Part shown: positions 1 through 64,000 of the stretch, piece after piece | How positions within the stretch are numbered: position 1 is the first letter of the stretch | Layout: each line of letters opens with the position of its first letter | From: an uncultured Rhodocyclaceae bacterium | GTDB lineage: Bacteria; Pseudomonadota; Gammaproteobacteria; Burkholderiales; Rhodocyclaceae | Length of the DNA stretch: 64,000 nucleotides | Direction of reading: 5' to 3' | Assembly (NCBI GenBank): GCA_907163075.1 | Contig: CAJQTY010000003.1 | Location: forward strand, 300,637 to 364,636 | Notes under the pieces: generated by a model | The model's input: only the letters and a program-made list of their open reading frames with translations | What the model was told of the DNA's origin: nothing | Database searches by the model: none | Position numbers and translations under genes: made by a program

Positions 1-224
1 AGGAAGGAATGATCCCAATGGTCGACAAGGTGTGTTTGCGCCAGCGACTTGATTTCGGAAAAATCCATGACCATCCCGTTCGCCGGATCACCCGCCTGAA
101 CGATGATATTTCCGGCCAGCGTAATTTCCAGTGCATAACGATGCCCATGCAGGTGACGGCACTGGCTCTTGTGATCAGGAATTCGATGACCAGCATCGAA
201 CTCGAGGCGGCGGGTAACGAGCAT
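1..224 (-). CDS. queD: 6-carboxytetrahydropterin synthase QueD (5' part, runs off the left edge)
   Basis: The reverse strand reads from an ATG at 224-222 through about 74 codons to the window edge without a stop. The start of the protein, MLVTRRLEFDAGHRIPDH, and the following CRHLHGHRY and MVMDFSEIK are the conserved blocks of the PTPS/QueD family. The His of DAGH and the two His of HLHGHRY match the zinc ligands and the Cys before them matches the catalytic Cys. The enzyme converts 7,8-dihydroneopterin triphosphate to 6-carboxytetrahydropterin in queuosine (preQ0) synthesis. The C-terminal part is outside the window. Assignment rests on motif recognition; a PTPS-like paralogue is the only alternative. 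Confidence 0.88.
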   Translation of the reverse strand, partial: MLVTRRLEFDAGHRIPDHKSQCRHLHGHRYALEITLAGNIIVQAGDPANGMVMDFSEIKSLAQTHLVDHWDHSF

Positions 225-279
225 TGAAGAAACTCGGGAAAGCAACGGACGCGGATTATATCATTGCCCTTTCGGCGCC

Positions 280-903
280 TTGATGCGCCAAGTTGCCGCG
301 GAGTTTCCCGGCCATGTTGAATGTTGGCGATCACAGCCGCGACAGTTGGTCGATGTCGCTTTTTCAGGAAACGGCGAGCCGACCAGCACCCCCGAATTTG
401 CCCAGGCGATCGAGCTTGCCGGAGAACTGCTACAGGAATTCGGTTTGCTCGACAGTGCCAAGCTCCGTCTGATCACCAATGGCAGCCTCAAGCACCGCCC
501 GGTGGTGTGGCACGGATTTGGCGCCATTGGCCGGCTCGGTGGCGAGGTCGGGTTCAAGCTTGAACGGGCGACCGACGCTGGTATCGAACAGGTCAATGGC
601 ATCCGGGTAATACCGGAGAAAATCAGGGAGTCGCTTATGACGTGCGCGGAGCTGGCTCCAACCTGGGTGCACACCTGCTGCTTCGCGATTGATGGTAACG
701 AAGCTGGCGAGGCCGGGAGATCAGCCTATTTTGAACTCGGTGGATCGCTCAAGGAAAAAATGAAGGGCGTGCACCTGTACGGCCTGGCGCGCCCTTCATT
801 ACAAGCCTCAGCGAACAGACTATCGAATCTGTCGCTGACAACTTTCCAGCGTTTCGCCAGAAATATCGCCTTGCAGGGCATCGAGGCTGTTGCCAACCCC
901 TGA
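280..903 (+). pseudogene. Radical SAM family protein lacking the N-terminal Cys cluster region (probable remnant)
   Basis: The 207-residue frame contains VDVAFSGNGEPTS near residue 24, the glycine-rich SAM-binding strand typical of radical SAM proteins, and later RLITNGS and GVHLYGLARPS, which fit the small radical SAM proteins of about 245 residues. The expected CxxxCxxC iron-sulfur motif should precede this block by 40-60 residues. The frame stays open upstream to the queD start, but translates there to sequence with no Cys triad. The gene is therefore probably truncated at its 5' end, close to the divergent queD start. The apparent start (TTG at 280 or ATG at 283) has no convincing ribosome binding site. 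It cannot be an active radical SAM enzyme as it stands. Confidence 0.6.
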
Positions 904-915
904 TGCCGCATAATG

Positions 916-1218
916 TCAGGCCGCTTTTTTCTTGGTTCTGGCTGACTTCTTCAGACTCTTGAAGAGATCCGGTTCTTCACTCTTCAAATACTCGATGACG
1001 TCCATGTCCTCGCGCTTGACGCGCTGAATGTCGATCTGCTCGACGTGTACGAGGTGGAGCAATTCGCGCACCGGGCGCGGCATGTTGCGACCGCTCTCGT
1101 AGCGCGAACCGCCACTTTGCGTGACGCCGATTTTCGACCAGAATTGCTGCTGGTTCAGACCAAGCTTGCGACGTATCTCGCGCGGGTCTGCCCTTTCAAC
1201 TACTTTGATACTGTTCAT
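916..1218 (-). CDS. Small XRE-type helix-turn-helix protein
   Basis: A 100-residue protein whose residues 10-65 form an XRE/Cro-like helix-turn-helix: REIRRKLGLNQQQFWSKIGV followed by SGGSRYESGRNMPRPVRELL. The C-terminus is strongly basic (KSLKKSARTKKKAA). It is transcribed away from lysC, with a 246-bp gap that contains a perfect 7-bp-arm palindrome at 1291-1308, a candidate operator. No toxin or phage partner lies beside it. Such single-domain regulators are common in betaproteobacteria; the target genes are unknown. Confidence 0.75.
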   Translation of the reverse strand: MNSIKVVERADPREIRRKLGLNQQQFWSKIGVTQSGGSRYESGRNMPRPVRELLHLVHVEQIDIQRVKREDMDVIEYLKSEEPDLFKSLKKSARTKKKAA

Positions 1219-1290
1219 TTCGATCCTTTCGTGTGGCTAGGCTGTTGTACTCAAATTGAGGTTCTGTCGACCTCGGTCGGCTGCGTATTT

Positions 1291-1308
1291 CTATTACTTT
1301 CGTAATAG
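1291..1308. promoter_or_regulatory. Palindrome between divergent XRE regulator and lysC (candidate operator)
   Basis: The sequence ctattac-tttc-gtaatag is a perfect inverted repeat with 7-bp arms and a 4-bp centre. It lies 73 bp upstream of the XRE start and 157 bp upstream of lysC, in an AT-rich stretch that also has a TATAAT at 1331-1336. This is where an autoregulatory operator would be expected; binding by the adjacent regulator is inference. Confidence 0.4.
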
Positions 1309-1464
1309 CAAGTGCAGTATAGTACAGTCATATAATAAATTGCAAGCAGCATTTAATAAGACCATGCAGCTACAGCAGGATGCCTCCGAAAGGAAAACTA
1401 TCGTTACGTTTCAATCAGATATTGGGGTAGAATCGCGAGCTTTCGTGATCAAAATGGATTGTGA

Positions 1465-2691
1465 ATGGCACTGATCGTTCAGAAATTCGGCGGCACATCG
1501 GTTGCTTCAACGGACCGTATCAAAAACGTCGCCAAACGGGTTGCCCGCTGGAAAACTCAGGGGCACGACATTATTGTGGTCCCCTCGGCCATGTCCGGAG
1601 AAACCAATCGGCTGATCGCGCTGGCCAGGGAGATATCGCCCTCGCCCGATCCGCGGGAACTCGACGTCATTGCCTCGACTGGCGAGCAGGTGACGATCGG
1701 TCTTCTGGCCATGGCCATGCATGAAGAAGGACTCAAGGCGAAAAGCTACACCGGTCCGCAGGTTCGCGTATTGACCGACAGCACCTTTACCAAGGCGCGT
1801 ATTCTGCAAATCGACGACGAAAGAATCCGCAAGGATCTGGCCGAAGGCAATGTCGTCGTGGTCGCCGGTTTCCAGGGCGCCGACGAGGATGGCAACATCA
1901 CCACCCTCGGACGCGGCGGTTCCGACACCTCCGCCGTGGCGCTGGCCGCCGCACTGGAGGCCGACGAATGCCAGATCTATACCGACGTCGATGGCGTGTA
2001 CACCACCGACCCACGCGTCGTACCGGAGGCGCGCAAGCTCGACACCATTACCTTCGAAGAAATGCTGGAAATGGCCAGCCTGGGTTCAAAAGTCTTGCAA
2101 ATCCGCTCCGTCGAGTTCGCCGGCAAATACAAAGTCAAATTGCGTGTGCTTTCCAGCTTCCAGGACGAAGGCGAAGGCACCCTGATTACTGTTGAGGAAG
2201 ACAAGAAAATGGAACAACCGATCATCTCCGGAATTGCCTTCAATCGCGACGAAGCCAAGCTCACCGTGCTCGGCGTGCCTGACCGTCCCGGTATCGCTTA
2301 TCAGATTCTTGGCCCGGTCGCCGATGCCAATATCGACGTCGACATGATCATTCAGAACGTTGGCCACGATGGCACCACCGACTTTTCATTTACCGTCAAT
2401 CGCGCTGAATACGCCAAGGCGCTTGAGTTACTCAAGGAAGTGGTCAGCAAAATGGGCGCGCGCGGGGTCATCGGCGACAATAAAACCTGCAAGGTTTCGG
2501 CTGTTGGTGTCGGCATGCGCTCGCATCCGGGCATCGCCAGCAAGATGTTCGGTGCGCTGGGGGCCGAGGGAATCAACATCCAGATGATTTCCACGTCCGA
2601 AATCAAGATTTCGGTCGTGATTGAAGAAAAATATCTTGAACTGGCCGTTCGCGTCCTGCACAAGGCGTTTGGCCTCGACAAAGGGGATTGA
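1465..2691 (+). CDS. lysC: Aspartate kinase
   Basis: The 408-residue product begins [15 protein letters not shown], the aspartokinase nucleotide-binding KFGGTS signature, and has the amino-acid kinase block [19 protein letters not shown] near residues 150-170 followed by the [13 protein letters not shown] segment. Two ACT domains occupy roughly residues 265-408 ([19 protein letters not shown] and [19 protein letters not shown]), as in the lysine/threonine-sensitive single-function enzymes of pseudomonads and betaproteobacteria. It phosphorylates L-aspartate, the first step to lysine, threonine, methionine and diaminopimelate. Length and both ends are normal. A tRNA-Ser gene follows 53 bp downstream. 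Confidence 0.97.
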
Positions 2692-2744
2692 TTGCGCTTT
2701 TGGTTTGACCAGACGCGATGAAAAGGCTATCATCGCGCGCTTCC

Positions 2745-2838
2745 GGAGACGTGGCCGAGAGGTCGAAGGCACTCCCCTGCTAAGGGAGCATTCGGGCACA
2801 AACCTGAATCGAGGGTTCGAATCCCTCCGTCTCCGCCA
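2745..2838 (+). tRNA. tRNA-Ser (anticodon GCU)
   Basis: The sequence starts ggagacg and ends cgtctccg plus encoded CCA at 2836-2838, giving a 7-bp acceptor stem. The anticodon arm is ctccc-ctGCTaa-gggag, the T arm is gagggttcgaatccctc, and a long variable arm (attcgggcacaaacctgaat) marks a class II serine tRNA. The 3' 29 nt match, apart from one base, the 3' end of the oppositely oriented tRNA-Ser at 12027-12116. A mobile-element region begins directly downstream. Confidence 0.95.
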
Positions 2839-2930
2839 GCAACCCATGAACGGCAAGGGTTTGCGGGCAGGTTGGTAGAACGACCTACCACTTGAACCAC
2901 CACTTGGGAAAAGATGGTTCTGCTCAGGCA

Positions 2931-3288
2931 CTATGCCCGTGAGAACGCCTCGCAACGGGGCAACGGCTCAACAGCCGTGGCGGGAACGGTAGCGAGCGCC
3001 ATTCGGTATCTGTTTAAGCGGTCAATCTTGACTGCTGCGGAATTCCCCAGCACTCCCCGCGCTCGTAAAGACCAAGATATCGGACGTGATGCCATTCGGT
3101 ATTTGTTCAAGCGGTCAATAGTTGCTGGGGAATTCCGCAGCAAACCTAAAGCTGTTCGTCGGTGACATTGACGACGAAGGCATGATTCGTATCTATGCCC
3201 GTGAGAACGCATCGCAACGGGGCAACGGCTCAACAGCCGTGGCAGGCACGGTAGCGAGTGCCATTCGGTATTTGTTCAAGCGGTCAAT
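2931..3288 (+). repeat. Direct duplication of a ParB-like gene segment, with hairpins
   Basis: A 96-bp unit at 2931-3026 (starting ctatgcccgtgagaacgc, ending gcggtcaat) recurs at 3193-3288 with only a few mismatches. A shorter copy of its end, gccattcggtat..gcggtcaat, sits at 3091-3119, preceded by an accaagatatcggacgtgat block that recurs at about 3337-3358. Each copy is followed by a GC-rich inverted-repeat element: 3034-3051 is the exact reverse complement of 3124-3141, and 3292-3317 folds on itself (aggcgctgggg/ccccagcgcct). The array appears to come from local duplication within a phage ParB-like gene. Confidence 0.8.
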
Positions 3289-3592
3289 ATTAGGCGCTGG
3301 GGAATCCCCCAGCGCCTCCAAGTTTGCCAACAAGACCCAAGATATCGGACGTGATGCCATTCTCGGTCTGCTCGGGAAAGTGCCCGGCGTGACTGAGGAA
3401 ACAGTCAAGAACCAGCTTGCCAACCTGAAAGAGTCGGGCAACTACAGCCGCATCATCACTGAAGTGCAGCAAGAGGTTGATGCTGAAGTGGAGGCGGCAA
3501 CAGGGAAATCGTCATGGAGAATATCGGCGTCGGTGCCACACTGCTCGAAGCCTATATCCGCCAGTGCGAGACGCCCGAACAGTTTGCCTTGA
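3182..3592 (+). pseudogene. ParB-like phage/plasmid protein fragment
   Basis: From the ATG at 3182 the frame reads MIRIYARENASQRGN..GTVASAIRYLFK..IGRDAILGLLGKVPGVTEETVKNQLANLKESGNYSRIITEVQQEV, which resembles the central helix-turn-helix portion of ParB/Spo0J-domain proteins found in phages and plasmids (YARENASQRG is a typical start of that block). The N-terminal ParB nuclease-like domain is missing, and the last 30 residues look like out-of-frame reading into the next gene. A palindrome at 3292-3317 lies inside the coding frame. Considered the surviving 3' half of a larger gene; function is lost or altered. Confidence 0.5.
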
Positions 3593-3780
3593 AGGTGAAG
3601 TCCGCTCGTCCGCCGGCGGACGCGCGAAAGCAGCAACATCCCGATGACTATTCCCGTATCCGCAACGCCGTCCTGTCAGGTTGTGGTGTCGGCAAAGACC
3701 TGTTGATTGATTTCGTGCCGGATGCCGGTAGGTCGAACAGCGTCATTTCAACTGTTGAACAGTTCGAACTCAACAGCTGA
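3514..3780 (+). CDS. Hypothetical protein overlapping the ParB-like fragment
   Basis: An 88-residue frame starting MENIGVGATLLEAYIRQCETPEQFALKVKSA. It overlaps the 3' end of the ParB-like fragment in another frame, as small phage genes often do. The protein is helical and soluble in appearance, with no signal peptide and no motif recognised. It may be a separate small gene or the frameshifted C-terminus of the ParB-like protein. It converges on the minus-strand phage genes and its last 33 bp overlap the end of the next one. Confidence 0.35.
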   Translation: MENIGVGATLLEAYIRQCETPEQFALKVKSARPPADARKQQHPDDYSRIRNAVLSGCGVGKDLLIDFVPDAGRSNSVISTVEQFELNS

Positions 3781-3981
3781 ACCAAGCCCTTCAGCCTTGG
3801 CGATGACGTTCCTGGTCGCCAGCAAGGACTCAGCCTCAGACCGTATCGTCTTCAATGCCACACTCGGGAAGAACGCCAGGATGTCCGTGAGACCTTCACG
3901 GGCAACAAGCTCAATCAACAGTTGAGCGATACGCTTGTCCTGGTCGAACTGTGCTTTACTGGCAGACATAGTATGGTCCAT
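3748..3981 (-). CDS. Small hypothetical protein of the phage-like cluster
   Basis: A 77-residue frame, MDHTMSASKAQFDQDKRIAQLLIELVAREGLTDILAFFP and onward; an internal ATG at 3969 (MSASKAQ) is an alternative start. It overlaps the preceding 67-residue gene by 26 bp, which suggests translational coupling in a minus-strand phage-type operon with the larger gene at 4149-5550. No family is recognised. The composition is acidic and helical, as in small phage accessory proteins. Confidence 0.4.
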   Translation of the reverse strand: MDHTMSASKAQFDQDKRIAQLLIELVAREGLTDILAFFPSVALKTIRSEAESLLATRNVIAKAEGLGSAVEFELFNS

Positions 3982-4159
3982 AGCGCTCCCGTGTCATTAC
4001 GAAGTCGAAGCGCTGGAGATTAACATCAAGCACACCAACTGTATTCAACAACACAGCGAACGCCTCGTCGTGCAGACCAAGGCGCATCAGAGCGCGGATG
4101 TCGTCCAGGTCGAGCAACACAGCTTCTAGAATGTCGAACAGTTGTTGGTCAGTTATCAC
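3956..4159 (-). CDS. Small hypothetical protein of the phage-like cluster
   Basis: A 67-residue frame starting with GTG at 4159 whose start overlaps the stop of the upstream large gene (GTGATAACTGA). The protein, MITDQQLFDILEAVLLDLDDIRALMRLGLHDEAFAVLLNTVGVL and onward, is highly acidic and helical. The tight overlap with both neighbours is the main evidence that it is a real gene. No family is recognised. Confidence 0.42.
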   Translation of the reverse strand: MITDQQLFDILEAVLLDLDDIRALMRLGLHDEAFAVLLNTVGVLDVNLQRFDFVMTRERYGPYYVCQ

Positions 4160-5550
4160 GCTTCGCCCTCAGAGCGGCAATCAACAGTTGAACGAGCCGA
4201 TTGTCGTAAGGCGCCAGTGCCTTCTGTGCTGCGGTGTTGCCCATGACGGCACGTTGAACTGGGCGGGTTGCCCCCAGTCCCGCCACGGCGCCAGCAGTCA
4301 GCAGCTCGGGCATGACACCGAGTGGTGTGGCTGCGGATAACGAGCCGCCCGCCAGCATCGCCCGCCCTGCCGTGCCTGAGTCGGGGATGGTCGAAGGCAA
4401 CACCTTGGCGGCGTTGTCTACCAGCGAGTCGAACGGCATCCTGGACACGTCAGTATGCGCCTGTCGTGCCATCGCCTTCTGCAGTGCACGAGGGGTAATG
4501 TGCTCGTCAGCACGTTGGCTTGCTGCCTTGTTGACTGGCACCAGCTTGGCGTAGGTGCTGTTGGCATCGGTCAGCCCGCCCTTCATGTTCGGGGGCAACA
4601 GACGGTTCAGATTGTCTCTGAACGCAGACTGAACATTGCGAATCTCATCGGCAAGAGTCTTTGAGGCGGGGTCGCCAGCGGCGTATTTCCGAATGCTGAA
4701 GCCCAACTGTGAATCAAGCTTCTTCAACCCTTCGGCGTCCATGTCCTTCAACCTGGCAGGGTCGAACCACTCATCCACCAGTCCCTTCAAAACCCGTTTG
4801 TTCTGCGCTGTCATCTCGGGATTCTTCATAGCGTCCTGAGCTACGATGCGAGGTTCGAGCAACGTGCCCATGTCCTGAGCCAGATGCGGGACGACGGCAT
4901 CGAACTGGTTCGAAGCGATGGCGTTCGCTTCGTCCAGTGTGCGAGGGGCACCCTTCGATGCCCTGACTGTTACCCCATGCCTGACTTCAGGGGCGACACC
5001 CACAGCCCGCTTCAGGACCGCTCCCTCGAACTCACGTTGTGCGCGGTTACGGGCGTAGTTGATGGCATCGCCGACCAATGGGATGCTGGTCAGCTTCTGT
5101 TCCATGCTGTTCCACATGCCGCCCTTGGACTGCCCGACTGTTGGCTGTATGCCTTGCGCCATCAATGCCGCTGCTTCTTTAGTCGGGGTCAGTCCGTGGA
5201 GCGTCTTCGACAGCACACCACCCACCGCCCCACCGAACGCTGCCTGCTTCGCCTTGTCGGTCCAGAAGTCATCACCGTAGACTGGATTGAGCAGCGCCTG
5301 CCCTGCACCTGTCGTCATCGCCCGAAGAGCACCCGTGCCACCTCCTGCCCATGAGACAGGGTTGGCTATGTTGCCGCCCATGCGCGCCCAATCGACACCT
5401 TCAGGAGCGCCGTAAGCGGCTTCGCGCTGACGCACGACGTCATCCATTGACGATGCGCCTGGAGAGATGAACTGACGGACAGGGTTGATTAGCTTGTCGG
5501 CAATCTGTCCTGCACCGATGACAGGGTCCATGATGCCTGTTCCGACGCCC
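4149..5550 (-). pseudogene. Phage virion-type protein, 5' end replaced by an IS3 fragment
   Basis: About 465 residues of a long Ala/Gly-rich protein, beginning near MDPVIGAGQIADKLINPVRQF and continuing with MGGNIANPVSWAGGGTGALRA, DKAKQAAFGGAVGGVLSKTLHGLTP and a C-terminal ATPLGVMPELLTAGAVAGLGATRPVQRAVMG. Alternating helical and glycine-rich hydrophobic stretches of this kind occur in internal virion or DNA-ejection proteins of podoviruses, but no exact family is claimed. The open frame continues to 5699 only because it reads antisense through an IS3 transposase fragment starting near 5548, so the true N-terminus is lost. Confidence 0.5.
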
Positions 5551-5711
5551 GACAACGATCTTCGGCTGATGCGGCGGATCGACGAACTGCATCTGGAATC
5601 GCCCTTTGCCGGAGCCCGCATGCTGCGCGACATGCTCCGGCTGGAGAAGATCGAGGTCGGTCGCACACACGTCAGCACGTTGATGAAGAAGATGGGCATC
5701 GTTGAACTGAT
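5548..5711 (+). pseudogene. IS3-family transposase OrfB fragment
   Basis: The plus strand encodes LRLMRRIDELHLESPFAG followed by ARMLRDMLRLEKIEVGRTHVSTLMKKMGI, the helix-turn-helix/HTH_21 portion upstream of the DDE core in IS3-family OrfB proteins. Only about 55 residues survive. It is fused in frame to an IS4-family fragment at about 5712, producing a chimeric 212-codon frame that is an artefact of two rearrangements. Confidence 0.75.
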
Positions 5712-6093
5712 ACGGTGCGCTCAAGACCTGGGCACCCCGGCGGACTGGCTGGTGCGCGCCAAACACAACCGTTGCCTTCCCGAGGGTCAGCGACTGTGGT
5801 CCTACACCCAGGCGGGCGAGCCTCTCGGTGAAATGGTATTCACCCTGGCCTCAAGACACAGGCAGAAAGCACGGCAGGTCCGCCAACAGCTTTGGGCCAG
5901 GCGTCTTGAAATCCCGGCAGGCAAAACAGGTTCCGTTGTCGTGACCTGTATTGTGGCCAGTGAAATCGGCGCACCCGAGGGGGTCACACCGGTTCAATGG
6001 GCTCTGTTGACCAATCGTGAGGCACTCACGCTGGCCGACGTCATCGAACTGATCGATTGGTATCGAGCGCGCTGGGAAATCGAGATGTTCTTC
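5712..6093 (+). pseudogene. IS4-family (Tn5-like) transposase, central part, split by a serine-recombinase insertion
   Basis: Residues LGTPADWLVRAKHNRCLPEG, RLEIPAGKTGSVVVTCIVASE, VQWALLTNREALTLADVIELIDWYRARWEIEMFF match the core of IS4/Tn5-type transposases. The E-region signature Y-x2-R-x3-E is present in WYRARWEIE. The coding sequence stops making sense just after EMFF at 6093. The matching continuation NVFKNGCRVEALQL begins at about 8636, so the transposase has been cut by a 2.5-kb insertion. The N-terminal part is also lost to the IS3 fragment junction. Confidence 0.8.
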
Positions 6094-6124
6094 GACTACC
6101 TTTCATTCTGCACTCCTTCGTAGG

Positions 6125-8169
6125 TCATTGAATATCCAGAGCCATCTGATCTGAATTGTGGGTTGACGGGCTTTGCCGAGTCCTGGTGACCAGGTAGTCG
6201 GCGAGGTCGTCCAGGCGAATGGCCCACGGTGCGTTGCGGCAGGCTTGCTTAGCCGCCAAGTCCTTCCGCCGGATCAGGCGCAGCACGGTCGTTGGCGTAA
6301 CCTTCAGCACGGCGGCGGCTTCATCGACGGTCAGTTCGCCGCGTGCTTGGCGCTCGCCCTCGCGATAGGCGGCAACGCGGTGACCCTGGCGGATTGAACA
6401 CACCCTGGCGGCAGTCCAGGTCTTTCCGTGCGCCGTGCGGTGGCCTAATCGGTTGATTGTCGCAGCGATGCGCTCGTCGGGCTGTTGGCGGGCCAACGAG
6501 GTGATAAGTTCGATGGTTTCGGGACTCGTGACGTGGCGATGTTGACCGATTGATGTCTTCTTAAGGCTTAACTCGGTGTGATCGCCGCCTTGCCAGTGCA
6601 GTGCACGATGAAGCGCACTGAGTCGCCCACGGAATTGACGATGATTTCCTTCAATACGGTACGCAGGATATGCTTCTTGATGTCATGCGAACTCGCCGGG
6701 TGATACCACAGCCGTGGCAGATCATTGGCCAGCAGAAGCAGATTCTGCTTCGTTTCTTCGCTCGGCGCAAAGGGGTGTTGTTGCATCAGCCCTTCGACTT
6801 CCTCTTCAAGGCCAGACTGTACTGCCATTGCGTCGTTCCAGCGCCTTTCGAGCGTACCGGCTACGAGACGGTTTGAAGGATCGACGGCGTCATATTGGCG
6901 CTGTGCGCGGCTCACCTCGTAGCCAGCCCGTTGCAGCGCTAGCCGCTTCTGGACAAGCCGTTCGTCCTCGACGCCTTGCAGATTCTCGATGGCGGTCAGC
7001 GCGGCTTCAAGCCCCAAAGGCTCAAGACAGCGGAGCACCTGCTCGACTACCATCCGATCAGCGCCAAGGCCACCGAACATGACGCAGCACGACTGCTCGC
7101 GGGAAAGAATGCGCGTCGGGCATTGATAACGAATGCTTGTGGGCCCTGGGTACTGCACGGTGAGCTTGGCCCCGCAATGGCCGCAGCGCAACAGCCCTGA
7201 GAGCAATGCGCTGCCGCCCCTGACTGATCCACGCACCGCGCTGCCCCGGCCGTTAGTATTGTGCGCCATCATTTCCTGGTTCTTGCGATACACGTCCCAG
7301 TCGATGTAGCCCCCGTGGTGATCGACGATCATGACCGCCCAGTCCTCGGGTTTCCGATGATGGGTACGCACGACGCGCTTGCGCCCCTGCTCGATCCGAA
7401 CATTGGATTTGGTGCGACCGTACGCGTAGACGCCGGCATACATCGGGTTCTGTAGCAGGCTCAACAAGCTGTGGTAACGCGGCGGCTTCCAAATAATGCA
7501 TTCGCTACCCACTGCCGGCATATCGATGCACTGCTCACAGAGCCAGAAATAAAGGCGTCGTGCACTTCCGAACTCGGCGAATTTGCGAAACACCAGTTCG
7601 ATGGTCGAGCGCACGCGCTCGTCGGGATCCTTCTCAATACGGTCGTCGCAGGATCGTACGTAGCCGATCGGAACGCGCATGAATAGTTCGCCACGCTTGG
7701 CCTTTTGCTTGATGGCCGCTTGCGCTCGCTGTCTGAAGCTGGCCAGTTCCATCTCGCTGATCGTTCCCTTCATACCCAGTAGCAGCCGGTCGTTCATCTG
7801 CGCAGGATCATAAATCCCATCGGCGTCGATAAGCAACGCTCCCACGACGCTGCAAAACTCGAGCAGCGTATGCCAATCGCGACCGTTGCGTGCCAGGCGC
7901 GATGCTTCGATGCTCAGGACCGCGCCGACATGGCCATCACACAGCAACCCCAGCAGTCGCTCAAAGCCCGGTCGCACCGTGCCTGAACCCGAGCGTCCGA
8001 GATCATCGTCGATGACATCGACCTGCGCCCATCCCAATTCCCGTGCCCTGTCGACCAATGCGTACTGTCGGCGCTGGCTCTCCAGGTTATTCTGCACTTG
8101 GTCGGCTGTTGATTGACGTACATAGACACAAGCCCTGCGCGACAGATGCTCAGCGGTAATCTTACTCAT
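6125..8169 (-). pseudogene. Large serine recombinase, frameshifted by a 5-bp tandem duplication
   Basis: The main frame (6568-8169, 533 residues) starts MSKITAEHLSRRACVYVRQST, with catalytic Ser20 in the YVRQS motif, then LSIEASRLARNGRDW of the resolvase domain. A recombinase domain follows, with a zinc-ribbon CGHCGAKL and a later coiled region. It ends abnormally as CTGKAAITPS. A tandem gtgca-gtgca at 6596-6605 explains this: removing one unit restores VHWQGGDHTEL and joins the frame to the 123-residue frame at 6125-6496 (PDERIAATINRLGHRTAHGKTWT..LTVDEAAAVLKV). That gives one 679-residue protein, the usual length of this IS-associated large serine recombinase family. The start overlaps the preceding small gene by 8 bp. 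Confidence 0.85.
6596..6605. repeat. 5-bp tandem duplication causing the recombinase frameshift
   Basis: Positions 6596-6600 and 6601-6605 both read gtgca. Subtracting one unit makes the distance between the start at 8169 and the distal stop at 6125 exactly divisible by three and restores the conserved HWxGGxHT motif of the family. This is a short slippage-type mutation visible directly in the sequence. Confidence 0.85.
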
Positions 8170-8323
8170 CGTGCGCCTCCTTGTTGAACTTCACGGCCAT
8201 GGTTTGCAACCACTGCACCGTTTGCTGAAACAGCAGTGCCTGAATACTCTGCGGCAGTTGCGGCAGAGGCGGAGATTCGGTATCTTCGAATAGGACTCTC
8301 TGAGTTGTCTCGCGTAGTGGCAT
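8162..8323 (-). CDS. Small protein encoded directly upstream of the serine recombinase
   Basis: From an ATG at 8323 the frame gives 53 residues, MPLRETTQRVLFEDTESPPLP and onward to AVKFNKEAHDE. An AGGAGA ribosome binding site lies 5-10 nt before this ATG, which is why it is preferred to the upstream ATG at 8422. Its stop overlaps the recombinase start by 8 bp, so the two are translationally coupled. Small proteins in this position are typical companions of this recombinase type; their role is unknown. Confidence 0.55.
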   Translation of the reverse strand: MPLRETTQRVLFEDTESPPLPQLPQSIQALLFQQTVQWLQTMAVKFNKEAHDE

Positions 8324-8630
8324 CGCGCTCTCCTGTAAGGCCTGAACAGGCCGACAAGGATAAGAATGTCGATACCACGCGGCGGAGCGCAACCAATACA
8401 AAAAGAGGCAGGCACGGCTCACGGGTTAACTGCACCTCGCCGGCGGCGAGTTCAGTCATCCAGGCGGGAATTGATACCGTCGTTCCATCAAGCCGTCGCA
8501 CGACATAACACGGCTCGTCATGGACCTGATGTCGCCTGACCACCGCAAGGCGCTCACCCGCGAACGGATGAAAGCGATACCAGACGACTACCTCACTGGA
8601 GAGATGTTGCCGGGCAGTATGTCGCCCAGT
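8324..8630 (-). pseudogene. Accessory ORF of the serine-recombinase element, 5'-truncated and probably frameshifted
   Basis: The minus strand reads ARQHLSSEVVVWYRFHPFAGE, then RHQVHDEPCYVVRRLDGTTVSIPAWMTELAAGE and PLFVLVALRRVVSTFLSLS. The WYRFHP..RLDGT..IPAWM pattern is the small companion ORF seen upstream of this kind of recombinase. The frame begins without an evident start at the junction with the IS4 fragment (about 8630), and at its 3' end reads on over the next gene instead of stopping near it. The element's right boundary is therefore close to 8630. Confidence 0.5.
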
Positions 8631-8632
8631 TG

Positions 8633-8998
8633 TTCAACGTGTTCAAGAACGGTTGTCGGGTCGAAGCCTTGCAATTGTCGGGGATTGACCGCCTTGAGCG
8701 GCCTTTGGCGCTGTTCATGGTGGTGTCCTGGCGCGTCGCGCATTTGATGCGAACCGGCCCTGGCCTGGATGCCGCGCTGTTCTTCGATCCCGATGAAATC
8801 CGGGGCGCTTACCTGCTGGCGAAAAAGAAGCCGCCGAACACACCGCCATCGGTGAATGAGGTGCTGCGTTTGGTGGCCACCCTCGGTGGCTTCCTGGCTC
8901 GCAAAGGCGACGGCGAACCCGGTGCCAAAACAATCTGGCAAGGCTTGCAACGCGTCATCGATGCCGCAACTACTTTACAGTCGTTACGTGGGGATTAG
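8633..8998 (+). pseudogene. IS4-family (Tn5-like) transposase, C-terminal part
   Basis: The frame reads FNVFKNGCRVEALQL, then RLERPLALFMVVSWRVAHLMR, LDAALFFDPDEIRGAYLLAKK, and LRLVATLGGFLARKGDGEPGAKTIWQGLQRVIDAATTLQSL, the C-terminal region of Tn5-type IS4 transposases. It continues exactly where the fragment at 5712-6093 breaks off (EMFF then NVFKNGC), and the stop is in the usual place. The two parts together lack only the N-terminal third. Confidence 0.82.
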
Positions 8999-9168
8999 TT
9001 ATGTATAACGAGATGGGTGGAAGGGGCTCCAAGAGCCCAAGTTCGCGATGAGATACGTTTTGCTTTTACAGGACGCCATCGCGAACTATTGGCAGTCTCA
9101 GTCTACCAAGGGCACTGAGATTTTATCGCGGTGCTTCAGTTCCCTTTGATACACCCCCTGCGTCAGAA
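8999..9168. other. Short non-coding spacer between IS elements
   Basis: No coding signal is seen. The stretch follows the IS4 transposase stop and probably contains the right end of that element; no inverted repeat partner could be identified because the left end of the IS4 element is lost. Confidence 0.4.
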
Positions 9169-9213
9169 TAGTTGTCGCCTCAATAGAATCTCAACAATGG
9201 GCGGCAATAAAGG

Positions 9214-9693
9214 ATGGAAATGGCAAGGTACTCAGAGAAATTCAAAGGTAGAGCGGTAGCACGATTGCTGCCGCCGGAAAGTGCGGCGTTGGACGTTGTG
9301 GCTCGTGAAGTTGGCATTGGTACAGGCACGCTCGAACGTTGGCGAGATGACGTGCTGTCCATGCCCGCCCGAGGGCGGGCATGGACAGCGGCGGCGCGGT
9401 TGGAGGCGGTGATCGTCACGGCAGCGCTGGACGAAGCCGGCCAGAGCGCATGGTGTCGCGAACACGGCGTCTATCCGGACGAACTGCTCCAATGGCGGAG
9501 CAGTGCGACCACGGCACTGGCCGAGCCGGAAGAACTCAGAGCCAGCCCACAAGCCACCCGGCAAGACAAGAAACGTATCAAGGAACTCGAACGCGAGTTG
9601 CTGCGCAAGGACCGGGCACTCGCCGAAACGGCAGCCCTGCTGGTGCTCTCAAAAAAAGTCGCGGCGATCTTCAACAAGGGAGAGGACGAATGA
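9214..9693 (+). CDS. IS3-family transposase OrfA
   Basis: A 159-residue protein with two helix-turn-helix-like units. The first is KFKGRAVARLLPPESAALDVVAREVGIGTGTLERW, the second ARLEAVIVTAALDEAGQSAWCREHGVYPDELLQW. A C-terminal coiled segment (KKRIKELERELLRKDRALAETAALLVLSKK) follows, as in OrfA proteins that multimerise with OrfB. Its TGA overlaps the ATG of orfB (ATGA at 9690). It binds the element ends during transposition. Confidence 0.9.
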   Translation: MEMARYSEKFKGRAVARLLPPESAALDVVAREVGIGTGTLERWRDDVLSMPARGRAWTAAARLEAVIVTAALDEAGQSAWCREHGVYPDELLQWRSSATTALAEPEELRASPQATRQDKKRIKELERELLRKDRALAETAALLVLSKKVAAIFNKGEDE

Positions 9694-10781
9694 TCGGCCT
9701 CGAAGACCGCCAGGCGCTGGTCCGAGATATCCATGCTGCCCATGCGGCCGGGGCACGGCTCAAACCGGCCTGCGCAATGGCGGGCATCGACCTGCGCACC
9801 CTCCAGCGCTGGCAGGCAAGCGCTGGGCTGATCGGCGGCGACCGCCGGCCACAGGCCGTTCGCCCGCCCTCCGGTCACGCCCTGACCACGGCCGAGCGGG
9901 CGCACGTGCTGGCCGTGGCCAACGAACCTCGCTTTGCGGCCGTGCCGCCGGCACGCATTGTGCCGATACTGGCGGATGAAGGCATTTACCTGGCCAGCGA
10001 ATCCACCTTCAACCGGGTACTCAAGGCCCACGGCCAAACCACCCACCGTGGGCGCGCCAAGGCGCCGAAGCAACGGCGACCGCCGACCACGCATATCGCT
10101 ACCGAACCGCGCCAGGTGTGGTGCTGGGACATGACCTATCTGCCAGCCCAGGTGCAGGGTCGATGGTTTCACCTCTACCTCATCCTCGACCTGTATAGCC
10201 GCAAGATTGTCGGCTGGGAGGTGCATGACAGCGATCACGCCGATCATGCGGCGCATCTGGTGCGCCGTACGGCGCTGGCCGAGGGTATTGCCGCGCTGAA
10301 CAGCAAGCCCGTCTTGCACGGTGACAACGGCGCGACGCTCAAGGCGACGACGGTGCTGGCGATGCTCAACTGGTTGGGTGTCAATCCCTCGTATTCGCGG
10401 CCCCGGGTCAGCGATGACAACGCTTACGCCGAGTCGCTGTTTCGCACCGCCAAATACCGCCCTGAGTTTCCTGCCAAAGGCTTTGCCGAGCTCGACGATG
10501 CCCGTGCCTGGGCGGTCAGCTTCGTGCATTGGTACAACGTCGAGCATCGCCACAGTGGCATTCGTTACGTCAGCCCGGCCCAGCGCCATGCCGGCGAGGA
10601 TCGGGCAATACTGGCGGCCCGCCATTCCTTGTATGCCTCGGCACGCGAACTCAACCCCGCACGCTGGTCAGGGAAAACGCGAAGCTGGACGCCCGTCGGT
10701 GCCGTGACACTCAATCCCGAACGCGATTGCATCGCCAACGCGCGTTCGGAAGACAAGCATATTCAGCCGTTGGCTGCATGA
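9690..10781 (+). CDS. IS3-family transposase OrfB (DDE integrase)
   Basis: A 363-residue rve-domain transposase. The DDE triad is visible: first D in WCWDMTYLP, second D in LHGDNGATLK, and E in DDNAYAESLFRTAKYRPEFP, followed by WYNVEHRHSGIRYVSPAQRH. The upstream region has a helix-turn-helix (IDLRTLQRWQASAGLIG). The ATG at 9690 overlaps the orfA stop, and the longer open frame from 9381 only reads orfA in a second frame. No internal defect is visible, so the element could be active. Confidence 0.92.
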   Translation: MIGLEDRQALVRDIHAAHAAGARLKPACAMAGIDLRTLQRWQASAGLIGGDRRPQAVRPPSGHALTTAERAHVLAVANEPRFAAVPPARIVPILADEGIYLASESTFNRVLKAHGQTTHRGRAKAPKQRRPPTTHIATEPRQVWCWDMTYLPAQVQGRWFHLYLILDLYSRKIVGWEVHDSDHADHAAHLVRRTALAEGIAALNSKPVLHGDNGATLKATTVLAMLNWLGVNPSYSRPRVSDDNAYAESLFRTAKYRPEFPAKGFAELDDARAWAVSFVHWYNVEHRHSGIRYVSPAQRHAGEDRAILAARHSLYASARELNPARWSGKTRSWTPVGAVTLNPERDCIANARSEDKHIQPLAA

Positions 10782-10796
10782 CCGAGGCGACAACTA

Positions 10797-11031
10797 CCTT
10801 GACGCGCGCCGATTGTTGGTCGGTGAGACTGTTGTTCGTTGAATTCATGAGTTGCTCCGGATTAAGGGTTGAAAAGTCGACCTCGAATACGGCAGCAAGA
10901 GACTTGAGAGATTCGGTGCTGGCCGGATAGCCGGCTTCGATGCGCTGAACGGTTCGGCCACTTAGACCGCTGGCCTCAGCGAGTTGCTGCTGAGACCAAC
11001 AGTGTTTAAGGCGCAATTTCTGAACTGACAT
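10797..11031 (-). pseudogene. XRE-family regulator interrupted by the IS3 element
   Basis: The protein starts MSVQKLRLKHCWSQQQLAEASGLSGRTVQRIEAGYPASTESLKSLAAVFEVDFSTLNPEQL, an XRE helix-turn-helix with the GxSxRTxQRIExG signature. Homologues continue into a hydrophobic two-helix membrane domain. Here the sequence passes into the right inverted repeat of the IS3 element at 10796 after about 78 codons, so the tail is missing. An opposite remnant was not found on the other side of the IS. Confidence 0.7.
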
Positions 11032-11289
11032 TTTTCAAACTCCTGTTACCGCGGAGCACTCAATCTGGCATGGAAAGAGGCATTTCACCACGACGGCAGG
11101 GCGACAGCAACACGTTACCAACCCGACAGAGCCTCGTCACGCCAAACACGCAGCGGGCCTTGCAGCCTGTCGGACTTGACCAAGTCAGCCGAAAGAAAGC
11201 GGGAAGACGGCTCATTTTCCCCCGTACTTCGGCGCGAATAGAACAACTATTCGCTTCAAATCCGTGAAAAACTGCGCTCATCTCCCACT
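11032..11289. other. Spacer upstream of the interrupted XRE gene
   Basis: About 260 bp with no convincing gene. It should contain the promoter of the XRE gene on its left edge. The long minus-strand frame crossing it (11060-11530) enters the IS3 remnant and is not a credible protein as a whole. Confidence 0.4.
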
Positions 11290-11850
11290 TTTTTCGCTTC
11301 GACCCATCAAGCCCGACAGGCTGCCAGCAGTTTTTCCTGATGCAGCTCGCCGATCCAGTTTTCCAGAAACTGCATTGGCGACGCGTAGCCAAGTGTCGAA
11401 TGCTGGCGTTTCGGGGCCCGATAGCCACGCTGACGTCGAGCACGTCGCACATTTCGGCCAGTGCGAACGCATTTCCCTGCTCGGCAATCCAGGCGTCCCC
11501 CAGGGGGATTTCCTGCCGGGCATACTTCACAGAACATCACAGAACATCCCTTGCGAAGTACGCCGCCGCTATTTTAGGATTTCAAGCTCCGCTTGAGCCG
11601 GAGATTATTGGCGCGCAGCCTGGAGAGTTCCATTTCTTCCGCCCTCACCACCTTGCCGCCAGCACCACTGAGCCTGCCCTCCTCTGCCGCCTTGACCCAG
11701 TTGCGAAGGCTCTGGTCGCTTAGCCCGAACTCCTTGCAAACCTTGCCTACGCTTTGCCCATCCTTGACGCGCCTGACCGCTAGTTCCTTGAACTCGGCCG
11801 TGTATGCCTGCTTCGGTATCTTCATTTTCTGCCTTCCAAGAGTGACTCAA
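11290..11850 (-). mobile_element. IS3-family element remnant, internally deleted
   Basis: On the minus strand an orfA-like frame (11574-11825) is followed by the extreme C-terminus of an OrfB: APKRQHSTLGYASPMQFLENWIGEL near 11350-11420, the RRHSTLGY..SPxQFExxW signature. The central DDE region is absent, so most of orfB has been deleted; the parts in between are frameshifted. The element is dead. Confidence 0.7.
11574..11825 (-). pseudogene. IS3-family transposase OrfA (remnant)
   Basis: An 83-residue frame: MKIPKQAYTAEFKELAVRRVKDGQSVGKVCKEFGLSDQSLRNWVKAAEEG followed by AEEMELSRLRANNLRLKRSLKS. This is a textbook OrfA with HTH_Tnp_1 and the start of the leucine zipper. It lacks the usual last 10-15 residues and the orfB that should follow, consistent with the deletion described for the element. 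Confidence 0.8.
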
Positions 11851-12026
11851 TTTTAGGTCACCCTTGGCAGACGAAATTTCGGGGGAAGCTCAAATTCCGG
11901 CCCGTAAGAGCCGAAAAGGGAAGAGTCGGGGTGGATCGCAGTCAGGAGGTGGAAACGAAAAACCCCACAGAGCGCGAGGCTCGGCGGGGTTACCGCCCAG
12001 TCAGAGACTGGTTTTGCCAGATGTTC

Positions 12027-12116
12027 TGGCGGAGAGGGAGGGATTCGAACCCTCGGATGCCGTAAGACATCGCCTGATTTCGAGTCAGGTACAATCGACC
12101 ACTCTGCCACCTCTCC
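12027..12116 (-). tRNA. tRNA-Ser (anticodon CGA)
   Basis: Read on the minus strand the gene starts ggagagg at 12116 and ends cctctccg plus encoded CCA (12029-12027). The anticodon arm is cctga-ctCGAaa-tcagg; a long variable arm and a gagggttcgaatccctc T arm identify a class II serine tRNA. It lies in inverted orientation relative to the tRNA-Ser(GCU) at 2745-2838 and marks the end of the mobile-element region. Confidence 0.95.
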
Positions 12117-12199
12117 GTCAGGGGCAGGATTTTAGCACGAGTCGACCGACTCATGCGCCCCGCCTTTTCCATTCTCGTTATTTTTGTGCGGAGATTTCC

Positions 12200-13981
12200 T
12201 CAAAGCGTGGCCCGCCCCAGCACTTCGGCCAGCGTCGTGACACCCGACGCCACTTTCATCGCGCCGGAGATGCGCAGCGGCTTCATTCCTTCACGATAGG
12301 CCAGGTCGCGGATCCTGGCGACGTCGGCATTGTCGCTGATGGCTTGCTTCATGTCCGGCGACAGCATGAGGATTTCATAGATGCCGATGCGCCCGCGATA
12401 ACCCGTCATGCGGCATTCGAGGCAACCGACCGGCTGGTAGAACTGCGATGGACGATTGGCCTTCCACGGCGCGACGAGGCGATCCCACATCGTTTCATCC
12501 TCGGCGTTCGCTGGACTCGGCTTCCTGCAATGCGGACAAAGCACGCGCACCAGGCGCTGGGCCATGACGCCGAGCAGGGTAGCACTGATCAGGTAGGACG
12601 GAACGCCCAGGTCGAGCATGCGCGTTACTGCCGTCGGGGCGTCGTTGGTATGCAGAGTGGACAGTACGAGGTGGCCGGTGAGGGCCGCCTGGATGGCCAC
12701 TTCGGCCGTTTCCAGGTCGCGGATTTCGCCGATCATGATGATGTCCGGGTCCTGCCGCATCAGTGCGCGTACGCCCTGCGCGAAATCGAGGTCGATGGTG
12801 TTCTGCACCTGCATCTGGTTGAACGCGGGTTCGATCATTTCGATCGGGTCTTCGATGGTGCACACGTTTACCGCGGAGGTGGCCAACTGCTTGAGCGTCG
12901 AGTAAAGCGTTGTCGTTTTTCCCGAGCCGGTCGGCCCGGTGACCAGAATAATGCCGTGCGGGCTATCCGACAGGGTTTTCCAGCGCGTCTGATCGTCCTC
13001 GGAGAAGCCAAGATCGGTAAAGTTGCGGACTAGGACTTCGGGGTCAAAGATGCGCATCACCAGTTTTTCGCCGAAGGCCGTCGGCAGGGTAGACAGGCGC
13101 AACTCGGCCTCCTGGCCTTCGGCGGTGCGCGTCTTGATGCGCCCGTCCTGCGGCCGGCGCTTTTCGACGAGATCCATGCGCCCCAGGATCTTGATGCGGC
13201 TGACCATGGCCGCCATGACGCTCATCGGGATCTGGTAAACCTGATGCAGTACGCCGTCTATACGGAAGCGCACGATGCCGATTTCACGTCGCGGCTCGAT
13301 GTGAATGTCGCTGGCGCGCTGCTCGAAAGCGTACTGCCAGAGCCAGTCGACGATGTTGACGATGTGCTGGTCGTTGGCGTCGAACTGGCGATTGCTCCGC
13401 CCCAGCTCGACGAGCTGTTCAAACGAAGAAAGCCCGGCGCTTTGTCCGCCCTGTTGTGTCGCTTTCTTTACCGACCGCGCCAGGTTGTAGAACTCGATCA
13501 GGTAGCGCGCGACATCGACCGGGTTGGCGATGACCCGGCGAATGCGCCTTTTTACCAGCGGCGCGATCTCGTTCTCCCACTCACGCAGATAGGGCTCGGT
13601 GGTCGCCACCACGACTTCATGGGGGGTGATCTGCACCGTGAGAATACCGAAGCGCGTCGCGTAGGCGCTCGACATCACGTCGGTAACCGCCGTGAAATCA
13701 ATTTTCAGCGGATCAATATGGTAGGACTCCAGCCCAACCTTGTTGGCCAACCACTCGGTAAGCTCATCCATGGTCAGCAGGTGATGCGGGGCGAGGAGCG
13801 ATTTCCACTTCTGATCGGCGATGATTGCCAGCGGATGCACGGTCATGCGCTTCAGGCGGCTCTCGGCGACCAGCTTGTCGGCCTGCGGCTTGCCGGCCAT
13901 GCCGTCAGCCACCAGCAAGCCGAGCACCTCGGCGAGGGTCAGACGATGTTCGGGCACGTTATTCGCCTTTTGATCAAGCAT
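12200..13981 (-). CDS. Type II secretion / type IV pilus ATPase (GspE/PilB family)
   Basis: A 593-residue cytoplasmic traffic ATPase. An N-terminal MshEN/T2SSE_N-like region (about 10-160) precedes the ATPase core. Walker A is GPTGSGKT at 349-356, the Asp box is TIEDPIE near 374-380, Walker B is IIMIGEIRD near 414-422 and the His box is STLHTND near 441-447. A zinc-binding Cys tetrad is formed by CPHC (482-485) and CLEC (519-522), as in GspE and PilB. It powers pseudopilus or pilus assembly. No other pilus or secretion genes are beside it, so substrate and system are open. Confidence 0.9.
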   Translation of the reverse strand: MLDQKANNVPEHRLTLAEVLGLLVADGMAGKPQADKLVAESRLKRMTVHPLAIIADQKWKSLLAPHHLLTMDELTEWLANKVGLESYHIDPLKIDFTAVTDVMSSAYATRFGILTVQITPHEVVVATTEPYLREWENEIAPLVKRRIRRVIANPVDVARYLIEFYNLARSVKKATQQGGQSAGLSSFEQLVELGRSNRQFDANDQHIVNIVDWLWQYAFEQRASDIHIEPRREIGIVRFRIDGVLHQVYQIPMSVMAAMVSRIKILGRMDLVEKRRPQDGRIKTRTAEGQEAELRLSTLPTAFGEKLVMRIFDPEVLVRNFTDLGFSEDDQTRWKTLSDSPHGIILVTGPTGSGKTTTLYSTLKQLATSAVNVCTIEDPIEMIEPAFNQMQVQNTIDLDFAQGVRALMRQDPDIIMIGEIRDLETAEVAIQAALTGHLVLSTLHTNDAPTAVTRMLDLGVPSYLISATLLGVMAQRLVRVLCPHCRKPSPANAEDETMWDRLVAPWKANRPSQFYQPVGCLECRMTGYRGRIGIYEILMLSPDMKQAISDNADVARIRDLAYREGMKPLRISGAMKVASGVTTLAEVLGRATL

Positions 13982-14114
13982 GGCCGACAGTCCAGTGAAG
14001 TCAGTCGGAGACTATACCGACAAGCCGCGGACGGCTCAATGCTGACAACAACACGAGGCCATGAAGTGCGGCTACAATCTGCCCTCGAACCGACCAACCT
14101 ATCGTTCCTGACTA

Positions 14115-14558
14115 ATGACTCATACTGAAGCCCTTTTTTTTGTCGCTACGCTGACAGCCGCGTTGATTGCCGTGCCAGTAAGTGCGCAACAGGGTCCGGC
14201 CGGCGTACCTGGTGCTCCCGGTCTTGCCGAAACAGACCCCTCAGTCAAGCCCGCTCGAGCCGTTGCACCGCCGGTACAAGCGCGAAAACCCGCGACCCCG
14301 GAATGCAGCCGGGCGAAAGACGTCGAGCAATGCAAGGCGCGTCTGGAAACACGTACGACGGCGCTTGAAGCCTGCAAGGGGAAAACCGGCGCCAAGCACA
14401 AGCAGTGCGTGCAGCAGAAGACATCGGCCAACGATTGCGGCAAGTCGAGCGATCCGGCGCGTTGCGAGCAATATAAGAAGACACGTGAACTGTGCAAGGA
14501 CAAGCTTGGCCGCGATCACCAGCAGTGTCTGCGCGACAATCTGGCGCCAAAGAAGTAA
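14115..14558 (+). CDS. Secreted cysteine-repeat protein of unknown function
   Basis: A 147-residue protein with a signal peptide (residues 1-24, ALFFVATLTAALIAVPVSAQ, cleavage likely after SAQ or nearby). A Pro/Ala-rich linker follows, then a C-terminal domain with eight cysteines in two tandem copies of C-x7-C...CK-x-K-x-G-x2-H-x-QC. The two closing units are CKGKTGAKHKQC and CKDKLGRDHQQC. The stop is directly adjacent to the stop of the convergent gene at 14559. No family is recognised; the even, regularly spaced cysteines suggest disulfides or metal binding in the periplasm. Confidence 0.75.
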   Translation: MTHTEALFFVATLTAALIAVPVSAQQGPAGVPGAPGLAETDPSVKPARAVAPPVQARKPATPECSRAKDVEQCKARLETRTTALEACKGKTGAKHKQCVQQKTSANDCGKSSDPARCEQYKKTRELCKDKLGRDHQQCLRDNLAPKK

Positions 14559-15077
14559 TCAGCCGACCGCCAGAGGCGCCTGATTGCCTATCCAGGCTTC
14601 TAGCCACAGTTCGACTTTACGTTCGAAAGCCAGCGTATAGGCCGGGCTGCTTGATGGCAGGATGCAGGTATCATAGCCTTGCCGGCGCAATGCGCATTCG
14701 AACCGACCGGACGTCTTGCCATTGAAACAGACGCGCCGCAGTCGTGGCGCGTTCGTGGCAAGTTGCGCGAAATCGTTCGCTTCCGCCGCCTGGATCGCGG
14801 AATCGAGCGCCCCCTGGCGCGTACAACGGCGATAGACATCCCACACCCCGACCCGATGAGCGAGCAGGCAGCGCTGCTTTTCCGCGTAATCGAAAGCGGC
14901 GAGCGACTCATCGAGAAGCGCCCCGAGCAACCGCCAGAACTGATTCTGACGGTGGGCGTAGTACTGCTGTGCAGCCAGCGAGGCGGGCGACGGGAAACTG
15001 CCGAGGATCAGAATTTCCACGCCCGCGTCGAGGATAGGCGGCAGGCCGACGAGAATCTCCGCCTCGCCGCCCGTCAT
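14559..15077 (-). CDS. DNA-deoxyinosine (hypoxanthine) glycosylase, UDG family 6-like
   Basis: A 172-residue UDG-fold protein. ILILGSFPSPASLAAQQYYAH is followed by RQNQFWRLLGALL, the active-site block of the small family that removes hypoxanthine from DNA, with Asn in the RQNQFW motif. The C-terminal VCFNGKTSGRFE and ILPSSSPAYTL match the family's GxxA/NG and SPA blocks. It is coupled to htpG: the htpG stop and this ATG overlap as TAATG at 15077. The role would be base-excision repair of deaminated adenine. Confidence 0.82.
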   Translation of the reverse strand: MTGGEAEILVGLPPILDAGVEILILGSFPSPASLAAQQYYAHRQNQFWRLLGALLDESLAAFDYAEKQRCLLAHRVGVWDVYRRCTRQGALDSAIQAAEANDFAQLATNAPRLRRVCFNGKTSGRFECALRRQGYDTCILPSSSPAYTLAFERKVELWLEAWIGNQAPLAVG

Positions 15078-16993
15078 TACTTGCTGCCGGCTGAAAGCGC
15101 CAGCATCAGGTCGTTGATGCGCTTGACAAATCCGGCCGGATCGTCAAGCGACCCGCCTTCGGCCAGCATCGCCTGCTCAAGCAGCAAGTTGGCCCAGTCG
15201 TCAAAGCGCGACTCTTCGTACTTCAGGCGCTGCACCGCCGGATGCCTGGGGTTGATTTCAAGAATCGGCTTCATTTCCGGCGCCTTTTGTCCGGCCGCCT
15301 TGAGGATGCGTGCCAGGTTGCCGCCCATGTCATGCTCGTCGGCGACGATGCACGATGGCGAGTCAGTCAGCCGATGCGTCACGCGCACGTCCTTGACCTT
15401 TTCGCCAAGCGTCGTCTTGATCTTCTCGAGCAGTTCCTTGTATTCGTCGGCGGCCTGTTCGGCTTCCTTTTTCTCCGCCTCGTCTTCCAGTTTGCCCAGA
15501 TCGAGACCGCCCTTGGCTACGGACTGCAGCGGCTTGCCGTCGAACTCGGTCAGGTTGCCTGTAACCCATTCGTCCACGCGCTCGGATAGCAGCAACACTT
15601 CGATGCCCTTCTTGCGGAAAATCTCGAGATGCGGGCTGTTCTTGGCCGCCGTGAAAGTTTCGGCGGTAACGTAGTAAATCTTCTCCTGGCCGTCCTTCAT
15701 GCGCGCCACGTAGTCGGTCAGCGAAACGACTTCCTCCGGCGTATCGAGATGGGTCGACGCGAAACGCAGCAATTTAGCGATGCGCTCCTTGTTGGCAAAG
15801 TCCTCGCCGGTGCCTTCCTTGAGCACGCGGCCGAACTCCTTCCAGAAGGCGGCATATTTTTCCTTTTCCGCCACATCCTCGGAATTGGCCAGGCCTTCAA
15901 GCAGCGACAGCACCTTCTTCACACAGCCACCGCGAATCGTCTCGATATCGCGCGATTCCTGAAGGATTTCGCGGGATACGTTGAGCGGCAGGTTGTTCGA
16001 ATCGACGATGCCGCGCACGAAGCGCATATAGAGCGGCATCAGTTGTTCGGCGTCGTCCATGATGAAGACTCGGCGCACATAGAGTTTGATGCCGTGACGG
16101 GCGTTGCGGTCCCACATGTCGAAGGGCGCGCGTTGGGGGATGTAGAGCAACTGGGTGTATTCCTGCTTGCCTTCCACTTTGGCGTGAACATAGGCCAGTG
16201 GGTCTTCGAAATCGTGCGCGACGTGCTTGTAGAACTCCTTGTACTGCTCGTCCGTTATGTCGGATTTCGGGCGTGCCCACAGGGCTGACGCCTGGTTGAC
16301 GGTTTCATCTTCGTCGGTGATGACCTGTTCCTTTTTCTCCTCATCCCATGTTTCTTTCTTCATCAAGATGGGCAAGGTGATGTGATCGGAGTACTTGCGA
16401 ATCGTCTGGCGTAACTTCCAGCTCGAAAGAAATTCATCCTCACCGTCGCGCATGTGCAACGTCACTTCGGTGCCGCGGCCAGCCTTGTCGACCATTTCAA
16501 CCGTAAATTCACCCTCGCCGGCCGATTCCCATTTGACAGCCTGGTTGGCTTCCAGGCCGGCGCGACGCGAAATCACGGTGACTTTGTCAGCGACGATGTA
16601 AGACGAATAGAAGCCGACGCCAAACTGGCCGATCAGGTGTGCATCCTTGGCCTGGTCGCCCGTCAGCGCGGAGAAGAACTCGCGCGTGCCGGACTTGGCG
16701 ATGGTGCCGAGATGCTCGACGGCTTCGTCACGCGAGAGGCCGATCCCGTTGTCTGAAATTGTTATCGTCCGCGCGGCCTTGTCAAAGGAAAGACTGATTT
16801 TCAGTTCCGAGTCATCGCCGTACAGGCCGGCATTGTTCAGCGCTTCGAAACGTAGCTTGTCGCAGGCATCGGAGGCGTTGGAAATCAGCTCGCGCAGAAA
16901 GATTTCCTTGTTGCTGTACAACGAGTGGATCATCAGGTTGAGCAACTGCTTGACTTCGGCCTGAAAGCCCAGGGTTTCCTTGTTGGCGCCCAT
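15077..16993 (-). CDS. htpG: Molecular chaperone HtpG (Hsp90)
   Basis: A 638-residue protein of normal length for bacterial Hsp90. The GHKL ATPase motifs are visible: [25 protein letters not shown] and [16 protein letters not shown], then the middle domain with [18 protein letters not shown] and [14 protein letters not shown]. The C-terminal dimerisation domain ends [10 protein letters not shown]. It is an ATP-dependent cytosolic chaperone. A near-consensus sigma-32 promoter lies 75 bp upstream of the ATG, and the glycosylase gene downstream is translationally coupled, so both may be heat-inducible. Confidence 0.98.
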
Positions 16994-17040
16994 TGAAATA
17001 CTCCGTGTGAGAAAGTGTTGGTTCGTACTGGATGGCTAAT

Positions 17041-17095
17041 GCCGGAGGCGTCCGGCAACCGAGCGCTAGTTGGGGGCGGAAGCGTCTATTTCAAG
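17041..17095 (-). promoter_or_regulatory. Sigma-32 heat-shock promoter and 5'-UTR hairpin of htpG
   Basis: On the minus strand, CTTGAAA (17095-17089) is a perfect -35 for sigma-32. After a 13-nt spacer comes CCCCAACT (17075-17068), close to the -10 consensus CCCCATTT. Transcription should begin near 17060. A GC-rich hairpin, gccgga-cgcc-tccggc, at 17056-17041 would then sit at the very start of the leader. Confidence 0.75.
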
Positions 17096-17516
17096 TCGTT
17101 CTGGCAAGCGGTAAGCGATACCCGGACATCTGCCGCACTGAACGCAATGAACGCAATATTCCGCCTGCGGTGAGATGAGAACCTTGGACAAGCCTCGTCG
17201 GGCGCGCAGTTCTGAATATGAAACTATCCGCAGTTATCCAAAACGAAAGGAATTTTTTCACATTCTAAATATTGCGCTCATCCGATTCGAAATTCTTTTT
17301 TTAGGTTAATACAATGCTCGTTGATCTGGAATGTTTTTATACAAGCGTATTGACCTGCGCTGCCAAAAATTGCAAACTGAATATGTAGTACCGGCTTACT
17401 GATTTCGATCAAGCATCGCTCCCCTCCTTTCTCGCCTTGTCTGCTTTGCCGGACAAATCGATGATCCCGGGGAGTTTCCTTTTGGTCTTTTCGATATATT
17501 TTAAAGAGGGTTAACA
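17096..17516. other. Intergenic region between htpG and the H-NS-like gene
   Basis: About 420 bp, becoming AT-rich from 17220 onward, without a credible gene. A minus-strand frame at 17278-17517 has no recognisable features and overlaps the expected promoter of the H-NS-like gene. An aaagaggg ribosome binding site precedes the ATG at 17517. Confidence 0.5.
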
Positions 17517-17855
17517 ATGTCTACACAACCTGTTTCACTGGAAGGCCTTTCGGTTTCCGATTTAACGGCACTGCAAGCTAAAATTGATGAACAAATAAAA
17601 ATCAAGCATGAAGAAACCAAACGCGACGTGAAGAACAAGATACTTGCTTTGCTGGGAGAATCGGGCTTGTCGATTTCGGATATATTCCCTTCCATCAGGA
17701 GTGTGAAACCCACTGCCAGCGATTTAAAGCCAAAAGTGAGTGTGAAGTATTCCGATGGCCAGAACAATTGGACCGGACGGGGCAGAATGCCTCGGTGGGT
17801 TAAGTCTTTTATTGAATCAGGCGGCGATTTGGCGGCACTTGACGTATCAAAATGA
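17517..17855 (+). CDS. H-NS family nucleoid-associated protein
   Basis: A 112-residue protein with an N-terminal coiled-coil oligomerisation region (about 10-50, LTALQAKIDEQIKIKHEETKRDVKNKI). The C-terminal H-NS DNA-binding domain contains VSVKYSDGQNNWTGRGRMPRWVKSFIESG, the W-x-GRGRxPxW signature. Such proteins bind AT-rich, often foreign, DNA and silence it. Its position beside a visibly less GC-rich polysaccharide locus is suggestive but no direct control can be read from the sequence. Confidence 0.93.
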   Translation: MSTQPVSLEGLSVSDLTALQAKIDEQIKIKHEETKRDVKNKILALLGESGLSISDIFPSIRSVKPTASDLKPKVSVKYSDGQNNWTGRGRMPRWVKSFIESGGDLAALDVSK

Positions 17856-18242
17856 TGTTGTGGACCGACTACGGCCTTCCCACTCGAATGTCATTATCAC
17901 CCAGACATGACAAAGGAGTTGACTGATCGAAATAGGGCTTACCTTCATATAGTTATGCAAACTCCTTGTAGACAGCAGTCAATTGCATCAATAACCAGAA
18001 GGTAAATTAGTTCGCATCATGTTTCCATGGAAGACTCCTCTATGAGATTATCGAGGCCTTCATGTCTTGTCATGGAAGTTACTATTCTGCCTCAATTCTT
18101 CAGTGAAGCATCGCCATGTGTAAGAATGCTACATTCAATCCAAATCAACCGTTTGTTCAACGCTTCGAAGTTCGCGCTGCGGCACATCATGCCCAGTTAC
18201 TTGTAACTTCACTGTTGATCTGGGTAACACCCTATTCCACAG
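17856..18242. other. Intergenic region before the exopolysaccharide locus
   Basis: About 390 bp without a gene. It is relatively AT-rich and must contain the promoter of the asparagine-synthase homologue. No sigma-54 (TGGC-N8-TGC) site was recognised here, and no tRNA or repeat was seen. Confidence 0.5.
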
Positions 18243-20048
18243 ATGCTCCTCTTTGATTACAAACGCCCGCCCATGAATGATCAACTCTCCGGCACGCTTG
18301 ACCTACCCCGCCTCTACGATGCCAACTCAGCCCAGGACCTTGTACAATCCCTGAACCTGTTTGGCGCTGCCACCGCGCGTGACACACATTCCGTATGTGC
18401 AACTATCGGATCACCGCACTTCACTGACGCAGTGGTAGAAGACATTTCGCTGAAGTCTGGGGCAGCAGCCGGATTCCTGAGTGTGTGGCGCAAACACGGC
18501 GTTGACGCGGCTTCGCATGTTCGCGGTGCTTTTGCCGCAGTTATCGCCGATGCTGCCACCAAATCCGTTTTTCTGACCGTCGACCGTTTTGCCATTCAGA
18601 CGCTCTGTTACTGCATTGACGACAACACGCTCTCATTCTCTGATCGTGCCGACTGCGTCGAAGGTCGAGGCAAGGAACTCGACCCGCAGGCTATCTTCGA
18701 TTACCTTTTTTTCCATGTAATCCCGGCGCCGCGCACAATTTTCAGCAAGGTACGCAGACTTCCCGCTGCCCACTCCCTGCTGATAAGTGAGAAAGGTATA
18801 CAGGAAATACGCCACTGGCCGTTGCGTTTTGACGAGCATCAACGCGAGCCCTTTGCGGTGGCACGCGATAAGTTCCGCACGCTGATCCGCGATGGCGTTG
18901 CCGAAGAAATCTCCGGGCACGAGCGCACGGGTGCTTTCCTGTCGGGCGGCACCGACAGTTCCACCGTGGCAGGAATGCTCTGCGAGGTCACCGGATCGAC
19001 TGCACCCGCCTATTCCATTGGTTTTGAGGCGGACGGCTACGATGAAATGTCCTTTGCGCGCATCGCCGCACGTCACTTCGGTTGTGAGCATCATGAATAT
19101 TACGTTACGCCCGGCGACCTGCTGGCCAGCATTCCGGATGTCGCCCAGCACTACGACCAACCTTTCGGGAATTCGTCAGCGCTGCCCGCCTACTACTGCG
19201 CTAAAGTTGCCAAGGCCGATGGTTGCACCAAAATGCTCGCTGGCGACGGGGGCGACGAACTGTTCGGGGGCAATACGCGCTATGCAGCCCAACGCGTATT
19301 CGAGTTCTACCATTCCGTTCCGCAAGGAATGCGACGAATGATCGAGCCGATGTGTGGCGACGATAGTCCGCTGCGGCGGATACCGGGTTTGAGACAGGCC
19401 ACCGGCTATGTGCGCCATTCGCGAATTCCGATGCCGGACCGCCTGCAAAGCTTCAATCTGATCATGCAGTTGGATCCAGCCAAGGTACTGACTGCCGATT
19501 TTCTTGCCCAGATCGACATGACCAAGCCATTGGCTCACATGCGCGCCACTTGGGACGAATGCAAGGCTCCCAGCCTGATCAACCGGATGCTGGCTTACGA
19601 CTGGCGCTACACGCTGGCCGATAGCGATTTGCCTAAGGTACGCGGTGCGACATCAATGGCCGGCATCGAAGTGGGCTATCCGATGCTGTCTGACCGCTTA
19701 ACCGACTTCTCGATGTCGCTTCCGCCCGACTGGAAGCTTCGTCGCTTCAAATTGCGCTGGTTTTTCAAGGAAGCCCTGCGTGGTTACTTGCCGGATGAAA
19801 TTCTCACCAAGAAGAAACAGGGATTCGGCCTCCCGTTTGGCGTTTGGGCCACACGCACCCCGGCCTTGAAACAGCTTGCCGAGGAGTCACTGCGTGGCCT
19901 TGCCGCGCGGGGAATTGTTCGCCTTGACTTCGTTGAAAGACTTTTTGCGCAACACCTGCCTGAACACCCCGGCTACTACGGCGAAATGGTGTGGATACTG
20001 ATGATGCTTGAGCAGTGGATACGCGGGCACGAGGGAGTTCAGTTGTAG
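18243..20048 (+). CDS. Asparagine-synthase-like protein lacking the N-terminal nucleophile Cys
   Basis: The 601-residue protein has an AsnB-type ATP-pyrophosphatase domain with GAFLSGGTDSSTVAGML (PP-loop) near residue 230, MLAGDGGDELFGGN, and a C-terminal KKKQGFGLPFGVW block. The N-terminal Ntn glutaminase fold is recognisable (GFLSVWRKHGVDAASHVRGAFAAVIAD), yet the protein starts MLLFDYKRPP or MNDQLSG. The Met-Cys-Gly start needed for glutaminase activity is absent. It would need free ammonia or another amine donor, or have a different ligase role. It is the only plus-strand gene of the polysaccharide locus and converges with the deacetylase at 20099. Confidence 0.85.
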   Translation: MLLFDYKRPPMNDQLSGTLDLPRLYDANSAQDLVQSLNLFGAATARDTHSVCATIGSPHFTDAVVEDISLKSGAAAGFLSVWRKHGVDAASHVRGAFAAVIADAATKSVFLTVDRFAIQTLCYCIDDNTLSFSDRADCVEGRGKELDPQAIFDYLFFHVIPAPRTIFSKVRRLPAAHSLLISEKGIQEIRHWPLRFDEHQREPFAVARDKFRTLIRDGVAEEISGHERTGAFLSGGTDSSTVAGMLCEVTGSTAPAYSIGFEADGYDEMSFARIAARHFGCEHHEYYVTPGDLLASIPDVAQHYDQPFGNSSALPAYYCAKVAKADGCTKMLAGDGGDELFGGNTRYAAQRVFEFYHSVPQGMRRMIEPMCGDDSPLRRIPGLRQATGYVRHSRIPMPDRLQSFNLIMQLDPAKVLTADFLAQIDMTKPLAHMRATWDECKAPSLINRMLAYDWRYTLADSDLPKVRGATSMAGIEVGYPMLSDRLTDFSMSLPPDWKLRRFKLRWFFKEALRGYLPDEILTKKKQGFGLPFGVWATRTPALKQLAEESLRGLAARGIVRLDFVERLFAQHLPEHPGYYGEMVWILMMLEQWIRGHEGVQL

Positions 20049-20098
20049 AATTCCGGCTTTCGCTGAAATGAGCGATTCCCCTATGTGTTCGACGGCAG

Positions 20099-21130
20099 CT
20101 ACCGACCAGGAGCAGCAGTCTCGAAAACGGTATTTCGCTGATTCACGAGCAAGCGACTGGCCCAGATTGCCAACGAATCTCCCCACGGCGTAAATCGAGG
20201 CAATTGGAACACGTCATCGCCCGCACGCCCTACCCCCGGAGCAGTACTCACCGCACCGCGAAACCCGAGGCTCTCAATCATCGAAGCGTGGCTTTTGTAG
20301 TAGTCTCGGCCGGGTTTTCCATTCGGATAGGCAAACACGTCGACTGGTGCATCGATGATCGACTGGAGTTGATTACGCCCCTCGGTGATCTCGTATTCAG
20401 CGTCTGAAGGCTTCAGCGTTGCTAGTATGGGATGGTTAACCGTATGGGCACCAATTTCCATTCCGGCTTGATGTAATTGACGTACTTGTTCCGTACGCAT
20501 CATGAGATTCATCGGCAACTCCTTTACACCGCACACGCCTTGAAGCCGAACGATGGCTTCCTCTCGCTCGGCTAGACCCAGATACTTGATGCGTGGCAAT
20601 AGCGTTTCTATCGCGAGCCTTCGTTCTGCAGTTCCCGCCAGGGAAAACCGTCCGAGGCCGAAGGACTCAAGGTCAACTTCTGACTGTTGACAGGCACGCA
20701 GACATTCGATGACCGAGTCGTTCCACATCCGTCCACCGTTGAGGAAACCAGTTGAAATGAAAAAGCTGGCCGTCAGACCGTAACGCTGCAGAATGGGTAG
20801 CGCAACCTCCGCGTTGTCCGCATAACCGTCATCGAAGGTTATCACCAAAGATCGAGACGGTAGCATGCCCTCAGCCAGACAAGTTACCGCTTCGCCCAGG
20901 GTCATGACTCGAAAGCAGCGCGCCACAAAACGCATCAGGCGTTCGTATCGGACTGCATCCGGCTCTTGCGGAAAAATACTATCGGCCCGTGCATGAACAC
21001 GATGAAAGATGAGAATGGAGAGCCGGGGTGAGGTGACAGCACTGAACAAACCCAAGCCGCTTCGCGCGAGCATTGCGACAAGTGTTTCCATCGAACGCAT
21101 ATCCGCTAGCTGATCAGGCGCCCGACTCAC
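20099..21130 (-). CDS. Polysaccharide deacetylase (NodB domain)
   Basis: A 343-residue protein with the NodB core: VITFDDGYADN with the two catalytic/metal Asp, SFFISTGFL, then MEIGAHTVNHPILATL with the H-x3-H metal ligands, and DVFAYPNGKPGRDY. There is no signal peptide, so it probably acts in the cytoplasm or on the membrane-facing precursor. It is the last gene of the minus-strand polysaccharide operon; its start overlaps the stop of the methyltransferase gene. It likely removes N- or O-acetyl groups from a polysaccharide intermediate. Confidence 0.9.
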   Translation of the reverse strand: MSRAPDQLADMRSMETLVAMLARSGLGLFSAVTSPRLSILIFHRVHARADSIFPQEPDAVRYERLMRFVARCFRVMTLGEAVTCLAEGMLPSRSLVITFDDGYADNAEVALPILQRYGLTASFFISTGFLNGGRMWNDSVIECLRACQQSEVDLESFGLGRFSLAGTAERRLAIETLLPRIKYLGLAEREEAIVRLQGVCGVKELPMNLMMRTEQVRQLHQAGMEIGAHTVNHPILATLKPSDAEYEITEGRNQLQSIIDAPVDVFAYPNGKPGRDYYKSHASMIESLGFRGAVSTAPGVGRAGDDVFQLPRFTPWGDSLAIWASRLLVNQRNTVFETAAPGR

Positions 21131-21839
21131 GGCCCGGGCTTGCGCAAGGTCACTAAGATCCAGCCGCGAAAGATCCGTAACAACTCAAAGCGACTGATCA
21201 ATTTATCGAAGCACATGCCAAGAAAAAATAGAGCGCCATTGAACATAAGGTAGTTCGGATACTGACTCAAATACTGGAACGACTCGACACTGAGCCCGGC
21301 AGACACCGCGAGTCGGTCGACATCCCCACGAGTATTAGTCTTGTAAGCGGTAGGAAACGTATCTTCCTCTTCCCTGCCTTCGACATGCTTTACGATTTTT
21401 GCGTGAAACCGGTTGGGGACAAGGCGTGCAACCAGCGTACCGTAATCCCACATGTTGGCCGTCAGAAAAACCACCGCCCCGCCTGGGCGCAAGACTCGCG
21501 AAAACTCACGATAAACGGATTCTGGGTCCGTTAAATGCTCAAAAACGCTGCGTGACATGATCAAATCGACGCTTGCGTCAGGCAGCGGAAGTTTTGCGAG
21601 ATCAGGTTATAGGTATCGATACCGTCGGGCACATCGGTGAATTCGACCAACTCTACCCCGATGAGACGCCCTGCGCGCCCTAGATATTTCTTCAAAACGG
21701 GAACGGTCCGGCCACAACCGGCGTCGAGAAGCGTAGCATCCGGTTTTAGCAGGTTGTCGACTCGTTGCTCGTAGATTCGATAGGGATGCGGGCTGTTTGC
21801 ATAGTACTTGCGCAGCAGTTTCTCGGACAAAGCTGTCAT
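21127..21839 (-). pseudogene. Class I SAM-dependent methyltransferase, split by a 1-bp frameshift
   Basis: The first frame (21561-21839) gives MTALSEKLLRKYYANSPHPYR and the SAM-binding motif I ATLLDAGCGRTVPVL, then derails at NFRCLTQASI. The second frame (21127-21564) resumes with LPLPDASVDLIMSRSVFEHL followed by LRPGGAVVFLTANMWD, methyltransferase motifs IV-VI. Total length is 713 bp, one base short of a multiple of three, so a single missing base near 21585-21612 (for instance in the gttttg run) explains the split. Repaired, the protein would be about 237 residues, probably an exopolysaccharide O-methyltransferase. Confidence 0.8.
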
Positions 21840-21852
21840 TTGTGTTTCCTGA

Positions 21853-23169
21853 TCAAAGAGTATAAGGAGGCTCTATCTGGCTGGCCTGCGTTGGGACGCT
21901 CAGCTTCGACTTTTCGCGTTCACGTAGCGTGGCATCAACCAGCACAACGTAGCTGACAAGGTAATAAGGAAGGTCGAAATATGCGAGCGACAAAAAAGCC
22001 CCTCCTACCGCAAATCCGGCAAGGCTGACTTGCACCATTCTCATCAAGATCGGTACCCAGGCCTCGAATTCCGGATCTGACTTGGTCTGCTTGGCGATTC
22101 TTCCCGCACTTCGCCAGGTAAAAATCCCGATCAGCAGGAAAAGCAGCAAGCCGGGGAACCCGTGCTCACCCAAAGCCTGAAAATAGATGCTATGCGCCAC
22201 AAAAATGGCCCCGCCTTCATAGTCGCCGACACGTTCAGGCGCATAGAGAGAAAACACTATAGCATTGTCAGAGTCGAATCCTCCGCCCACCAGCGGCCTG
22301 TTCAACGCCAGGTTCCACATTGTTTGCCAGGCGTATAGTCGAGACATCGCTGACGAGTCTTGCTGATAGTTCTGGATCGTATCCATGCGGCCAGTCCATG
22401 ATGCGGGCATGAAAGTAATCGCAGCAGCGAGCAGGATTCCCAAGAGGATGCTTGTACGAATCGGCCGTTTGCTCTTGAGCGCGAGAAAGAAAGCCATTCC
22501 GACGAGAGCTAGCAAGGCGCCACGGGACTGGCTGCCAAGAATGGAAAAACAGGTGGTGACAATGCAGAAGACCAGAGCAGCTCGTAACGCGCGTTTGGCG
22601 GTTACCTGATGCAGAAAATACATGAATGGAACAATCATTACCAAGGCCAGACCAAGTCCGTTGTTGTCTTCGATCATGCTGCCGGCCGGTCCCCATACGC
22701 GTCCGCTACCGCCACCCATGATTGTCCAGATGCCACCTTTGATGCCGAAAAAGCCGATCGAGAACGTTACCACCCAGATAAGTCGTTCGATCTGTTCACG
22801 ACCACGAATCAGCATTAGAGAAACGAACAGCATCACATGAATTTTGAGCACGAATATCCAGCGAGCCAGAACCAGATCTGCCGAGCTGATGGCAAACAGG
22901 CTGGTAACGGTCATCCAAAATATAAAAAGCAGGTAGACCACCGTAATGCTGTTAATGGGAAACGGCCGACGTTCGCGTGAAAACAGGAACCCAATCAATG
23001 TCGAAACGGCTACCAGGTGCGCGAAGGGTAAGTTACGCGCAAACCCGTATGCGCCACGATGTGGGTTCATCAAAGACAGCCAGGCCCATACATAAGCGCC
23101 CACTCGAGGATTACGTAAGATGAACGGCAAGAATCCTACGACAACAGCGGTAATCAGGATGTCGCGCAT
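21853..23169 (-). CDS. O-antigen ligase/polymerase-like membrane protein, exosortase A-associated
   Basis: A 438-residue polytopic membrane protein with about ten hydrophobic segments. It starts MRDILITAVVVGFLPFILRNPRVGAYVWAWLSLMNPHR, the hallmark of the exosortase A-associated O-glycosylation ligase-type family (TIGR03097, from memory). The Wzy_C/O-antigen ligase domain includes LGSQSRGALLALVG and a periplasmic loop with AHSIYFQALGEHGFPG. It probably polymerises or transfers lipid-linked glycan at the outer face of the inner membrane. It sits 3 bp from the CapK-like gene in the operon. Confidence 0.9.
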   Translation of the reverse strand: MRDILITAVVVGFLPFILRNPRVGAYVWAWLSLMNPHRGAYGFARNLPFAHLVAVSTLIGFLFSRERRPFPINSITVVYLLFIFWMTVTSLFAISSADLVLARWIFVLKIHVMLFVSLMLIRGREQIERLIWVVTFSIGFFGIKGGIWTIMGGGSGRVWGPAGSMIEDNNGLGLALVMIVPFMYFLHQVTAKRALRAALVFCIVTTCFSILGSQSRGALLALVGMAFFLALKSKRPIRTSILLGILLAAAITFMPASWTGRMDTIQNYQQDSSAMSRLYAWQTMWNLALNRPLVGGGFDSDNAIVFSLYAPERVGDYEGGAIFVAHSIYFQALGEHGFPGLLLFLLIGIFTWRSAGRIAKQTKSDPEFEAWVPILMRMVQVSLAGFAVGGAFLSLAYFDLPYYLVSYVVLVDATLREREKSKLSVPTQASQIEPPYTL

Positions 23170-23172
23170 GGA

Positions 23173-24546
23173 TTACGTTAAAGTTTGTTGGGCCGCATGG
23201 CTGACGATGTAGCGGAATTTTCCCGACCTTTCAGCCGGAATGGCATCGACAATCTCAACCTTCACATCGACACTTGAACCTAGGCGTTGCCGAAAACCGG
23301 TGATGATTTGCTCGACCATTGGTGCCTGGAACTCCGCATTAGTGACGAGCATTACGCGGGTAAACTGACGTGACTCCTGAATCACCTTGAATGATTTTAC
23401 GCCAGCCAGATCACGCAAGATGTAGATCAGCGACAGCCCATGCATAACCGTGCCGTCGACCGCAATGACGAAATCGGTACTTCGCCCCTGAATTTCCTGC
23501 AGCAACGGGAGGCCTCGCCCGCAACTACATTGTTCTGTCCCCAAGACACCAATATCCCCAGTACGGTAGCGTATGAAGGGAAAATCTCCGGTAGACAGGT
23601 GCGTGACAACAATCTCACCCGATACCCCTGCGGGCTGTACTTCGCCGGCTTCGTTGACGATCTCGACAATGATGTCTTCGGCCGTAATGTGCATGCTGCC
23701 CGAAGGACACTCATGGGCAATAAACCCTGCGTCCCGGCCGCCATAGCCATTAGCCACTTTACATTGAAAGATGCGGCTTATCGTTTCGCGCTGATCGTCG
23801 TACAAGCGTTCCGAAGTAACAAACGCGACTTTGACGCCCAAGTCACCCATCGCGATCCCTTTTCTTTCAGCATGCAGGGCAATGTGCTTGAGCGCGGACG
23901 GATAGCCAAAAAGCATTTTCGGCCGCAAACTACGAATCGTTGCAACAAACTGATCAAGCTTTTGTTCCGACATTTCAAATGCCGGAATCAACTGCGTACG
24001 GAACAAGCGGTCGCGAACCTGTCGAACTCGGTCCTGTGCACCCAACTCTATCGGGGAACCCCACACCACTATCTCTATATCACCAATATCGACATCCCAC
24101 CAACGCGTGGCTCGCCATTTGGCCGCCACATCATGGCTCACCCGCTCCTTGCCAATATAAAAAATCAGGGGCTCCCCAGAAGAACCGCCCGTGTTGAATC
24201 TACTTAACCCGCGTGATTCAGCATGTTTCATGGCCTCCGTGTTTGCCTTGATGACGGATTTCGTGAGAAGCGGGAGCCGGCGCAAGTCGTCAAGTGTGCT
24301 GACAGCGGCTGGATGAAATCCAATTTCGGAGAATAACTTGCGATAGAAGGGAACGTTTTTACCAACATTCGTGAGCAAGGCACGCAGACGCTCTACTCGT
24401 AGAGCGTCAAGGCGCCCTTTGTTCCACCACTGGGATTCTTCCATCTGGCGGCGCACCGAAACGCTATCGTGCTTTTTTAATCGCTCATGCAGCGGAAAGA
24501 GTAGCGACGAAACCAAAGATGTATATAAGCCCATACCTATCCCCAA
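23173..24546 (-). CDS. CapK/phenylacetate-CoA ligase-like adenylate-forming enzyme
   Basis: A 457-residue adenylate-forming protein. The phosphate-binding loop is FNTGGSSGEPLIFY (about 125-138), followed by NGYGGRDAGFIAHECP and the RYRTGDIGVLG motif, with GRSTDFVIAVDG near the C-terminal lid. Related CapK proteins occur in capsule and exopolysaccharide loci and probably activate a carboxylic acid to decorate the glycan or act on an amino-sugar substituent. It lies between the ligase-like gene and a glycosyltransferase with gaps of 3-4 bp, so it is co-transcribed. The true substrate cannot be read from sequence. Confidence 0.85.
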   Translation of the reverse strand: MGIGMGLYTSLVSSLLFPLHERLKKHDSVSVRRQMEESQWWNKGRLDALRVERLRALLTNVGKNVPFYRKLFSEIGFHPAAVSTLDDLRRLPLLTKSVIKANTEAMKHAESRGLSRFNTGGSSGEPLIFYIGKERVSHDVAAKWRATRWWDVDIGDIEIVVWGSPIELGAQDRVRQVRDRLFRTQLIPAFEMSEQKLDQFVATIRSLRPKMLFGYPSALKHIALHAERKGIAMGDLGVKVAFVTSERLYDDQRETISRIFQCKVANGYGGRDAGFIAHECPSGSMHITAEDIIVEIVNEAGEVQPAGVSGEIVVTHLSTGDFPFIRYRTGDIGVLGTEQCSCGRGLPLLQEIQGRSTDFVIAVDGTVMHGLSLIYILRDLAGVKSFKVIQESRQFTRVMLVTNAEFQAPMVEQIITGFRQRLGSSVDVKVEIVDAIPAERSGKFRYIVSHAAQQTLT

Positions 24547-24550
24547 ATAT

Positions 24551-25639
24551 TCACGGTGCTGCCTTTCGAGTTACCGAGCGGTAAACGTCAGCCAGAATTG
24601 GTGCTACGCGCGCCCACGTATAACGCTGCACTTCTGCAATACCCGCGGCGGAAATCCTATTCCAGAGTTCCTGATCTTCAATCAGTTTCAGGATTGCGGA
24701 CGCCATGGCTTTTGAATCGCGTGGCTTCACGAGCAAGGCCGTAACGCCGTCCTGAACGATAAATGGAATACCGCCCACATTAGTGCTGACAACCGGAACT
24801 CCGCTGGCCATTGATTCGAGCACGGAGTTCGGCATGTTGTCGACAAGGCTAGGGTTGATCATCACGTCAGACATGCGATATAAATCAGCCATCGCTTCAC
24901 GATCCAGGCGCCCAGTGAATCTTACCCAGTCGGTTAGGCCAAGTTCATTTGCAAGGTCACGCAGTCGTTGTTCCTCCGGGCCGGTTCCGGCGACTGATAG
25001 CCTGGCGTTTTGATGATGCTGGCGGACGATCTGAAACGCCCTCAAGGCGGTTTCGTTGTCGTACAAGGGTTCAAGATTTCGTGCAACGACAAGATTTATA
25101 GGACTCGATCTTGTTGTCTCACGTGGGCGGAAGCGAGACAGGTTGATTATGTTGGGTACAATTTTTGCGTTCATGCCAAAACTTGAAAAAATATCCTGCA
25201 AAAACTGGGATGGGACGACCAGCGCCGAAACACGGTTCATTGAACAGCGAACGAGTGACTGTGAACGCGCGAGAAAATCCTTTGCTTCGCCGCCGCGATA
25301 ATTAATTACGACGGGCACTTTGTGCACCGACGCAATCCAGATCACGGGAACTGCAACCAAGTGCCAGGACCACCCGGAATTAGCCATCACGTGAAATACA
25401 TCGACCTTGCTGGCCACACGCCACAATGCAAGAAGATATGAAACCAGTCTGAATACGGCGCGCACAAATGACAAGCGACCAACCCATTCAGGCCAATAAG
25501 GCGAATTGGATTGAACCATCAATACAGTGGCCTGCGCTCCGCCGAGCAACTCGGCAAGCTGCCGCGTCTGGTTGGCCATCCCGCCGGCTGGTGGTGGTAA
25601 AGGCCCGACGAGCCCGACACGCAGGCCGGCAAACCCCAT
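24551..25639 (-). CDS. Glycosyltransferase family 4
   Basis: A 362-residue GT-B transferase: N-terminal LVGPLPPPAGGMANQTRQLAELL with the glycine-rich acceptor loop, then INLVVARNLEPLYDN and ARLSVAGTGPEEQRLRDLANEL. The donor site carries the E-x7-E type motif SLVDNMPNSVLESMASGVPVVSTNVGG. It is cytosolic or membrane-peripheral. Its ATG overlaps the stop of the upstream glycosyltransferase (TGATG). It adds one sugar of the repeat unit; donor unknown. Confidence 0.9.
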   Translation of the reverse strand: MGFAGLRVGLVGPLPPPAGGMANQTRQLAELLGGAQATVLMVQSNSPYWPEWVGRLSFVRAVFRLVSYLLALWRVASKVDVFHVMANSGWSWHLVAVPVIWIASVHKVPVVINYRGGEAKDFLARSQSLVRCSMNRVSALVVPSQFLQDIFSSFGMNAKIVPNIINLSRFRPRETTRSSPINLVVARNLEPLYDNETALRAFQIVRQHHQNARLSVAGTGPEEQRLRDLANELGLTDWVRFTGRLDREAMADLYRMSDVMINPSLVDNMPNSVLESMASGVPVVSTNVGGIPFIVQDGVTALLVKPRDSKAMASAILKLIEDQELWNRISAAGIAEVQRYTWARVAPILADVYRSVTRKAAP

Positions 25640-26859
25640 CAGTCCCCACTCCGAGCGGTAATTCCTCGATAGACATCAACGTACCGGCTGACTGAATTTC
25701 GCCAATTCCGTTCAGTTTCGACGTAGTGCCGCCCGGCCGCGCGAATCTCAGGCCAGTACTCGCGCTTGGCCAGTAATTTCATGATTGTTTCCGCTAGCGA
25801 GGTGGCGCTACCGGCGTGAAACAACATACCTGTCTCGCCATCACGTATTAGTTCACGATGACCACCGACATCGGAAGCTACTAGCAGGCGTCCCTGTGCC
25901 ATCGCTTCCAGTGGTTTTAGCGGAGTTACAAGCTCCGTCAGGCGCATGGAGTGTCGCGGATAGGCCAGTACGTCGATCAGATCGTAATAGCGCTGTACCT
26001 CCTCGTGCGGCACGCGGCCCGTGAATACGACTTTATCTTCGATCCGGAGCCGCTTTGCCTGTTCCTTGAGCGCCGCTTCCTGGGGGCCACCACCAACGAG
26101 CAAGAGGCGCACGTCGGGTAAACGGAAGAGAATCAATGGAAAGGCGTCAAGCAAAAGATCAAGTCCCTCGTAAGCATAGAACGAGCCGATAAAACCGATC
26201 ACGGTGCAAGCCGACAAGCCCAGTTTCTCCTTGAGCGTTTCTTCCGGCGTACCATTGATATCAAACGACTCAATATCAACGGCATTTGGAATGACCGTGA
26301 CTCGCTCGTCCGGAATGCCGCGCGCAACAATATCGCTACGCAAGCCTTCGCAGATGGTTGTTACGTGACTGGCTCGCTTCAATGCCCAGGTTTCCAGATT
26401 ACGGGTCAGCTTGTAACGCAAGCTGCCTTCCGTTGTCGTACCGTGATCGACCGCCGCATCTTCCCAAAAGGCACGTACTTCGTAGACGACCGGCAGTCCC
26501 AGGCGCCGGCCAACACGCATTGCCGGGATGGCGTTGAGCACAGGCGAATGTGCATGCAGCACGTCGGGCTGGACCTGTTTAGCGATTTCAAACAGCCGTC
26601 GTTCGACCTGCATCATCAGTTCCACCTCACGGACCAGCGGCAATCTGCTCGCTTTGACTGCGGGCACATACGTCCGGTAAAAATGCCAGCCGTCGACATC
26701 TTCCTCCATGACATCACAGCCGGTCTGCTTGGGCGAAGTGAGGTGAAAGGTCTCCCAGCCCAGCTTACGCTGCTCGCGAAGGATCGACAGGGTTCTGAAC
26801 GTGTAGCCGCTGTGCAGTGGAATGGAATGATCAAGGATGTGGAGGATGCGTAGAGTCAT
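25639..26859 (-). CDS. Glycosyltransferase family 4, exosortase A-associated (Daro_2409-type)
   Basis: A 406-residue GT4 protein starting MTLRILHILDHSIPLHSGYTFRT, the distinctive opening of the exosortase A-associated family named after a Dechloromonas protein (TIGR04063, recalled). The GT-B core shows VHAHSPVLNAIPAMRVGRRL, VIGFIGSFYAYEGLDLLLDAF and a donor-site TPLKPLEAMAQGRLLVASDVGGHRELI. It overlaps the upstream amidotransferase by 4 bp (ATGA). It acts in repeat-unit assembly at the inner membrane. Confidence 0.92.
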   Translation of the reverse strand: MTLRILHILDHSIPLHSGYTFRTLSILREQRKLGWETFHLTSPKQTGCDVMEEDVDGWHFYRTYVPAVKASRLPLVREVELMMQVERRLFEIAKQVQPDVLHAHSPVLNAIPAMRVGRRLGLPVVYEVRAFWEDAAVDHGTTTEGSLRYKLTRNLETWALKRASHVTTICEGLRSDIVARGIPDERVTVIPNAVDIESFDINGTPEETLKEKLGLSACTVIGFIGSFYAYEGLDLLLDAFPLILFRLPDVRLLLVGGGPQEAALKEQAKRLRIEDKVVFTGRVPHEEVQRYYDLIDVLAYPRHSMRLTELVTPLKPLEAMAQGRLLVASDVGGHRELIRDGETGMLFHAGSATSLAETIMKLLAKREYWPEIRAAGRHYVETERNWRNSVSRYVDVYRGITARSGD

Positions 26860-28802
26860 GAAAGCACCACCAGTCGAACACCCTCCGGCTGGCTCTGAAT
26901 CGTCGGCGACTCATCCAGCACATTGCGCAGGAATGCCTCGAACATCAGCAATGTCCACAGCGGCGCACTGTAGTCCCGGTCGCCCGACTGGTGAGCATCC
27001 ACCAGATGCTGAAGATAATCGCGGTTGAACCAGCCCGTAGCCGACAAGCGCGGACCAAGCACAGCCTGCCGTACGCGCTCCTTGAGCGGTCCGCGAAACC
27101 AGCGGGCAAGCGGCACGGAAAAACCCATTTTCTTGCGATAGAGAATGTCCGGCGGCAGAAGCGGTTCCATCGCTTTTTTGAGCAAGTACTTGCCTTCCTG
27201 CCCACGCACCTTGAATGAGGAAGGTAAGGTAGCCAACCACTCGACAATTTCATGGTCCATCAAGGGCTCGCGGACTTCCAGAGCGTGCGCCATGCTGGCC
27301 CGATCCACCTTGGTATTGATGTCGCCAACCAGATAAGTCTTGAGATCGAGATACTGAATCAGCGCCAATGGATCATCGGTACTCACCCGGCCGGCATGGT
27401 ACTGAAATACCTCCTGTGCACTATAACCAGCAAGTTCAGTCTTGAACTTATTGCTGAAAAGTTGCTCACGCATTGGGTCGCGTAAAATCGAGACCGAGTG
27501 GAAGTAGGCTTCAACCGAACTGCGCGCCATACCCTCAAAGGTCGTTTTGGCGCGGAACACTCGCGGCGCCCAATCGGCTTTCGGATACACGCGCCCAAGC
27601 AGACGAAATAGCGGTTGCCGGATGGTAGGCGACAGCATGGAACGCATGCGCTCCTCCATCAAATGCAGTCGATAACGACGATAACCGCCGAAAGTCTCGT
27701 CGCCACCGTCACCCGAAAGCGCCACCGTCACGTGCTTGCGCGCCAGTTCACAAACGCGGTAGGTGGGGATCGCCGAACTGTCAGCGTAAGGTTCGTCATA
27801 GAGACAAGCCAGCGTGTCAATCAGATCAAAATCCTCGCTTTCGACCATTTCGACGTGATGGTTGGTGTGGTAACGTTCAGCGACCGTTTTGGCAAACTCG
27901 GCCTCGTTGAAGGCGGGATCGGCAAACGCGATGGAACACGTATTGACCGGCTCGTTCGACAAACCCGCCATCAGCGCCACCACCGCGCTGGAATCGACAC
28001 CACCCGAGAGAAAAGCGCCGAGCGGCACCTCGGCGATCATGCGCAGACGTATCGACTCCTTGAGTTTTTCGTTCAACTGATCGCAGGCGTCTTCAGCACT
28101 TATCGGGTTGTTCAATGTGAAACGAACATCCCAATATTCCTTTGGCTCGCCGGCAGGCTGACCGCGTCTTATTGTTAGTGAGTGCGCGGGAGGTAGCTTT
28201 CTCGCCTGGTGAAAGATGGTCCTCGGCTCGGCCACATAGCCAAGGGCAAAGTATTCTTCCACCGCTAGCGGATCGATGTCACGTGCTAATCCGCCATGAG
28301 CCAATAAGGACTTTAGTTCGGAACCAAACAGGAAAGTGCCGTCCGGTAGCAGTGCATAAAACAAAGGCTTTACAGCAAGTCGGTCGCGCGCAAGAAACAA
28401 GGTTTCACAGTTGCGGTCCCATAAGGCAAACGCAAACATGCCACGAAATCGCTTAACACATTCCGCGCCCCAGGCTTCCCAAGCGTGAACGATGACTTCG
28501 GTATCGCTGCGTGTATGGAAGACATGCCCAAGCGACTGGAGTTCGGGAATCAATTCCTGATAATTGTAGATTTCGCCGTTGAACACAATGCAAACGCTCT
28601 GGTCTTCGTTATACAACGGCTGTTGACCAGTCGCCAGATCAATAATGGAAAGTCGCCGGTGGCCCAAGCCAAGGCCAGGCTCGATATGCAAACCACCCTC
28701 GACCGGACCGCGGTGGTGCTGCGATTCGTTCATGCGTGTTAATACAGCACGATCGATGTGGCGCTTGCCTCGCGTATCAAATATTCCGGTTATGCCACAC
28801 AT
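26856..28802 (-). CDS. Exosortase A-associated amidotransferase (asparagine synthase family)
   Basis: A 648-residue protein starting MCGITGIFDTRGKRHIDR, so the glutaminase nucleophile Cys2 is present. The Ntn domain is complete (HHRGPVEGGLHIEPGLGLGHRRLSIIDL, VFNGEIYNYQEL). The synthase domain has GAFLSGGVDSSAVVALM, TVALSGDGGDETFGGYRRY and KKMGFSVPLARWF. It fits the exosortase A system amidotransferase 1 family (TIGR03108, recalled). It probably transfers amide nitrogen to a carboxyl group on the glycan, such as a uronic acid. Contrast with the Cys-less homologue at 18243-20048. Confidence 0.94.
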   Translation of the reverse strand: MCGITGIFDTRGKRHIDRAVLTRMNESQHHRGPVEGGLHIEPGLGLGHRRLSIIDLATGQQPLYNEDQSVCIVFNGEIYNYQELIPELQSLGHVFHTRSDTEVIVHAWEAWGAECVKRFRGMFAFALWDRNCETLFLARDRLAVKPLFYALLPDGTFLFGSELKSLLAHGGLARDIDPLAVEEYFALGYVAEPRTIFHQARKLPPAHSLTIRRGQPAGEPKEYWDVRFTLNNPISAEDACDQLNEKLKESIRLRMIAEVPLGAFLSGGVDSSAVVALMAGLSNEPVNTCSIAFADPAFNEAEFAKTVAERYHTNHHVEMVESEDFDLIDTLACLYDEPYADSSAIPTYRVCELARKHVTVALSGDGGDETFGGYRRYRLHLMEERMRSMLSPTIRQPLFRLLGRVYPKADWAPRVFRAKTTFEGMARSSVEAYFHSVSILRDPMREQLFSNKFKTELAGYSAQEVFQYHAGRVSTDDPLALIQYLDLKTYLVGDINTKVDRASMAHALEVREPLMDHEIVEWLATLPSSFKVRGQEGKYLLKKAMEPLLPPDILYRKKMGFSVPLARWFRGPLKERVRQAVLGPRLSATGWFNRDYLQHLVDAHQSGDRDYSAPLWTLLMFEAFLRNVLDESPTIQSQPEGVRLVVLS

Positions 28803-28897
28803 GTTATTGAGCCGCTTTTCTAGATAAATTTAACAGCCTAGCGGCTGATTTCAGCCGCCGGACGGGCGGCGCCGCTTCGTCGCCGATGCTACAGAAT
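28803..28897 (-). other. Gap with perfect hairpin inside the polysaccharide operon
   Basis: This 95-bp gap is the longest between genes in this part of the operon. It contains a perfect 8-bp-arm inverted repeat at 28841-28858 (gcggctga-tt-tcagccgc) followed by a second GC-rich stretch. There is no run of T after the stem on the minus strand, so it is not a standard terminator; it may be a partial terminator or mRNA-processing element that separates the xrtA genes from the distal genes. Confidence 0.45.
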
Positions 28898-30052
28898 TCA
28901 ATTCTCGTTAAGCACGCGATCATATAGCCCCTGATACTGCTGAACCATGGCCGTCAGGCTGTAGTGGCGCTCGACCGCCGCCCTGCCGACTTGCCCAACG
29001 CTACGCGCGCGCGCGCGATCACGAGCGTAGGCGACAATACTTTGAGCCATGGCCTCGACATCACTTACAGGTACCAGTTCACCACTTTGCCCGGCGTCAA
29101 TCAACTCGCTATTCCCGCCAACATTCGTTGCAATTACTGGCAAGCCACTTGCCATCGCTTCCAAAATTGTATTTGAAACACCTTCGGCCAGTGAAGGCAG
29201 CACAAAGCAATCTAACCCGCGCAGGATTTCCGACACATCGTTGCGCTCTCCCGGCAACCACGCTGATTCATCGCAACCTGCCTGCTTAAGCAACAATTGC
29301 GACTTTTCTCTGAGCGGCCCGTCGCCAATCATCACCAGCCTCAAGCTTTCCTTTAGCTCCGGAGAAAGTTCCAAAGCGCGAATAAAGGCGCGCGCCAGCG
29401 TCGTTTGGTCCTTTACCGTCTGCATTCGACCAACACTACCGACAAGCCAGTACGACGGATCCGAGAACGGGCAGTCGGCAATACTCGGCCGGTGCATCCC
29501 AGCCGGGTGGAAACGATGCGCATCAACTCCATTATAAATCTGTGCCACTCTGCATCGCGGAATGCCAACCTTACCGATCAGATAATCTTCGAGATCACGC
29601 GACAAGGCTATGTAATACGTCACGAACGGACGATATATTCTGCGAACCCATTGATATTTCTTGCTGGAACCGTCCAAATCGCCAATATCCCGACCATGCT
29701 CGCCGTGAATGCGTACCGGCACCCCGGCTGCCCAGGCGGGCACGACAATTTCTAGTGCCCCAAGATTGCGGCTATGAACTATGGCCGGTCTTAACCGGCG
29801 AAAGAGCTTGAACAACCGCGGATAAAGCCATAACGCGTGACCTGGTGGCTTGTGAAGCGCGACAAACTCAACATCGTCACGAACGATGCGTTTGCGAAAA
29901 TCGGTAATATCAGTGAGTGAAATAACGACGTGCCGATAAGTTTCATACGGCATGTGGTTGATCAGATTGACGACCCCGTTTTCGAGCCCTCCGATGTCAA
30001 AACTGTAAACAACATGCGCAATCAGGGGACGCGAGTCGAGACCCATCGTCAT
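28898..30052 (-). CDS. Glycosyltransferase, PEP-CTERM/EpsH1-associated (stp2 type)
   Basis: A 384-residue GT4 protein: PLIAHVVYSFDIGGLENGVVNLINHM is the typical start of the exosortase-associated sugar transferase family 2 (TIGR03088, recalled). The acceptor region has VHSRNLGALEIVVPAW, then GSVGRMQTVKDQTTLARAF, and the donor motif SLAEGVSNTILEAMASGLPVIATNVGGNSELI. Its start overlaps the xrtA stop. It adds a sugar to the growing lipid-linked repeat. Confidence 0.92.
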   Translation of the reverse strand: MTMGLDSRPLIAHVVYSFDIGGLENGVVNLINHMPYETYRHVVISLTDITDFRKRIVRDDVEFVALHKPPGHALWLYPRLFKLFRRLRPAIVHSRNLGALEIVVPAWAAGVPVRIHGEHGRDIGDLDGSSKKYQWVRRIYRPFVTYYIALSRDLEDYLIGKVGIPRCRVAQIYNGVDAHRFHPAGMHRPSIADCPFSDPSYWLVGSVGRMQTVKDQTTLARAFIRALELSPELKESLRLVMIGDGPLREKSQLLLKQAGCDESAWLPGERNDVSEILRGLDCFVLPSLAEGVSNTILEAMASGLPVIATNVGGNSELIDAGQSGELVPVSDVEAMAQSIVAYARDRARARSVGQVGRAAVERHYSLTAMVQQYQGLYDRVLNEN

Positions 30053-31599
30053 TTTTCTTCTCTGGTCCTCGTCAGAGCACGCTCGATTACTGGTCCGGCC
30101 GCATGAATAAATGCTTCCAATGCCGTTTCAGCCCCTCCCGCTTCATCCATTAAAGCGTATGCGACGATAACGGCTGAATCATCACCCTGCCCAGTGAGGC
30201 GAGACAAGGCGGTGTAAGCCTTGGCCTTGTAATCGCTGGCGGTCACATGACCGTTAACCCAGTACCACTGCCAGACAAGCATACGGGAGGAATCAACAGA
30301 ACGCAGTTCTGCGCTACGCACTACGATGGGTTGCTGATTTAGAACAATTTGACGCGTCCCGCGTGCGACCTGAGTCCACATCAAATTATTTGTACTCACC
30401 AGAACGTTAGCCGAGCTTACCATCTTGCGGCTATAGTCCTGGTTGCGATAGTAGGCAATGTACAATCCCACCTTTTGCCCATCGGAACCAAATGTATTTT
30501 GCATTTTAGCTGAGGGGTTTTCAAAGCGCGGAGTCCAGCCGGTAAGCTGATCCGGCACGACGGGCCAGTTATCAATCGGCCCGAGTGTTTCGAGTTGATT
30601 CGCCTCGTGTGGCAAACTGCGCTCGATGTGCCATTGTGCAAGCGGCCAGATAGGTGCCAGAACGATAAGCATCAGTGCGCAGAGCAATGAAGATGAATGT
30701 TCTCCTGTGCTCTGCTCGGAAGCAACCGCCGACAAAACAACTGGCGAAGAAAACTCGTCCTCGCGCCAACGTGAGCCGACCCAGAACATAATCATGATCA
30801 CCACACCGAAAAAAACCCAGCCGTAGATCAGATGGTCTACTCCAACCGCCAGTGCGTTGCCGGAAAAATGCCCGAGCATGACGATCATGTAGGCACGCAA
30901 CCAGTTGGCAATCACTGGGACAATAAATGCAATACCGACAAAAACAAGACGCCGGATTAGCGAGTGATAATTCAGATAGGCGAAGAGTGTACCGACGGTA
31001 AGCGAAGCGATGAGATAACGTACCCCACTGCACGCTTCCACTACCGACCAACTCCCGGAGGGAATCACAAAATGCAGGCCTTCACGATAAACCGGAATAC
31101 CGCTGAGGCGTAAGCCAAGGATGGCGTAGTCTGCCGTCCATTCCATCAGTTGCGGTAAGGCAAATTCACCAAAAGGGACGGAGAAGTAGAGAAAGGCCAG
31201 CGGGAAAGCGATGCGCCAAGCCACCTGCAAACCAAGAACCGCCGGCACAGTGAGCACTACCATGGTGGTGAGTGCAAACTGCGAAAGCACGCCAACGGTC
31301 GCCAATTCTCCCAGCAACCAGAAAAAACCTGCAGCGACGACTCCCACTAGGGCCAAGGCACTCGGACGAGGGCTCAATCGTGCGACATCGCTGCGGATTC
31401 GCCAAATCAACCACAAGGTGATGGGAGCCACCAGAAAACCATGCGCAAATGTTTCGGAACGCGACCAGATTTCAACCATGGTCATCGCTGTTTCGCGGTA
31501 GAGCGCGAGAATGGCGAGAAAAGCAAGGACAACAGCTGGCAGAGCCAAGCGCCACCCATTGGCGACCACATCTGTTCCGCTTTGAGCACGCTCAGTCAT
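30049..31599 (-). CDS. xrtA: Exosortase A fused to EpsI domain
   Basis: A 516-residue inner-membrane protein. The first ~290 residues hold about eight transmembrane segments and the exosortase catalytic triad: Cys190 in VVEACSGVRYL, Arg235 in ANWLRAYMIV and His256 in AVGVDHLIYGW. The C-terminal ~200 residues form the periplasmic EpsI domain, as in betaproteobacterial XrtA. The enzyme recognises PEP-CTERM tails, cleaves them and probably attaches the protein to the surface glycan. It is co-transcribed with glycosyltransferases on both sides (4-bp overlaps). No PEP-CTERM substrate is visible in the window. Confidence 0.96.
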   Translation of the reverse strand: MTERAQSGTDVVANGWRLALPAVVLAFLAILALYRETAMTMVEIWSRSETFAHGFLVAPITLWLIWRIRSDVARLSPRPSALALVGVVAAGFFWLLGELATVGVLSQFALTTMVVLTVPAVLGLQVAWRIAFPLAFLYFSVPFGEFALPQLMEWTADYAILGLRLSGIPVYREGLHFVIPSGSWSVVEACSGVRYLIASLTVGTLFAYLNYHSLIRRLVFVGIAFIVPVIANWLRAYMIVMLGHFSGNALAVGVDHLIYGWVFFGVVIMIMFWVGSRWREDEFSSPVVLSAVASEQSTGEHSSSLLCALMLIVLAPIWPLAQWHIERSLPHEANQLETLGPIDNWPVVPDQLTGWTPRFENPSAKMQNTFGSDGQKVGLYIAYYRNQDYSRKMVSSANVLVSTNNLMWTQVARGTRQIVLNQQPIVVRSAELRSVDSSRMLVWQWYWVNGHVTASDYKAKAYTALSRLTGQGDDSAVIVAYALMDEAGGAETALEAFIHAAGPVIERALTRTREEK

Positions 31600-32795
31600 A
31601 AGGGGACATCCAGATAGCGATCAATCCGTGAAAGATGAGCCCCCCAACTGTAACGCGTCAACACCCGATCCCGCGCTGCTTTGCCGATGACCGCTGCACG
31701 TTCCGGTGATTGCAGCAGTGATCCAATCTGATGCAGATAGTCCTCGACTGTTCCCGCTGTCAGAAAATCCCGTTCCGGAACGGCGTCAACAGGGCCTGCA
31801 CATTCCTGCGAGGCGACGACAGGCAAGCCCATAGCCATTGCTTCAAGGACCTTGTTCTGAATTCCTCGCGCGAGACGCAGGGGAGCAACAACAACGGCCG
31901 CATGTTGCAAATATGGACGGACATCGTCCACAGTCCCCGTAACAACAACATGCTCACTGGCTAGCGACAGAACCGCAGGAATAGGACTGCGGCCAACAAT
32001 GTAAAAGCGCAGATTTGGCCAACGTTGCAGCAATCGCGGTACAATTTCGGACGAGAACCAGGTCACGGCATCGACGTTTGGCCAGTAATCCATGGCTCCA
32101 GTAAACACCACTGGCAATTCATTGGTGCTGTATGGCGATGCCAAAACGTGTTCAGGCGAGAAAAATTCAGCGTCGACCCCATTGCACATGGCTTCAACGC
32201 GCCCCCGGCTCTCAGGAGCACTGCGGCAGAACAGTTCGGTTTCGTTATCGGTAACAAAGAAGGAATGAGTCGCCTGTTCTGCAACCGAGCGTTCGAAAGC
32301 CAACAATCGTTCGCCTTCCCTCCGGAATAGCCAGGACATTGGCCAACGATGGTTTGGGGCATATTGCGTCCACTTGGCCGAATCGACGTCGACGAAGTCG
32401 ACCAGGGTACGCAATTGCGGAAGACCTTGCACATACTGCGCCATGGCCGACGAGAAGATGACAGCCGCGTCGATTTTCTGTTCGCGCAATGTACGATCAA
32501 CCCATTCCTGCATGCCCTTGTTTCGGTAATAGGGCAGCGTCAGGGCCTCGTTGTTGAGCAGTCCAGTAAGGCTGCGTAACTTGGACATGCGAGGAGAAAG
32601 CCGGACGATGTGCATGTCGGCACAGTAGGGTGGTAGTTTGTCGACGTAAGCCTCGTCCTGCGGATCGTCGATAAAGGTTCCGAGAAACACACGGTGTGAG
32701 CGGGCAAGGTGCTTGAGCAAATTGAAGGATCGAACCTTGTCTCCTTTGTTCGGAGGATAAGGCAGGCGATGCACGAGGTATAGAAGGTTGCTCAC
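31596..32795 (-). CDS. Glycosyltransferase, PEP-CTERM/EpsH1-associated (stp1 type)
   Basis: From a GTG at 32795 the protein is 399 residues, beginning VSNLLYLVHRLPYPPNKGDKVRSFN, the conserved opening of the exosortase-associated sugar transferase family 1 (TIGR03087, recalled). An upstream ATG at 32840 would add 15 residues not found in the family and overlap the FemAB gene. Further blocks are VVFTGAMDYWPNVDAVTWFSSEI and the donor-site RLARGIQNKVLEAMAMGLPVVAS. Its stop overlaps the xrtA start. Confidence 0.9.
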   Translation of the reverse strand: MSNLLYLVHRLPYPPNKGDKVRSFNLLKHLARSHRVFLGTFIDDPQDEAYVDKLPPYCADMHIVRLSPRMSKLRSLTGLLNNEALTLPYYRNKGMQEWVDRTLREQKIDAAVIFSSAMAQYVQGLPQLRTLVDFVDVDSAKWTQYAPNHRWPMSWLFRREGERLLAFERSVAEQATHSFFVTDNETELFCRSAPESRGRVEAMCNGVDAEFFSPEHVLASPYSTNELPVVFTGAMDYWPNVDAVTWFSSEIVPRLLQRWPNLRFYIVGRSPIPAVLSLASEHVVVTGTVDDVRPYLQHAAVVVAPLRLARGIQNKVLEAMAMGLPVVASQECAGPVDAVPERDFLTAGTVEDYLHQIGSLLQSPERAAVIGKAARDRVLTRYSWGAHLSRIDRYLDVPL

Positions 32796-32803
32796 AAGAT
32801 CTC

Positions 32804-33890
32804 TCAGCCCAGATTGCGCACAACAAACGGTCCGAGCCAATTGGCCAAGCCGATCGGCATCCGCCGCCAGGTTTCAATGAGCAGCCGGTACTTGGCGTTA
32901 TTCGGGTTGTTCTGCGGAATACTGTCGCGACGATAAAGACAGTACTCGTAGTAGAGCGGCTGCGGCTCGAACCCCCAATTTTTCTTGAAGGAATACGAGC
33001 CGGTCCCCTGCTTGCTACGGCCGTAGTCAAATAACTTGACCCCTCGTTCGCAGGCACACCGCATCAACTCCCAGTATTTGAAGTCATTGGCGGCAAGATA
33101 TCTTGCCGAGAGGTCATCCCCCGCGTAGTAAGGCAACACTTCATCACGAAAGTAGAAGCTGAGAACGCTGCTCAACGGCCGCCCATCCTTGTCTACTGCC
33201 GTAAGAACCTCGCAGTCCTTGCCGAAAACCCTTTGCAGAGCCTCAAAGTAACGCTTCGGCATGGCTGGCGTGCCGTGGCGATGAACATTGTCGGCATAGA
33301 GGGCGAAAAAAACGATCAACAGTAGTATCGATCTCGCTGCGCAATCCGTTCTTGATGCCTTTGCGCACCATGGCGCGTTGTTTACGCGGGATGGCCAACA
33401 TGTTTGCTTCAACGTCCGGATCAAGGACCTTGCGAAAGCAGACGTAAAGATCCTGCATCGGCCATTCGGGATGACGCCGCTCCAGATTGCGCAGTTCAAG
33501 ATGGTCGACACCAAGTTGCCTGGCGACGGCCTGCGCTTCAGCTTCAAGTGCCGCAGCGGCTTCGGAACTGTTGCTCGCTACTCCGCCATACACGGCGAAA
33601 GGTAGAGAGACAAGCGCATTTCCAAAAATGAGGCTTTTCACGTACCCCAAAGGCAAGATTGCTTCGATGACACCCGCACGCTCAGCATAGAGAAAATATG
33701 TTTTATGGCGAAAGACTTCACCTACAATTTTCTGCCACCCGGCCTTGTGGAAGAAAGTAGCGCTAGTACAAACGTCAGCAAAGGCATCCCAACGTTCAGC
33801 CTCGACACAATCGCCAGGTTCCAAACGCCTGATTCGCAACGGTGAAGGCTCAGCCAGCCGCCCTTCCAGTTCATCGTTCGTCATATTCAT
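32804..33890 (-). pseudogene. FemAB-like acyl/aminoacyl transferase, exosortase A-associated, frameshifted in a homopolymer
   Basis: The first frame (33243-33890) contains CTSATFFHKAGWQKIVGEVF and MLAIPRKQRAMVRKGIKNGL, then fails after IDTTVDRFF. The second frame takes over with ALYADNVHRHGTPAMPKRYFEALQRVF and KLFDYGRSKQGTGSYSFKKNWGFEP, the GNAT-fold C-terminal half of the FemAB family (TIGR03019, recalled). The switch is at a run of seven A on the plus strand (33306-33312). Six would restore one 361-residue protein. Either a genuine slippage mutation, phase-variable tract or assembly error. The product would transfer an amino acid or acyl group to the glycan precursor. Confidence 0.85.
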
Positions 33891-34768
33891 GAATTTACCG
33901 GCGTGGCTTGATACGGGATTTCATCTGCACTACCGGTGAGAAATATATCGTCCATACGGCCCCAGTTGAAATCGGCAAGAAGGTGCCTAAGCCGACCTTC
34001 TGTCCGATGCAAATTCACGTAGTGTCGAAAACGAGTCTTGGCATTGATCCCCGCAATGCGCGGCTGACCAGCATCTATTTCCCAGGGATGGAAATAAAAA
34101 ACAGCTGGCTGGCGATCCTGCCGATTCACGCACTCCAGGAGCCAGCGCGACATGGCATAGGGTAAAAGGCGGAAAAATCCGCCGCCGCTTGCCGGCCAAT
34201 TGCGGTCAAAAAAACGGGCCGTGGTTACAGGTACTTCGATCAAACCGGCACGCACTCGATGTGCAAAACGCGGCGCGTCCGGCATGCCGTAATGGTCATG
34301 CACAATCGGGTAGATGCTTGAACTGTAGCGATAGCCGGCACGCTCAAGGCAATCAAAGGCCCAGAGATTGCTTTCACCGATAGAAAAACTGGGCGCCCGG
34401 TAACCTTTCACCTCGTGCCCCGAAAGATCTTCGAGCAATTTCTTGGCCGAGAAGACATCAGCAAAAAATGTGGCCTCAGTCAGATCGCTGGCGCGTTCGT
34501 GTCCATAACCATGGCTCGCGAGTTCGTGGCCGCCGTCCACAATGAGTCTAACGAGATGCGGGTAACGCTCAGCAATCCAGCCAAGGGTAAAAAAGGTGGC
34601 TTTCGCTTCGTGGGACTCGAGCATGAGAAGAATACGTTCGACATTGCGCTCAACACGGCAATCGTGCGAGTCCCATTGATCGCGAGAAATATAAGGCGCA
34701 AACGCCGAGACCTGGAAGTAGTCTTCAACATCGATAGTTAGAGCATTTTTTATTAAATTCTTATACAT
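33887..34768 (-). CDS. Polysaccharide deacetylase, exosortase A-associated
   Basis: From the ATG at 34768 the product is 293 residues, MYKNLIKNALTIDVEDYFQVSAF, matching the exosortase A polysaccharide deacetylase family (TIGR03006, recalled). A GTG start at 34789 is possible but the ATG has a better spaced gaagg site. The NodB residues are Asp in TIDVEDYF and His in ELASHGYGHERASDL, with KGYRAPSFSI and the late FYFHPWEID. It overlaps the FemAB gene by 4 bp and follows wecB. Confidence 0.92.
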   Translation of the reverse strand: MYKNLIKNALTIDVEDYFQVSAFAPYISRDQWDSHDCRVERNVERILLMLESHEAKATFFTLGWIAERYPHLVRLIVDGGHELASHGYGHERASDLTEATFFADVFSAKKLLEDLSGHEVKGYRAPSFSIGESNLWAFDCLERAGYRYSSSIYPIVHDHYGMPDAPRFAHRVRAGLIEVPVTTARFFDRNWPASGGGFFRLLPYAMSRWLLECVNRQDRQPAVFYFHPWEIDAGQPRIAGINAKTRFRHYVNLHRTEGRLRHLLADFNWGRMDDIFLTGSADEIPYQATPVNS

Positions 34769-34785
34769 CCCAACGCCTTCGCATG

Positions 34786-35955
34786 TCACTCGCGGGTTTG
34801 GAAATGCAGCGCGAGCAACGACTGCCCAAGATCGGCGGCGATACGTTCTGCAGCCTGGCCATCCCAGAGTTCAGGAATACGGCCACACTTCCCGCCACCA
34901 GACAAAAACTCATCGACGCCGTTGATAATGGCCTTGCAGTCACTGCCAACCATCGTGTTCGTGCCTTGCCCGACGGCGATCGGGCGTTCGATATTTTCTC
35001 GGATCGTCAAGCAGTGAATACCAAGCGCCGTGGTTTCCTCTTGCAAACCGCCGGAATCAGTGAGAATCAGTTTTGCTGCCGACATCAGGCCGAGCATTTC
35101 AAGATAACACTGGGGCGGCAATAAGACGATACGCTTACTGACAATTAGATCATTCAGGCCGAAACGATCAATATTGGCTCGCGTACGCGGATGTAGGACA
35201 ATAATGAGCGGCAATTTTTCTGATATCTCACGCAGAACAGCAAGCAGTGGGCGCAAGCTCTCCTCCTGATCGACACTCGACGGACGATGCAGTGTTACAA
35301 CCGCATAATCCCGTCGTCCGCCCAGAAAGACCATATCGACTCCCGCGTCGGACAAAGTCTTCTCCAGCGCGTGAGAAAATTCACGGCTGGCAAGCGGGGA
35401 ATCGATCATTACATTGCTGACGAAGCGCGCGCGTTCCTCGGCAATGCCCTCACGCAGCAGGTTATCCAAAGCACTACGCTCGGTCGTATAGAGCAGATCG
35501 GCAATCTGATCAGTCAATACCCGATTGATTTCTTCCGGCATGCTCCGGTCGTAGCTGCGTAATCCAACCTCGACATGCGCAACAGGCAAGCTATTTTCTA
35601 CGCTGACCAGTGTGCAAGCCAGCGTCGAATTAACGTCACCAACCACCAGCACACAAGACGGCTTGCAAGTATCGAGAACCGGTTCGAAACGGCGCATGAC
35701 CTTGGCGGTCTGTACCGCGTGCGTTCCCGAGCCAACCTCAATGTTGATATTGGGACGCGGCAGACACAGATCAACAAATAAGCGGTCGTTCATGTCCTTG
35801 TCGTAGTGCTGACCCGAATGAACCAGAATCGTTGGAATCCTGGGGTGATGCGCTGCAAATGCGCGCAGAAGCGGCGCCATCTTCATGAAATTCGGTCGTG
35901 CGCCAACTACGCATGTTACTGGACCAAGATCAGCAGGCCATAGTTCACACCTCAA
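34786..35955 (-). CDS. wecB: UDP-N-acetylglucosamine 2-epimerase (non-hydrolysing)
   Basis: A 389-residue GT-B-fold epimerase. Visible motifs are VVGARPNFMKMAPLLRAF (substrate P-loop-like start), HSGQHYDKDMN, VVGDVNSTLAC (about 104-114), HVEVGLRSYDRSMPEEINR and the allosteric/active-site TDSGGLQEETTALG at 299-312. It interconverts UDP-GlcNAc and UDP-ManNAc, supplying ManNAc-type sugars for the glycan. The start is probably TTG overlapping the previous stop (TTGA at 35955-35952), since the family start lies about 13 residues further in and has no in-frame ATG. Confidence 0.93.
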   Translation of the reverse strand: MRCELWPADLGPVTCVVGARPNFMKMAPLLRAFAAHHPRIPTILVHSGQHYDKDMNDRLFVDLCLPRPNINIEVGSGTHAVQTAKVMRRFEPVLDTCKPSCVLVVGDVNSTLACTLVSVENSLPVAHVEVGLRSYDRSMPEEINRVLTDQIADLLYTTERSALDNLLREGIAEERARFVSNVMIDSPLASREFSHALEKTLSDAGVDMVFLGGRRDYAVVTLHRPSSVDQEESLRPLLAVLREISEKLPLIIVLHPRTRANIDRFGLNDLIVSKRIVLLPPQCYLEMLGLMSAAKLILTDSGGLQEETTALGIHCLTIRENIERPIAVGQGTNTMVGSDCKAIINGVDEFLSGGGKCGRIPELWDGQAAERIAADLGQSLLALHFQTRE

Positions 35956-37067
35956 GATTGATTTTCCCTCTCCGACTGCTGGGTCCGAATGGCATTTACG
36001 AGTTGCTGAAGCAACGTCAGTGTTGCTGCACTACTTCGTTCGATACGAATCATGCTGCGCTCAAGACGAACGATCCGCTGCTCATTCATGTCGTGCTTTA
36101 GTTCTGATATCACTCGAGTGGAATCGTCAGCAGCACTTGCCGCCAACTCCAATCTGGACAAATCAATATCCAGAATAGCGCTGTCTGTTAGCCGGGTTCC
36201 CGCACTATCATCAACGGCCACTGTCGCGTTGTCCTTGCTGAAAAACGCGGGAGCGTTTGTTTCCTCACGGAGTTCTGTGGCCACCTCGGCTACATCGCTA
36301 CGCGCAAATTCCTTCTTGCCAGCGAGAAAGCCTGACAAAAGCAGACGATCACACAAAGAGTTGATGCGCCTCGGGACACCCCCACTAGCCTCGAAAATCG
36401 CCTCGTACGCTCCGCTGTCGAACAATCGGGAACTGCTAAAGCCGGCACATTTCAGTCGGTGCTCGATATACGCCTGCGTTTCATCCCGAGCCATCGGGCC
36501 GATATGACAAGCGGCGATTACCCGCTGCCGTAGCTGCTGCATATGCGGACTCTGCATGATGTGGCGGAATTCCGGCTGACCAATCAGAAAGCTCTGCAAG
36601 AGGGCATGCGTTTCGAACTGGAAATTCGAAAGCATACGCAATTCCTCGACCGCACGGGGCGTCAGGTTTTGTGCTTCGTCAACAATCAGCAGACAGCGCT
36701 TGCCTTGCCGGGTCACATCAACGAGAAAGGCTTCGAGCGCCAACAACACATCAGATTTACCAAGAGTTTTGGTACGCACGCCAAAAGCAGCCGCCACCAT
36801 GCGCAGAGTATCTTCGGCATCCAGTTGAGTACTGACCAGTTGCGCCGCAACCACTTTTTCGCAATCAAGCTTGTTCAGCAACCCCCTAACGATTGTCGTT
36901 TTACCTGCACCGATTTCACCCGTTACAACGATAAACCCTTCGTTTTGGTGTAGGCCATATTCGAGATATGCTGTGGCGCGCCGATGCTGTTTGCTACCGA
37001 AATAGAAAGCCGGGTCGGGATTGAGCTGAAAAGGCTTGCATGTCAAGCCATAAAAAGATTCGTACAT
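35952..37067 (-). CDS. XrtA-associated ATPase (ExeA/GspA-like AAA)
   Basis: A 371-residue AAA ATPase: MYESFYGLTCKPFQLNPDP is the typical opening of the ExeA-like family; Walker A is GEIGAGKT at 50-57, Walker B is CLLIVDEAQNL with DE at 130-131. A C-terminal part of about 100 residues is predicted to be coiled coil (LERSMIRIERSSAATLTLLQQL). It fits the PEP-CTERM ATPase family (TIGR03015, recalled). It likely assists assembly of the polysaccharide export apparatus or links it to the cell wall. Confidence 0.92.
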   Translation of the reverse strand: MYESFYGLTCKPFQLNPDPAFYFGSKQHRRATAYLEYGLHQNEGFIVVTGEIGAGKTTIVRGLLNKLDCEKVVAAQLVSTQLDAEDTLRMVAAAFGVRTKTLGKSDVLLALEAFLVDVTRQGKRCLLIVDEAQNLTPRAVEELRMLSNFQFETHALLQSFLIGQPEFRHIMQSPHMQQLRQRVIAACHIGPMARDETQAYIEHRLKCAGFSSSRLFDSGAYEAIFEASGGVPRRINSLCDRLLLSGFLAGKKEFARSDVAEVATELREETNAPAFFSKDNATVAVDDSAGTRLTDSAILDIDLSRLELAASAADDSTRVISELKHDMNEQRIVRLERSMIRIERSSAATLTLLQQLVNAIRTQQSERENQS

Positions 37068-37077
37068 AATGTGCAGG

Positions 37078-38616
37078 CTAGAACTTGTGGGACAGCGTTG
37101 CAGTCAACGCATTTTCAGTGTAGTTCGCCGTGCCATCCGCAATAACTCGTCTAGCACCAATGCCGGCGTTTGTTTTCGGACCAAGTTGTGTCACCAGGTT
37201 CAGACTCATCAATTGCTGTGTTGTTTCCAGAGTGTTAGTACCAGTCCCCTTGCTGTTCGAGCGCGAGATTGTTCCGATAAGGGAAGCTTGTGGAGTCAAC
37301 TGGTGCGACCAGTTGACGCTCGCCCCAATCTGATTGACATTGTTCTGGCTTGGACCACTGCCAATACCAACCCCTAACCCGTTCAAGAGTGACACATTTT
37401 GTGTATCGTTCTGTGTTGCCGTGAAAGTCACGGTATTTCTTACACCTAGCAACGCAAACGAAATTTGTCGAAGTTGCTGCAATACGATCTGATTGGGTTG
37501 AAAACCGACCTGCACTTGAGCACTGGGAGAAATACCGTTAGCCAACAGATAGGCATTGACGAAAGCGGCGGCGGCTTCCGGTGTCGGCAAAGCCGGTGCA
37601 AAGATGCTATATAGTAAATCGTAGTTCGTTCCGAGGCCAATAGTCTGTTGATTTTGTTGCGAAGTAACATCGTTACTGGCACTCATTTTCCACGCCGTTC
37701 GTGCGGTGCGGTGCGAAAAACTGAACGTGTTACTCGGCCCGAAGAAACGATCCTCCCGGCTGAATGCTATCTGTGTTCGCTCCGTGGGCGACCATTCAAA
37801 GCCAGCCCCGGTTATGTTATGGCCCTCCATTTTGAGGCTCTGGTAATTGTTTTCTTCTCTACCCGCAATCAAGGAAAGCTGGAACTGCGGACTGACCTGA
37901 TAGGAGAGAATGGCACGCAAACGATTGTCGTCTTTGCTGCGCAAGTTCCCCTGATCGATCGTTGTTGCATTACCCTCAATCGCCCAGCCGAAATTCGCCA
38001 ACCTTGTCGCGCCCTTTAGGCTTCCAACCCAAGTCCTGGTATCCGAAGCATATGCATCGCCAGCTTTCGAACTAGTACTGCTCAGGGTATAGCGCAACTG
38101 ATAGTCGGCAAAACTGCCAAACGAACCGCGAATATAGGGGGAAATCTGATAGGTCGATGTTTCAGAGATATTGCTATTGACGTTGGTATTGACGTTGCTG
38201 GACGCCGAAGAAGCACCGAACGCTGAAATACTCTGCTGCGAAATGACGCCACTGGCGTCAATGAACAGCCAGTTTTCCAGCGCCTCAAGCGTACCGAATG
38301 CATTCAGAGAATTTTGAATCTGGTTATTTTGAGAGGGGTCAATAGAATAAAGCAAATTGTGCATCTGATAGTCAAAACGGAGTTTGATGCGTTCGCCGGT
38401 GCCTTCAATGCGGACACCCGGTGTAATGTCGCTGATTAATCCACCCCTCGCCCGTGTACGGCTCAAAAAGACATTGTCAGACAACGTTTCCGTCACTGCA
38501 ATCGTCGGCGTAATAGTCCACTGTCCGGCAAAAACCGGAAATGCGACACAACCCATGATTAGACTGAGAAGTGCCGGGCCCTGGGTGTTGTTGCGGGAAT
38601 TACTCCTTGTTAACAT
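37078..38616 (-). CDS. Outer-membrane beta-barrel, PEP-CTERM system-associated
   Basis: From the ATG at 38616 the product is 512 residues with a signal peptide (about 1-31, ending PVFAGQ). The mature part is an aromatic-alternating beta-barrel: TPTIAVTETLSDNVFLS, LRFDYQMHNLLYSIDPSQNN, and a C-terminal YTENALTATLSHKF that ends in Phe, as outer-membrane proteins do. It matches the XrtA-associated family TIGR03016 (recalled). The gene start overlaps the end of the kinase gene by 17 bp. It may be the outer-membrane pore or secretin-like partner for the polysaccharide. Confidence 0.9.
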   Translation of the reverse strand: MLTRSNSRNNTQGPALLSLIMGCVAFPVFAGQWTITPTIAVTETLSDNVFLSRTRARGGLISDITPGVRIEGTGERIKLRFDYQMHNLLYSIDPSQNNQIQNSLNAFGTLEALENWLFIDASGVISQQSISAFGASSASSNVNTNVNSNISETSTYQISPYIRGSFGSFADYQLRYTLSSTSSKAGDAYASDTRTWVGSLKGATRLANFGWAIEGNATTIDQGNLRSKDDNRLRAILSYQVSPQFQLSLIAGREENNYQSLKMEGHNITGAGFEWSPTERTQIAFSREDRFFGPSNTFSFSHRTARTAWKMSASNDVTSQQNQQTIGLGTNYDLLYSIFAPALPTPEAAAAFVNAYLLANGISPSAQVQVGFQPNQIVLQQLRQISFALLGVRNTVTFTATQNDTQNVSLLNGLGVGIGSGPSQNNVNQIGASVNWSHQLTPQASLIGTISRSNSKGTGTNTLETTQQLMSLNLVTQLGPKTNAGIGARRVIADGTANYTENALTATLSHKF

Positions 38617-39541
38617 TGCCGTAGCCATAGCCATAACCATAACCGTAACCGCCCTGAGTTGCCTTATTTACCTGATTGAGCAGCATGAGTTTTATCGGGC
38701 AAGCTTCAAGCGTGGCAAGTGCCTGCTTAACGTCTGAATGAGTCGTGCCTTCAGCCTTTACGACGATTACAACCTGTCCCATATGTGAAGCCAGTGTCCT
38801 CGCCTCGGTTGTAACCAGCAGCGGTGGAGAATCGAAAATAATGATCCGGTCAGCATAGCGACTGGCCATATCTTCGAGTAAACGAGCCATGGCCTCACTA
38901 GCCAGAAGTTCCGTCGCTCGCGGATGCTGCGTTCCGCTCGGCAAGATAGTCAACTTCTCGACATTGGTACGAAGCAATACTTGTGGCAATTGAATCGTCT
39001 CGTCGACTAGAACATCCAGCAACCCAAGCGTTGGCGGTAAACCCAACACTTTCAGCAAATTTGGCCTAGCCACGTCCGCATCAACCAGCATCACCGTGTT
39101 ATCCAATTCCATGGCAATACTCATGGCAAGATTGGCCGCAGTAAAGGTCTTACCCTCTCCCGGTAGCGCACTGGTAACCATAATCAAGTTACCATCCTTG
39201 ATTCGGGCAGCGCCTTTGCCCATGGCGTTGTCAATCAATGGCCGCTTAACAACCCGGTATTCATCTGCAAGTTGTGACCGAGGCGCATTGGGACGAATGA
39301 TGCCAGCTTCGGAAAGCACGTCCAAGTCCAATTCAATGCGACGCGACATCACCATTTCTGGCGACTGAAGCGCTACGTGTTCAGCAGATTTAGCTGAAGG
39401 GCGCCGCTCTTCTGAGCGCTCTGACGTGTGTTCCTGCCCACTCTTGGACTGGACAACACCTTCGTCGGAGGAATCCGGTATGTCAACCCCCAGTTGGCGC
39501 AATTGTTCCAATCGTTGTGCCGCTTGTTCAATAAGGCTCAT
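38600..39541 (-). CDS. BY-kinase-type tyrosine autokinase, exosortase A-associated
   Basis: A 313-residue CpsD/CapB-like protein. Walker A is ALPGEGKT near 125-132, Walker A' is MLVDADVARPN near 151-161, and Walker B is IIIFDSPPLL near 233-242. The C-terminus carries a tyrosine cluster (GGYGYGYGYGYGN), the substrate of autophosphorylation in bacterial tyrosine kinases. It matches the PEP-CTERM tyrosine kinase family (TIGR03018, recalled) and pairs with the chain-length protein 10 bp upstream to regulate polymerisation and export. Confidence 0.93.
   Translation of the reverse strand: MSLIEQAAQRLEQLRQLGVDIPDSSDEGVVQSKSGQEHTSERSEERRPSAKSAEHVALQSPEMVMSRRIELDLDVLSEAGIIRPNAPRSQLADEYRVVKRPLIDNAMGKGAARIKDGNLIMVTSALPGEGKTFTAANLAMSIAMELDNTVMLVDADVARPNLLKVLGLPPTLGLLDVLVDETIQLPQVLLRTNVEKLTILPSGTQHPRATELLASEAMARLLEDMASRYADRIIIFDSPPLLVTTEARTLASHMGQVVIVVKAEGTTHSDVKQALATLEACPIKLMLLNQVNKATQGGYGYGYGYGYGNVNKE
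38616..38654 (-). repeat. Hexanucleotide repeat encoding the kinase tyrosine tail
   Basis: On the minus strand, a GG(T/C)TA(T/C)-type 6-bp unit is repeated about five times, giving the alternating Gly-Tyr tail of the kinase. Copy-number changes would stay in frame and alter the number of phosphorylatable tyrosines. The start codon of the beta-barrel gene lies at the end of this repeat. Confidence 0.7.
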
Positions 39542-39550
39542 CGTTCTTCC

Positions 39551-41110
39551 TCAAGCAGCGCGGATTGAAAAGACGAAAAGCAATGCAATTCCTGCACCGT
39601 AGACTCCGACAAGTAACGCAAAAGCAGCAATAAATCGCTTGAGATCCCTGTTTTCCTTCACTTTCGCTGCTTCCACGACCCTCTTTGAAACTGTTCCTAG
39701 CAAGGGCAATCCGGTACTTTCACGCAAAGCCCGCGCGTCGAAGAATACAGGGCGAAACTGGCTCGCAGCAAAAGGCACGGAAAGCCCTGCCGCCAAAGCC
39801 AACACAAGTGTAATCGGCAAAAGCATCAGGCGATTCGGCGACACGGGTTGAGGAGAAACACGCGGCGGATCAATCAGTCGGAACTCAACCCCCCCAGAAC
39901 TGGCATCCATTTCACTGGACATCGTTGCTGATTCCCTGCGCGCAACCAAGCTTTCATAGTTTTTCTTGTCGATTTCGTAGTCACGGTTAAGTTGGGTGTA
40001 TTGAGCCTCAATCTGCGGAATCAGTCTCACCGACTCCTTCATCTGATTATAACGCGACTGATATTCAGCCACCCGAACACGCAAGGAGGCAACAGTAGCC
40101 TCGTTTTCAGCCAGGGATATCTTGAGTTGCTGAGTGACCGGATTGTTGTTGACCGGAGATGCCGGGTTAGAAAGCGCCATTTTTTTTCGTGCGGCAATTT
40201 CCTCCCGTTTTTGTTGTTCCAGTTCCTTGATCAAGCGCCGCGCGCCAACCACATCAGGATGCTGGTCGGTAAATCGCTGTAGTAATGTGTCAAGGTTCTT
40301 TTTCACAGCGTCAAGTCGTACGTCGATTTCCGGAAGCGAAATGCCTGCAGTCGACTCGGGCATGTCTGGTATCAAAATCGGTTCCTCGCCGACAAGTTGC
40401 CGCTTGAGCGCATCACGGGAATTCTCGGCCTCACGCAACTCAAGCTTGGATCGTTCAAGCACGGAACTTAACTCGCCAATGCGACCGAAATAATCCTTGC
40501 CGTCAGACGACTGCACTTCAAGATTTTTCAGCTTGAATTCCTTCAGGCGGTTTTCCCCTTCCTCCAGCTTTTTCTGATAAACCAGAATCTGTTCGTCGAT
40601 GAACTTCTTGGCAGTATCGGTATCCTTGCGCTTGTCCCCGAGGCTCGATTCAACAAAAATGGAAGCCAGAGACTGCACCACACGCTTTGCCCGCTCGGGA
40701 TTCTTGTCGTCGTAGGCCAACGTGTAGAGATTGTCCCTCGACGTACTCTTGATGGTCAGCGACTTCATCAAACTATCAACCAGCGCGTCCTGCGCCTGCT
40801 TGGATTTAATGCTCAGATCCAGATCGGCCATGCGAATCAGCTTCTCCACGTTGGGGCGGCTGATCAGCGTCCGACTTAGAATCATGATCTGCTGGTCGAG
40901 ATTAGGCTCAATCGCCAAGCCAGCCATTAGAGGTTTTAGAATCGACTGGGTATCCACGTAAATACGAGCAGAAGCCTCATATTTGTCCGGGATTCTAAAA
41001 ACCACGACAGCGCCAATTGCCCCGACAACCCAAGCGACGATAAGCCCGAGCCAGCGATGTTTCCACATCCCTCGCAGAATAGTCGTTGCTTGTCGGATTA
41101 TTTCATCCAT
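39551..41110 (-). CDS. Polysaccharide chain-length determinant, exosortase A-associated
   Basis: A 519-residue Wzc/Wzz-type protein with transmembrane segments near residues 17-38 (WLGLIVAWVVGAIGAVVVF) and 492-515 (FALLVGVYGAGIALLFVF). Between them lie the Wzz domain (YEASARIYVDTQSILKPLMAGL) and a long periplasmic coiled coil of about 150-400. No kinase domain is fused: this is supplied by the separate gene at 38600. It fits TIGR03007 (recalled). It sets chain length and couples polymerisation to the export lipoprotein encoded 80 bp upstream. Confidence 0.93.
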   Translation of the reverse strand: MDEIIRQATTILRGMWKHRWLGLIVAWVVGAIGAVVVFRIPDKYEASARIYVDTQSILKPLMAGLAIEPNLDQQIMILSRTLISRPNVEKLIRMADLDLSIKSKQAQDALVDSLMKSLTIKSTSRDNLYTLAYDDKNPERAKRVVQSLASIFVESSLGDKRKDTDTAKKFIDEQILVYQKKLEEGENRLKEFKLKNLEVQSSDGKDYFGRIGELSSVLERSKLELREAENSRDALKRQLVGEEPILIPDMPESTAGISLPEIDVRLDAVKKNLDTLLQRFTDQHPDVVGARRLIKELEQQKREEIAARKKMALSNPASPVNNNPVTQQLKISLAENEATVASLRVRVAEYQSRYNQMKESVRLIPQIEAQYTQLNRDYEIDKKNYESLVARRESATMSSEMDASSGGVEFRLIDPPRVSPQPVSPNRLMLLPITLVLALAAGLSVPFAASQFRPVFFDARALRESTGLPLLGTVSKRVVEAAKVKENRDLKRFIAAFALLVGVYGAGIALLFVFSIRAA

Positions 41111-41190
41111 CGGACTCTGGTTTCACGTGAAGTATTAAACACACCCGTAGCGCCCGAAAGCGCTGTGGGTAACAAAAATCTCGAAGTAAA

Positions 41191-41820
41191 TCAGAACCAG
41201 CTACGCGGAATGATTAATACATCACCCGGCTTCATTTCAACATTGGCAGAGACATCGCCGCGCTTGATCAGATCGCTTGCACGAATACTAAACTGCTTGT
41301 TGCCTTCGGCGGTTCGCAGAAGCGTGGTTCCGTTGCCATCAGCAAAATCAGTCATGCCACCGACAGCGATCATGACATCAAGCAAGGTCATCTTCTGTTT
41401 GTAAGGAAGGGTTTGCGGCTTAGCCGCTTCGCCAACCACCCGAATCTGTTCACTATATGGCCCGACAAAAGCGGTAACTATGACAGTAACGACCGGGTCA
41501 CGAATAAATTTCCCAAGTGCCGCCTCAATATCGCGCGCAAGCATCGTTGAGTCCTTGCCCATCGCTTGCAGATCTTCGACAAGGGGAGCCGTAATTTTCC
41601 CATCGGGACGCACCGGGACTGACATGGAAAGCTCAGGGTTGCGCCACACCACGATATTGACCATATCGCCAGGCCCGATAATGTAGTTATATTCTGGCGA
41701 AGCGGCAGCAAACGGAGCGGGCGGATTACCTGTGGCACATCCGACGACGACGGCACCAAGGACACCGATTAAAACCCAACGAAACGCAGCGCCAAAACCT
41801 TTGCAAAGGCTGACAAACAT
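41191..41820 (-). CDS. Polysaccharide export lipoprotein (Wza-like), exosortase A-associated
   Basis: A 209-residue lipoprotein with lipobox VVVGC, Cys28 being the lipidation site. The Poly_export domain follows (YIIGPGDMVNIVVWRNPELSMSVPVRPDGKITAPLVEDLQAMG), then a SLBB segment (VVGEAAKPQTLPYKQKMTLLDVMIAVGGMTDFAD). The end VEMKPGDVLIIPRSWF is typical of TIGR03027 (recalled). It forms the outer-membrane export channel. It is the first gene of the minus-strand operon, so the main promoter should lie in 41821-42050. Confidence 0.94.
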   Translation of the reverse strand: MFVSLCKGFGAAFRWVLIGVLGAVVVGCATGNPPAPFAAASPEYNYIIGPGDMVNIVVWRNPELSMSVPVRPDGKITAPLVEDLQAMGKDSTMLARDIEAALGKFIRDPVVTVIVTAFVGPYSEQIRVVGEAAKPQTLPYKQKMTLLDVMIAVGGMTDFADGNGTTLLRTAEGNKQFSIRASDLIKRGDVSANVEMKPGDVLIIPRSWF

Positions 41821-42055
41821 ACCATTCTCCTTTAATCGACAATTACCCGGTGGAATGCAGAAGGTTCAAAAACATGATGATACTCCAGCTTGGATAACAA
41901 TCGGAGAGGCGAGATTAGTGCGACATCGATTTGAACACCGTGACTAAATACACATCCAGGAGTAACTTTTCCACAAGTGGCAAAATAAAATTGCCGTTGC
42001 ATATTTTGGACAGGGCCACAGACCGGTCCACAACTGAGTTTTCTTCAGGTCAATA
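41821..42055. other. Probable leader/promoter region of the exopolysaccharide operon
   Basis: About 235 bp of lower GC content with no coding signal between the export lipoprotein gene and the first transposase remnant. The operon promoter must be here. No clear sigma-54 (GCA-N8-GCCA on the plus strand) or other motif could be assigned by eye. Mobile-element debris directly abuts this region. Confidence 0.4.
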
Positions 42056-42250
42056 TCACGAATAGCGGCGTAGTCGGATTCTGCTTATGTCCAATGCCTT
42101 CAATCGCTTTGCCGCGCCCGGAGACGGCCCTGTGACGTGGCAGACGCGACCGTTGGGGCTGGGCAGTTGCGCCAACTGGACGTTTTTCAGGTCACCCCGG
42201 ATGTTGCGCCACGAATCATGACAGGTATGCTCGATGCGCGGCGATCGCAC
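42056..42250 (-). pseudogene. Transposase C-terminal remnant (IS1634/IS4-superfamily-like)
   Basis: The minus strand reads RIEHTCHDSWRNIRGDLKNVQLAQL and NGRVCHVTGPSPGAAKRLKALDI, resembling the C-terminal SWRxIRxxLKxxQxxQL..G.V.xVTxPSxxAxxxLKxLxI end of a DDE transposase. Only about 65 residues remain. The exact family is a guess from the pattern; the rest of the gene is absent. Confidence 0.5.
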
Positions 42251-42371
42251 AAAGATCATTTCTTTGATTTTCCAAATTCTTTCATGGGAGAGGTAGGCGA
42301 GCGGCGAGGCCGAAATCCGAGGAGTTCCTCACGGTAGGCCGTTCCTCGGTCAGCCAATACGCGGTGCGTTC

Positions 42372-43795
42372 GAGCTAAAGTCAAATCTGGTGTATGGGAT
42401 GCTTTTGGGATTGATTGATCAGGCGGCGAGCTTCTGCTGTTTAGTTTCATCGTCGGTTGCTGGAACGCCGTCCCTGAAGACTGTTCCGCCCAGCAGTTCG
42501 CTAATGCGTTCGACCCCGCGAATGCGGCGCCACGACTTCTCTGCCTCCTGGACGAGATTGAAGGCTAGGCCGAGGAAGGTGCTGCGTGAAACGCCGTTCC
42601 TTGTCCGCGTCGTGCGATGATGTACGGTGGCGAACGTCGATTCGATCGGGTTCGTTGTACGAATGTGTTGCCAGTGTTCGGCAGGGAAGTCGTAGAACGC
42701 GAGCAGCGCATCGCGGTCTTTGACGAGCTTGTCAGCGGCCTTCGGATACTTGGTACCATAGGTCGTCACGAAATGATCGAAGGCCGTGATCGCCTTGGCG
42801 CGTGTCGGTGCCATCCAGATTTCATGCAGGTCGGCTTTGGCCTGCAAGCTTTTCGGCAGGGCGTTGAGGACATTGCCGGTCTTGTGTACCCAGCAGCGCT
42901 GGCGCTGTGTCTCTGGATAGACCTCGTCAAGCGCCGCCCAGAAGCCCAGTGCGCCGTCGCCGACAGCCAGGCGCGGTCCAGTCAACAGTCCGCGACGAAC
43001 CAGATCACGCAGGACGTCCAGCCACGATTCCTTCGATTCGCGCAGACCGTCGCCGATGGTCACCAGTTCTTTCCGGCCATCGGGCATGACACCGATGATC
43101 ACCAGCAGACATTGCCGCGCATCCTCTTCCTGACGCAGGCCGGTATGGATGCCGTCCGCCCACCAATACACGTAACGATTGGCCGCCAGGTCGCGTTTCA
43201 TCCAGGCATCGTGCTCGGTCGCCCATTCGCTTTTCAGCCGGGAAATAACGTTCGGGCTCAACCCCTTCGCCTGGTCGCCAACGAGTGCCGTCAAGGCGTC
43301 GCGCATGTCGCCCGTGGATACCCCTTTCAGGTACAGCCATGGCAGCGCCGCCGACATCCGTTGCGAGCGACGTACGAACGGTGGCACCAGCGCCGAGTTG
43401 AACTTGACGCCGCGGCCTGAGCGATCGCGCACCTTCGGTAGTCGTACGTCGACCGGACCCACCGCCGTCAGAACCTGACGCTCAGGCAGGTAGCCGTTCC
43501 GGACAACCGCGCGTTGTCCGCCCAGTATCTTGACGTTCTCGTAGTCGGCCAACAATTCCCGCAACTCGACCTCGATGGCTTTCTGAGTCAGTTCCCGCGC
43601 GCCGCGCCGGATCAATTCTTCCAGCGACAGTTCCATTTCCGATTGCTCGGCGCTTTCCTTCTTCGTATCCTTCGTCATGGCGTGTCCTCCGTGGTTGCTG
43701 TCAATCGATCTCGATAATCAATTCTCAGCAGAGGCGCGCCTCCTTATCAAGCCCCGCATCTCTTTTGGGTCATACACCAGTTTCGACTATAGCTC
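42372..43795 (-). mobile_element. IS256-family insertion sequence with inverted repeats and target duplication
   Basis: Imperfect terminal inverted repeats of about 26 bp: gagctaaagtcaaatctggt at 42372-42391 against the reverse complement of 43776-43795, gagctatagtcgaaactggt, extending through gtatg on both sides. The flanks are gtgcgttc (42364-42371) and atgcgttc (43796-43803), an 8-bp target duplication with one mismatch, the size typical of IS256. The element carries one intact transposase gene on the minus strand and has inserted into older transposase debris. Confidence 0.9.
42419..43678 (-). CDS. IS256-family transposase
   Basis: A 419-residue mutator-type transposase of normal length. 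DDE residues are visible: D in YVYWWADGIHTGL, D in RLAVGDGALGFWAAL and E in TTNPIESTFATVHHRTTRTRNG. The MULE-like C/H region is present as QRCWVHKTGNVLNALP. No frameshift or stop is seen, so the element may be active. Confidence 0.95.
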   Translation of the reverse strand: MTKDTKKESAEQSEMELSLEELIRRGARELTQKAIEVELRELLADYENVKILGGQRAVVRNGYLPERQVLTAVGPVDVRLPKVRDRSGRGVKFNSALVPPFVRRSQRMSAALPWLYLKGVSTGDMRDALTALVGDQAKGLSPNVISRLKSEWATEHDAWMKRDLAANRYVYWWADGIHTGLRQEEDARQCLLVIIGVMPDGRKELVTIGDGLRESKESWLDVLRDLVRRGLLTGPRLAVGDGALGFWAALDEVYPETQRQRCWVHKTGNVLNALPKSLQAKADLHEIWMAPTRAKAITAFDHFVTTYGTKYPKAADKLVKDRDALLAFYDFPAEHWQHIRTTNPIESTFATVHHRTTRTRNGVSRSTFLGLAFNLVQEAEKSWRRIRGVERISELLGGTVFRDGVPATDDETKQQKLAA

Positions 43796-43803
43796 ATGCG
43801 TTC

Positions 43804-43989
43804 CGCTGGTACTCTCCATCCAGGAAATATCCGTGACCAGCAACTCCTGGCGGGTTTCGATCCGTCCATCGATAGCCTGATCGAGTTGTGCGAAATTCTC
43901 CCCGGGTGCAAGCGTCGCTATCTGGACTACCTCTCGACCCCGGACTATTTCTCCGCGGGGGATCGCAACCCGCGTAAGCTCACCCTGCC
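43804..43989. other. Unassigned stretch between IS256 and the ISAs1 remnant
   Basis: A plus-strand frame reads LLAGFDPSIDSLIELCEILPGCKRRYLDYLSTPDYF, which looks like real protein sequence but belongs to no family recognised here. It is probably a fragment of the gene into which the IS elements inserted; its upstream part would lie left of 42364. Confidence 0.35.
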
Positions 43990-44620
43990 TCAAGGGGTTT
44001 CTCGTCAGCATCGACGCCATGGGTTGCCAGAAGCGCATCGCCCAGAAAATTACTACCAAGGGCGGCGACTACCTGCGGATGGCCAAGGGCAATCAACCCT
44101 CGCTGTTGAACGCAATCGCGACGACCTTCATCAGCCACCATGACGCCGAGGGCGTCGGCCGGCAAAGCCATGCCGAGAAGTCTCATGGCCGAATTGTCGG
44201 CCAGGTCGCTTCGGTGTTGCCCGCGAAAGGCATCGTCGGCCTCACCGATTGGCTCAAGTGCAAAACGATTGGTCGCATCAACTCCATCCGCATCGTCGGT
44301 GAAAAGGAGTCGGGGCTGGGGAGGCGCCATTACCTCAGTTCCCGTGACTTGAGCTCCGATCACTTGCCGTCGCGGTGCACACTCACCGGACGATAGAGAA
44401 CCGCCTTCACCGGGTGCTCGATGTCAGTTTCGGCGAGGACGGCAAGACCGTGTGCAAGGACAATGCACCGCAGAATCTGTCGCTCCAGAGGAAGATCGTT
44501 CTCAATCTGATTCGCCTGGACAAAACAGATACAAAGAAAGCCAGCTTGCGCCGAAAACGGAAGGGCGCCGCCTGGGACGACGATAGGCAGATGAACATGC
44601 CGGGGCTTGCTCTTTTATGA
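43990..44620 (+). pseudogene. ISAs1-family transposase remnant, frameshifted
   Basis: One plus-strand frame gives SIDAMGCQKRIAQKITTKGGDYL followed by AKGNQPSLLNAI and later INSIRIVGEK, the DAMGCQ..I..KGGDY.LALKGNQ signature of ISAs1 (H-repeat) transposases. The end is in another frame: RTIENRLHRVLDVSFGEDGKTVCKDNAPQNLSLQRKIVLNLIRLDK, the family's HWxIENxLHWVLDVxFxED..R..NAPxNLxxLRKIALNL block. The frame change lies around 44340-44400. The N-terminal half is missing. Confidence 0.82.
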
Positions 44621-44807
44621 TGGGCGACTGTGGAGGACCTGCACCTACGAGACGCGGCTGACACGGAAATTCTCGCTGCGCAAGACGTATGATAAGCAGC
44701 ACCCGCGCGCGTGACCGTCGGAGAAACGGTCGTAACCGAACAGATTCTGATCGAGATCGGGCAGGCCGCAATAGCGCCCACACGGCGCCCGTCGGCGGCG
44801 GCTCGCG

Positions 44808-45260
44808 TCAGTCTCCGCTTTCGGTCAGGGGAAATGCGGTTCCGACGATTTCCGAGCTTTCTTCAGCGACGTCGACAAGCGCGGCCATCGGTGAGCAAAA
44901 CCAGATCTTGTTGCCTTCGCTATCGAGGAAACTGCCGACATAGAAGCCATCCTGCGGATAAGCCTGCACCGGATCGCTGATCGTGACATCGCGCGCGATC
45001 AGTTCCCGTTCGGTGCGCAGCGCATCATCGGTGGCAAAGGTGATGCGCGGGTTCAACTGGGCGCTCGGCCTGGCATACCAGCCATCGGGCGCCGACTTAA
45101 GTATGACGATGACGTCGCCCAGAGTGAAGCCCACCTGGCGTTCGCCTTCGAAGGCCGGCGCCAGGTCGAGCCTGTTCAGGTAAAAATCCTCGGCCCGCGC
45201 CATGTCCTCGACCGCCAGCGCCAGCGCCTTGAGTCGTTGAAAACTGAGTGTGTGTGTCAT
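44808..45260 (-). CDS. VOC-family (glyoxalase/bleomycin-resistance fold) protein
   Basis: A 150-residue single VOC module. LKALALAVEDMARAEDFYLNRLDLAPAFE is followed by VGFTLGDVIVIL, and a second beta-alpha-beta-beta-beta unit has DGFYVGSFLDSEGNKIWFCSP. Metal-ligand positions in this fold are not all evident, so substrate and reaction are unknown. It stands alone between transposase debris and a short plus-strand gene. Confidence 0.78.
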   Translation of the reverse strand: MTHTLSFQRLKALALAVEDMARAEDFYLNRLDLAPAFEGERQVGFTLGDVIVILKSAPDGWYARPSAQLNPRITFATDDALRTERELIARDVTISDPVQAYPQDGFYVGSFLDSEGNKIWFCSPMAALVDVAEESSEIVGTAFPLTESGD

Positions 45261-45542
45261 TTCAACCCCGCTTCAAGAATTCGGCTGATTGCCAGCGACG
45301 GGTGCCCCCGCCGGGCATTCAGGGTACTTTGACTGTACCAGCGCCGATCAGTTGCCGGTATTTTAAGACAGTCACCACCGGGCGCCCCGCGTTCAGACAT
45401 GGTCACCCCTCGCTTGCCGCTACCATCCGGAGACGGTCTTCAAGATTCTTCGACGATTGGCGGAAACTACGGATGCACAAAAACTCTTGGCAGTGAGACT
45501 ATTTATTCCACTTAAATGATATTCCTTAGACTTCGAGGTCAT
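45261..45542. other. Intergenic region
   Basis: About 280 bp with no gene seen. The left side should hold the promoter of the VOC gene and the right side, which is AT-richer (tatttattccacttaaatgatattcc), that of the small protein at 45543. Confidence 0.4.
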
Positions 45543-45728
45543 ATGTTTCCCAAAAGAATGGCTGACAGACGCACCCGCCAATCCGGACCGCCACACGGCT
45601 GTACGGAACGCCGCCAACTGCCCGATCGGCGAAAAACGCAGATTTCCGACGCTTCGCGCGGCCAATTCGAAACACTGATGAGCTCCCTCGGTTTCAGGCG
45701 CTCGCGGCCAGACGAAGGCAAGGACTGA
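45543..45728 (+). CDS. Small basic protein with ERR/DRR motifs
   Basis: From the ATG at 45543 a 61-residue protein, MFPKRMADRRTRQSGPPHGCTERRQLPDRRKTQ followed by SRGQFETLMSSLGFRR. The repeated ADRR, TERR and PDRR motifs resemble small betaproteobacterial proteins of unknown function rich in (E/D)RR units. The ATG fits the homologous start pattern better than the upstream ATG at 45516. No partner gene suggests a role. Confidence 0.55.
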   Translation: MFPKRMADRRTRQSGPPHGCTERRQLPDRRKTQISDASRGQFETLMSSLGFRRSRPDEGKD

Positions 45729-45937
45729 TTTCCGGTTTGCTCGTCACGGCCTGGTCGCCTGGCGAAAGACGTGTGACAAACTCGGCTCCTGCAGATTCGG
45801 CATTTCTGTGAAATGCCGATCGCAACGGCGTTCATTCAATCGCCATGGCGTAAGTGCTGACATCGCCGCTGATCGGAGCAATTGACGCAAACTCGACCCG
45901 GGCCCTCGTGATTCCCGGCAACAAAGTTTGCGCTCAG

Positions 45938-48900
45938 TTACTCCGCCACCACCACCTTCCCGTTCGGCGTCTCGCCAAACACTTCCGGGGCGTACATCGC
46001 TTCGACGCGCGTGGCCGGCAGCGAGAATTCGCCAGCGTTGTTCAGGCGCATGGTGTAGTCGATACTGAATCGGCCGCGCGGCACGTAGCTGTAGTAGGCG
46101 CGGTAGGCGCTGAAGGTGCGTTCGACGTAGGCCGGCCAGGCACGGCCACTCTCGCGCTCAGCCAGGCCGGCGACGTGCGAATCCCGGCCGTCACCTTCGC
46201 CGAGGATGCGCGCTCCGCCAGGGATCGGGTCGCTGAGCACCACCCACGACATGTCCTGATCGGCTTCAACCGTCAAGGTCACGCGCCAGACGTCGCCGCG
46301 CGTGATCTTGCCGCTCAGCTTCTGCTGGACCGGCGTGACTTCACGCGTGACACGGAAGCCGCTGGCGGCAGGCTCCTTGACCGGCATCGCGGCGAGCGTC
46401 TGCATAACCACCCACGGCTTGCCGCCGCCTTCGTGCGTCAACTGCAGCCGGTCGCCGGCGGCCGGTTTGCTTGACCAGGGCATCAGCAGTTTGTTGACTT
46501 CTTCGGTCTGGCTCTGCCAGGCGAAGTTCTGCACCGGCATCGCCCCGAGCGCCACGCGCGTGCTGCCGCTCACGCCCTCGCTCTCGAACGCGCGACCAAA
46601 CCCGTCGAGCGCAATCGTCGCCCATACGTTGGCCGCCGTCGTCAGCCAGCGGCCGCGCTGCTGGCGTAGCATGGCGCCCTGCACCAGGGTCGGCAGATCG
46701 TCCTTCCACGCCGGCTCATCAAGCACCGCTTCGATCAGGCGGAAGGCGTTGGCGTCGCCGCTGACCATCAGCCACCACCAGTAGTCGGAGCGCTCGCTGG
46801 CAAAGCCGAGACGCCCGCCAGCATAGGACAGCCGGTTGCGCAGTTCGCGCTCTGCTGCGGCGAGTTTCGCCGCCCGTTGCGGCAGACTGCCCAGGCGTTT
46901 GGCGATCAGGTACCAGTCGATCACGGCCGAGGTGGGCAGGCGCAGCGGCTCGATCTCGAGGCTGGAGATCGCCGAGATCGGCTTGTGGCCGCGCCGGGTG
47001 AGTGCTTCGATCGCGCTCAGCTTGCGCACCACCAGGTCACTCTGCGGCGACCAGTGCTCGGGCTTGATGCGGCCTTCGGCAAAGGCGGCCAGGCCGCGCT
47101 CCATACGCTGCGCGAGGTCCGGCGGAATGGCGAAACCGGCGGCGTGGCTGACGTCGAGCAGGTAAGCGGTAAGCGCCGGGCTGCCGGCGTTGCCGTTGCT
47201 GTCAGCGCCGGGGAAATAGCGCGCTAGGCCGTTGCCGTCAAGGTAGGAGGGCAGCGCTTCGACCACCTGCTGCCAGCGCCCGGCGTCGCGCAGGCCGATG
47301 GCCACCGAGGCCTTCTGTTCAAGACAGACGAACGGGTATTCCTGGAAGAAACGCTTCACTCCGGCGGGCGGCGTTGACAGCCTGGCCGACAGGCCGATTT
47401 CGATGCCGCCGAGCGGGCCGGCCTTGCCCGACACAGCGCCGGCCGGCACAGCGACTGGCATCTCCAGCTTGCCGTCGACGCGCGCCAGGGTGGCTTGCTG
47501 AACCGTCAGCGGCACCGCCGGCGCGACCTCCTGGGTGATGCGCAGCCTGTCCTTCGCCGGGCTCGTTTTGTCGCTGGCCTCGAATTCCCAGATGAGCGCG
47601 CTTTGGCCTTCCGGTGCTTCGCCCGGCCAGACCAGTTCGGCGGCACTTTCCGCGTCGAGTTTCACGTCCTTGGTTGCAAGCGAGCGCTCGCCCGCCTTGG
47701 CCGAGACGCTGACGCTCATCGCCCTGGCGGTGCCGTTGCGCACGGTCAGCAACGCGCTGTAGCGGTCCTTCTCGCGTACCAGCGGCGGCAGGCCGGAGAT
47801 GAGTTGCAGGTCCTGCCGGGTACGCAGGCTGGCGCTGCCGGTGCCGAAGAACGCAACACCGCTATCGGCCACGGCCACCAGCTTGAACTCGCTCAACGAG
47901 TCGTTGAGCGACACGCCAAGCGTGGCGCTACCGCTGGCGTCGAGCATCACACGCGGGTTCCACAGCAGCAGGGTATCGAACAGTTCGCGCGCCGGGGCCC
48001 GCCCGCCGCCGCCACCGGGCGGCACGGCTTTCTTGCCGAAGTGCCGCTTGCCGATCACCTGCCCTTGCGCGGTGGCCGTTTCCACCTGGTAGGCGCGCTT
48101 CGCCAGCATGGCTTCGAGCAGCTTCCAGCTTTCGTTCGGGCGCAATTCGAGCAAGGCCTGATCGACGGCGGCAAAGGCGATTTCGGTACCAGCCGGCGCC
48201 GGCTTGCCATCCGGCTGGGTGACCCTGATTTTCACCTGGGCCGTGTCGCGCGGCTGGTAGTCCGGTTTTTCCGGCGTCACGTCGACCTTGAGCCGGAAGG
48301 CCTCGACGCCGACGTCGAGGCTGGCCAGCCCGACCTTGTAGGCGGGTCGGGCCAGATCGACCATGGCTGTCGGCTGCGCCGGGTTCCACCATTCCTTGAA
48401 CCACGCCGCCGGCTCGCGCCAGCCCCAGGTGAATAAGGAATACCACTTGAGCGGCTCGATGCGGCCGCGCACCAGCAGCACCGAGACGAATACATTCGAC
48501 CCCCAGTCGCCCTTGACCGGCAACTCGATCACCGGCTTGAAGCGTGAGAGTTCGACGACCCGCGTTTCGATGATGCCGGCGGCCTCGACCGAAACCAGCG
48601 CCGTGGCCTCGCGAAACGGCGTGCGCACCTGCAGGCGCGCCGTTTCGCCCGGCGCGTAGCTGCGCTTTTCGGGAATCACGTCGATGCGATCCTGATTGCC
48701 GGCGGTGAACCACTGATCGCCGTTGCCGGCGACCCAGTAGCTGGTTCCGGCATAGACCGTCCGGCCTTCCCTGTCTTTTGTTTCAGCCAGCAGGTAGACG
48801 TTGCCGGGCGTGTTGTCGAGCAGGCCGCCGCGCACCGCGCAACTGAGCTTGCCGCCCGCATCGCTGCGGCCGCTGCAAACCTCGCCCAGGTCGCTGAATT

Positions 48901-51688
48901 CGGTGTGATTCTCGTAGGCGTAGAAACCGCCGACGATGCGCTTGCGATGCGAGTAGTCGATGCGGCGCTTGGCCAGAACCTTCACTGGCGCATCGGCCAG
49001 CGGCCTGCCCTGCGTGTCGAGCACGACGACCTCGACGGCGCCGGCCGCGCTGACCGACGCCCAGTCCTTGACGCGAATCCCGGAAATCACGCCAGCCGGC
49101 CACAATTCAACGGAACCATGCAGGGTCTGGATTTCCCCGTTCGGATCGGCAAACGTCATCTCGGCGTACAACTCGCTCGGGCCCTTGATGCGGCTCGTGA
49201 GTGGCAGCGAAAGCTTGCCGGCACCCGCCTTGTCGAGCGTTACTTCCAGCTTGTCGGCGACCAGCTGTTCGTGCTCGCGGTTGTCGTCGACAGCGAAGGC
49301 GGCGCGGCCCTGCTCGTCGAAATCGACGAGGAAGTGAAAACCGTCGTAACCCTTGTATTCCGGCCAGCGTGCGCGCAGCGTCGCCGACACGGCGACCTTG
49401 GCGCCGCTGGCGGCGCCGCCGTTGAGATAGGACAGGCCAAGCGCCAGCGGTACCTCGAGCGGTGCCACCTGGCGCCCCGGCACGCCCTGCACGCTGCCCG
49501 CGAAGACCGGCACGCGGAAGTCCGAGACATCGAAATTTGCGCTGTAAGCCGTGCCACTGACGCCATTCCCGACGCTGCGCAGCTCGACCCGGTAACTGCC
49601 GCGCTTGGCCGACGGCGGTATCTTCCATTGGTTGGTGGCGACGCCGCGGCTATCCCAGGCCAGCGGCTGGCGAAACTCGTCGTTGCTGCCCTGATGGCGG
49701 ATCACCAGTTCGGCCGGCAAGGATTTCGCGTCGGGGAAAGCGAAGGAACGGCTGTTGCGCTCACGCGCGATGTGTTTCATCGATACCGTCTGGCCGGCAC
49801 GGAACAGGCTCCGGTCAAGGATCGTGTGGATCTTGCGCGCTTCGTAGTCGCTCCAGGTTTCGACGCCGAAACGCCATGGCTCGATGCCTTCGTTCCAGTC
49901 GGAACGGACAAAACTGTAGTCCTCGCCGAGCCGGGCGCTGGCCAGCAGGAAGCTGAAATCCTTGCATGCCGGCTGCGGCAGAGCGGCTTCGATCAGCGCC
50001 CGGCCCTGGCTGTCGCTGCGCCCCTGCCACAGGAGCTTGCCGTCGCAGTCGGAGACACGCACCTCGGCGCCGCCCACCGGTTTGCCGCTATCGAGCGCCG
50101 TCACCCAGACCAGGGCATTGTCCTTGCCGCGCTTCAGATGCACCGCCATGTTGCTGACCAGCACGGAGGTGCGCACGTACATCGGCCTGGGCGCCGCGAG
50201 CAGGGCGCCACCAAGCATCCGGCTCTCGATTTCGATGATGTGGTAACCCGGCTTTTGCAGGGGAATGCCGACCACCTCGAATTCGGCGCTGCCGCCGGGC
50301 TTGGGCAGCTCACGGCTGGTGACCCCGGCCTTGCCCTTGAGGAAGGGCAGCTCGCGGGCGTAGTAAGGATCGTCATAATCACGTTCCTCCTCGCCCTGCC
50401 CGATCCTCAGCTGGCGCGTCTGCTGCTCGAAGCTGGCCAGAGCCTTGATCGCGGCAATGACCTGGGCGTCGTCCCCAAATTGCTTGTCAGTGAAGCGATG
50501 CGCGCCGCCCGCAGGCAGTTGCAGACGGGCAAGCGGCAGCGCGGCCTCGACGTTGCGCAGCGTCACCGGCAGCACAGCGCCCTCCTTCAGCTCGACAATG
50601 CCGAATGCACCGGGAAACTTGGCCAGCGGCGGCAGGCTGCCGGTCTGCACCTTGAGCGGAAAACTCGCCGCGTTGTCGAGCGCGCGGCCCGCCTCGTCCT
50701 TCAAGTCGGCCGGCAATTCGATCTTCAGGTCGGCATTTTGCGGAAAGGGGCGCTTGAAAGTGAGTTCGGTCAGCGTATTTTCCCGGCCCTCCCGCTCGTC
50801 CGCCGGCACCGGCGAACGCGAGCCTTCGGCCGACACCAGGCGGGCGCCGGCGGCTTGCGCGGCATCCACCGGCACCGAGAACTCGACACGCATATCGGAG
50901 AGCGGCGAACACGGCGCGTCGGGCTTCTCGCGCTCGCACGTAAAGCGGGCGCGGAACGGGTCGCGCACGACGAAGAGAAAACCTTCGCTGCGGCTCGACT
51001 TGACACCGCTATCGGCTTCCACGCCCTGGCCCCACACTAGGCGCATTTTGGCGCCGGCCGGCAGGCGCTCGGAACAGGCGATGGCGATCGTACCGAGTTG
51101 GGCCTGGCGCATCAGCGTAAGCAGAATTTCGTCACGCATGGCGTCGGGCAGGATGCGAATCGGGATGCGGTTGCCGACGCCGTCGGCCTCGCACCACACG
51201 TTGCGTTCGACCGACTCGCGTTTGAGCAGGCCGCCGGCCTCGATGACGAAGGCCTGATCCTCCTCGATCGCTCCTCCGGGTCGCGGCGTCAGCGAACGCG
51301 GCCAGGGACCCGGAGCAAAGAAAGCGTAGCTCGAATCGCCGGACACTGCTTCGCCATTGACCGCCTTGAGACCGGGCTTGATCCGGAAGTCGCACCGTTC
51401 GCCCGGCTGCAGCGGGCGTTCCAGCAGGTAGGACCATCTGCGCGCATCGCTCCAGCGTGCCCGGCCCTTGATCCCGCCGCAATCGACGCTGAACGGCGCC
51501 AGCGCATCAGGCCGACCGAGCGGCACCATGTCGGCAGTAAAAACCGCTACCGCCCGCAACTGCTGATCGACCTGGCCTTGCGGCGAAAACTGGCGCACGC
51601 CGGCGGCGCCAGCCATCGTGGACAGCAGCAGTGCAGCGGCGAACCCGCCGAACAGACGCACGATGGACCGAAGATACGTGAACGGCAT
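45938..51688 (-). CDS. Large alpha-2-macroglobulin family protein with CLEQ thioester
   Basis: From the ATG at 51688 the product is 1,916 residues. A signal peptide covers about residues 1-27 (RLFGGFAAALLLSTMAGAAG), without a lipobox, and the longer open frame to 51784 lacks one at its start. The MG domains (MG1-MG3 type) and a bait-like region precede the A2M block, which reads RELFDTLLLWNPRVMLDASGSATLGVSLNDSLSEFKLVAVA. The thioester CLEQ has its Cys at residue 1455, in YPFVCLEQKASVAIGL, as in E. coli YfhM-type proteins. The C-terminal receptor-binding-like domain ends the protein. It probably traps proteases in the periplasm. No penicillin-binding protein 1C gene is adjacent, unlike many YfhM loci. 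Confidence 0.9.
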   Translation of the reverse strand: MPFTYLRSIVRLFGGFAAALLLSTMAGAAGVRQFSPQGQVDQQLRAVAVFTADMVPLGRPDALAPFSVDCGGIKGRARWSDARRWSYLLERPLQPGERCDFRIKPGLKAVNGEAVSGDSSYAFFAPGPWPRSLTPRPGGAIEEDQAFVIEAGGLLKRESVERNVWCEADGVGNRIPIRILPDAMRDEILLTLMRQAQLGTIAIACSERLPAGAKMRLVWGQGVEADSGVKSSRSEGFLFVVRDPFRARFTCEREKPDAPCSPLSDMRVEFSVPVDAAQAAGARLVSAEGSRSPVPADEREGRENTLTELTFKRPFPQNADLKIELPADLKDEAGRALDNAASFPLKVQTGSLPPLAKFPGAFGIVELKEGAVLPVTLRNVEAALPLARLQLPAGGAHRFTDKQFGDDAQVIAAIKALASFEQQTRQLRIGQGEEERDYDDPYYARELPFLKGKAGVTSRELPKPGGSAEFEVVGIPLQKPGYHIIEIESRMLGGALLAAPRPMYVRTSVLVSNMAVHLKRGKDNALVWVTALDSGKPVGGAEVRVSDCDGKLLWQGRSDSQGRALIEAALPQPACKDFSFLLASARLGEDYSFVRSDWNEGIEPWRFGVETWSDYEARKIHTILDRSLFRAGQTVSMKHIARERNSRSFAFPDAKSLPAELVIRHQGSNDEFRQPLAWDSRGVATNQWKIPPSAKRGSYRVELRSVGNGVSGTAYSANFDVSDFRVPVFAGSVQGVPGRQVAPLEVPLALGLSYLNGGAASGAKVAVSATLRARWPEYKGYDGFHFLVDFDEQGRAAFAVDDNREHEQLVADKLEVTLDKAGAGKLSLPLTSRIKGPSELYAEMTFADPNGEIQTLHGSVELWPAGVISGIRVKDWASVSAAGAVEVVVLDTQGRPLADAPVKVLAKRRIDYSHRKRIVGGFYAYENHTEFSDLGEVCSGRSDAGGKLSCAVRGGLLDNTPGNVYLLAETKDREGRTVYAGTSYWVAGNGDQWFTAGNQDRIDVIPEKRSYAPGETARLQVRTPFREATALVSVEAAGIIETRVVELSRFKPVIELPVKGDWGSNVFVSVLLVRGRIEPLKWYSLFTWGWREPAAWFKEWWNPAQPTAMVDLARPAYKVGLASLDVGVEAFRLKVDVTPEKPDYQPRDTAQVKIRVTQPDGKPAPAGTEIAFAAVDQALLELRPNESWKLLEAMLAKRAYQVETATAQGQVIGKRHFGKKAVPPGGGGGRAPARELFDTLLLWNPRVMLDASGSATLGVSLNDSLSEFKLVAVADSGVAFFGTGSASLRTRQDLQLISGLPPLVREKDRYSALLTVRNGTARAMSVSVSAKAGERSLATKDVKLDAESAAELVWPGEAPEGQSALIWEFEASDKTSPAKDRLRITQEVAPAVPLTVQQATLARVDGKLEMPVAVPAGAVSGKAGPLGGIEIGLSARLSTPPAGVKRFFQEYPFVCLEQKASVAIGLRDAGRWQQVVEALPSYLDGNGLARYFPGADSNGNAGSPALTAYLLDVSHAAGFAIPPDLAQRMERGLAAFAEGRIKPEHWSPQSDLVVRKLSAIEALTRRGHKPISAISSLEIEPLRLPTSAVIDWYLIAKRLGSLPQRAAKLAAAERELRNRLSYAGGRLGFASERSDYWWWLMVSGDANAFRLIEAVLDEPAWKDDLPTLVQGAMLRQQRGRWLTTAANVWATIALDGFGRAFESEGVSGSTRVALGAMPVQNFAWQSQTEEVNKLLMPWSSKPAAGDRLQLTHEGGGKPWVVMQTLAAMPVKEPAASGFRVTREVTPVQQKLSGKITRGDVWRVTLTVEADQDMSWVVLSDPIPGGARILGEGDGRDSHVAGLAERESGRAWPAYVERTFSAYRAYYSYVPRGRFSIDYTMRLNNAGEFSLPATRVEAMYAPEVFGETPNGKVVVAE

Positions 51689-51773
51689 GGCGACCCCTGC
51701 ATGACAAGAAGCAGACCTGCCGATTATAGCTTTGCGAAAAGGCGAGCCGCGCCGGAAAACCGGACGCCAGAAT

Positions 51774-51799
51774 AAAAAAGGCACCGCCGAAGCGATGCC
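51774..51799 (-). terminator. Rho-independent terminator of the enolase gene
   Basis: On the minus strand, ggcatcgc-ttcg-gcggtgcc (an 8-bp stem with a stable UUCG tetraloop) is followed immediately by tttttt. It starts about 26 bp after the enolase stop codon and separates enolase from the macroglobulin gene. Confidence 0.88.
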
Positions 51800-51824
51800 T
51801 TCCGGTGATGCTTGACGTGCCGTA

Positions 51825-53285
51825 TCAGTAACCGGCGCCCTTGATCGACTTGAGGCCCTTGTAGATGCCCTTGTCAGCGAGTTGCTCTTCGATGCGGATC
51901 AACTGGTTGTACTTACAGATGCGATCGGTGCGCGACAGCGAACCGGTCTTGATCTGGCCGGCGCCGGTACCAACGGCGAGGTCAGCGATGAAGGAGTCTT
52001 CCGTCTCACCCGAGCGGTGCGACGAGATCACGCCATAGCCGGCCTTCTGTGCCATCCGGATGGCATCGAGCGTCTCGGTCACGGTACCGATCTGGTTGAC
52101 CTTGATCAGGATGGCATTGCAGGCGCCCATGTCGATGCCCTTCCTCAGGCGCACCGGGTTGGTCACGAAGAAATCGTCGCCGACGATCTGAACCTTCTCG
52201 CCCAGCGCCTTGGTGAATTTAACGTAGCCGTCCCAGTCGCTCTGGTCGAGACCGTCCTCGATCGAGACGATGGGGTACTTGTCGCACCAGTCGGAATACT
52301 TGGCGATCATTTCGTCGGCGGTGAACAACTTGTCCGGATTGGATTTCCAGAACTTGTAGCCCTTGCGGCCGCCTTCGTCGAACAGCTCGGAGGAAGCGCA
52401 ATCGAGGGCGATGCCGATCTGCTTGCCCGGCTTGTAACCGGCGGCCTCGATCGCCTGCATGACGACGTCAAGCGCTTCATCGTTCGACATGTCCGGTGCA
52501 AAACCGCCTTCGTCACCCACCGCCGTAACCTTCCCGGCCTTTTTGAGGATGCTCTTCAGGGCGTGGAAGATTTCGGTGATCCAGCGCAGGCCTTCGGAGA
52601 AGTTCTTGGCGCCGACCGGCATGATCATGAACTCCTGGAAGTCGATCATGTTGTCTGCATGCTTGCCGCCGTTGATGATATTGGCCATCGGCGTCGGAAG
52701 GACGAATTCCTTGTTCTTGTGGATCTTGCCGATGTACTTCCACAGCGGCATCTTGCTGACGTTGGCGCCGGACAGGGTAATCGCCATCGACGCGCCGAGT
52801 AACGCGTTGGCGCCGAGCTTGGACTTGTTCGGCGTACCATCGAGCGCGATCATGGCGTCGTCCAACTCACGCTGGTTGAGCGGGTTCTTGCCCTTGAGCA
52901 GTTTGGCGATCGGGCCGTTGACGGCTTCCACCGCTTTGAGCACGCCTTTGCCGAGGTAAACCTTCTTGTTGCCGTCGCGCAGTTCGCAGGCTTCGAACTC
53001 GCCGGTCGATGCACCGGACGGAACGGCGGCGCGGGCCATGAAACCATTGTCGAGCGTGATGTCGACTTCAACGGTGGGATTGCCGCGCGAGTCGAGAATC
53101 TGGCGCCCGACAACCTTGGCGATTTTGACGAACGAAGCCGGCGCCTTCGTGGCGGGCGCTGCTGCGGTCTTGGCAGCAACAACCTTCTTCACTGCAGGCG
53201 CCTTGGCGGCGGGAGCAGCTTTGGTAGCGGGAGCAGCTTTCTTGGGGGTTGCAGCTTTATCGACTTTGGCCATTTTGGTTTCCAT
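51825..53285 (-). CDS. eno: Enolase with Lys/Ala/Pro-rich N-terminal extension
   Basis: The 486-residue product contains a full enolase from about residue 52 ([25 protein letters not shown]), with [68 protein letters not shown] and [18 protein letters not shown]. All catalytic and Mg-binding segments are present, so it should convert 2-phosphoglycerate to phosphoenolpyruvate. The preceding ~50 residues are a low-complexity chain of AAK, APA and TKA units, like histone H1-like or AlgP tails; normal bacterial enolases start at the equivalent of residue 50. The start is the ATG at 53285 or 53273; only the latter has a plausible ggaaa site. Confidence 0.95.
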
Positions 53286-53467
53286 TGCAGAAGTTGATCA
53301 AGAACACCGTGTTGTGAAGCAAACAAGGACCGAGTATATAACGAAATGCAATTCGATTTTCCAGGAGTAAGCGCAAGGAAATCGATTGTCGACCATTTGA
53401 CTACAAAATTGATGCCGCGCTTCTCCAGTTTCGCCCGCTTCGCCACACCCCGCCCGCAATCTTTATG

Positions 53468-53830
53468 TCATACACGGCCGGCGGAAGCATCTTCGTCATC
53501 GGGATTGAGCACGCCAAAACGTGCGGGATAACGGGCGTAAAAAATCCGGACTTTTTCCTGACCAACCAAATCAATCAAGCGCTCTATTTCTTCGTCATCG
53601 GCAATGAATTCGACCACGACGCCCGTGCTACCGGCCAGCTCGAAAAATCGATCCTCGTGCACGGCATGGTGCCGTCCGAAGCCTCCGATTTCGCGGAACG
53701 CGCTGCCGCCGCGCAGACCCGTCCTGTTGGCTTTTTCGAGCAACCATTCCCAGAGCAGAACCCCGTCGTGCCTCTGCTTTTCGCCGACATAAAACCGGAT
53801 CAACGCGCCGTCCATTTTCGCCTCCGACAT
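53468..53830 (-). CDS. DUF190 family protein
   Basis: A 120-residue protein: ALIRFYVGEKQRHDGVLLWEWLLEKANRTGLRGGSAFREIGGFGRH is the DUF190 signature, with the later LAGSTGVVVEFIADDEEIERLIDLV. The first Met or Met6 (MDGALIRFY) may be the start. It lies 16 bp downstream of crcB in the same direction, a frequent pairing in fluoride-resistance loci, where DUF190 is thought to assist or regulate the channel. Confidence 0.9.
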   Translation of the reverse strand: MSEAKMDGALIRFYVGEKQRHDGVLLWEWLLEKANRTGLRGGSAFREIGGFGRHHAVHEDRFFELAGSTGVVVEFIADDEEIERLIDLVGQEKVRIFYARYPARFGVLNPDDEDASAGRV

Positions 53831-53846
53831 GTGGTCGCTCGCCGCC

Positions 53847-54233
53847 TCATACCGAGTTCTTCAGCAGGTAGACGGTACCGATGCCGGCAAAAGTCATCAG
53901 CACCGATCCGACGACGTGCGCCACCACCGCGCCGAGCGCCCATGAAATGCGCCCTTGCTGAAGCAGCAGGGTAAGCTCGGCGGAGAACGTTGAAAAGGTC
54001 GTCAGCCCGCCACAAAAGCCGGTGATGACCAGCAGGCGCCATTCCGGCGAGATTGCGGCGAAGCTGGCGAAGAAGGCGATGCCCAGCCCGACGACGTATG
54101 CGCCAAGCAGATTGGCGGCCAGCGTGCCGGGTGGAATGGTCGGAAACAGGCTGTTCAAGCGGGCGCCCAGTTGCCAGCGCAACAAGGCGCCGAGCGCCGC
54201 ACCAATGGCAATGGCCAGAATCGATTTCCACAT
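53847..54233 (-). CDS. crcB: Fluoride channel CrcB (Fluc)
   Basis: A 128-residue protein with four transmembrane helices. Signature segments are [30 protein letters not shown] (with the conserved Asn) and [17 protein letters not shown], which carries the conserved Phe/Thr/Ser track and the central sodium site. It is a dual-topology dimeric fluoride exporter of the inner membrane. It is co-transcribed with the DUF190 gene. No fluoride riboswitch was recognised upstream. Confidence 0.95.
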
Positions 54234-54480
54234 GAGGCGGCTCTGTATGCGTCAAAACCTGATTCGACGCAGAGTACCCGAGAACCGGCAAAAGAGGAAT
54301 CCGGCTTACCCACGTTGCGCCCAATATCCTTGCACCGGCCCGGTTGCACTTACCCACAAAAGCTGTGGATAAACCTGTGATGATGCTGTGCCTGGAGCGA
54401 CAAAACCCTTGGCGAACGAACGCTTGAGGACGCTGCCCAACAAACAGGCGGCGCCCTCAGGGCCAGCGATGATGCGTGAA

Positions 54481-56157
54481 TCAGACTTGCGTCGGCGCCG
54501 CGTCGCGCAGTTCGCGCCGCAGTATCTTTCCGACATTGGTCTTCGGCAGTTCCGTCCGGAATTCCACGTGGCTCGGCACCTTGTAGCCGGTAATATGTTC
54601 GCGGCAGTGCGCGATCAGCTGCGCCGCCGTCAGTGACTGATCCTTCTTGACGACAAAGATCTTCACCGCCTCGCCGGACTTCGCATCCGGCACCCCGACC
54701 GCGGCCACCTCGAGAACCCCCGGGTGCATCGCTACGACTTCCTCGACTTCATTCGGAAAGACGTTGAATCCGGAGACGAGGATCATATCCTTCTTGCGAT
54801 CGACGATGCGGACATAACCGCGTTCGTCCATCACCGCAATATCGCCGGTGCGCAGGAAGCCATCGGGCATGATGACGTTTGCCGTTTCTTCTGGCCGCTT
54901 ATAGTAACCCTTCATCACCTGCGGACCGCGGATGCACAGTTCTCCACGTTCGCCGAGAGGAACATCGGCGCCGGCATCGTTGCAAATGGCGACTTCGGTC
55001 GACGAGATCGGCAGGCCGATCGAGCCGGTGTATTCCGTGATGTTAAGCGGGTTGATGGTGGCCGCCGGCGAGGTTTCAGTGAGCCCGTAGGCCTCGATCA
55101 GCGGAGTGCCGGTGACGCGTTTCCAGCGCTCGGCCACCGGTTTCTGAACGGCCATGCCGCCGCCAACCGAAACCCTTAACGAACTGAAGTCGAGGGCATT
55201 GAAAGCGTCGTCGTTGAGCAGCAGGTTGAACAGGGTATTGACCCCGATGAAGACGGTAAAGGGGTATTTGGCCAGTTCGGCGGTAAATGCCGGCAGGTCG
55301 CGCGGATTGGTGATCAGCAGGTTGGTGGCGCCGATCCGCAGGAAGGTAAAGCAGTTCGCCGTCAGGGCAAAGATATGGTACAGGGGCAAGGCCGTGACAA
55401 CGAACTCCGCCCCCTGCTTCACTTCCGGCATGATCCAGGCATAAACTTGCGCCAGATTGGCGAGAATATTCCGATGCGTCAGCATCGCGCCCTTGGACAC
55501 CCCGGTGGTGCCACCGGTGTATTGCAGATAGGCGAGATCGTCCTGGGTCACCTCGACGGCATGGAATTCGCCGCTGCCACCGATGGACAGGGTTTTGCCG
55601 AAATCGACGGTACGCGGCAGGTTCCATGCCGGAACCATCTTCTTGACGTACTTGACGACGAAATTGACGATACGGCCCTTCGGAAAACCCAGCATGTCGC
55701 CCAGCCGCGCCATAACGATATGTTTGATCGCAGTGGTTGCCAGCGCCTGCTCCAGCGTATGGGCAAAGTTCTCCAGGATGACGATCACTTCGGAACCGGA
55801 ATCGGCAAGCTGGTGCGCAAGTTCGCGCGGCGTGTAGAGCGGGTTGCAGTTGACTACCGTGTAGCCGGCGCGCAAGGCGCCCAGCATGGCAATCGGGTAT
55901 TGCAGGACGTTGGGCATCATGATCGCCACGCGCGCCCCTTTTGGCAGTTTGAGACTCGACTGCAGGTAAGTCGCGAAATTGCGCGACAGGATGTCGAGTT
56001 CACCATAGGTAATCTCGGCACCCATATTGATGTAGGCGATACGATCGCGATAACGCGCCACGCTCTTCTCGAACATCTCGCCGAGCGACTGGAACTCATT
56101 CAAATCAACTTCGGCAGGAACACCCTCCTGATAACTTTTCAGCCAAATCTTATCCAC
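54481..56157 (-). CDS. fadD: Long-chain fatty acid--CoA ligase
   Basis: From a GTG at 56157 ([19 protein letters not shown]) the product is 558 residues, the usual FadD length. The start is chosen because ggaggggg lies 8-12 nt upstream and the ORF extension to 56331 is not FadD-like. The AMP-binding motif is [19 protein letters not shown], followed by [40 protein letters not shown] and the fatty acyl signature [17 protein letters not shown]. The lid lysine is in [14 protein letters not shown]. It activates fatty acids for beta-oxidation or lipid synthesis. Confidence 0.93.
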
Positions 56158-56387
56158 ATGCACCCCCTCCAAAAGTGGTCTTCTTGATGGAAAACTCTGT
56201 TGCCAGAAAGTCTGTCGACTGCGATCCGGCACGCACCATACGACAGCGTATGGCGGGAAAGGTTCCTGTCTCCAGATACCCGGCGTCTCGTGTCTTATCC
56301 TTTGAATTGCTTCACCCGCCAAGCCGCACACCCTGTTTCATGTTAGGTCAAGTCGGCTTGTTATGAAAGTCTCCCTGGCCCGCAAAG

Positions 56388-59300
56388 TCAGGGCAGTTCA
56401 AGCAACGAGGCATCGGCGAAGATCAACGCGCCGCGCACCGCATGCCCGGGAAAAACATCCGCCAGCGCCCGGCAATAGCCGGCAACCTGCGCCCGGTAGT
56501 CGTCGAGGCGTTCGCTGTTGCGCCCCGAGCTCTTGTAGTCGAGCACCCAGAATCCGGAATCGAGCTCAACGAGACGGTCGATGCGCTGCACTTCTCCAGC
56601 GTCGGTCGTCAGTTCGACTTCATTCCAGGCGCGGCGGTACTGTGCGGGGTCGAAAAAACGCTGTAACCGCGGCGCGGTCAGCAAGCGCTCGGCCACCGGC
56701 AGAACTCGCCAGTAATCGCTGTCGTCAAAGCCCAGCGGCTTCCACCAGCCGTCCGTCAAGTCGCCGCCGGTGCGCCGTTCGAGCAGGGCATGCAGCAGGA
56801 TGCCGAATCGTTCTGCGGCATCCGGCGCACGACGGCGCTCGCCGACGGGCGCCAGGGGCAAACACGGCTCCATGAGCCGGCCTGGCGCGGCCTCGGCCGG
56901 CGCCGGTGCGGACAGCGGCAGATCGTCGCCGTAGGCCAGGCCGCCGCCGAGTTTCGCCAACGCCGCGGCGAGCCGCCGATACGGCGTATCGCCCGTATCC
57001 CGCGCGTTCTCGATACCGCTGGCGATGAATACCTGGCGCGCACGCGTGATCGCCACGTAGAGCAGATTCAGCTCCTCGCGCTTGGCCGCCGCCGCTTCGG
57101 CATCGAACAATGGCTGCCGCGCCGCGCCGCGATCTTCCTTGCGCCCGTAGAACGAGAAATGTCGAGGTGCCGGTTCCGCCGGCGGCCAATCGACCAACAC
57201 GTCCCACGCCTCCGGACCGCGCGGCCCGGCATTGGCGCCGAGCAACCAGACGATCGGCGCTTCCAGGCCCTTGGCGCCATGGATGGTGAGAATCCGCACG
57301 CGCCCGGCGGCGACGCCCGTCGCCTCGATCGCGCCCTCGTCCGGCGCCTCATTGGCGTCGGCGTCGCGCAGATCGCGCAACTCGTCGATGAAGCGCGGCA
57401 GGCTCGGATAGCGCCCGCCGTCGAGATCGAGCGCGAGCAGCAGCAGGGCCCGCAGATTGGCGTCCGCACTGGCGCGGGCGGCCTCCGGAACGGCCAGGCG
57501 GTAGCGCTCGATGACTTCGCCCTGATGGAAAATGCGGTCGAGCAGATCGTGCGCCGGCAAACGGTCGGCGGCCTGCAGCCAGGCACCCAGCAGACGGGCA
57601 GCACGCTCCAGCCGGGGCGGTGCGCCGCCGTCCCCGGCCACTGCGGCAAGCCGCTGCCACCAGGAGGCTTCGGGCCGCGCGGCAAGCCGCATTAGTTCCT
57701 CGTCGCTGCAAGAAAATAGCGGCGAACGTAAAGCATGAGCGAGTTTCAGGTCGGCCAGCGGAGTCACCAGAAATTCGAGCAGGGCCACGCAGTCGCGTAC
57801 TTCCAGCGCCGCCAGCAGGCCGCCGCGCGAGGCGGCGTCGAAGGGGATGCCGGCGGCCGTCAGCGCACGCTCGTAAACAGCCAGATTGGTTCGCGTGCGC
57901 ACCAGCAGCATGATGTCGCCATAGCGCACGGCGCGTTGCCGCGGGCGGCCGTCAGTCCCACTCGCCTCGATCTGCCAGACACCCACCATGGCGCCGATCC
58001 TCGCCGCCAGGCAAGCCGCTTCCTGGCGCAAGCGCAGATCCTCCGGCTCGATGTCGGGTTCGCTCAACGGATCGCGCAGGCCTTCGCGTTCGGGAATCTC
58101 CTCTTCCGGACTGTTGTCGGACAATGGCAGCAGTTCGACCCGCCCTAGCAGTTCGCCGGCAAACGACGTTTGTTCACGGAAAGGGGCAAATTCCGGCACG
58201 CCGAGGAACAAGGCATTGACCACGTCGATGATCGGTCTGGCGTTGCGCCGCGTCGCGTCCTGCTCGCAGCGCACGGCGCCGAACTCGCGTTCCAGGAAAT
58301 CCGCCGCCACCGAAAACAGCTTTGGCTCGGCGCGCCGGAAGCGGTAGATCGACTGTTTCGGGTCGCCGACCAGGAACACCGCCGGGCGCGCCGCATCCGA
58401 ATACGCGCCCAGCCAGGCCAGCAGAATCTGCCATTGCAGCGGGTTGGTATCCTGGAACTCGTCCACCAGCACATGGCTATAGCGGGCATCGAGGCGGGCC
58501 TGCAGAAACGCTGCCGTGTCGTCGTCGCGCAGCAGCCTGAGCACGTTCCATTCGGCATCGACAAAATCGATCTGCCGCCGCGCCTTCTTGAACTCCTCCA
58601 CGTGCGCGAGGAAGCCGGAAAACACCGCGCAGGCGTCCTGGTTGAAGGCCAGGATGCGCTCGGCCGTCTGCCGTTCGAGACAATCGAGCAGGCTCTTGCC
58701 AAGCTGCGCATGCAAGTCGAGAAAACGTCTCGCGCCTTCCGGCGTAAAGCGCTTGTCGAGCGCCTTGCCCGGCTTTTTCGCGCGCAGCGTATTGTCCTTG
58801 GTCAGCAGCGCCGCGCGCAGACCGGCAAAAGACGCGGACCGATCCGTCTCAGGCAGCGCCGCGCGCAGGCTCGCCGCAGCGTCCTGATCGCCCTTGAGTT
58901 CGCTCATTTCGAGGAAGCCGAGATAGGCGTGGAAATCAAGCGACCAGTCACCGGCAAAGAAATCGGTCAGCGCCGCACCCGGTTCGCCGGCAGCGAGTTG
59001 CTCGCGCAGCGTGGCGACGACTTTGTCGGCGATATCCGGTCCGTCGTCGGCGAACGCCAGCCACTCGCTGCGCCGGTCGAGCGCGCGGCGCACCAGGCGC
59101 CGCGTCGAATCCAGCCCGACGCTGTCCAGCAAACGGACAAAGGCGAGCGTCAGCGCGCTCTCCGGCGCCTTCTGCAGGGTGGCGGCGAAGGACTGCCAGA
59201 GTTCGTCGAACAAGCGCGAATCGGAGTCAGCCAGCGTCGCCCCCGCCAGATTAGCCGACAGCGGCGCCGCATCGACGAGTTGCAGGAACCAGCCGTGAAA

Positions 59301-59657
59301 AGTGTTGACCGCCAACCCCGGCTGCGCCGCCAGCACGCGCTCGTAAAGGCAGCGCGCCGCGCGCAACGCCTCGTCGCTCGCCGCGACGCCGCGCTCGGCA
59401 AGAAAATCGGCGATCTGCGCCTGGCCCGCCGTCGCCAGCAGGCGCAGCCAGTCGACAACGCGCTCCTCGATCTCCCGTGCCGCCTTGCGCGTGAAGGTGA
59501 TGGCCAGGATCTCGCCCGGCGCCACGCCGGCCAGCAGCAAGCGCACGACGCGCGAAGCCAGTAGCCAGGTCTTGCCGCTGCCGGCGCAGGCTTCGACGAC
59601 GACCGTGCGCGCGGGGTCAAGGGCGCGCAGGATCAATGCACGGGAAGACTCAGGCAT
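56388..59657 (-). CDS. UvrD/AddA-like ATP-dependent helicase-nuclease
   Basis: From the ATG at 59657 the product is 1,089 residues. Walker A is ACAGSGKT at 23-30, followed by ILAITFTRKAAREIEERV (motif Ia), VLVDEFQDTNPLQWQIL (Walker B), VFLVGDPKQSIYRFRRAEP, VRILTIHGAKGLEAPIVWLLGAN and YVAITRARQ. These are the complete superfamily 1 helicase motifs. The C-terminus has a RecB-type nuclease motif, GFWVLDYKSSGRN. This is the AddA subunit layout for double-strand break repair. The AddB partner is not in the window, so a RecB-like exonuclease acting with another subunit cannot be excluded. Confidence 0.88.
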   Translation of the reverse strand: MPESSRALILRALDPARTVVVEACAGSGKTWLLASRVVRLLLAGVAPGEILAITFTRKAAREIEERVVDWLRLLATAGQAQIADFLAERGVAASDEALRAARCLYERVLAAQPGLAVNTFHGWFLQLVDAAPLSANLAGATLADSDSRLFDELWQSFAATLQKAPESALTLAFVRLLDSVGLDSTRRLVRRALDRRSEWLAFADDGPDIADKVVATLREQLAAGEPGAALTDFFAGDWSLDFHAYLGFLEMSELKGDQDAAASLRAALPETDRSASFAGLRAALLTKDNTLRAKKPGKALDKRFTPEGARRFLDLHAQLGKSLLDCLERQTAERILAFNQDACAVFSGFLAHVEEFKKARRQIDFVDAEWNVLRLLRDDDTAAFLQARLDARYSHVLVDEFQDTNPLQWQILLAWLGAYSDAARPAVFLVGDPKQSIYRFRRAEPKLFSVAADFLEREFGAVRCEQDATRRNARPIIDVVNALFLGVPEFAPFREQTSFAGELLGRVELLPLSDNSPEEEIPEREGLRDPLSEPDIEPEDLRLRQEAACLAARIGAMVGVWQIEASGTDGRPRQRAVRYGDIMLLVRTRTNLAVYERALTAAGIPFDAASRGGLLAALEVRDCVALLEFLVTPLADLKLAHALRSPLFSCSDEELMRLAARPEASWWQRLAAVAGDGGAPPRLERAARLLGAWLQAADRLPAHDLLDRIFHQGEVIERYRLAVPEAARASADANLRALLLLALDLDGGRYPSLPRFIDELRDLRDADANEAPDEGAIEATGVAAGRVRILTIHGAKGLEAPIVWLLGANAGPRGPEAWDVLVDWPPAEPAPRHFSFYGRKEDRGAARQPLFDAEAAAAKREELNLLYVAITRARQVFIASGIENARDTGDTPYRRLAAALAKLGGGLAYGDDLPLSAPAPAEAAPGRLMEPCLPLAPVGERRRAPDAAERFGILLHALLERRTGGDLTDGWWKPLGFDDSDYWRVLPVAERLLTAPRLQRFFDPAQYRRAWNEVELTTDAGEVQRIDRLVELDSGFWVLDYKSSGRNSERLDDYRAQVAGYCRALADVFPGHAVRGALIFADASLLELP

Positions 59658-59812
59658 ACCCACTCCTGTAAAAGACACTCGTCTCATCGGCCGGCTCGAC
59701 ACGGTACCACCACGAATGCGGCGGACTGCAAACGCCCGTCAGCGCCATGCGCCGAAATCGCTCACACTCAAGTGTGCGCCGATTCCACGCCGTAGCGGGT
59801 CAGCGATGCGCG

Positions 59813-62800
59813 TCATCCCGGCAGCACGTAGCCGTGGTCGACAATCCGGTCCATCTGCGCCAGTTCGACCGGGGCGGAATGATAGTTGCCTTGCGCCTTG
59901 ACCAAGCCATACTTGACCAGAAAATCGACGTGTTCAACGCAACCGACGCCCTCGCAGACGACGTCGAGCTTCAGGGCTTCCGCCAGGCGGATGATCATGT
60001 CGATGGTAATGCGCCGGCCCGGATCGTTGCTAATGCCCTCGACGAACACCCGGTCGATCTTCAGGCGGCCGGCGATGACGGCATGCAGCCGATTGAGCGA
60101 CGAGGTGCCGACGCCAAAATCATCAATGCACAAGATGATGCCGGCCTCGTTGAGTGTCTTCAAGTTCTGCTGGGTGATTCCAGAATCTTCCAGCGAGGTC
60201 GATTCGGTGATTTCGAGGGCGATGGCCTCGGCCGGTAAGGCGTACTGACGCAAGGTGTCGAGAAAGAAATCGGCATAATCCGGATACTCCAGCTCAAGCG
60301 GCGAGGCATTGACGCTGACAGTGTAATCGGGATACCGAGAAACCCACGATTTGATCCGGGGAACCGCGTCGCGGACGACCCAGCGCCCAAGCTCGCGGAT
60401 CAGGCCAAAGGTTTCCGCGATGTCGATCAGGAGTTCCGCACCGACCTCGCCACGCACCGGATGATGCCAGCGGATGAGCGCCTCGGCGCCGAGCAGGGCA
60501 TTGTTGTGCATGTTGACAACCGGCTGATAGACCAGGCGCAAGCCCTCGTGCTGCAAGGCCCACTTGAGATCGCGCGCGAGTATCTCGTGATCGGTCAATT
60601 GGCCGTGTCGCAGCGCATTGTAGATGATTGCATCGCCGTCGCCGCGCTGGTGCAAGGCGGCCAGTGCCGTTTCCGCGTCGCGCAGCAGGCTTGCCGCCTG
60701 TGCCACGCCATCGTCGACGCGAATGCCGGCATCGACGCTGATGTCGAAGGGTATGTCGGCCAGATGCGACTGTTCGATGCATTGCATGATCAGGCGGATA
60801 TTGTCCTGAATGCGTTCGGCAGGCCAGCTGTCGATGAGCAGGCCGAAACTCAGCCGGTCGATGCGCGCCACGGTGGTGATGCCCCGGCCGTAGGTGCTCA
60901 GGCGACGCGAGGCTTCGGCAAGAATGGCCGGGCTGCGGTCGATGCCGTCGATGATGGCATCGACGGCGCCACGGATGCGCAGGACGACCACCAGTGTGTT
61001 CAGATTGCCATCGCCTCGCCGCCGGGCCAGGGCCAGATCGATCATGCCGATCAGCGCGGTACGATTGGGCAGGCCGGTCTGAACATCGATCAAGGCGCTG
61101 GCCTCGAGTTGCCGTGAGAGATGGGAAACCCGCAGTTCATCGACAATCCCCTGCAGGTGGCGAGCCAGGCGTGACATCAGGAAGTAGCGCGGCAGAACAC
61201 GCCCGGCAACTTCGATATGTACCGCACCGATACCGGCGCCAAGCTGGGTGACCGGCAAACACAGGGCGGTACCCGCGCGGCGCCGCGCATCCCTGGCATC
61301 CATGGCCCAGGCCGGACGTTCGGTCTGCGCCAGATCGACGGCCTCGCCGCGTCGGCTGACCGCCTCCAGAAGCGCGCGCGACAGGCCCGCTTCGCTTGCC
61401 ACATCGACCGGCACGTGGACGATGTTGGGCGGACCCTCCGGGTGGCGCTCGGCAACCAGGATTGTCGGCAGCCGTTCAAGCAGGACGACGATGCGGTCAG
61501 CCGTCAAGTCGTACAGCGCCGACTCCATCTTGTCGCTCAGAGTAAGCCTGACCTCGGGTTGCCCGGCCAACGCCGACGCGCTATCCGCCAGCGCCAGCAG
61601 GCGCGCGTAGCGTTGCAGCAGGTTGCTGGCGATCGCCGTCGCGCCCCAGTCCATGTAATGCCCGTAGGCGGCGAGCAGGCGTTCGCGGGCGATGCCCGGC
61701 AAACCCTGACTGGCGTAATAGTCGCCGGCGCGCTCGGCGATCAGCCCGCGATCGTGGATGCTCCCGGCGAGTGCGGCCTGCTCGCCAGCCGTTTCGAAAA
61801 AAGCCCACGCCCGCCCGTGATCGCCGCAGGCGCGCGCGTACTCGGCCTCGACCAGCGACAGCTTGTGCGCGAAATTGTGCGGAGCGAGACTCGCCCAGTC
61901 GCGCAACTGCCGGATCATCTGCTCGATACGGCGGCCTTCTTCACTCGGCCTGGATGAATCCACGCCGGGTAGCCGGGCGATTTCGGCCATCGCCCACAGC
62001 ATGCGGTGCTCGACGGCCATCATCGTGGCGCCGCCGGTCATCGCATAGTTGGCGGCGATCTGGCACTCGCTCAAGGCTTCCTTCAGATCGGCGCGATGCC
62101 ATGCCAGGAACGCCATGAGGGTGTGCGCGGTGAACAGGGAGAAGCTGTTGTTGGCCTTTTCGAGGCGCAGGATATCGCTCCGTTCGTCAAATGCCTCGCC
62201 ACGCAGTGTCAAAACTTCACGCGCGTTACCGCGCAGCGTGCGCAAGGTTTGCAGCCACACCAGGCAGTGCCGCCACGAAAAATCGTGGCCAAATTGTTCG
62301 ACGAGTCGGGTGTGCCGGCTGTGCACGCGCTCCAGTCCGTCGAGGTTCTCGATTCCCCAGGCCTTGTCGCAATAAAGAAACGAGGCATAGCCCAGATATT
62401 CCTGATCGCCGCACAGCAGGCAGTCCTCGACCGTCTTGAGCAGCGACGGCAGGCTCTCGGCGACCGGCCGTTTCCAGTGCTGCAGGAAGCCGAAGGCCAG
62501 CGTCCATACCTTGCAGCGCAGCGGTTCATCGCCGACCTGGCGGCTCAGGGCGAGGGCCAGTTCGCCGGCCCGGAAACCCTCTTCGGCGTGGCCGACGCCG
62601 CACAGCGTCAGGCCGTAGTTGGTGTAGGAAATCGGCGTCAACGGCGACGCCGGGAAGCGCCTGGCGAGCGCAACCATGGTCAGGATGACGCGGGCGTACA
62701 TTTCGAAGGATGTGATGTAGGCGCAGGGCGTCAGCCAGACGAGAACGCGCAGCGCCGTGTCGATGCGTGCGCTGCTGGCCTGCTCCATATCCAGCCCGGA

Positions 62801-64000
62801 AATCTGGGGAACGGCCGGCCACTGGTCGGGTGGCGTCAACGGCTCGAGGGCAACGCCAAGCGCGCGCAGGGTCTCTTCGCCGATGGCCAGCCCTTCGCCA
62901 AGGCGGTTGCGGGCAAGCAGACCCTGGATACGCACTTCCTGAACGCGGGCGCTGGTGACCGGGTCGACACGGAAATTCGCCAGATCGTCGAGCAGCGTGT
63001 CGAGTTGCTCGAAATCGGCGGCGAGATAGGCCGTTTCCGCCGTTTCCAGAACGAGTTCGAAGCGCTCCTGCCGGCTTCCGCGCGGCGAACCGCTGGCGAG
63101 CAGGGCAAGCGCGTTGAGGAAGTGCCCGAGCGCATTGACAGCGGCTCCACTGCCCCGCGCCTTGCGCCCGGCAGCGACGTTGAGTTCGAGCAGGAGTTTG
63201 CGTTCCGAGGCTTCGGACACGGTCGATGACGCCTGATCGAACTGCTGGATGATCTCGAAGAGGTGCTCGTCGAGCGTTTGCGTCATGTTGTAGTAGTGCA
63301 GCAGCGCGCGCCCGACGATGGTGTGCCGGAGTGACAGCTCGGCGTCGCTGATCTGCAGCCGGGCCGCCTGCTGCACGATGTCATGGACCGAGCGAAGCGC
63401 CACGATGCTGCCGGGGGCGGCGTTTTCCTCGATCGGCATCAGCAGCCCGTGGACCAGGGCAGGCCAGAGCTGCGGCAGCGATTCGTCGAACGATCGGCCG
63501 CTCGCCGTGGCCAGCGCTTGCAGGTCGAAACTAGCGCCGAGCAGCGCGCCGGTGGCGAGCATGTCGCGGCACTCCCGTGTCAAGGCGCCGAGGCGCCGTC
63601 CAACCAGTTCGATGGGGTGGACACCGCCCAGTATCTGGCTGGCCAACGGCGCGTTGACGCGCCATTCGCCGCTGTCCTGGTCGAAGCGCACGACCTGCCC
63701 GGCGTGCGCTTCGCGCAGTGCCTGCAAAACGCCGAACGGCGCCCCAGCCGTGCTTTCGATCAAAAGCCCGATGAGTTGCTCGCCATCCGCATCGACCCGG
63801 ATACCGGTCTCTTTCATGAGGCTGGCGATGTCGCCGCGCGTCCATGCGTCGACCGTGATGCGACGCAGATCCAGCTCGCCGCTGACGATGACCTGGATCA
63901 TCTTCGTCAGCGGGTGGCCGGGGTGCACGGCCTCGCTGCGGTAGGCGCCGATCATCAGCAGGTTACGGATCGAGGGGTTGCGCAGCAGGCTGCGCACCAT
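59813..64000 (-). CDS. AAA/TPR-type ATPase fused to degenerate GGDEF and EAL domains (N-terminus outside window)
   Basis: The 1,395 residues visible are the C-terminal part of a larger protein. The first ~350 residues are the distal part of a PknK/AfsR-like ATPase module (SIRNLLMIGAYRSEAVHPGHPL, LGALTRECRDMLATGALLG), then about 450 residues of TPR-like helical repeats and a GAF-like region. A GGDEF domain has lost its signature (RIDRLSFGLLID in its place). The EAL domain (last ~260 residues) keeps its catalytic residues: GAEALIRW, VSVNAS, EITES, CIDDFGVG, LKIDRVFV, VCEGV and QGNYHSAP. It should be a c-di-GMP phosphodiesterase whose activity is controlled by the upstream sensor module. Confidence 0.85.
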   Translation of the reverse strand: MVRSLLRNPSIRNLLMIGAYRSEAVHPGHPLTKMIQVIVSGELDLRRITVDAWTRGDIASLMKETGIRVDADGEQLIGLLIESTAGAPFGVLQALREAHAGQVVRFDQDSGEWRVNAPLASQILGGVHPIELVGRRLGALTRECRDMLATGALLGASFDLQALATASGRSFDESLPQLWPALVHGLLMPIEENAAPGSIVALRSVHDIVQQAARLQISDAELSLRHTIVGRALLHYYNMTQTLDEHLFEIIQQFDQASSTVSEASERKLLLELNVAAGRKARGSGAAVNALGHFLNALALLASGSPRGSRQERFELVLETAETAYLAADFEQLDTLLDDLANFRVDPVTSARVQEVRIQGLLARNRLGEGLAIGEETLRALGVALEPLTPPDQWPAVPQISGLDMEQASSARIDTALRVLVWLTPCAYITSFEMYARVILTMVALARRFPASPLTPISYTNYGLTLCGVGHAEEGFRAGELALALSRQVGDEPLRCKVWTLAFGFLQHWKRPVAESLPSLLKTVEDCLLCGDQEYLGYASFLYCDKAWGIENLDGLERVHSRHTRLVEQFGHDFSWRHCLVWLQTLRTLRGNAREVLTLRGEAFDERSDILRLEKANNSFSLFTAHTLMAFLAWHRADLKEALSECQIAANYAMTGGATMMAVEHRMLWAMAEIARLPGVDSSRPSEEGRRIEQMIRQLRDWASLAPHNFAHKLSLVEAEYARACGDHGRAWAFFETAGEQAALAGSIHDRGLIAERAGDYYASQGLPGIARERLLAAYGHYMDWGATAIASNLLQRYARLLALADSASALAGQPEVRLTLSDKMESALYDLTADRIVVLLERLPTILVAERHPEGPPNIVHVPVDVASEAGLSRALLEAVSRRGEAVDLAQTERPAWAMDARDARRRAGTALCLPVTQLGAGIGAVHIEVAGRVLPRYFLMSRLARHLQGIVDELRVSHLSRQLEASALIDVQTGLPNRTALIGMIDLALARRRGDGNLNTLVVVLRIRGAVDAIIDGIDRSPAILAEASRRLSTYGRGITTVARIDRLSFGLLIDSWPAERIQDNIRLIMQCIEQSHLADIPFDISVDAGIRVDDGVAQAASLLRDAETALAALHQRGDGDAIIYNALRHGQLTDHEILARDLKWALQHEGLRLVYQPVVNMHNNALLGAEALIRWHHPVRGEVGAELLIDIAETFGLIRELGRWVVRDAVPRIKSWVSRYPDYTVSVNASPLELEYPDYADFFLDTLRQYALPAEAIALEITESTSLEDSGITQQNLKTLNEAGIILCIDDFGVGTSSLNRLHAVIAGRLKIDRVFVEGISNDPGRRITIDMIIRLAEALKLDVVCEGVGCVEHVDFLVKYGLVKAQGNYHSAPVELAQMDRIVDHGYVLPG

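What the first reader, a model, noticed from the sequence alone, without database searches (positions are those of the whole stretch)
53120..53285. Enolase carrying a histone-like Lys/Ala/Pro N-terminal tail
About 50 residues of AAK/APA/TKA repeats precede an otherwise complete enolase. Bacterial enolases normally begin at the equivalent of residue 50. A basic intrinsically disordered tail could tether the enzyme to nucleic acid, polyphosphate or the membrane, or reflect fusion with an AlgP/histone H1-like sequence. Enolase is an RNA-degradosome component in proteobacteria, which makes an RNA-binding tail attractive.
Basis: partly seen in the sequence, partly recalled or inferred. Interest (0 to 1): 0.75.

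Follow-up and report, generated by a model that had tools for sequence, protein, structure and literature searches.

The report
Borrowed second enolase with disordered tail
Two related groups of bacteria, one of them known from phosphorus-removing wastewater treatment, carry a second copy of a core sugar-breakdown enzyme apparently acquired from a distant phylum, and it has grown a floppy, fast-changing, lysine-rich front tail whose job is unknown but testable.

Summary
The tail is real. Window 51825-53285(-) encodes a complete enolase preceded by 49 Lys/Ala/Pro residues; the likely start is 53273, not 53285. No ATG/GTG/TTG lies at the tail/core junction. It is not this genome's ordinary enolase: a tail-less copy, 56% identical, lies elsewhere. 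The tailed copy (eno2) groups with Fibrobacterota enolases and, in a 249-genome family sample, occurs in 2 of 68 genera, inferred to be Propionivibrio and Accumulibacter. It has a conserved upstream promoter-like block and the highest codon adaptation of 44 window ORFs. Its closest Fibrobacterota relative has almost no extension, so the tail probably grew by in-frame repeat expansion; no AlgP/H1-like donor was found. Tails are hypervariable. In Propionivibrio they are cationic K/A/P/V (net +3 to +27); in Accumulibacter they are near-neutral K/E polyampholytes. Their basic first 12 residues are not special: untailed Fibrobacterota enolases share them. AlphaFold leaves the tail unstructured. A weak electrostatic tether is my functional guess, but near-neutral drift is just as likely. 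The neighbouring crcB (fluoride channel) looks syntenic rather than co-regulated.

The parts
51825..53273 (-). eno2: second, apparently horizontally acquired enolase, 482 aa from the most likely start
   Evidence: Pfam Enolase_N and Enolase_C over cut-off; active-site columns invariant in A1; 56% identical to the canonical copy
53127..53273 (-). Lys/Ala/Pro-rich disordered N-terminal tail, 49 residues
   Evidence: translation; composition control; pLDDT about 30 over residues 1-40, under 50 to residue 46
53281..53283 (-). GGA, Shine-Dalgarno-like, ahead of the second ATG
   Evidence: a GGA begins 9-14 nt before the start in 38 of 38 tailed genes counted
53333..53338 (-). -10-like element TATACT (eno2's own promoter, inferred)
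   Evidence: upstream alignment: TATANT at this place in 16 of 18 own-genus loci, TACAAT and TATGAT in the other two (no shuffled control); the generic sigma-70 scan found no site in this region
51776..51803 (-). terminator-like hairpin (12 pairs, tetraloop, T-run) just after the eno2 stop
   Evidence: such sites are also expected by chance (2 found in the region, shuffles mean 3.1)
53468..53830 (-). DUF190 gene upstream, syntenic neighbour
   Evidence: PF02641, 67.4 bits
53847..54233 (-). crcB (fluoride channel family), syntenic neighbour and the only crcB found in the genome
   Evidence: PF02537, 98.6 bits; own-genome search

Best explanation
Supported by the calls: eno2 has an intact enolase active site, groups with Fibrobacterota enolases and is kept beside a native enolase in the Propionivibrio/Accumulibacter lineage, which points to horizontal acquisition. 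It appears to be its own transcription unit with well-adapted codons, so it is probably well expressed. An N-terminus that in Fibrobacterota reads about MAK..VKI was extended in frame by short repeats into a disordered tail, which is translated whenever the enzyme is made from the annotated start. Inferred: in Propionivibrio the tail works as a flexible cationic appendage making weak, multivalent contacts, several tails per enolase oligomer, with cellular polyanions (nucleoid DNA, RNA or polyphosphate). This would bias where the enzyme sits without touching catalysis. In Accumulibacter an acidic second half offsets the basic start and would keep such binding weak or absent.
For: Second canonical enolase in the same genome. 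eno2 in 20 of 28 own-genus genomes, in 13 of 249 family genomes from 2 of 68 genera, in 23 of 28 genomes of the second genus (three incomplete), and in 1 of 369 class genomes, the window's own. The tree puts the tailed enzymes with Fibrobacterota (99/95 for the fork with 7 of 9 Fibrobacterota rows; 94/94, not starred, for the fork with L045). L045 has only a 10-residue lead and Fibrobacter-like neighbours by my reading. 18 of 18 own-genus tails hold 0 or 1 acidic residue at 25% Lys overall in spite of fast turnover: tail aa identity is below core identity in 10 of 10 pairs, tail gaps occur in 7 of 10 and core gaps in none. No Phe, Trp, Tyr or Cys in the tails outside the last 3 positions, which were not counted. 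Tail unstructured. Upstream blocks conserved. CAI 0.797 for the core against 0.761 for the canonical copy. A fragment of the AlgP C-terminal domain and KPAA-repeat peptides bind DNA, and AlgP localises to polyP granules (PMC9239181, passages read).
Against: No binding, localisation, proteomic or expression data were available. Net charge is not conserved between the genera. Fast tail divergence and length change between enzymes with cores 99.5% identical (49 and 38 residues, L004/L007) suit weak constraint. The strongly cationic tails are in Propionivibrio, not in the genus known for polyphosphate storage. L045 is unresolved among tailed rows in the tree and Propionivibrio is not one clade there, so loss of a tail in L045 or another direction of transfer is not excluded.
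Confidence: 0.36

Rival explanations
1. The tail is a tolerated, nearly neutral low-complexity extension: in-frame repeat slippage at an exposed N-terminus, with composition kept by repeat dynamics and by avoidance of hydrophobic residues, and no dedicated partner.
For: Tail aa identity below core identity in 10 of 10 pairs, with in-frame tail indels in 7 of 10; a tandem KAN run in L038; composition differs by genus; the basic first 12 residues are shared with untailed Fibrobacterota enolases. Odds raised from 0.35 to 0.37 because of that control.
Against: 0 or 1 acidic residue in 18 of 18 own-genus tails; synonymous diversity among repeat units of the window tail argues against very recent slippage alone; an extension of at least 21 residues in 38 of 38 tails counted.
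Confidence: 0.37
2. The tail aids translation initiation, folding or solubility of a highly expressed foreign enzyme (an expression tag in effect).
For: Whole eno2 ORF has the highest codon adaptation of 44 window ORFs; tail codons are less adapted than the core (0.668 against 0.797).
Against: Dozens of extra residues should not be needed for this; Fibrobacterota homologues do without.
Confidence: 0.12
3. eno2 is a fluoride-tolerance enolase working with the adjacent CrcB channel, as in the Enterobacter cloacae crcB-eno-ppaC operon.
For: crcB and DUF190 lie directly upstream on the same strand; crcB is adjacent in 13 of 20 own-genus genomes with eno2 (G008 by coordinates), and one more (L012) is cut at a contig end just beyond DUF190; a fluoride-induced enolase in a crcB operon is published (PMC5533749, passages read).
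Against: 194-nt gap holding a conserved -10-like block in own-genus loci with and without crcB nearby; no fluoride riboswitch in the region, in 11 related loci at gathering score or in the genome (which scored 150 of 833 candidates); crcB in 5 of 8 own-genus genomes without eno2 and missing from 3 of 20 with it; no match to the window's CrcB in 30 Accumulibacter-genus locus rows, most with only 1.5-kb flanks.
Confidence: 0.08
4. The tail arose by fusion with an AlgP/PhaF/histone-H1-like gene and keeps its nucleoid-binding role.
For: Similar K/A/P repeat composition to AlgP/PhaF C-terminal domains (PMC9239181, passages).
Against: Two exact patterns written for the tail's own repeats match nowhere else in the genome (a diverged donor would be missed); gradation from the 10-residue lead of L045 to K/E and longer K/A/P tails, 37 of 38 starting MA.
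Confidence: 0.05

Closest known systems
Bacterial enolase (Eno; Pfam PF03952 + PF00113)
   Same: Both domains complete; active-site residues invariant in alignment A1; sequence match to solved enolases (best 1iyx, E 3.4e-159)
   Different: A 49-residue disordered N-terminal tail; a second, Fibrobacterota-type copy in a betaproteobacterium
AlgP / PhaF C-terminal KPAA-repeat domains of Pseudomonas
   Same: Lys/Ala/Pro-rich, predicted disordered, cationic
   Different: Here N-terminal, short, on a metabolic enzyme; no homology shown; the sister genus has K/E tails instead
crcB-eno fluoride-resistance operon of Enterobacter cloacae FRM
   Same: An extra enolase gene near crcB
   Different: No riboswitch found, inferred own promoter, DUF190 between, and no crcB found beside eno2 in Accumulibacter-genus loci

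Membership tests
Enolase (phosphopyruvate hydratase) | Both Pfam domains over curated cut-offs | tested here: met
   PF03952 180 bits (cut-off 35), PF00113 424.6 bits (cut-off 21.5)
Enolase (phosphopyruvate hydratase) | Catalytic and Mg-binding residues present (which residues these are is recalled from E. coli enolase) | tested here: met
   H205, E214, E255, D291, E339, D366, K391, H419/R420/S421 and K442 invariant in the 21-sequence alignment A1
Enolase (phosphopyruvate hydratase) | Enolase activity | not testable with these tools
   needs purified protein
AlgP/PhaF/H1-like tail proteins | Long C-terminal KPAA repeat after a helical domain | tested here: not met
   tail is N-terminal, 49 residues, on an enolase
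AlgP/PhaF/H1-like tail proteins | DNA or polyP-granule binding | not testable with these tools
   no binding data
crcB-linked fluoride-resistance enolase | Fluoride riboswitch RF01734 control | tested here: not met
   none in the region, in 11 related loci at gathering score or in the genome (150 of 833 candidates scored)
crcB-linked fluoride-resistance enolase | Co-transcription with crcB | tested here: inconclusive
   same strand, but 194-nt gap with a conserved upstream block
RNA-degradosome enolase | RNase E scaffold binding | not tested
   no search for the scaffold was made

The most novel reading that the evidence does not exclude
The tails are a fast-evolving localisation module on a borrowed, dominant enolase. 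Starting from the basic N-terminus inherited from Fibrobacterota, tail charge tunes how strongly the enzyme docks on polyanionic bodies: fully cationic in Propionivibrio, and balanced by acidic residues in polyphosphate-hoarding Accumulibacter so that the enzyme is not trapped on its polyphosphate. Glycolytic flux in glycogen/polyphosphate cycling would then be spatially controlled by tail charge.
Probability: 0.09. Interest if true: 0.75.

Novelty: new variant of a known kind. Interest (0 to 1): 0.48.

Why it matters
Enolase is a core, slowly evolving enzyme. An apparently horizontally acquired second copy that looks at least as well expressed as the native one, with a hypervariable charged tail, is a natural experiment on what disordered tails do to metabolic enzymes. 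One of the two genera, Accumulibacter, is the model polyphosphate accumulator of phosphorus-removing wastewater treatment. It also matters for annotation: the passages that I saw of transcript and proteome studies name 'eno' or enolase in these bacteria without saying which of the two copies is meant.

Tried and rejected
AlgP/H1 fusion: disfavoured by unique repeat patterns and graded tails. The patterns are exact, so a diverged donor could be missed, and the reversed control matched 5 times against 1 for the pattern itself.

Fluoride operon: attractive at first (crcB and DUF190 directly upstream, published crcB-eno operon) but not supported by riboswitch, spacing, promoter or co-occurrence data.

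Downstream start (tail never made): no ATG/GTG/TTG at the junction in the window. After the chosen ATG, no further GTG or TTG lies before the core in 5 of 18 own-genus and 18 of 20 Accumulibacter-genus tails counted; the other 13 and 2 have one or more, so a shorter tail is possible there. The script takes the last ATG, so internal ATGs are excluded by construction; L015 and L129, which have one, were dropped.

Basic N-terminal cap as a sign of selection on the tail: dropped after a control. It is present in 11 of 11 Fibrobacterota rows without a real tail, absent in 10 of 10 canonical rows (-1 each) and mixed in 13 other rows.

Plasmid origin: 293 PLSDB records hold enolases, all under 60% identity, so no plasmid carrier was found.

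Literature: searches listed no paper that I could see describing a tailed or second enolase in these genera. I read passages of five papers and only listings of the rest; supplements could not be opened. Any 'not in print' rests on these searches alone.

Rows dropped: tail statistics used 18 of 20 own-genus tails. Dropped were L015, where the script took an internal ATG (true tail about 105 residues), and the gene of G008, split over two contigs. They used 20 of 23 tails of the second genus; dropped were L129 (internal ATG), L134 (gene cut at a contig end) and the partial gene of G306 (not fetched). The 20 include L098, whose match to the core stops at residue 346-347 while the frame runs on (595 residues), so that gene is probably frameshifted; it is in the tree as well. 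Upstream alignments used 18 own-genus and 15 Accumulibacter-genus loci. Protein alignment A1 used 21 chosen sequences and the tree 70. The family and class searches scored at most 6 and 4 candidates per genome at strict thresholds.

Full report
What is there. The minus-strand ORF 51825-53285 is open for 486 codons and carries a complete enolase (Enolase_N from residue 55, Enolase_C to residue 482), preceded by a Lys/Ala/Pro-rich stretch. The best 49-residue window of the tail has 37 K+A+P. Of 237 frames of 100 codons or more in the window, only four have any 49-residue stretch with at least 9 K; the other three reach 16, 16 and 11. Two exact degenerate patterns written for its repeats match only this place in the 5.2-Mb genome. 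The reversed control matched 0 times for the first and 5 times for the second, so only the first carries weight.

Where translation starts. A GGA begins 9-14 nt before the chosen ATG in 38 of 38 genes counted, and the ATG is followed by GC in 37 of 38 (L012 is the exception). In the window this is the second ATG, 53273. Between there and the core the only start-like codon is a GTG at 53192; the next ATG (53039) is inside the core.

It is a second enolase. The same genome has a tail-less copy, 56% identical over 424 aligned columns. Its neighbours read as CTP synthase, KdsA and an FtsB-like protein (my reading; not run against Pfam). Among 59 genomes (own included) the tailed type appears in 20 of 28 own-genus genomes and in none of the 31 others. 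Among 249 family genomes it is in 13, from 2 of 68 genera. All 28 held genomes of the second genus give 23, three of them incomplete (G294, G304, G306). In 369 class genomes only the window's own matched. I infer that the genera are Propionivibrio and Accumulibacter because loci from named records carry the same tails (for instance L014 and L037 of P. dicarboxylicus, L016 and L039 of P. soli, L128 and L041 of Ca. Accumulibacter regalis). One own-genus locus, L044, comes from a record titled Accumulibacter sp.

Origin. In a 70-row tree the tailed enzymes share a fork with 7 of 9 Fibrobacterota rows (99/95) and a closer one with L045 from a Fibrobacterota MAG (94/94, below the tree tool's own star), far from the canonical betaproteobacterial copies. 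L045's neighbours look Fibrobacter-like by my reading of the ORFs (family names recalled). Its protein begins MAKVAAPKSVKISKVIGR, and several other Fibrobacterota begin about MAKIKNVVGR. The simplest course is transfer of an untailed enolase followed by growth of sequence between the start and VKI. But L045 is unresolved among the tailed rows and Propionivibrio is not a single clade in the tree, so tail loss in L045 or another direction of transfer is not excluded.

The tails. Own-genus tails (18 of 20 counted) run 26-89 residues, 37.5% Ala, 25% Lys, 13% Val, 11% Pro, 0.7% Asp+Glu, net +3 to +27, with 0 or 1 acidic residue each. L015, dropped from the count, has about 105 residues. Tails of the second genus (20 of 23 counted) run 21-43 residues, 23% Ala, 20% Lys, 16% Glu, net -2 to +2. 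In all 38 counted the first 12 residues are net positive (+2 to +5) and the rest is positive in the first genus and negative in the second. The control shows that the basic start is inherited: 11 of 11 Fibrobacterota rows have +2 to +4 there, against -1 in 10 of 10 canonical rows. In 10 of 10 pairs compared the tail is less conserved in amino acids than the core; 7 of 10 have tail gaps and none has core gaps. At DNA level two pairs do not show the faster tail (L013/L017 tail 91.0% against core 89.1%; L131/L119 both 95.2%). AlphaFold, from a shallow alignment of 21 sequences, gives pLDDT about 30 for residues 1-40 and over 70 for 342 of 482 residues (mean 77, pTM 0.79).

Expression unit. Upstream of eno2 a -10-like TATANT is conserved at the same place in 16 of 18 aligned own-genus loci, with TACAAT and TATGAT in the other two; 15 of 15 Accumulibacter-genus loci have TATNAT in a block with an upstream CATTG (no shuffled control). 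The generic sigma-70 scan found nothing here, and the terminator-like hairpin just after the stop is of a kind also expected by chance. With codon weights from five genes of a ribosomal-protein cluster (778 codons; genes named by my reading around the L2 match), the eno2 core scores 0.797, the canonical enolase 0.761 and the median of 44 window ORFs (chosen greedily, some may be spurious) 0.65; the whole eno2 ORF ranks first. In two own-genus MAGs (G010, G022; 92% and 96% complete) only eno2 was found, which hints, within the limits of MAGs, that it can serve alone.

Fluoride. The only crcB found in the genome and a DUF190 gene lie upstream on the same strand. Enterobacter cloacae has a fluoride-induced operon with an extra enolase and crcB (PMC5533749, passages). 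But no fluoride riboswitch was found (one search scored 150 of 833 candidates), the gap is 194 nt, the -10-like block is also present in own-genus loci without crcB nearby, and crcB and eno2 do not co-occur strictly (5 of 8 eno2-less own-genus genomes have crcB, 3 of 20 with eno2 lack it). I read the adjacency as synteny.

Function. A fragment of the AlgP C-terminal domain and KPAA peptides bind DNA; AlgP localises to polyphosphate granules and needs its C-terminus for their spacing; [quoted passage not shown] This makes a polyanion tether plausible for the Propionivibrio tail. The near-neutral tails of Accumulibacter argue against strong, conserved polyanion binding, and the shared basic start is ancestral. 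I give a weak electrostatic tether 0.36 and a nearly neutral extension 0.37, changed from 0.40 and 0.35 after the control. No call tested function.

Noticed in passing
G010 and G022 (own genus); G304 (Accumulibacter genus): Only the tailed enolase was found in these MAGs (92%, 96% and 72% complete), so eno2 may sometimes be the sole enolase.
   Followed up: no
L041:1559-8386: In Ca. Accumulibacter regalis eno2 lies between a divergent pyruvate-kinase-like gene and a block read as MFS transporter, GAPDH and ArsR-like regulator (labels from my reading). At least one of these four matched in 24 of 30 Accumulibacter-genus locus rows, which include duplicates of the same genomes.
   Followed up: partly
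window 51776-51803: The hairpin after eno2 overlaps the GTG start (51784) of the listed 1948-aa alpha-2-macroglobulin ORF, so that gene's true start is probably further downstream.
   Followed up: no
L038:3899-3943: Candidatus Accumulibacter aalborgensis has a tandem MAKANKANKANKANK start to its tail, a likely recent repeat expansion.
   Followed up: no
window 53468-53830: The DUF190 gene between crcB and eno2 is 59-73% identical to the window's copy in own-genus loci while crcB is 78-89%, so it evolves faster.
   Followed up: no
L098:4049-4927 (and L135): Candidatus Accumulibacter adjunctus eno2 loses its match to the core at residue 346-347 although the frame stays open: a frameshift or an assembly error.
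   Followed up: no
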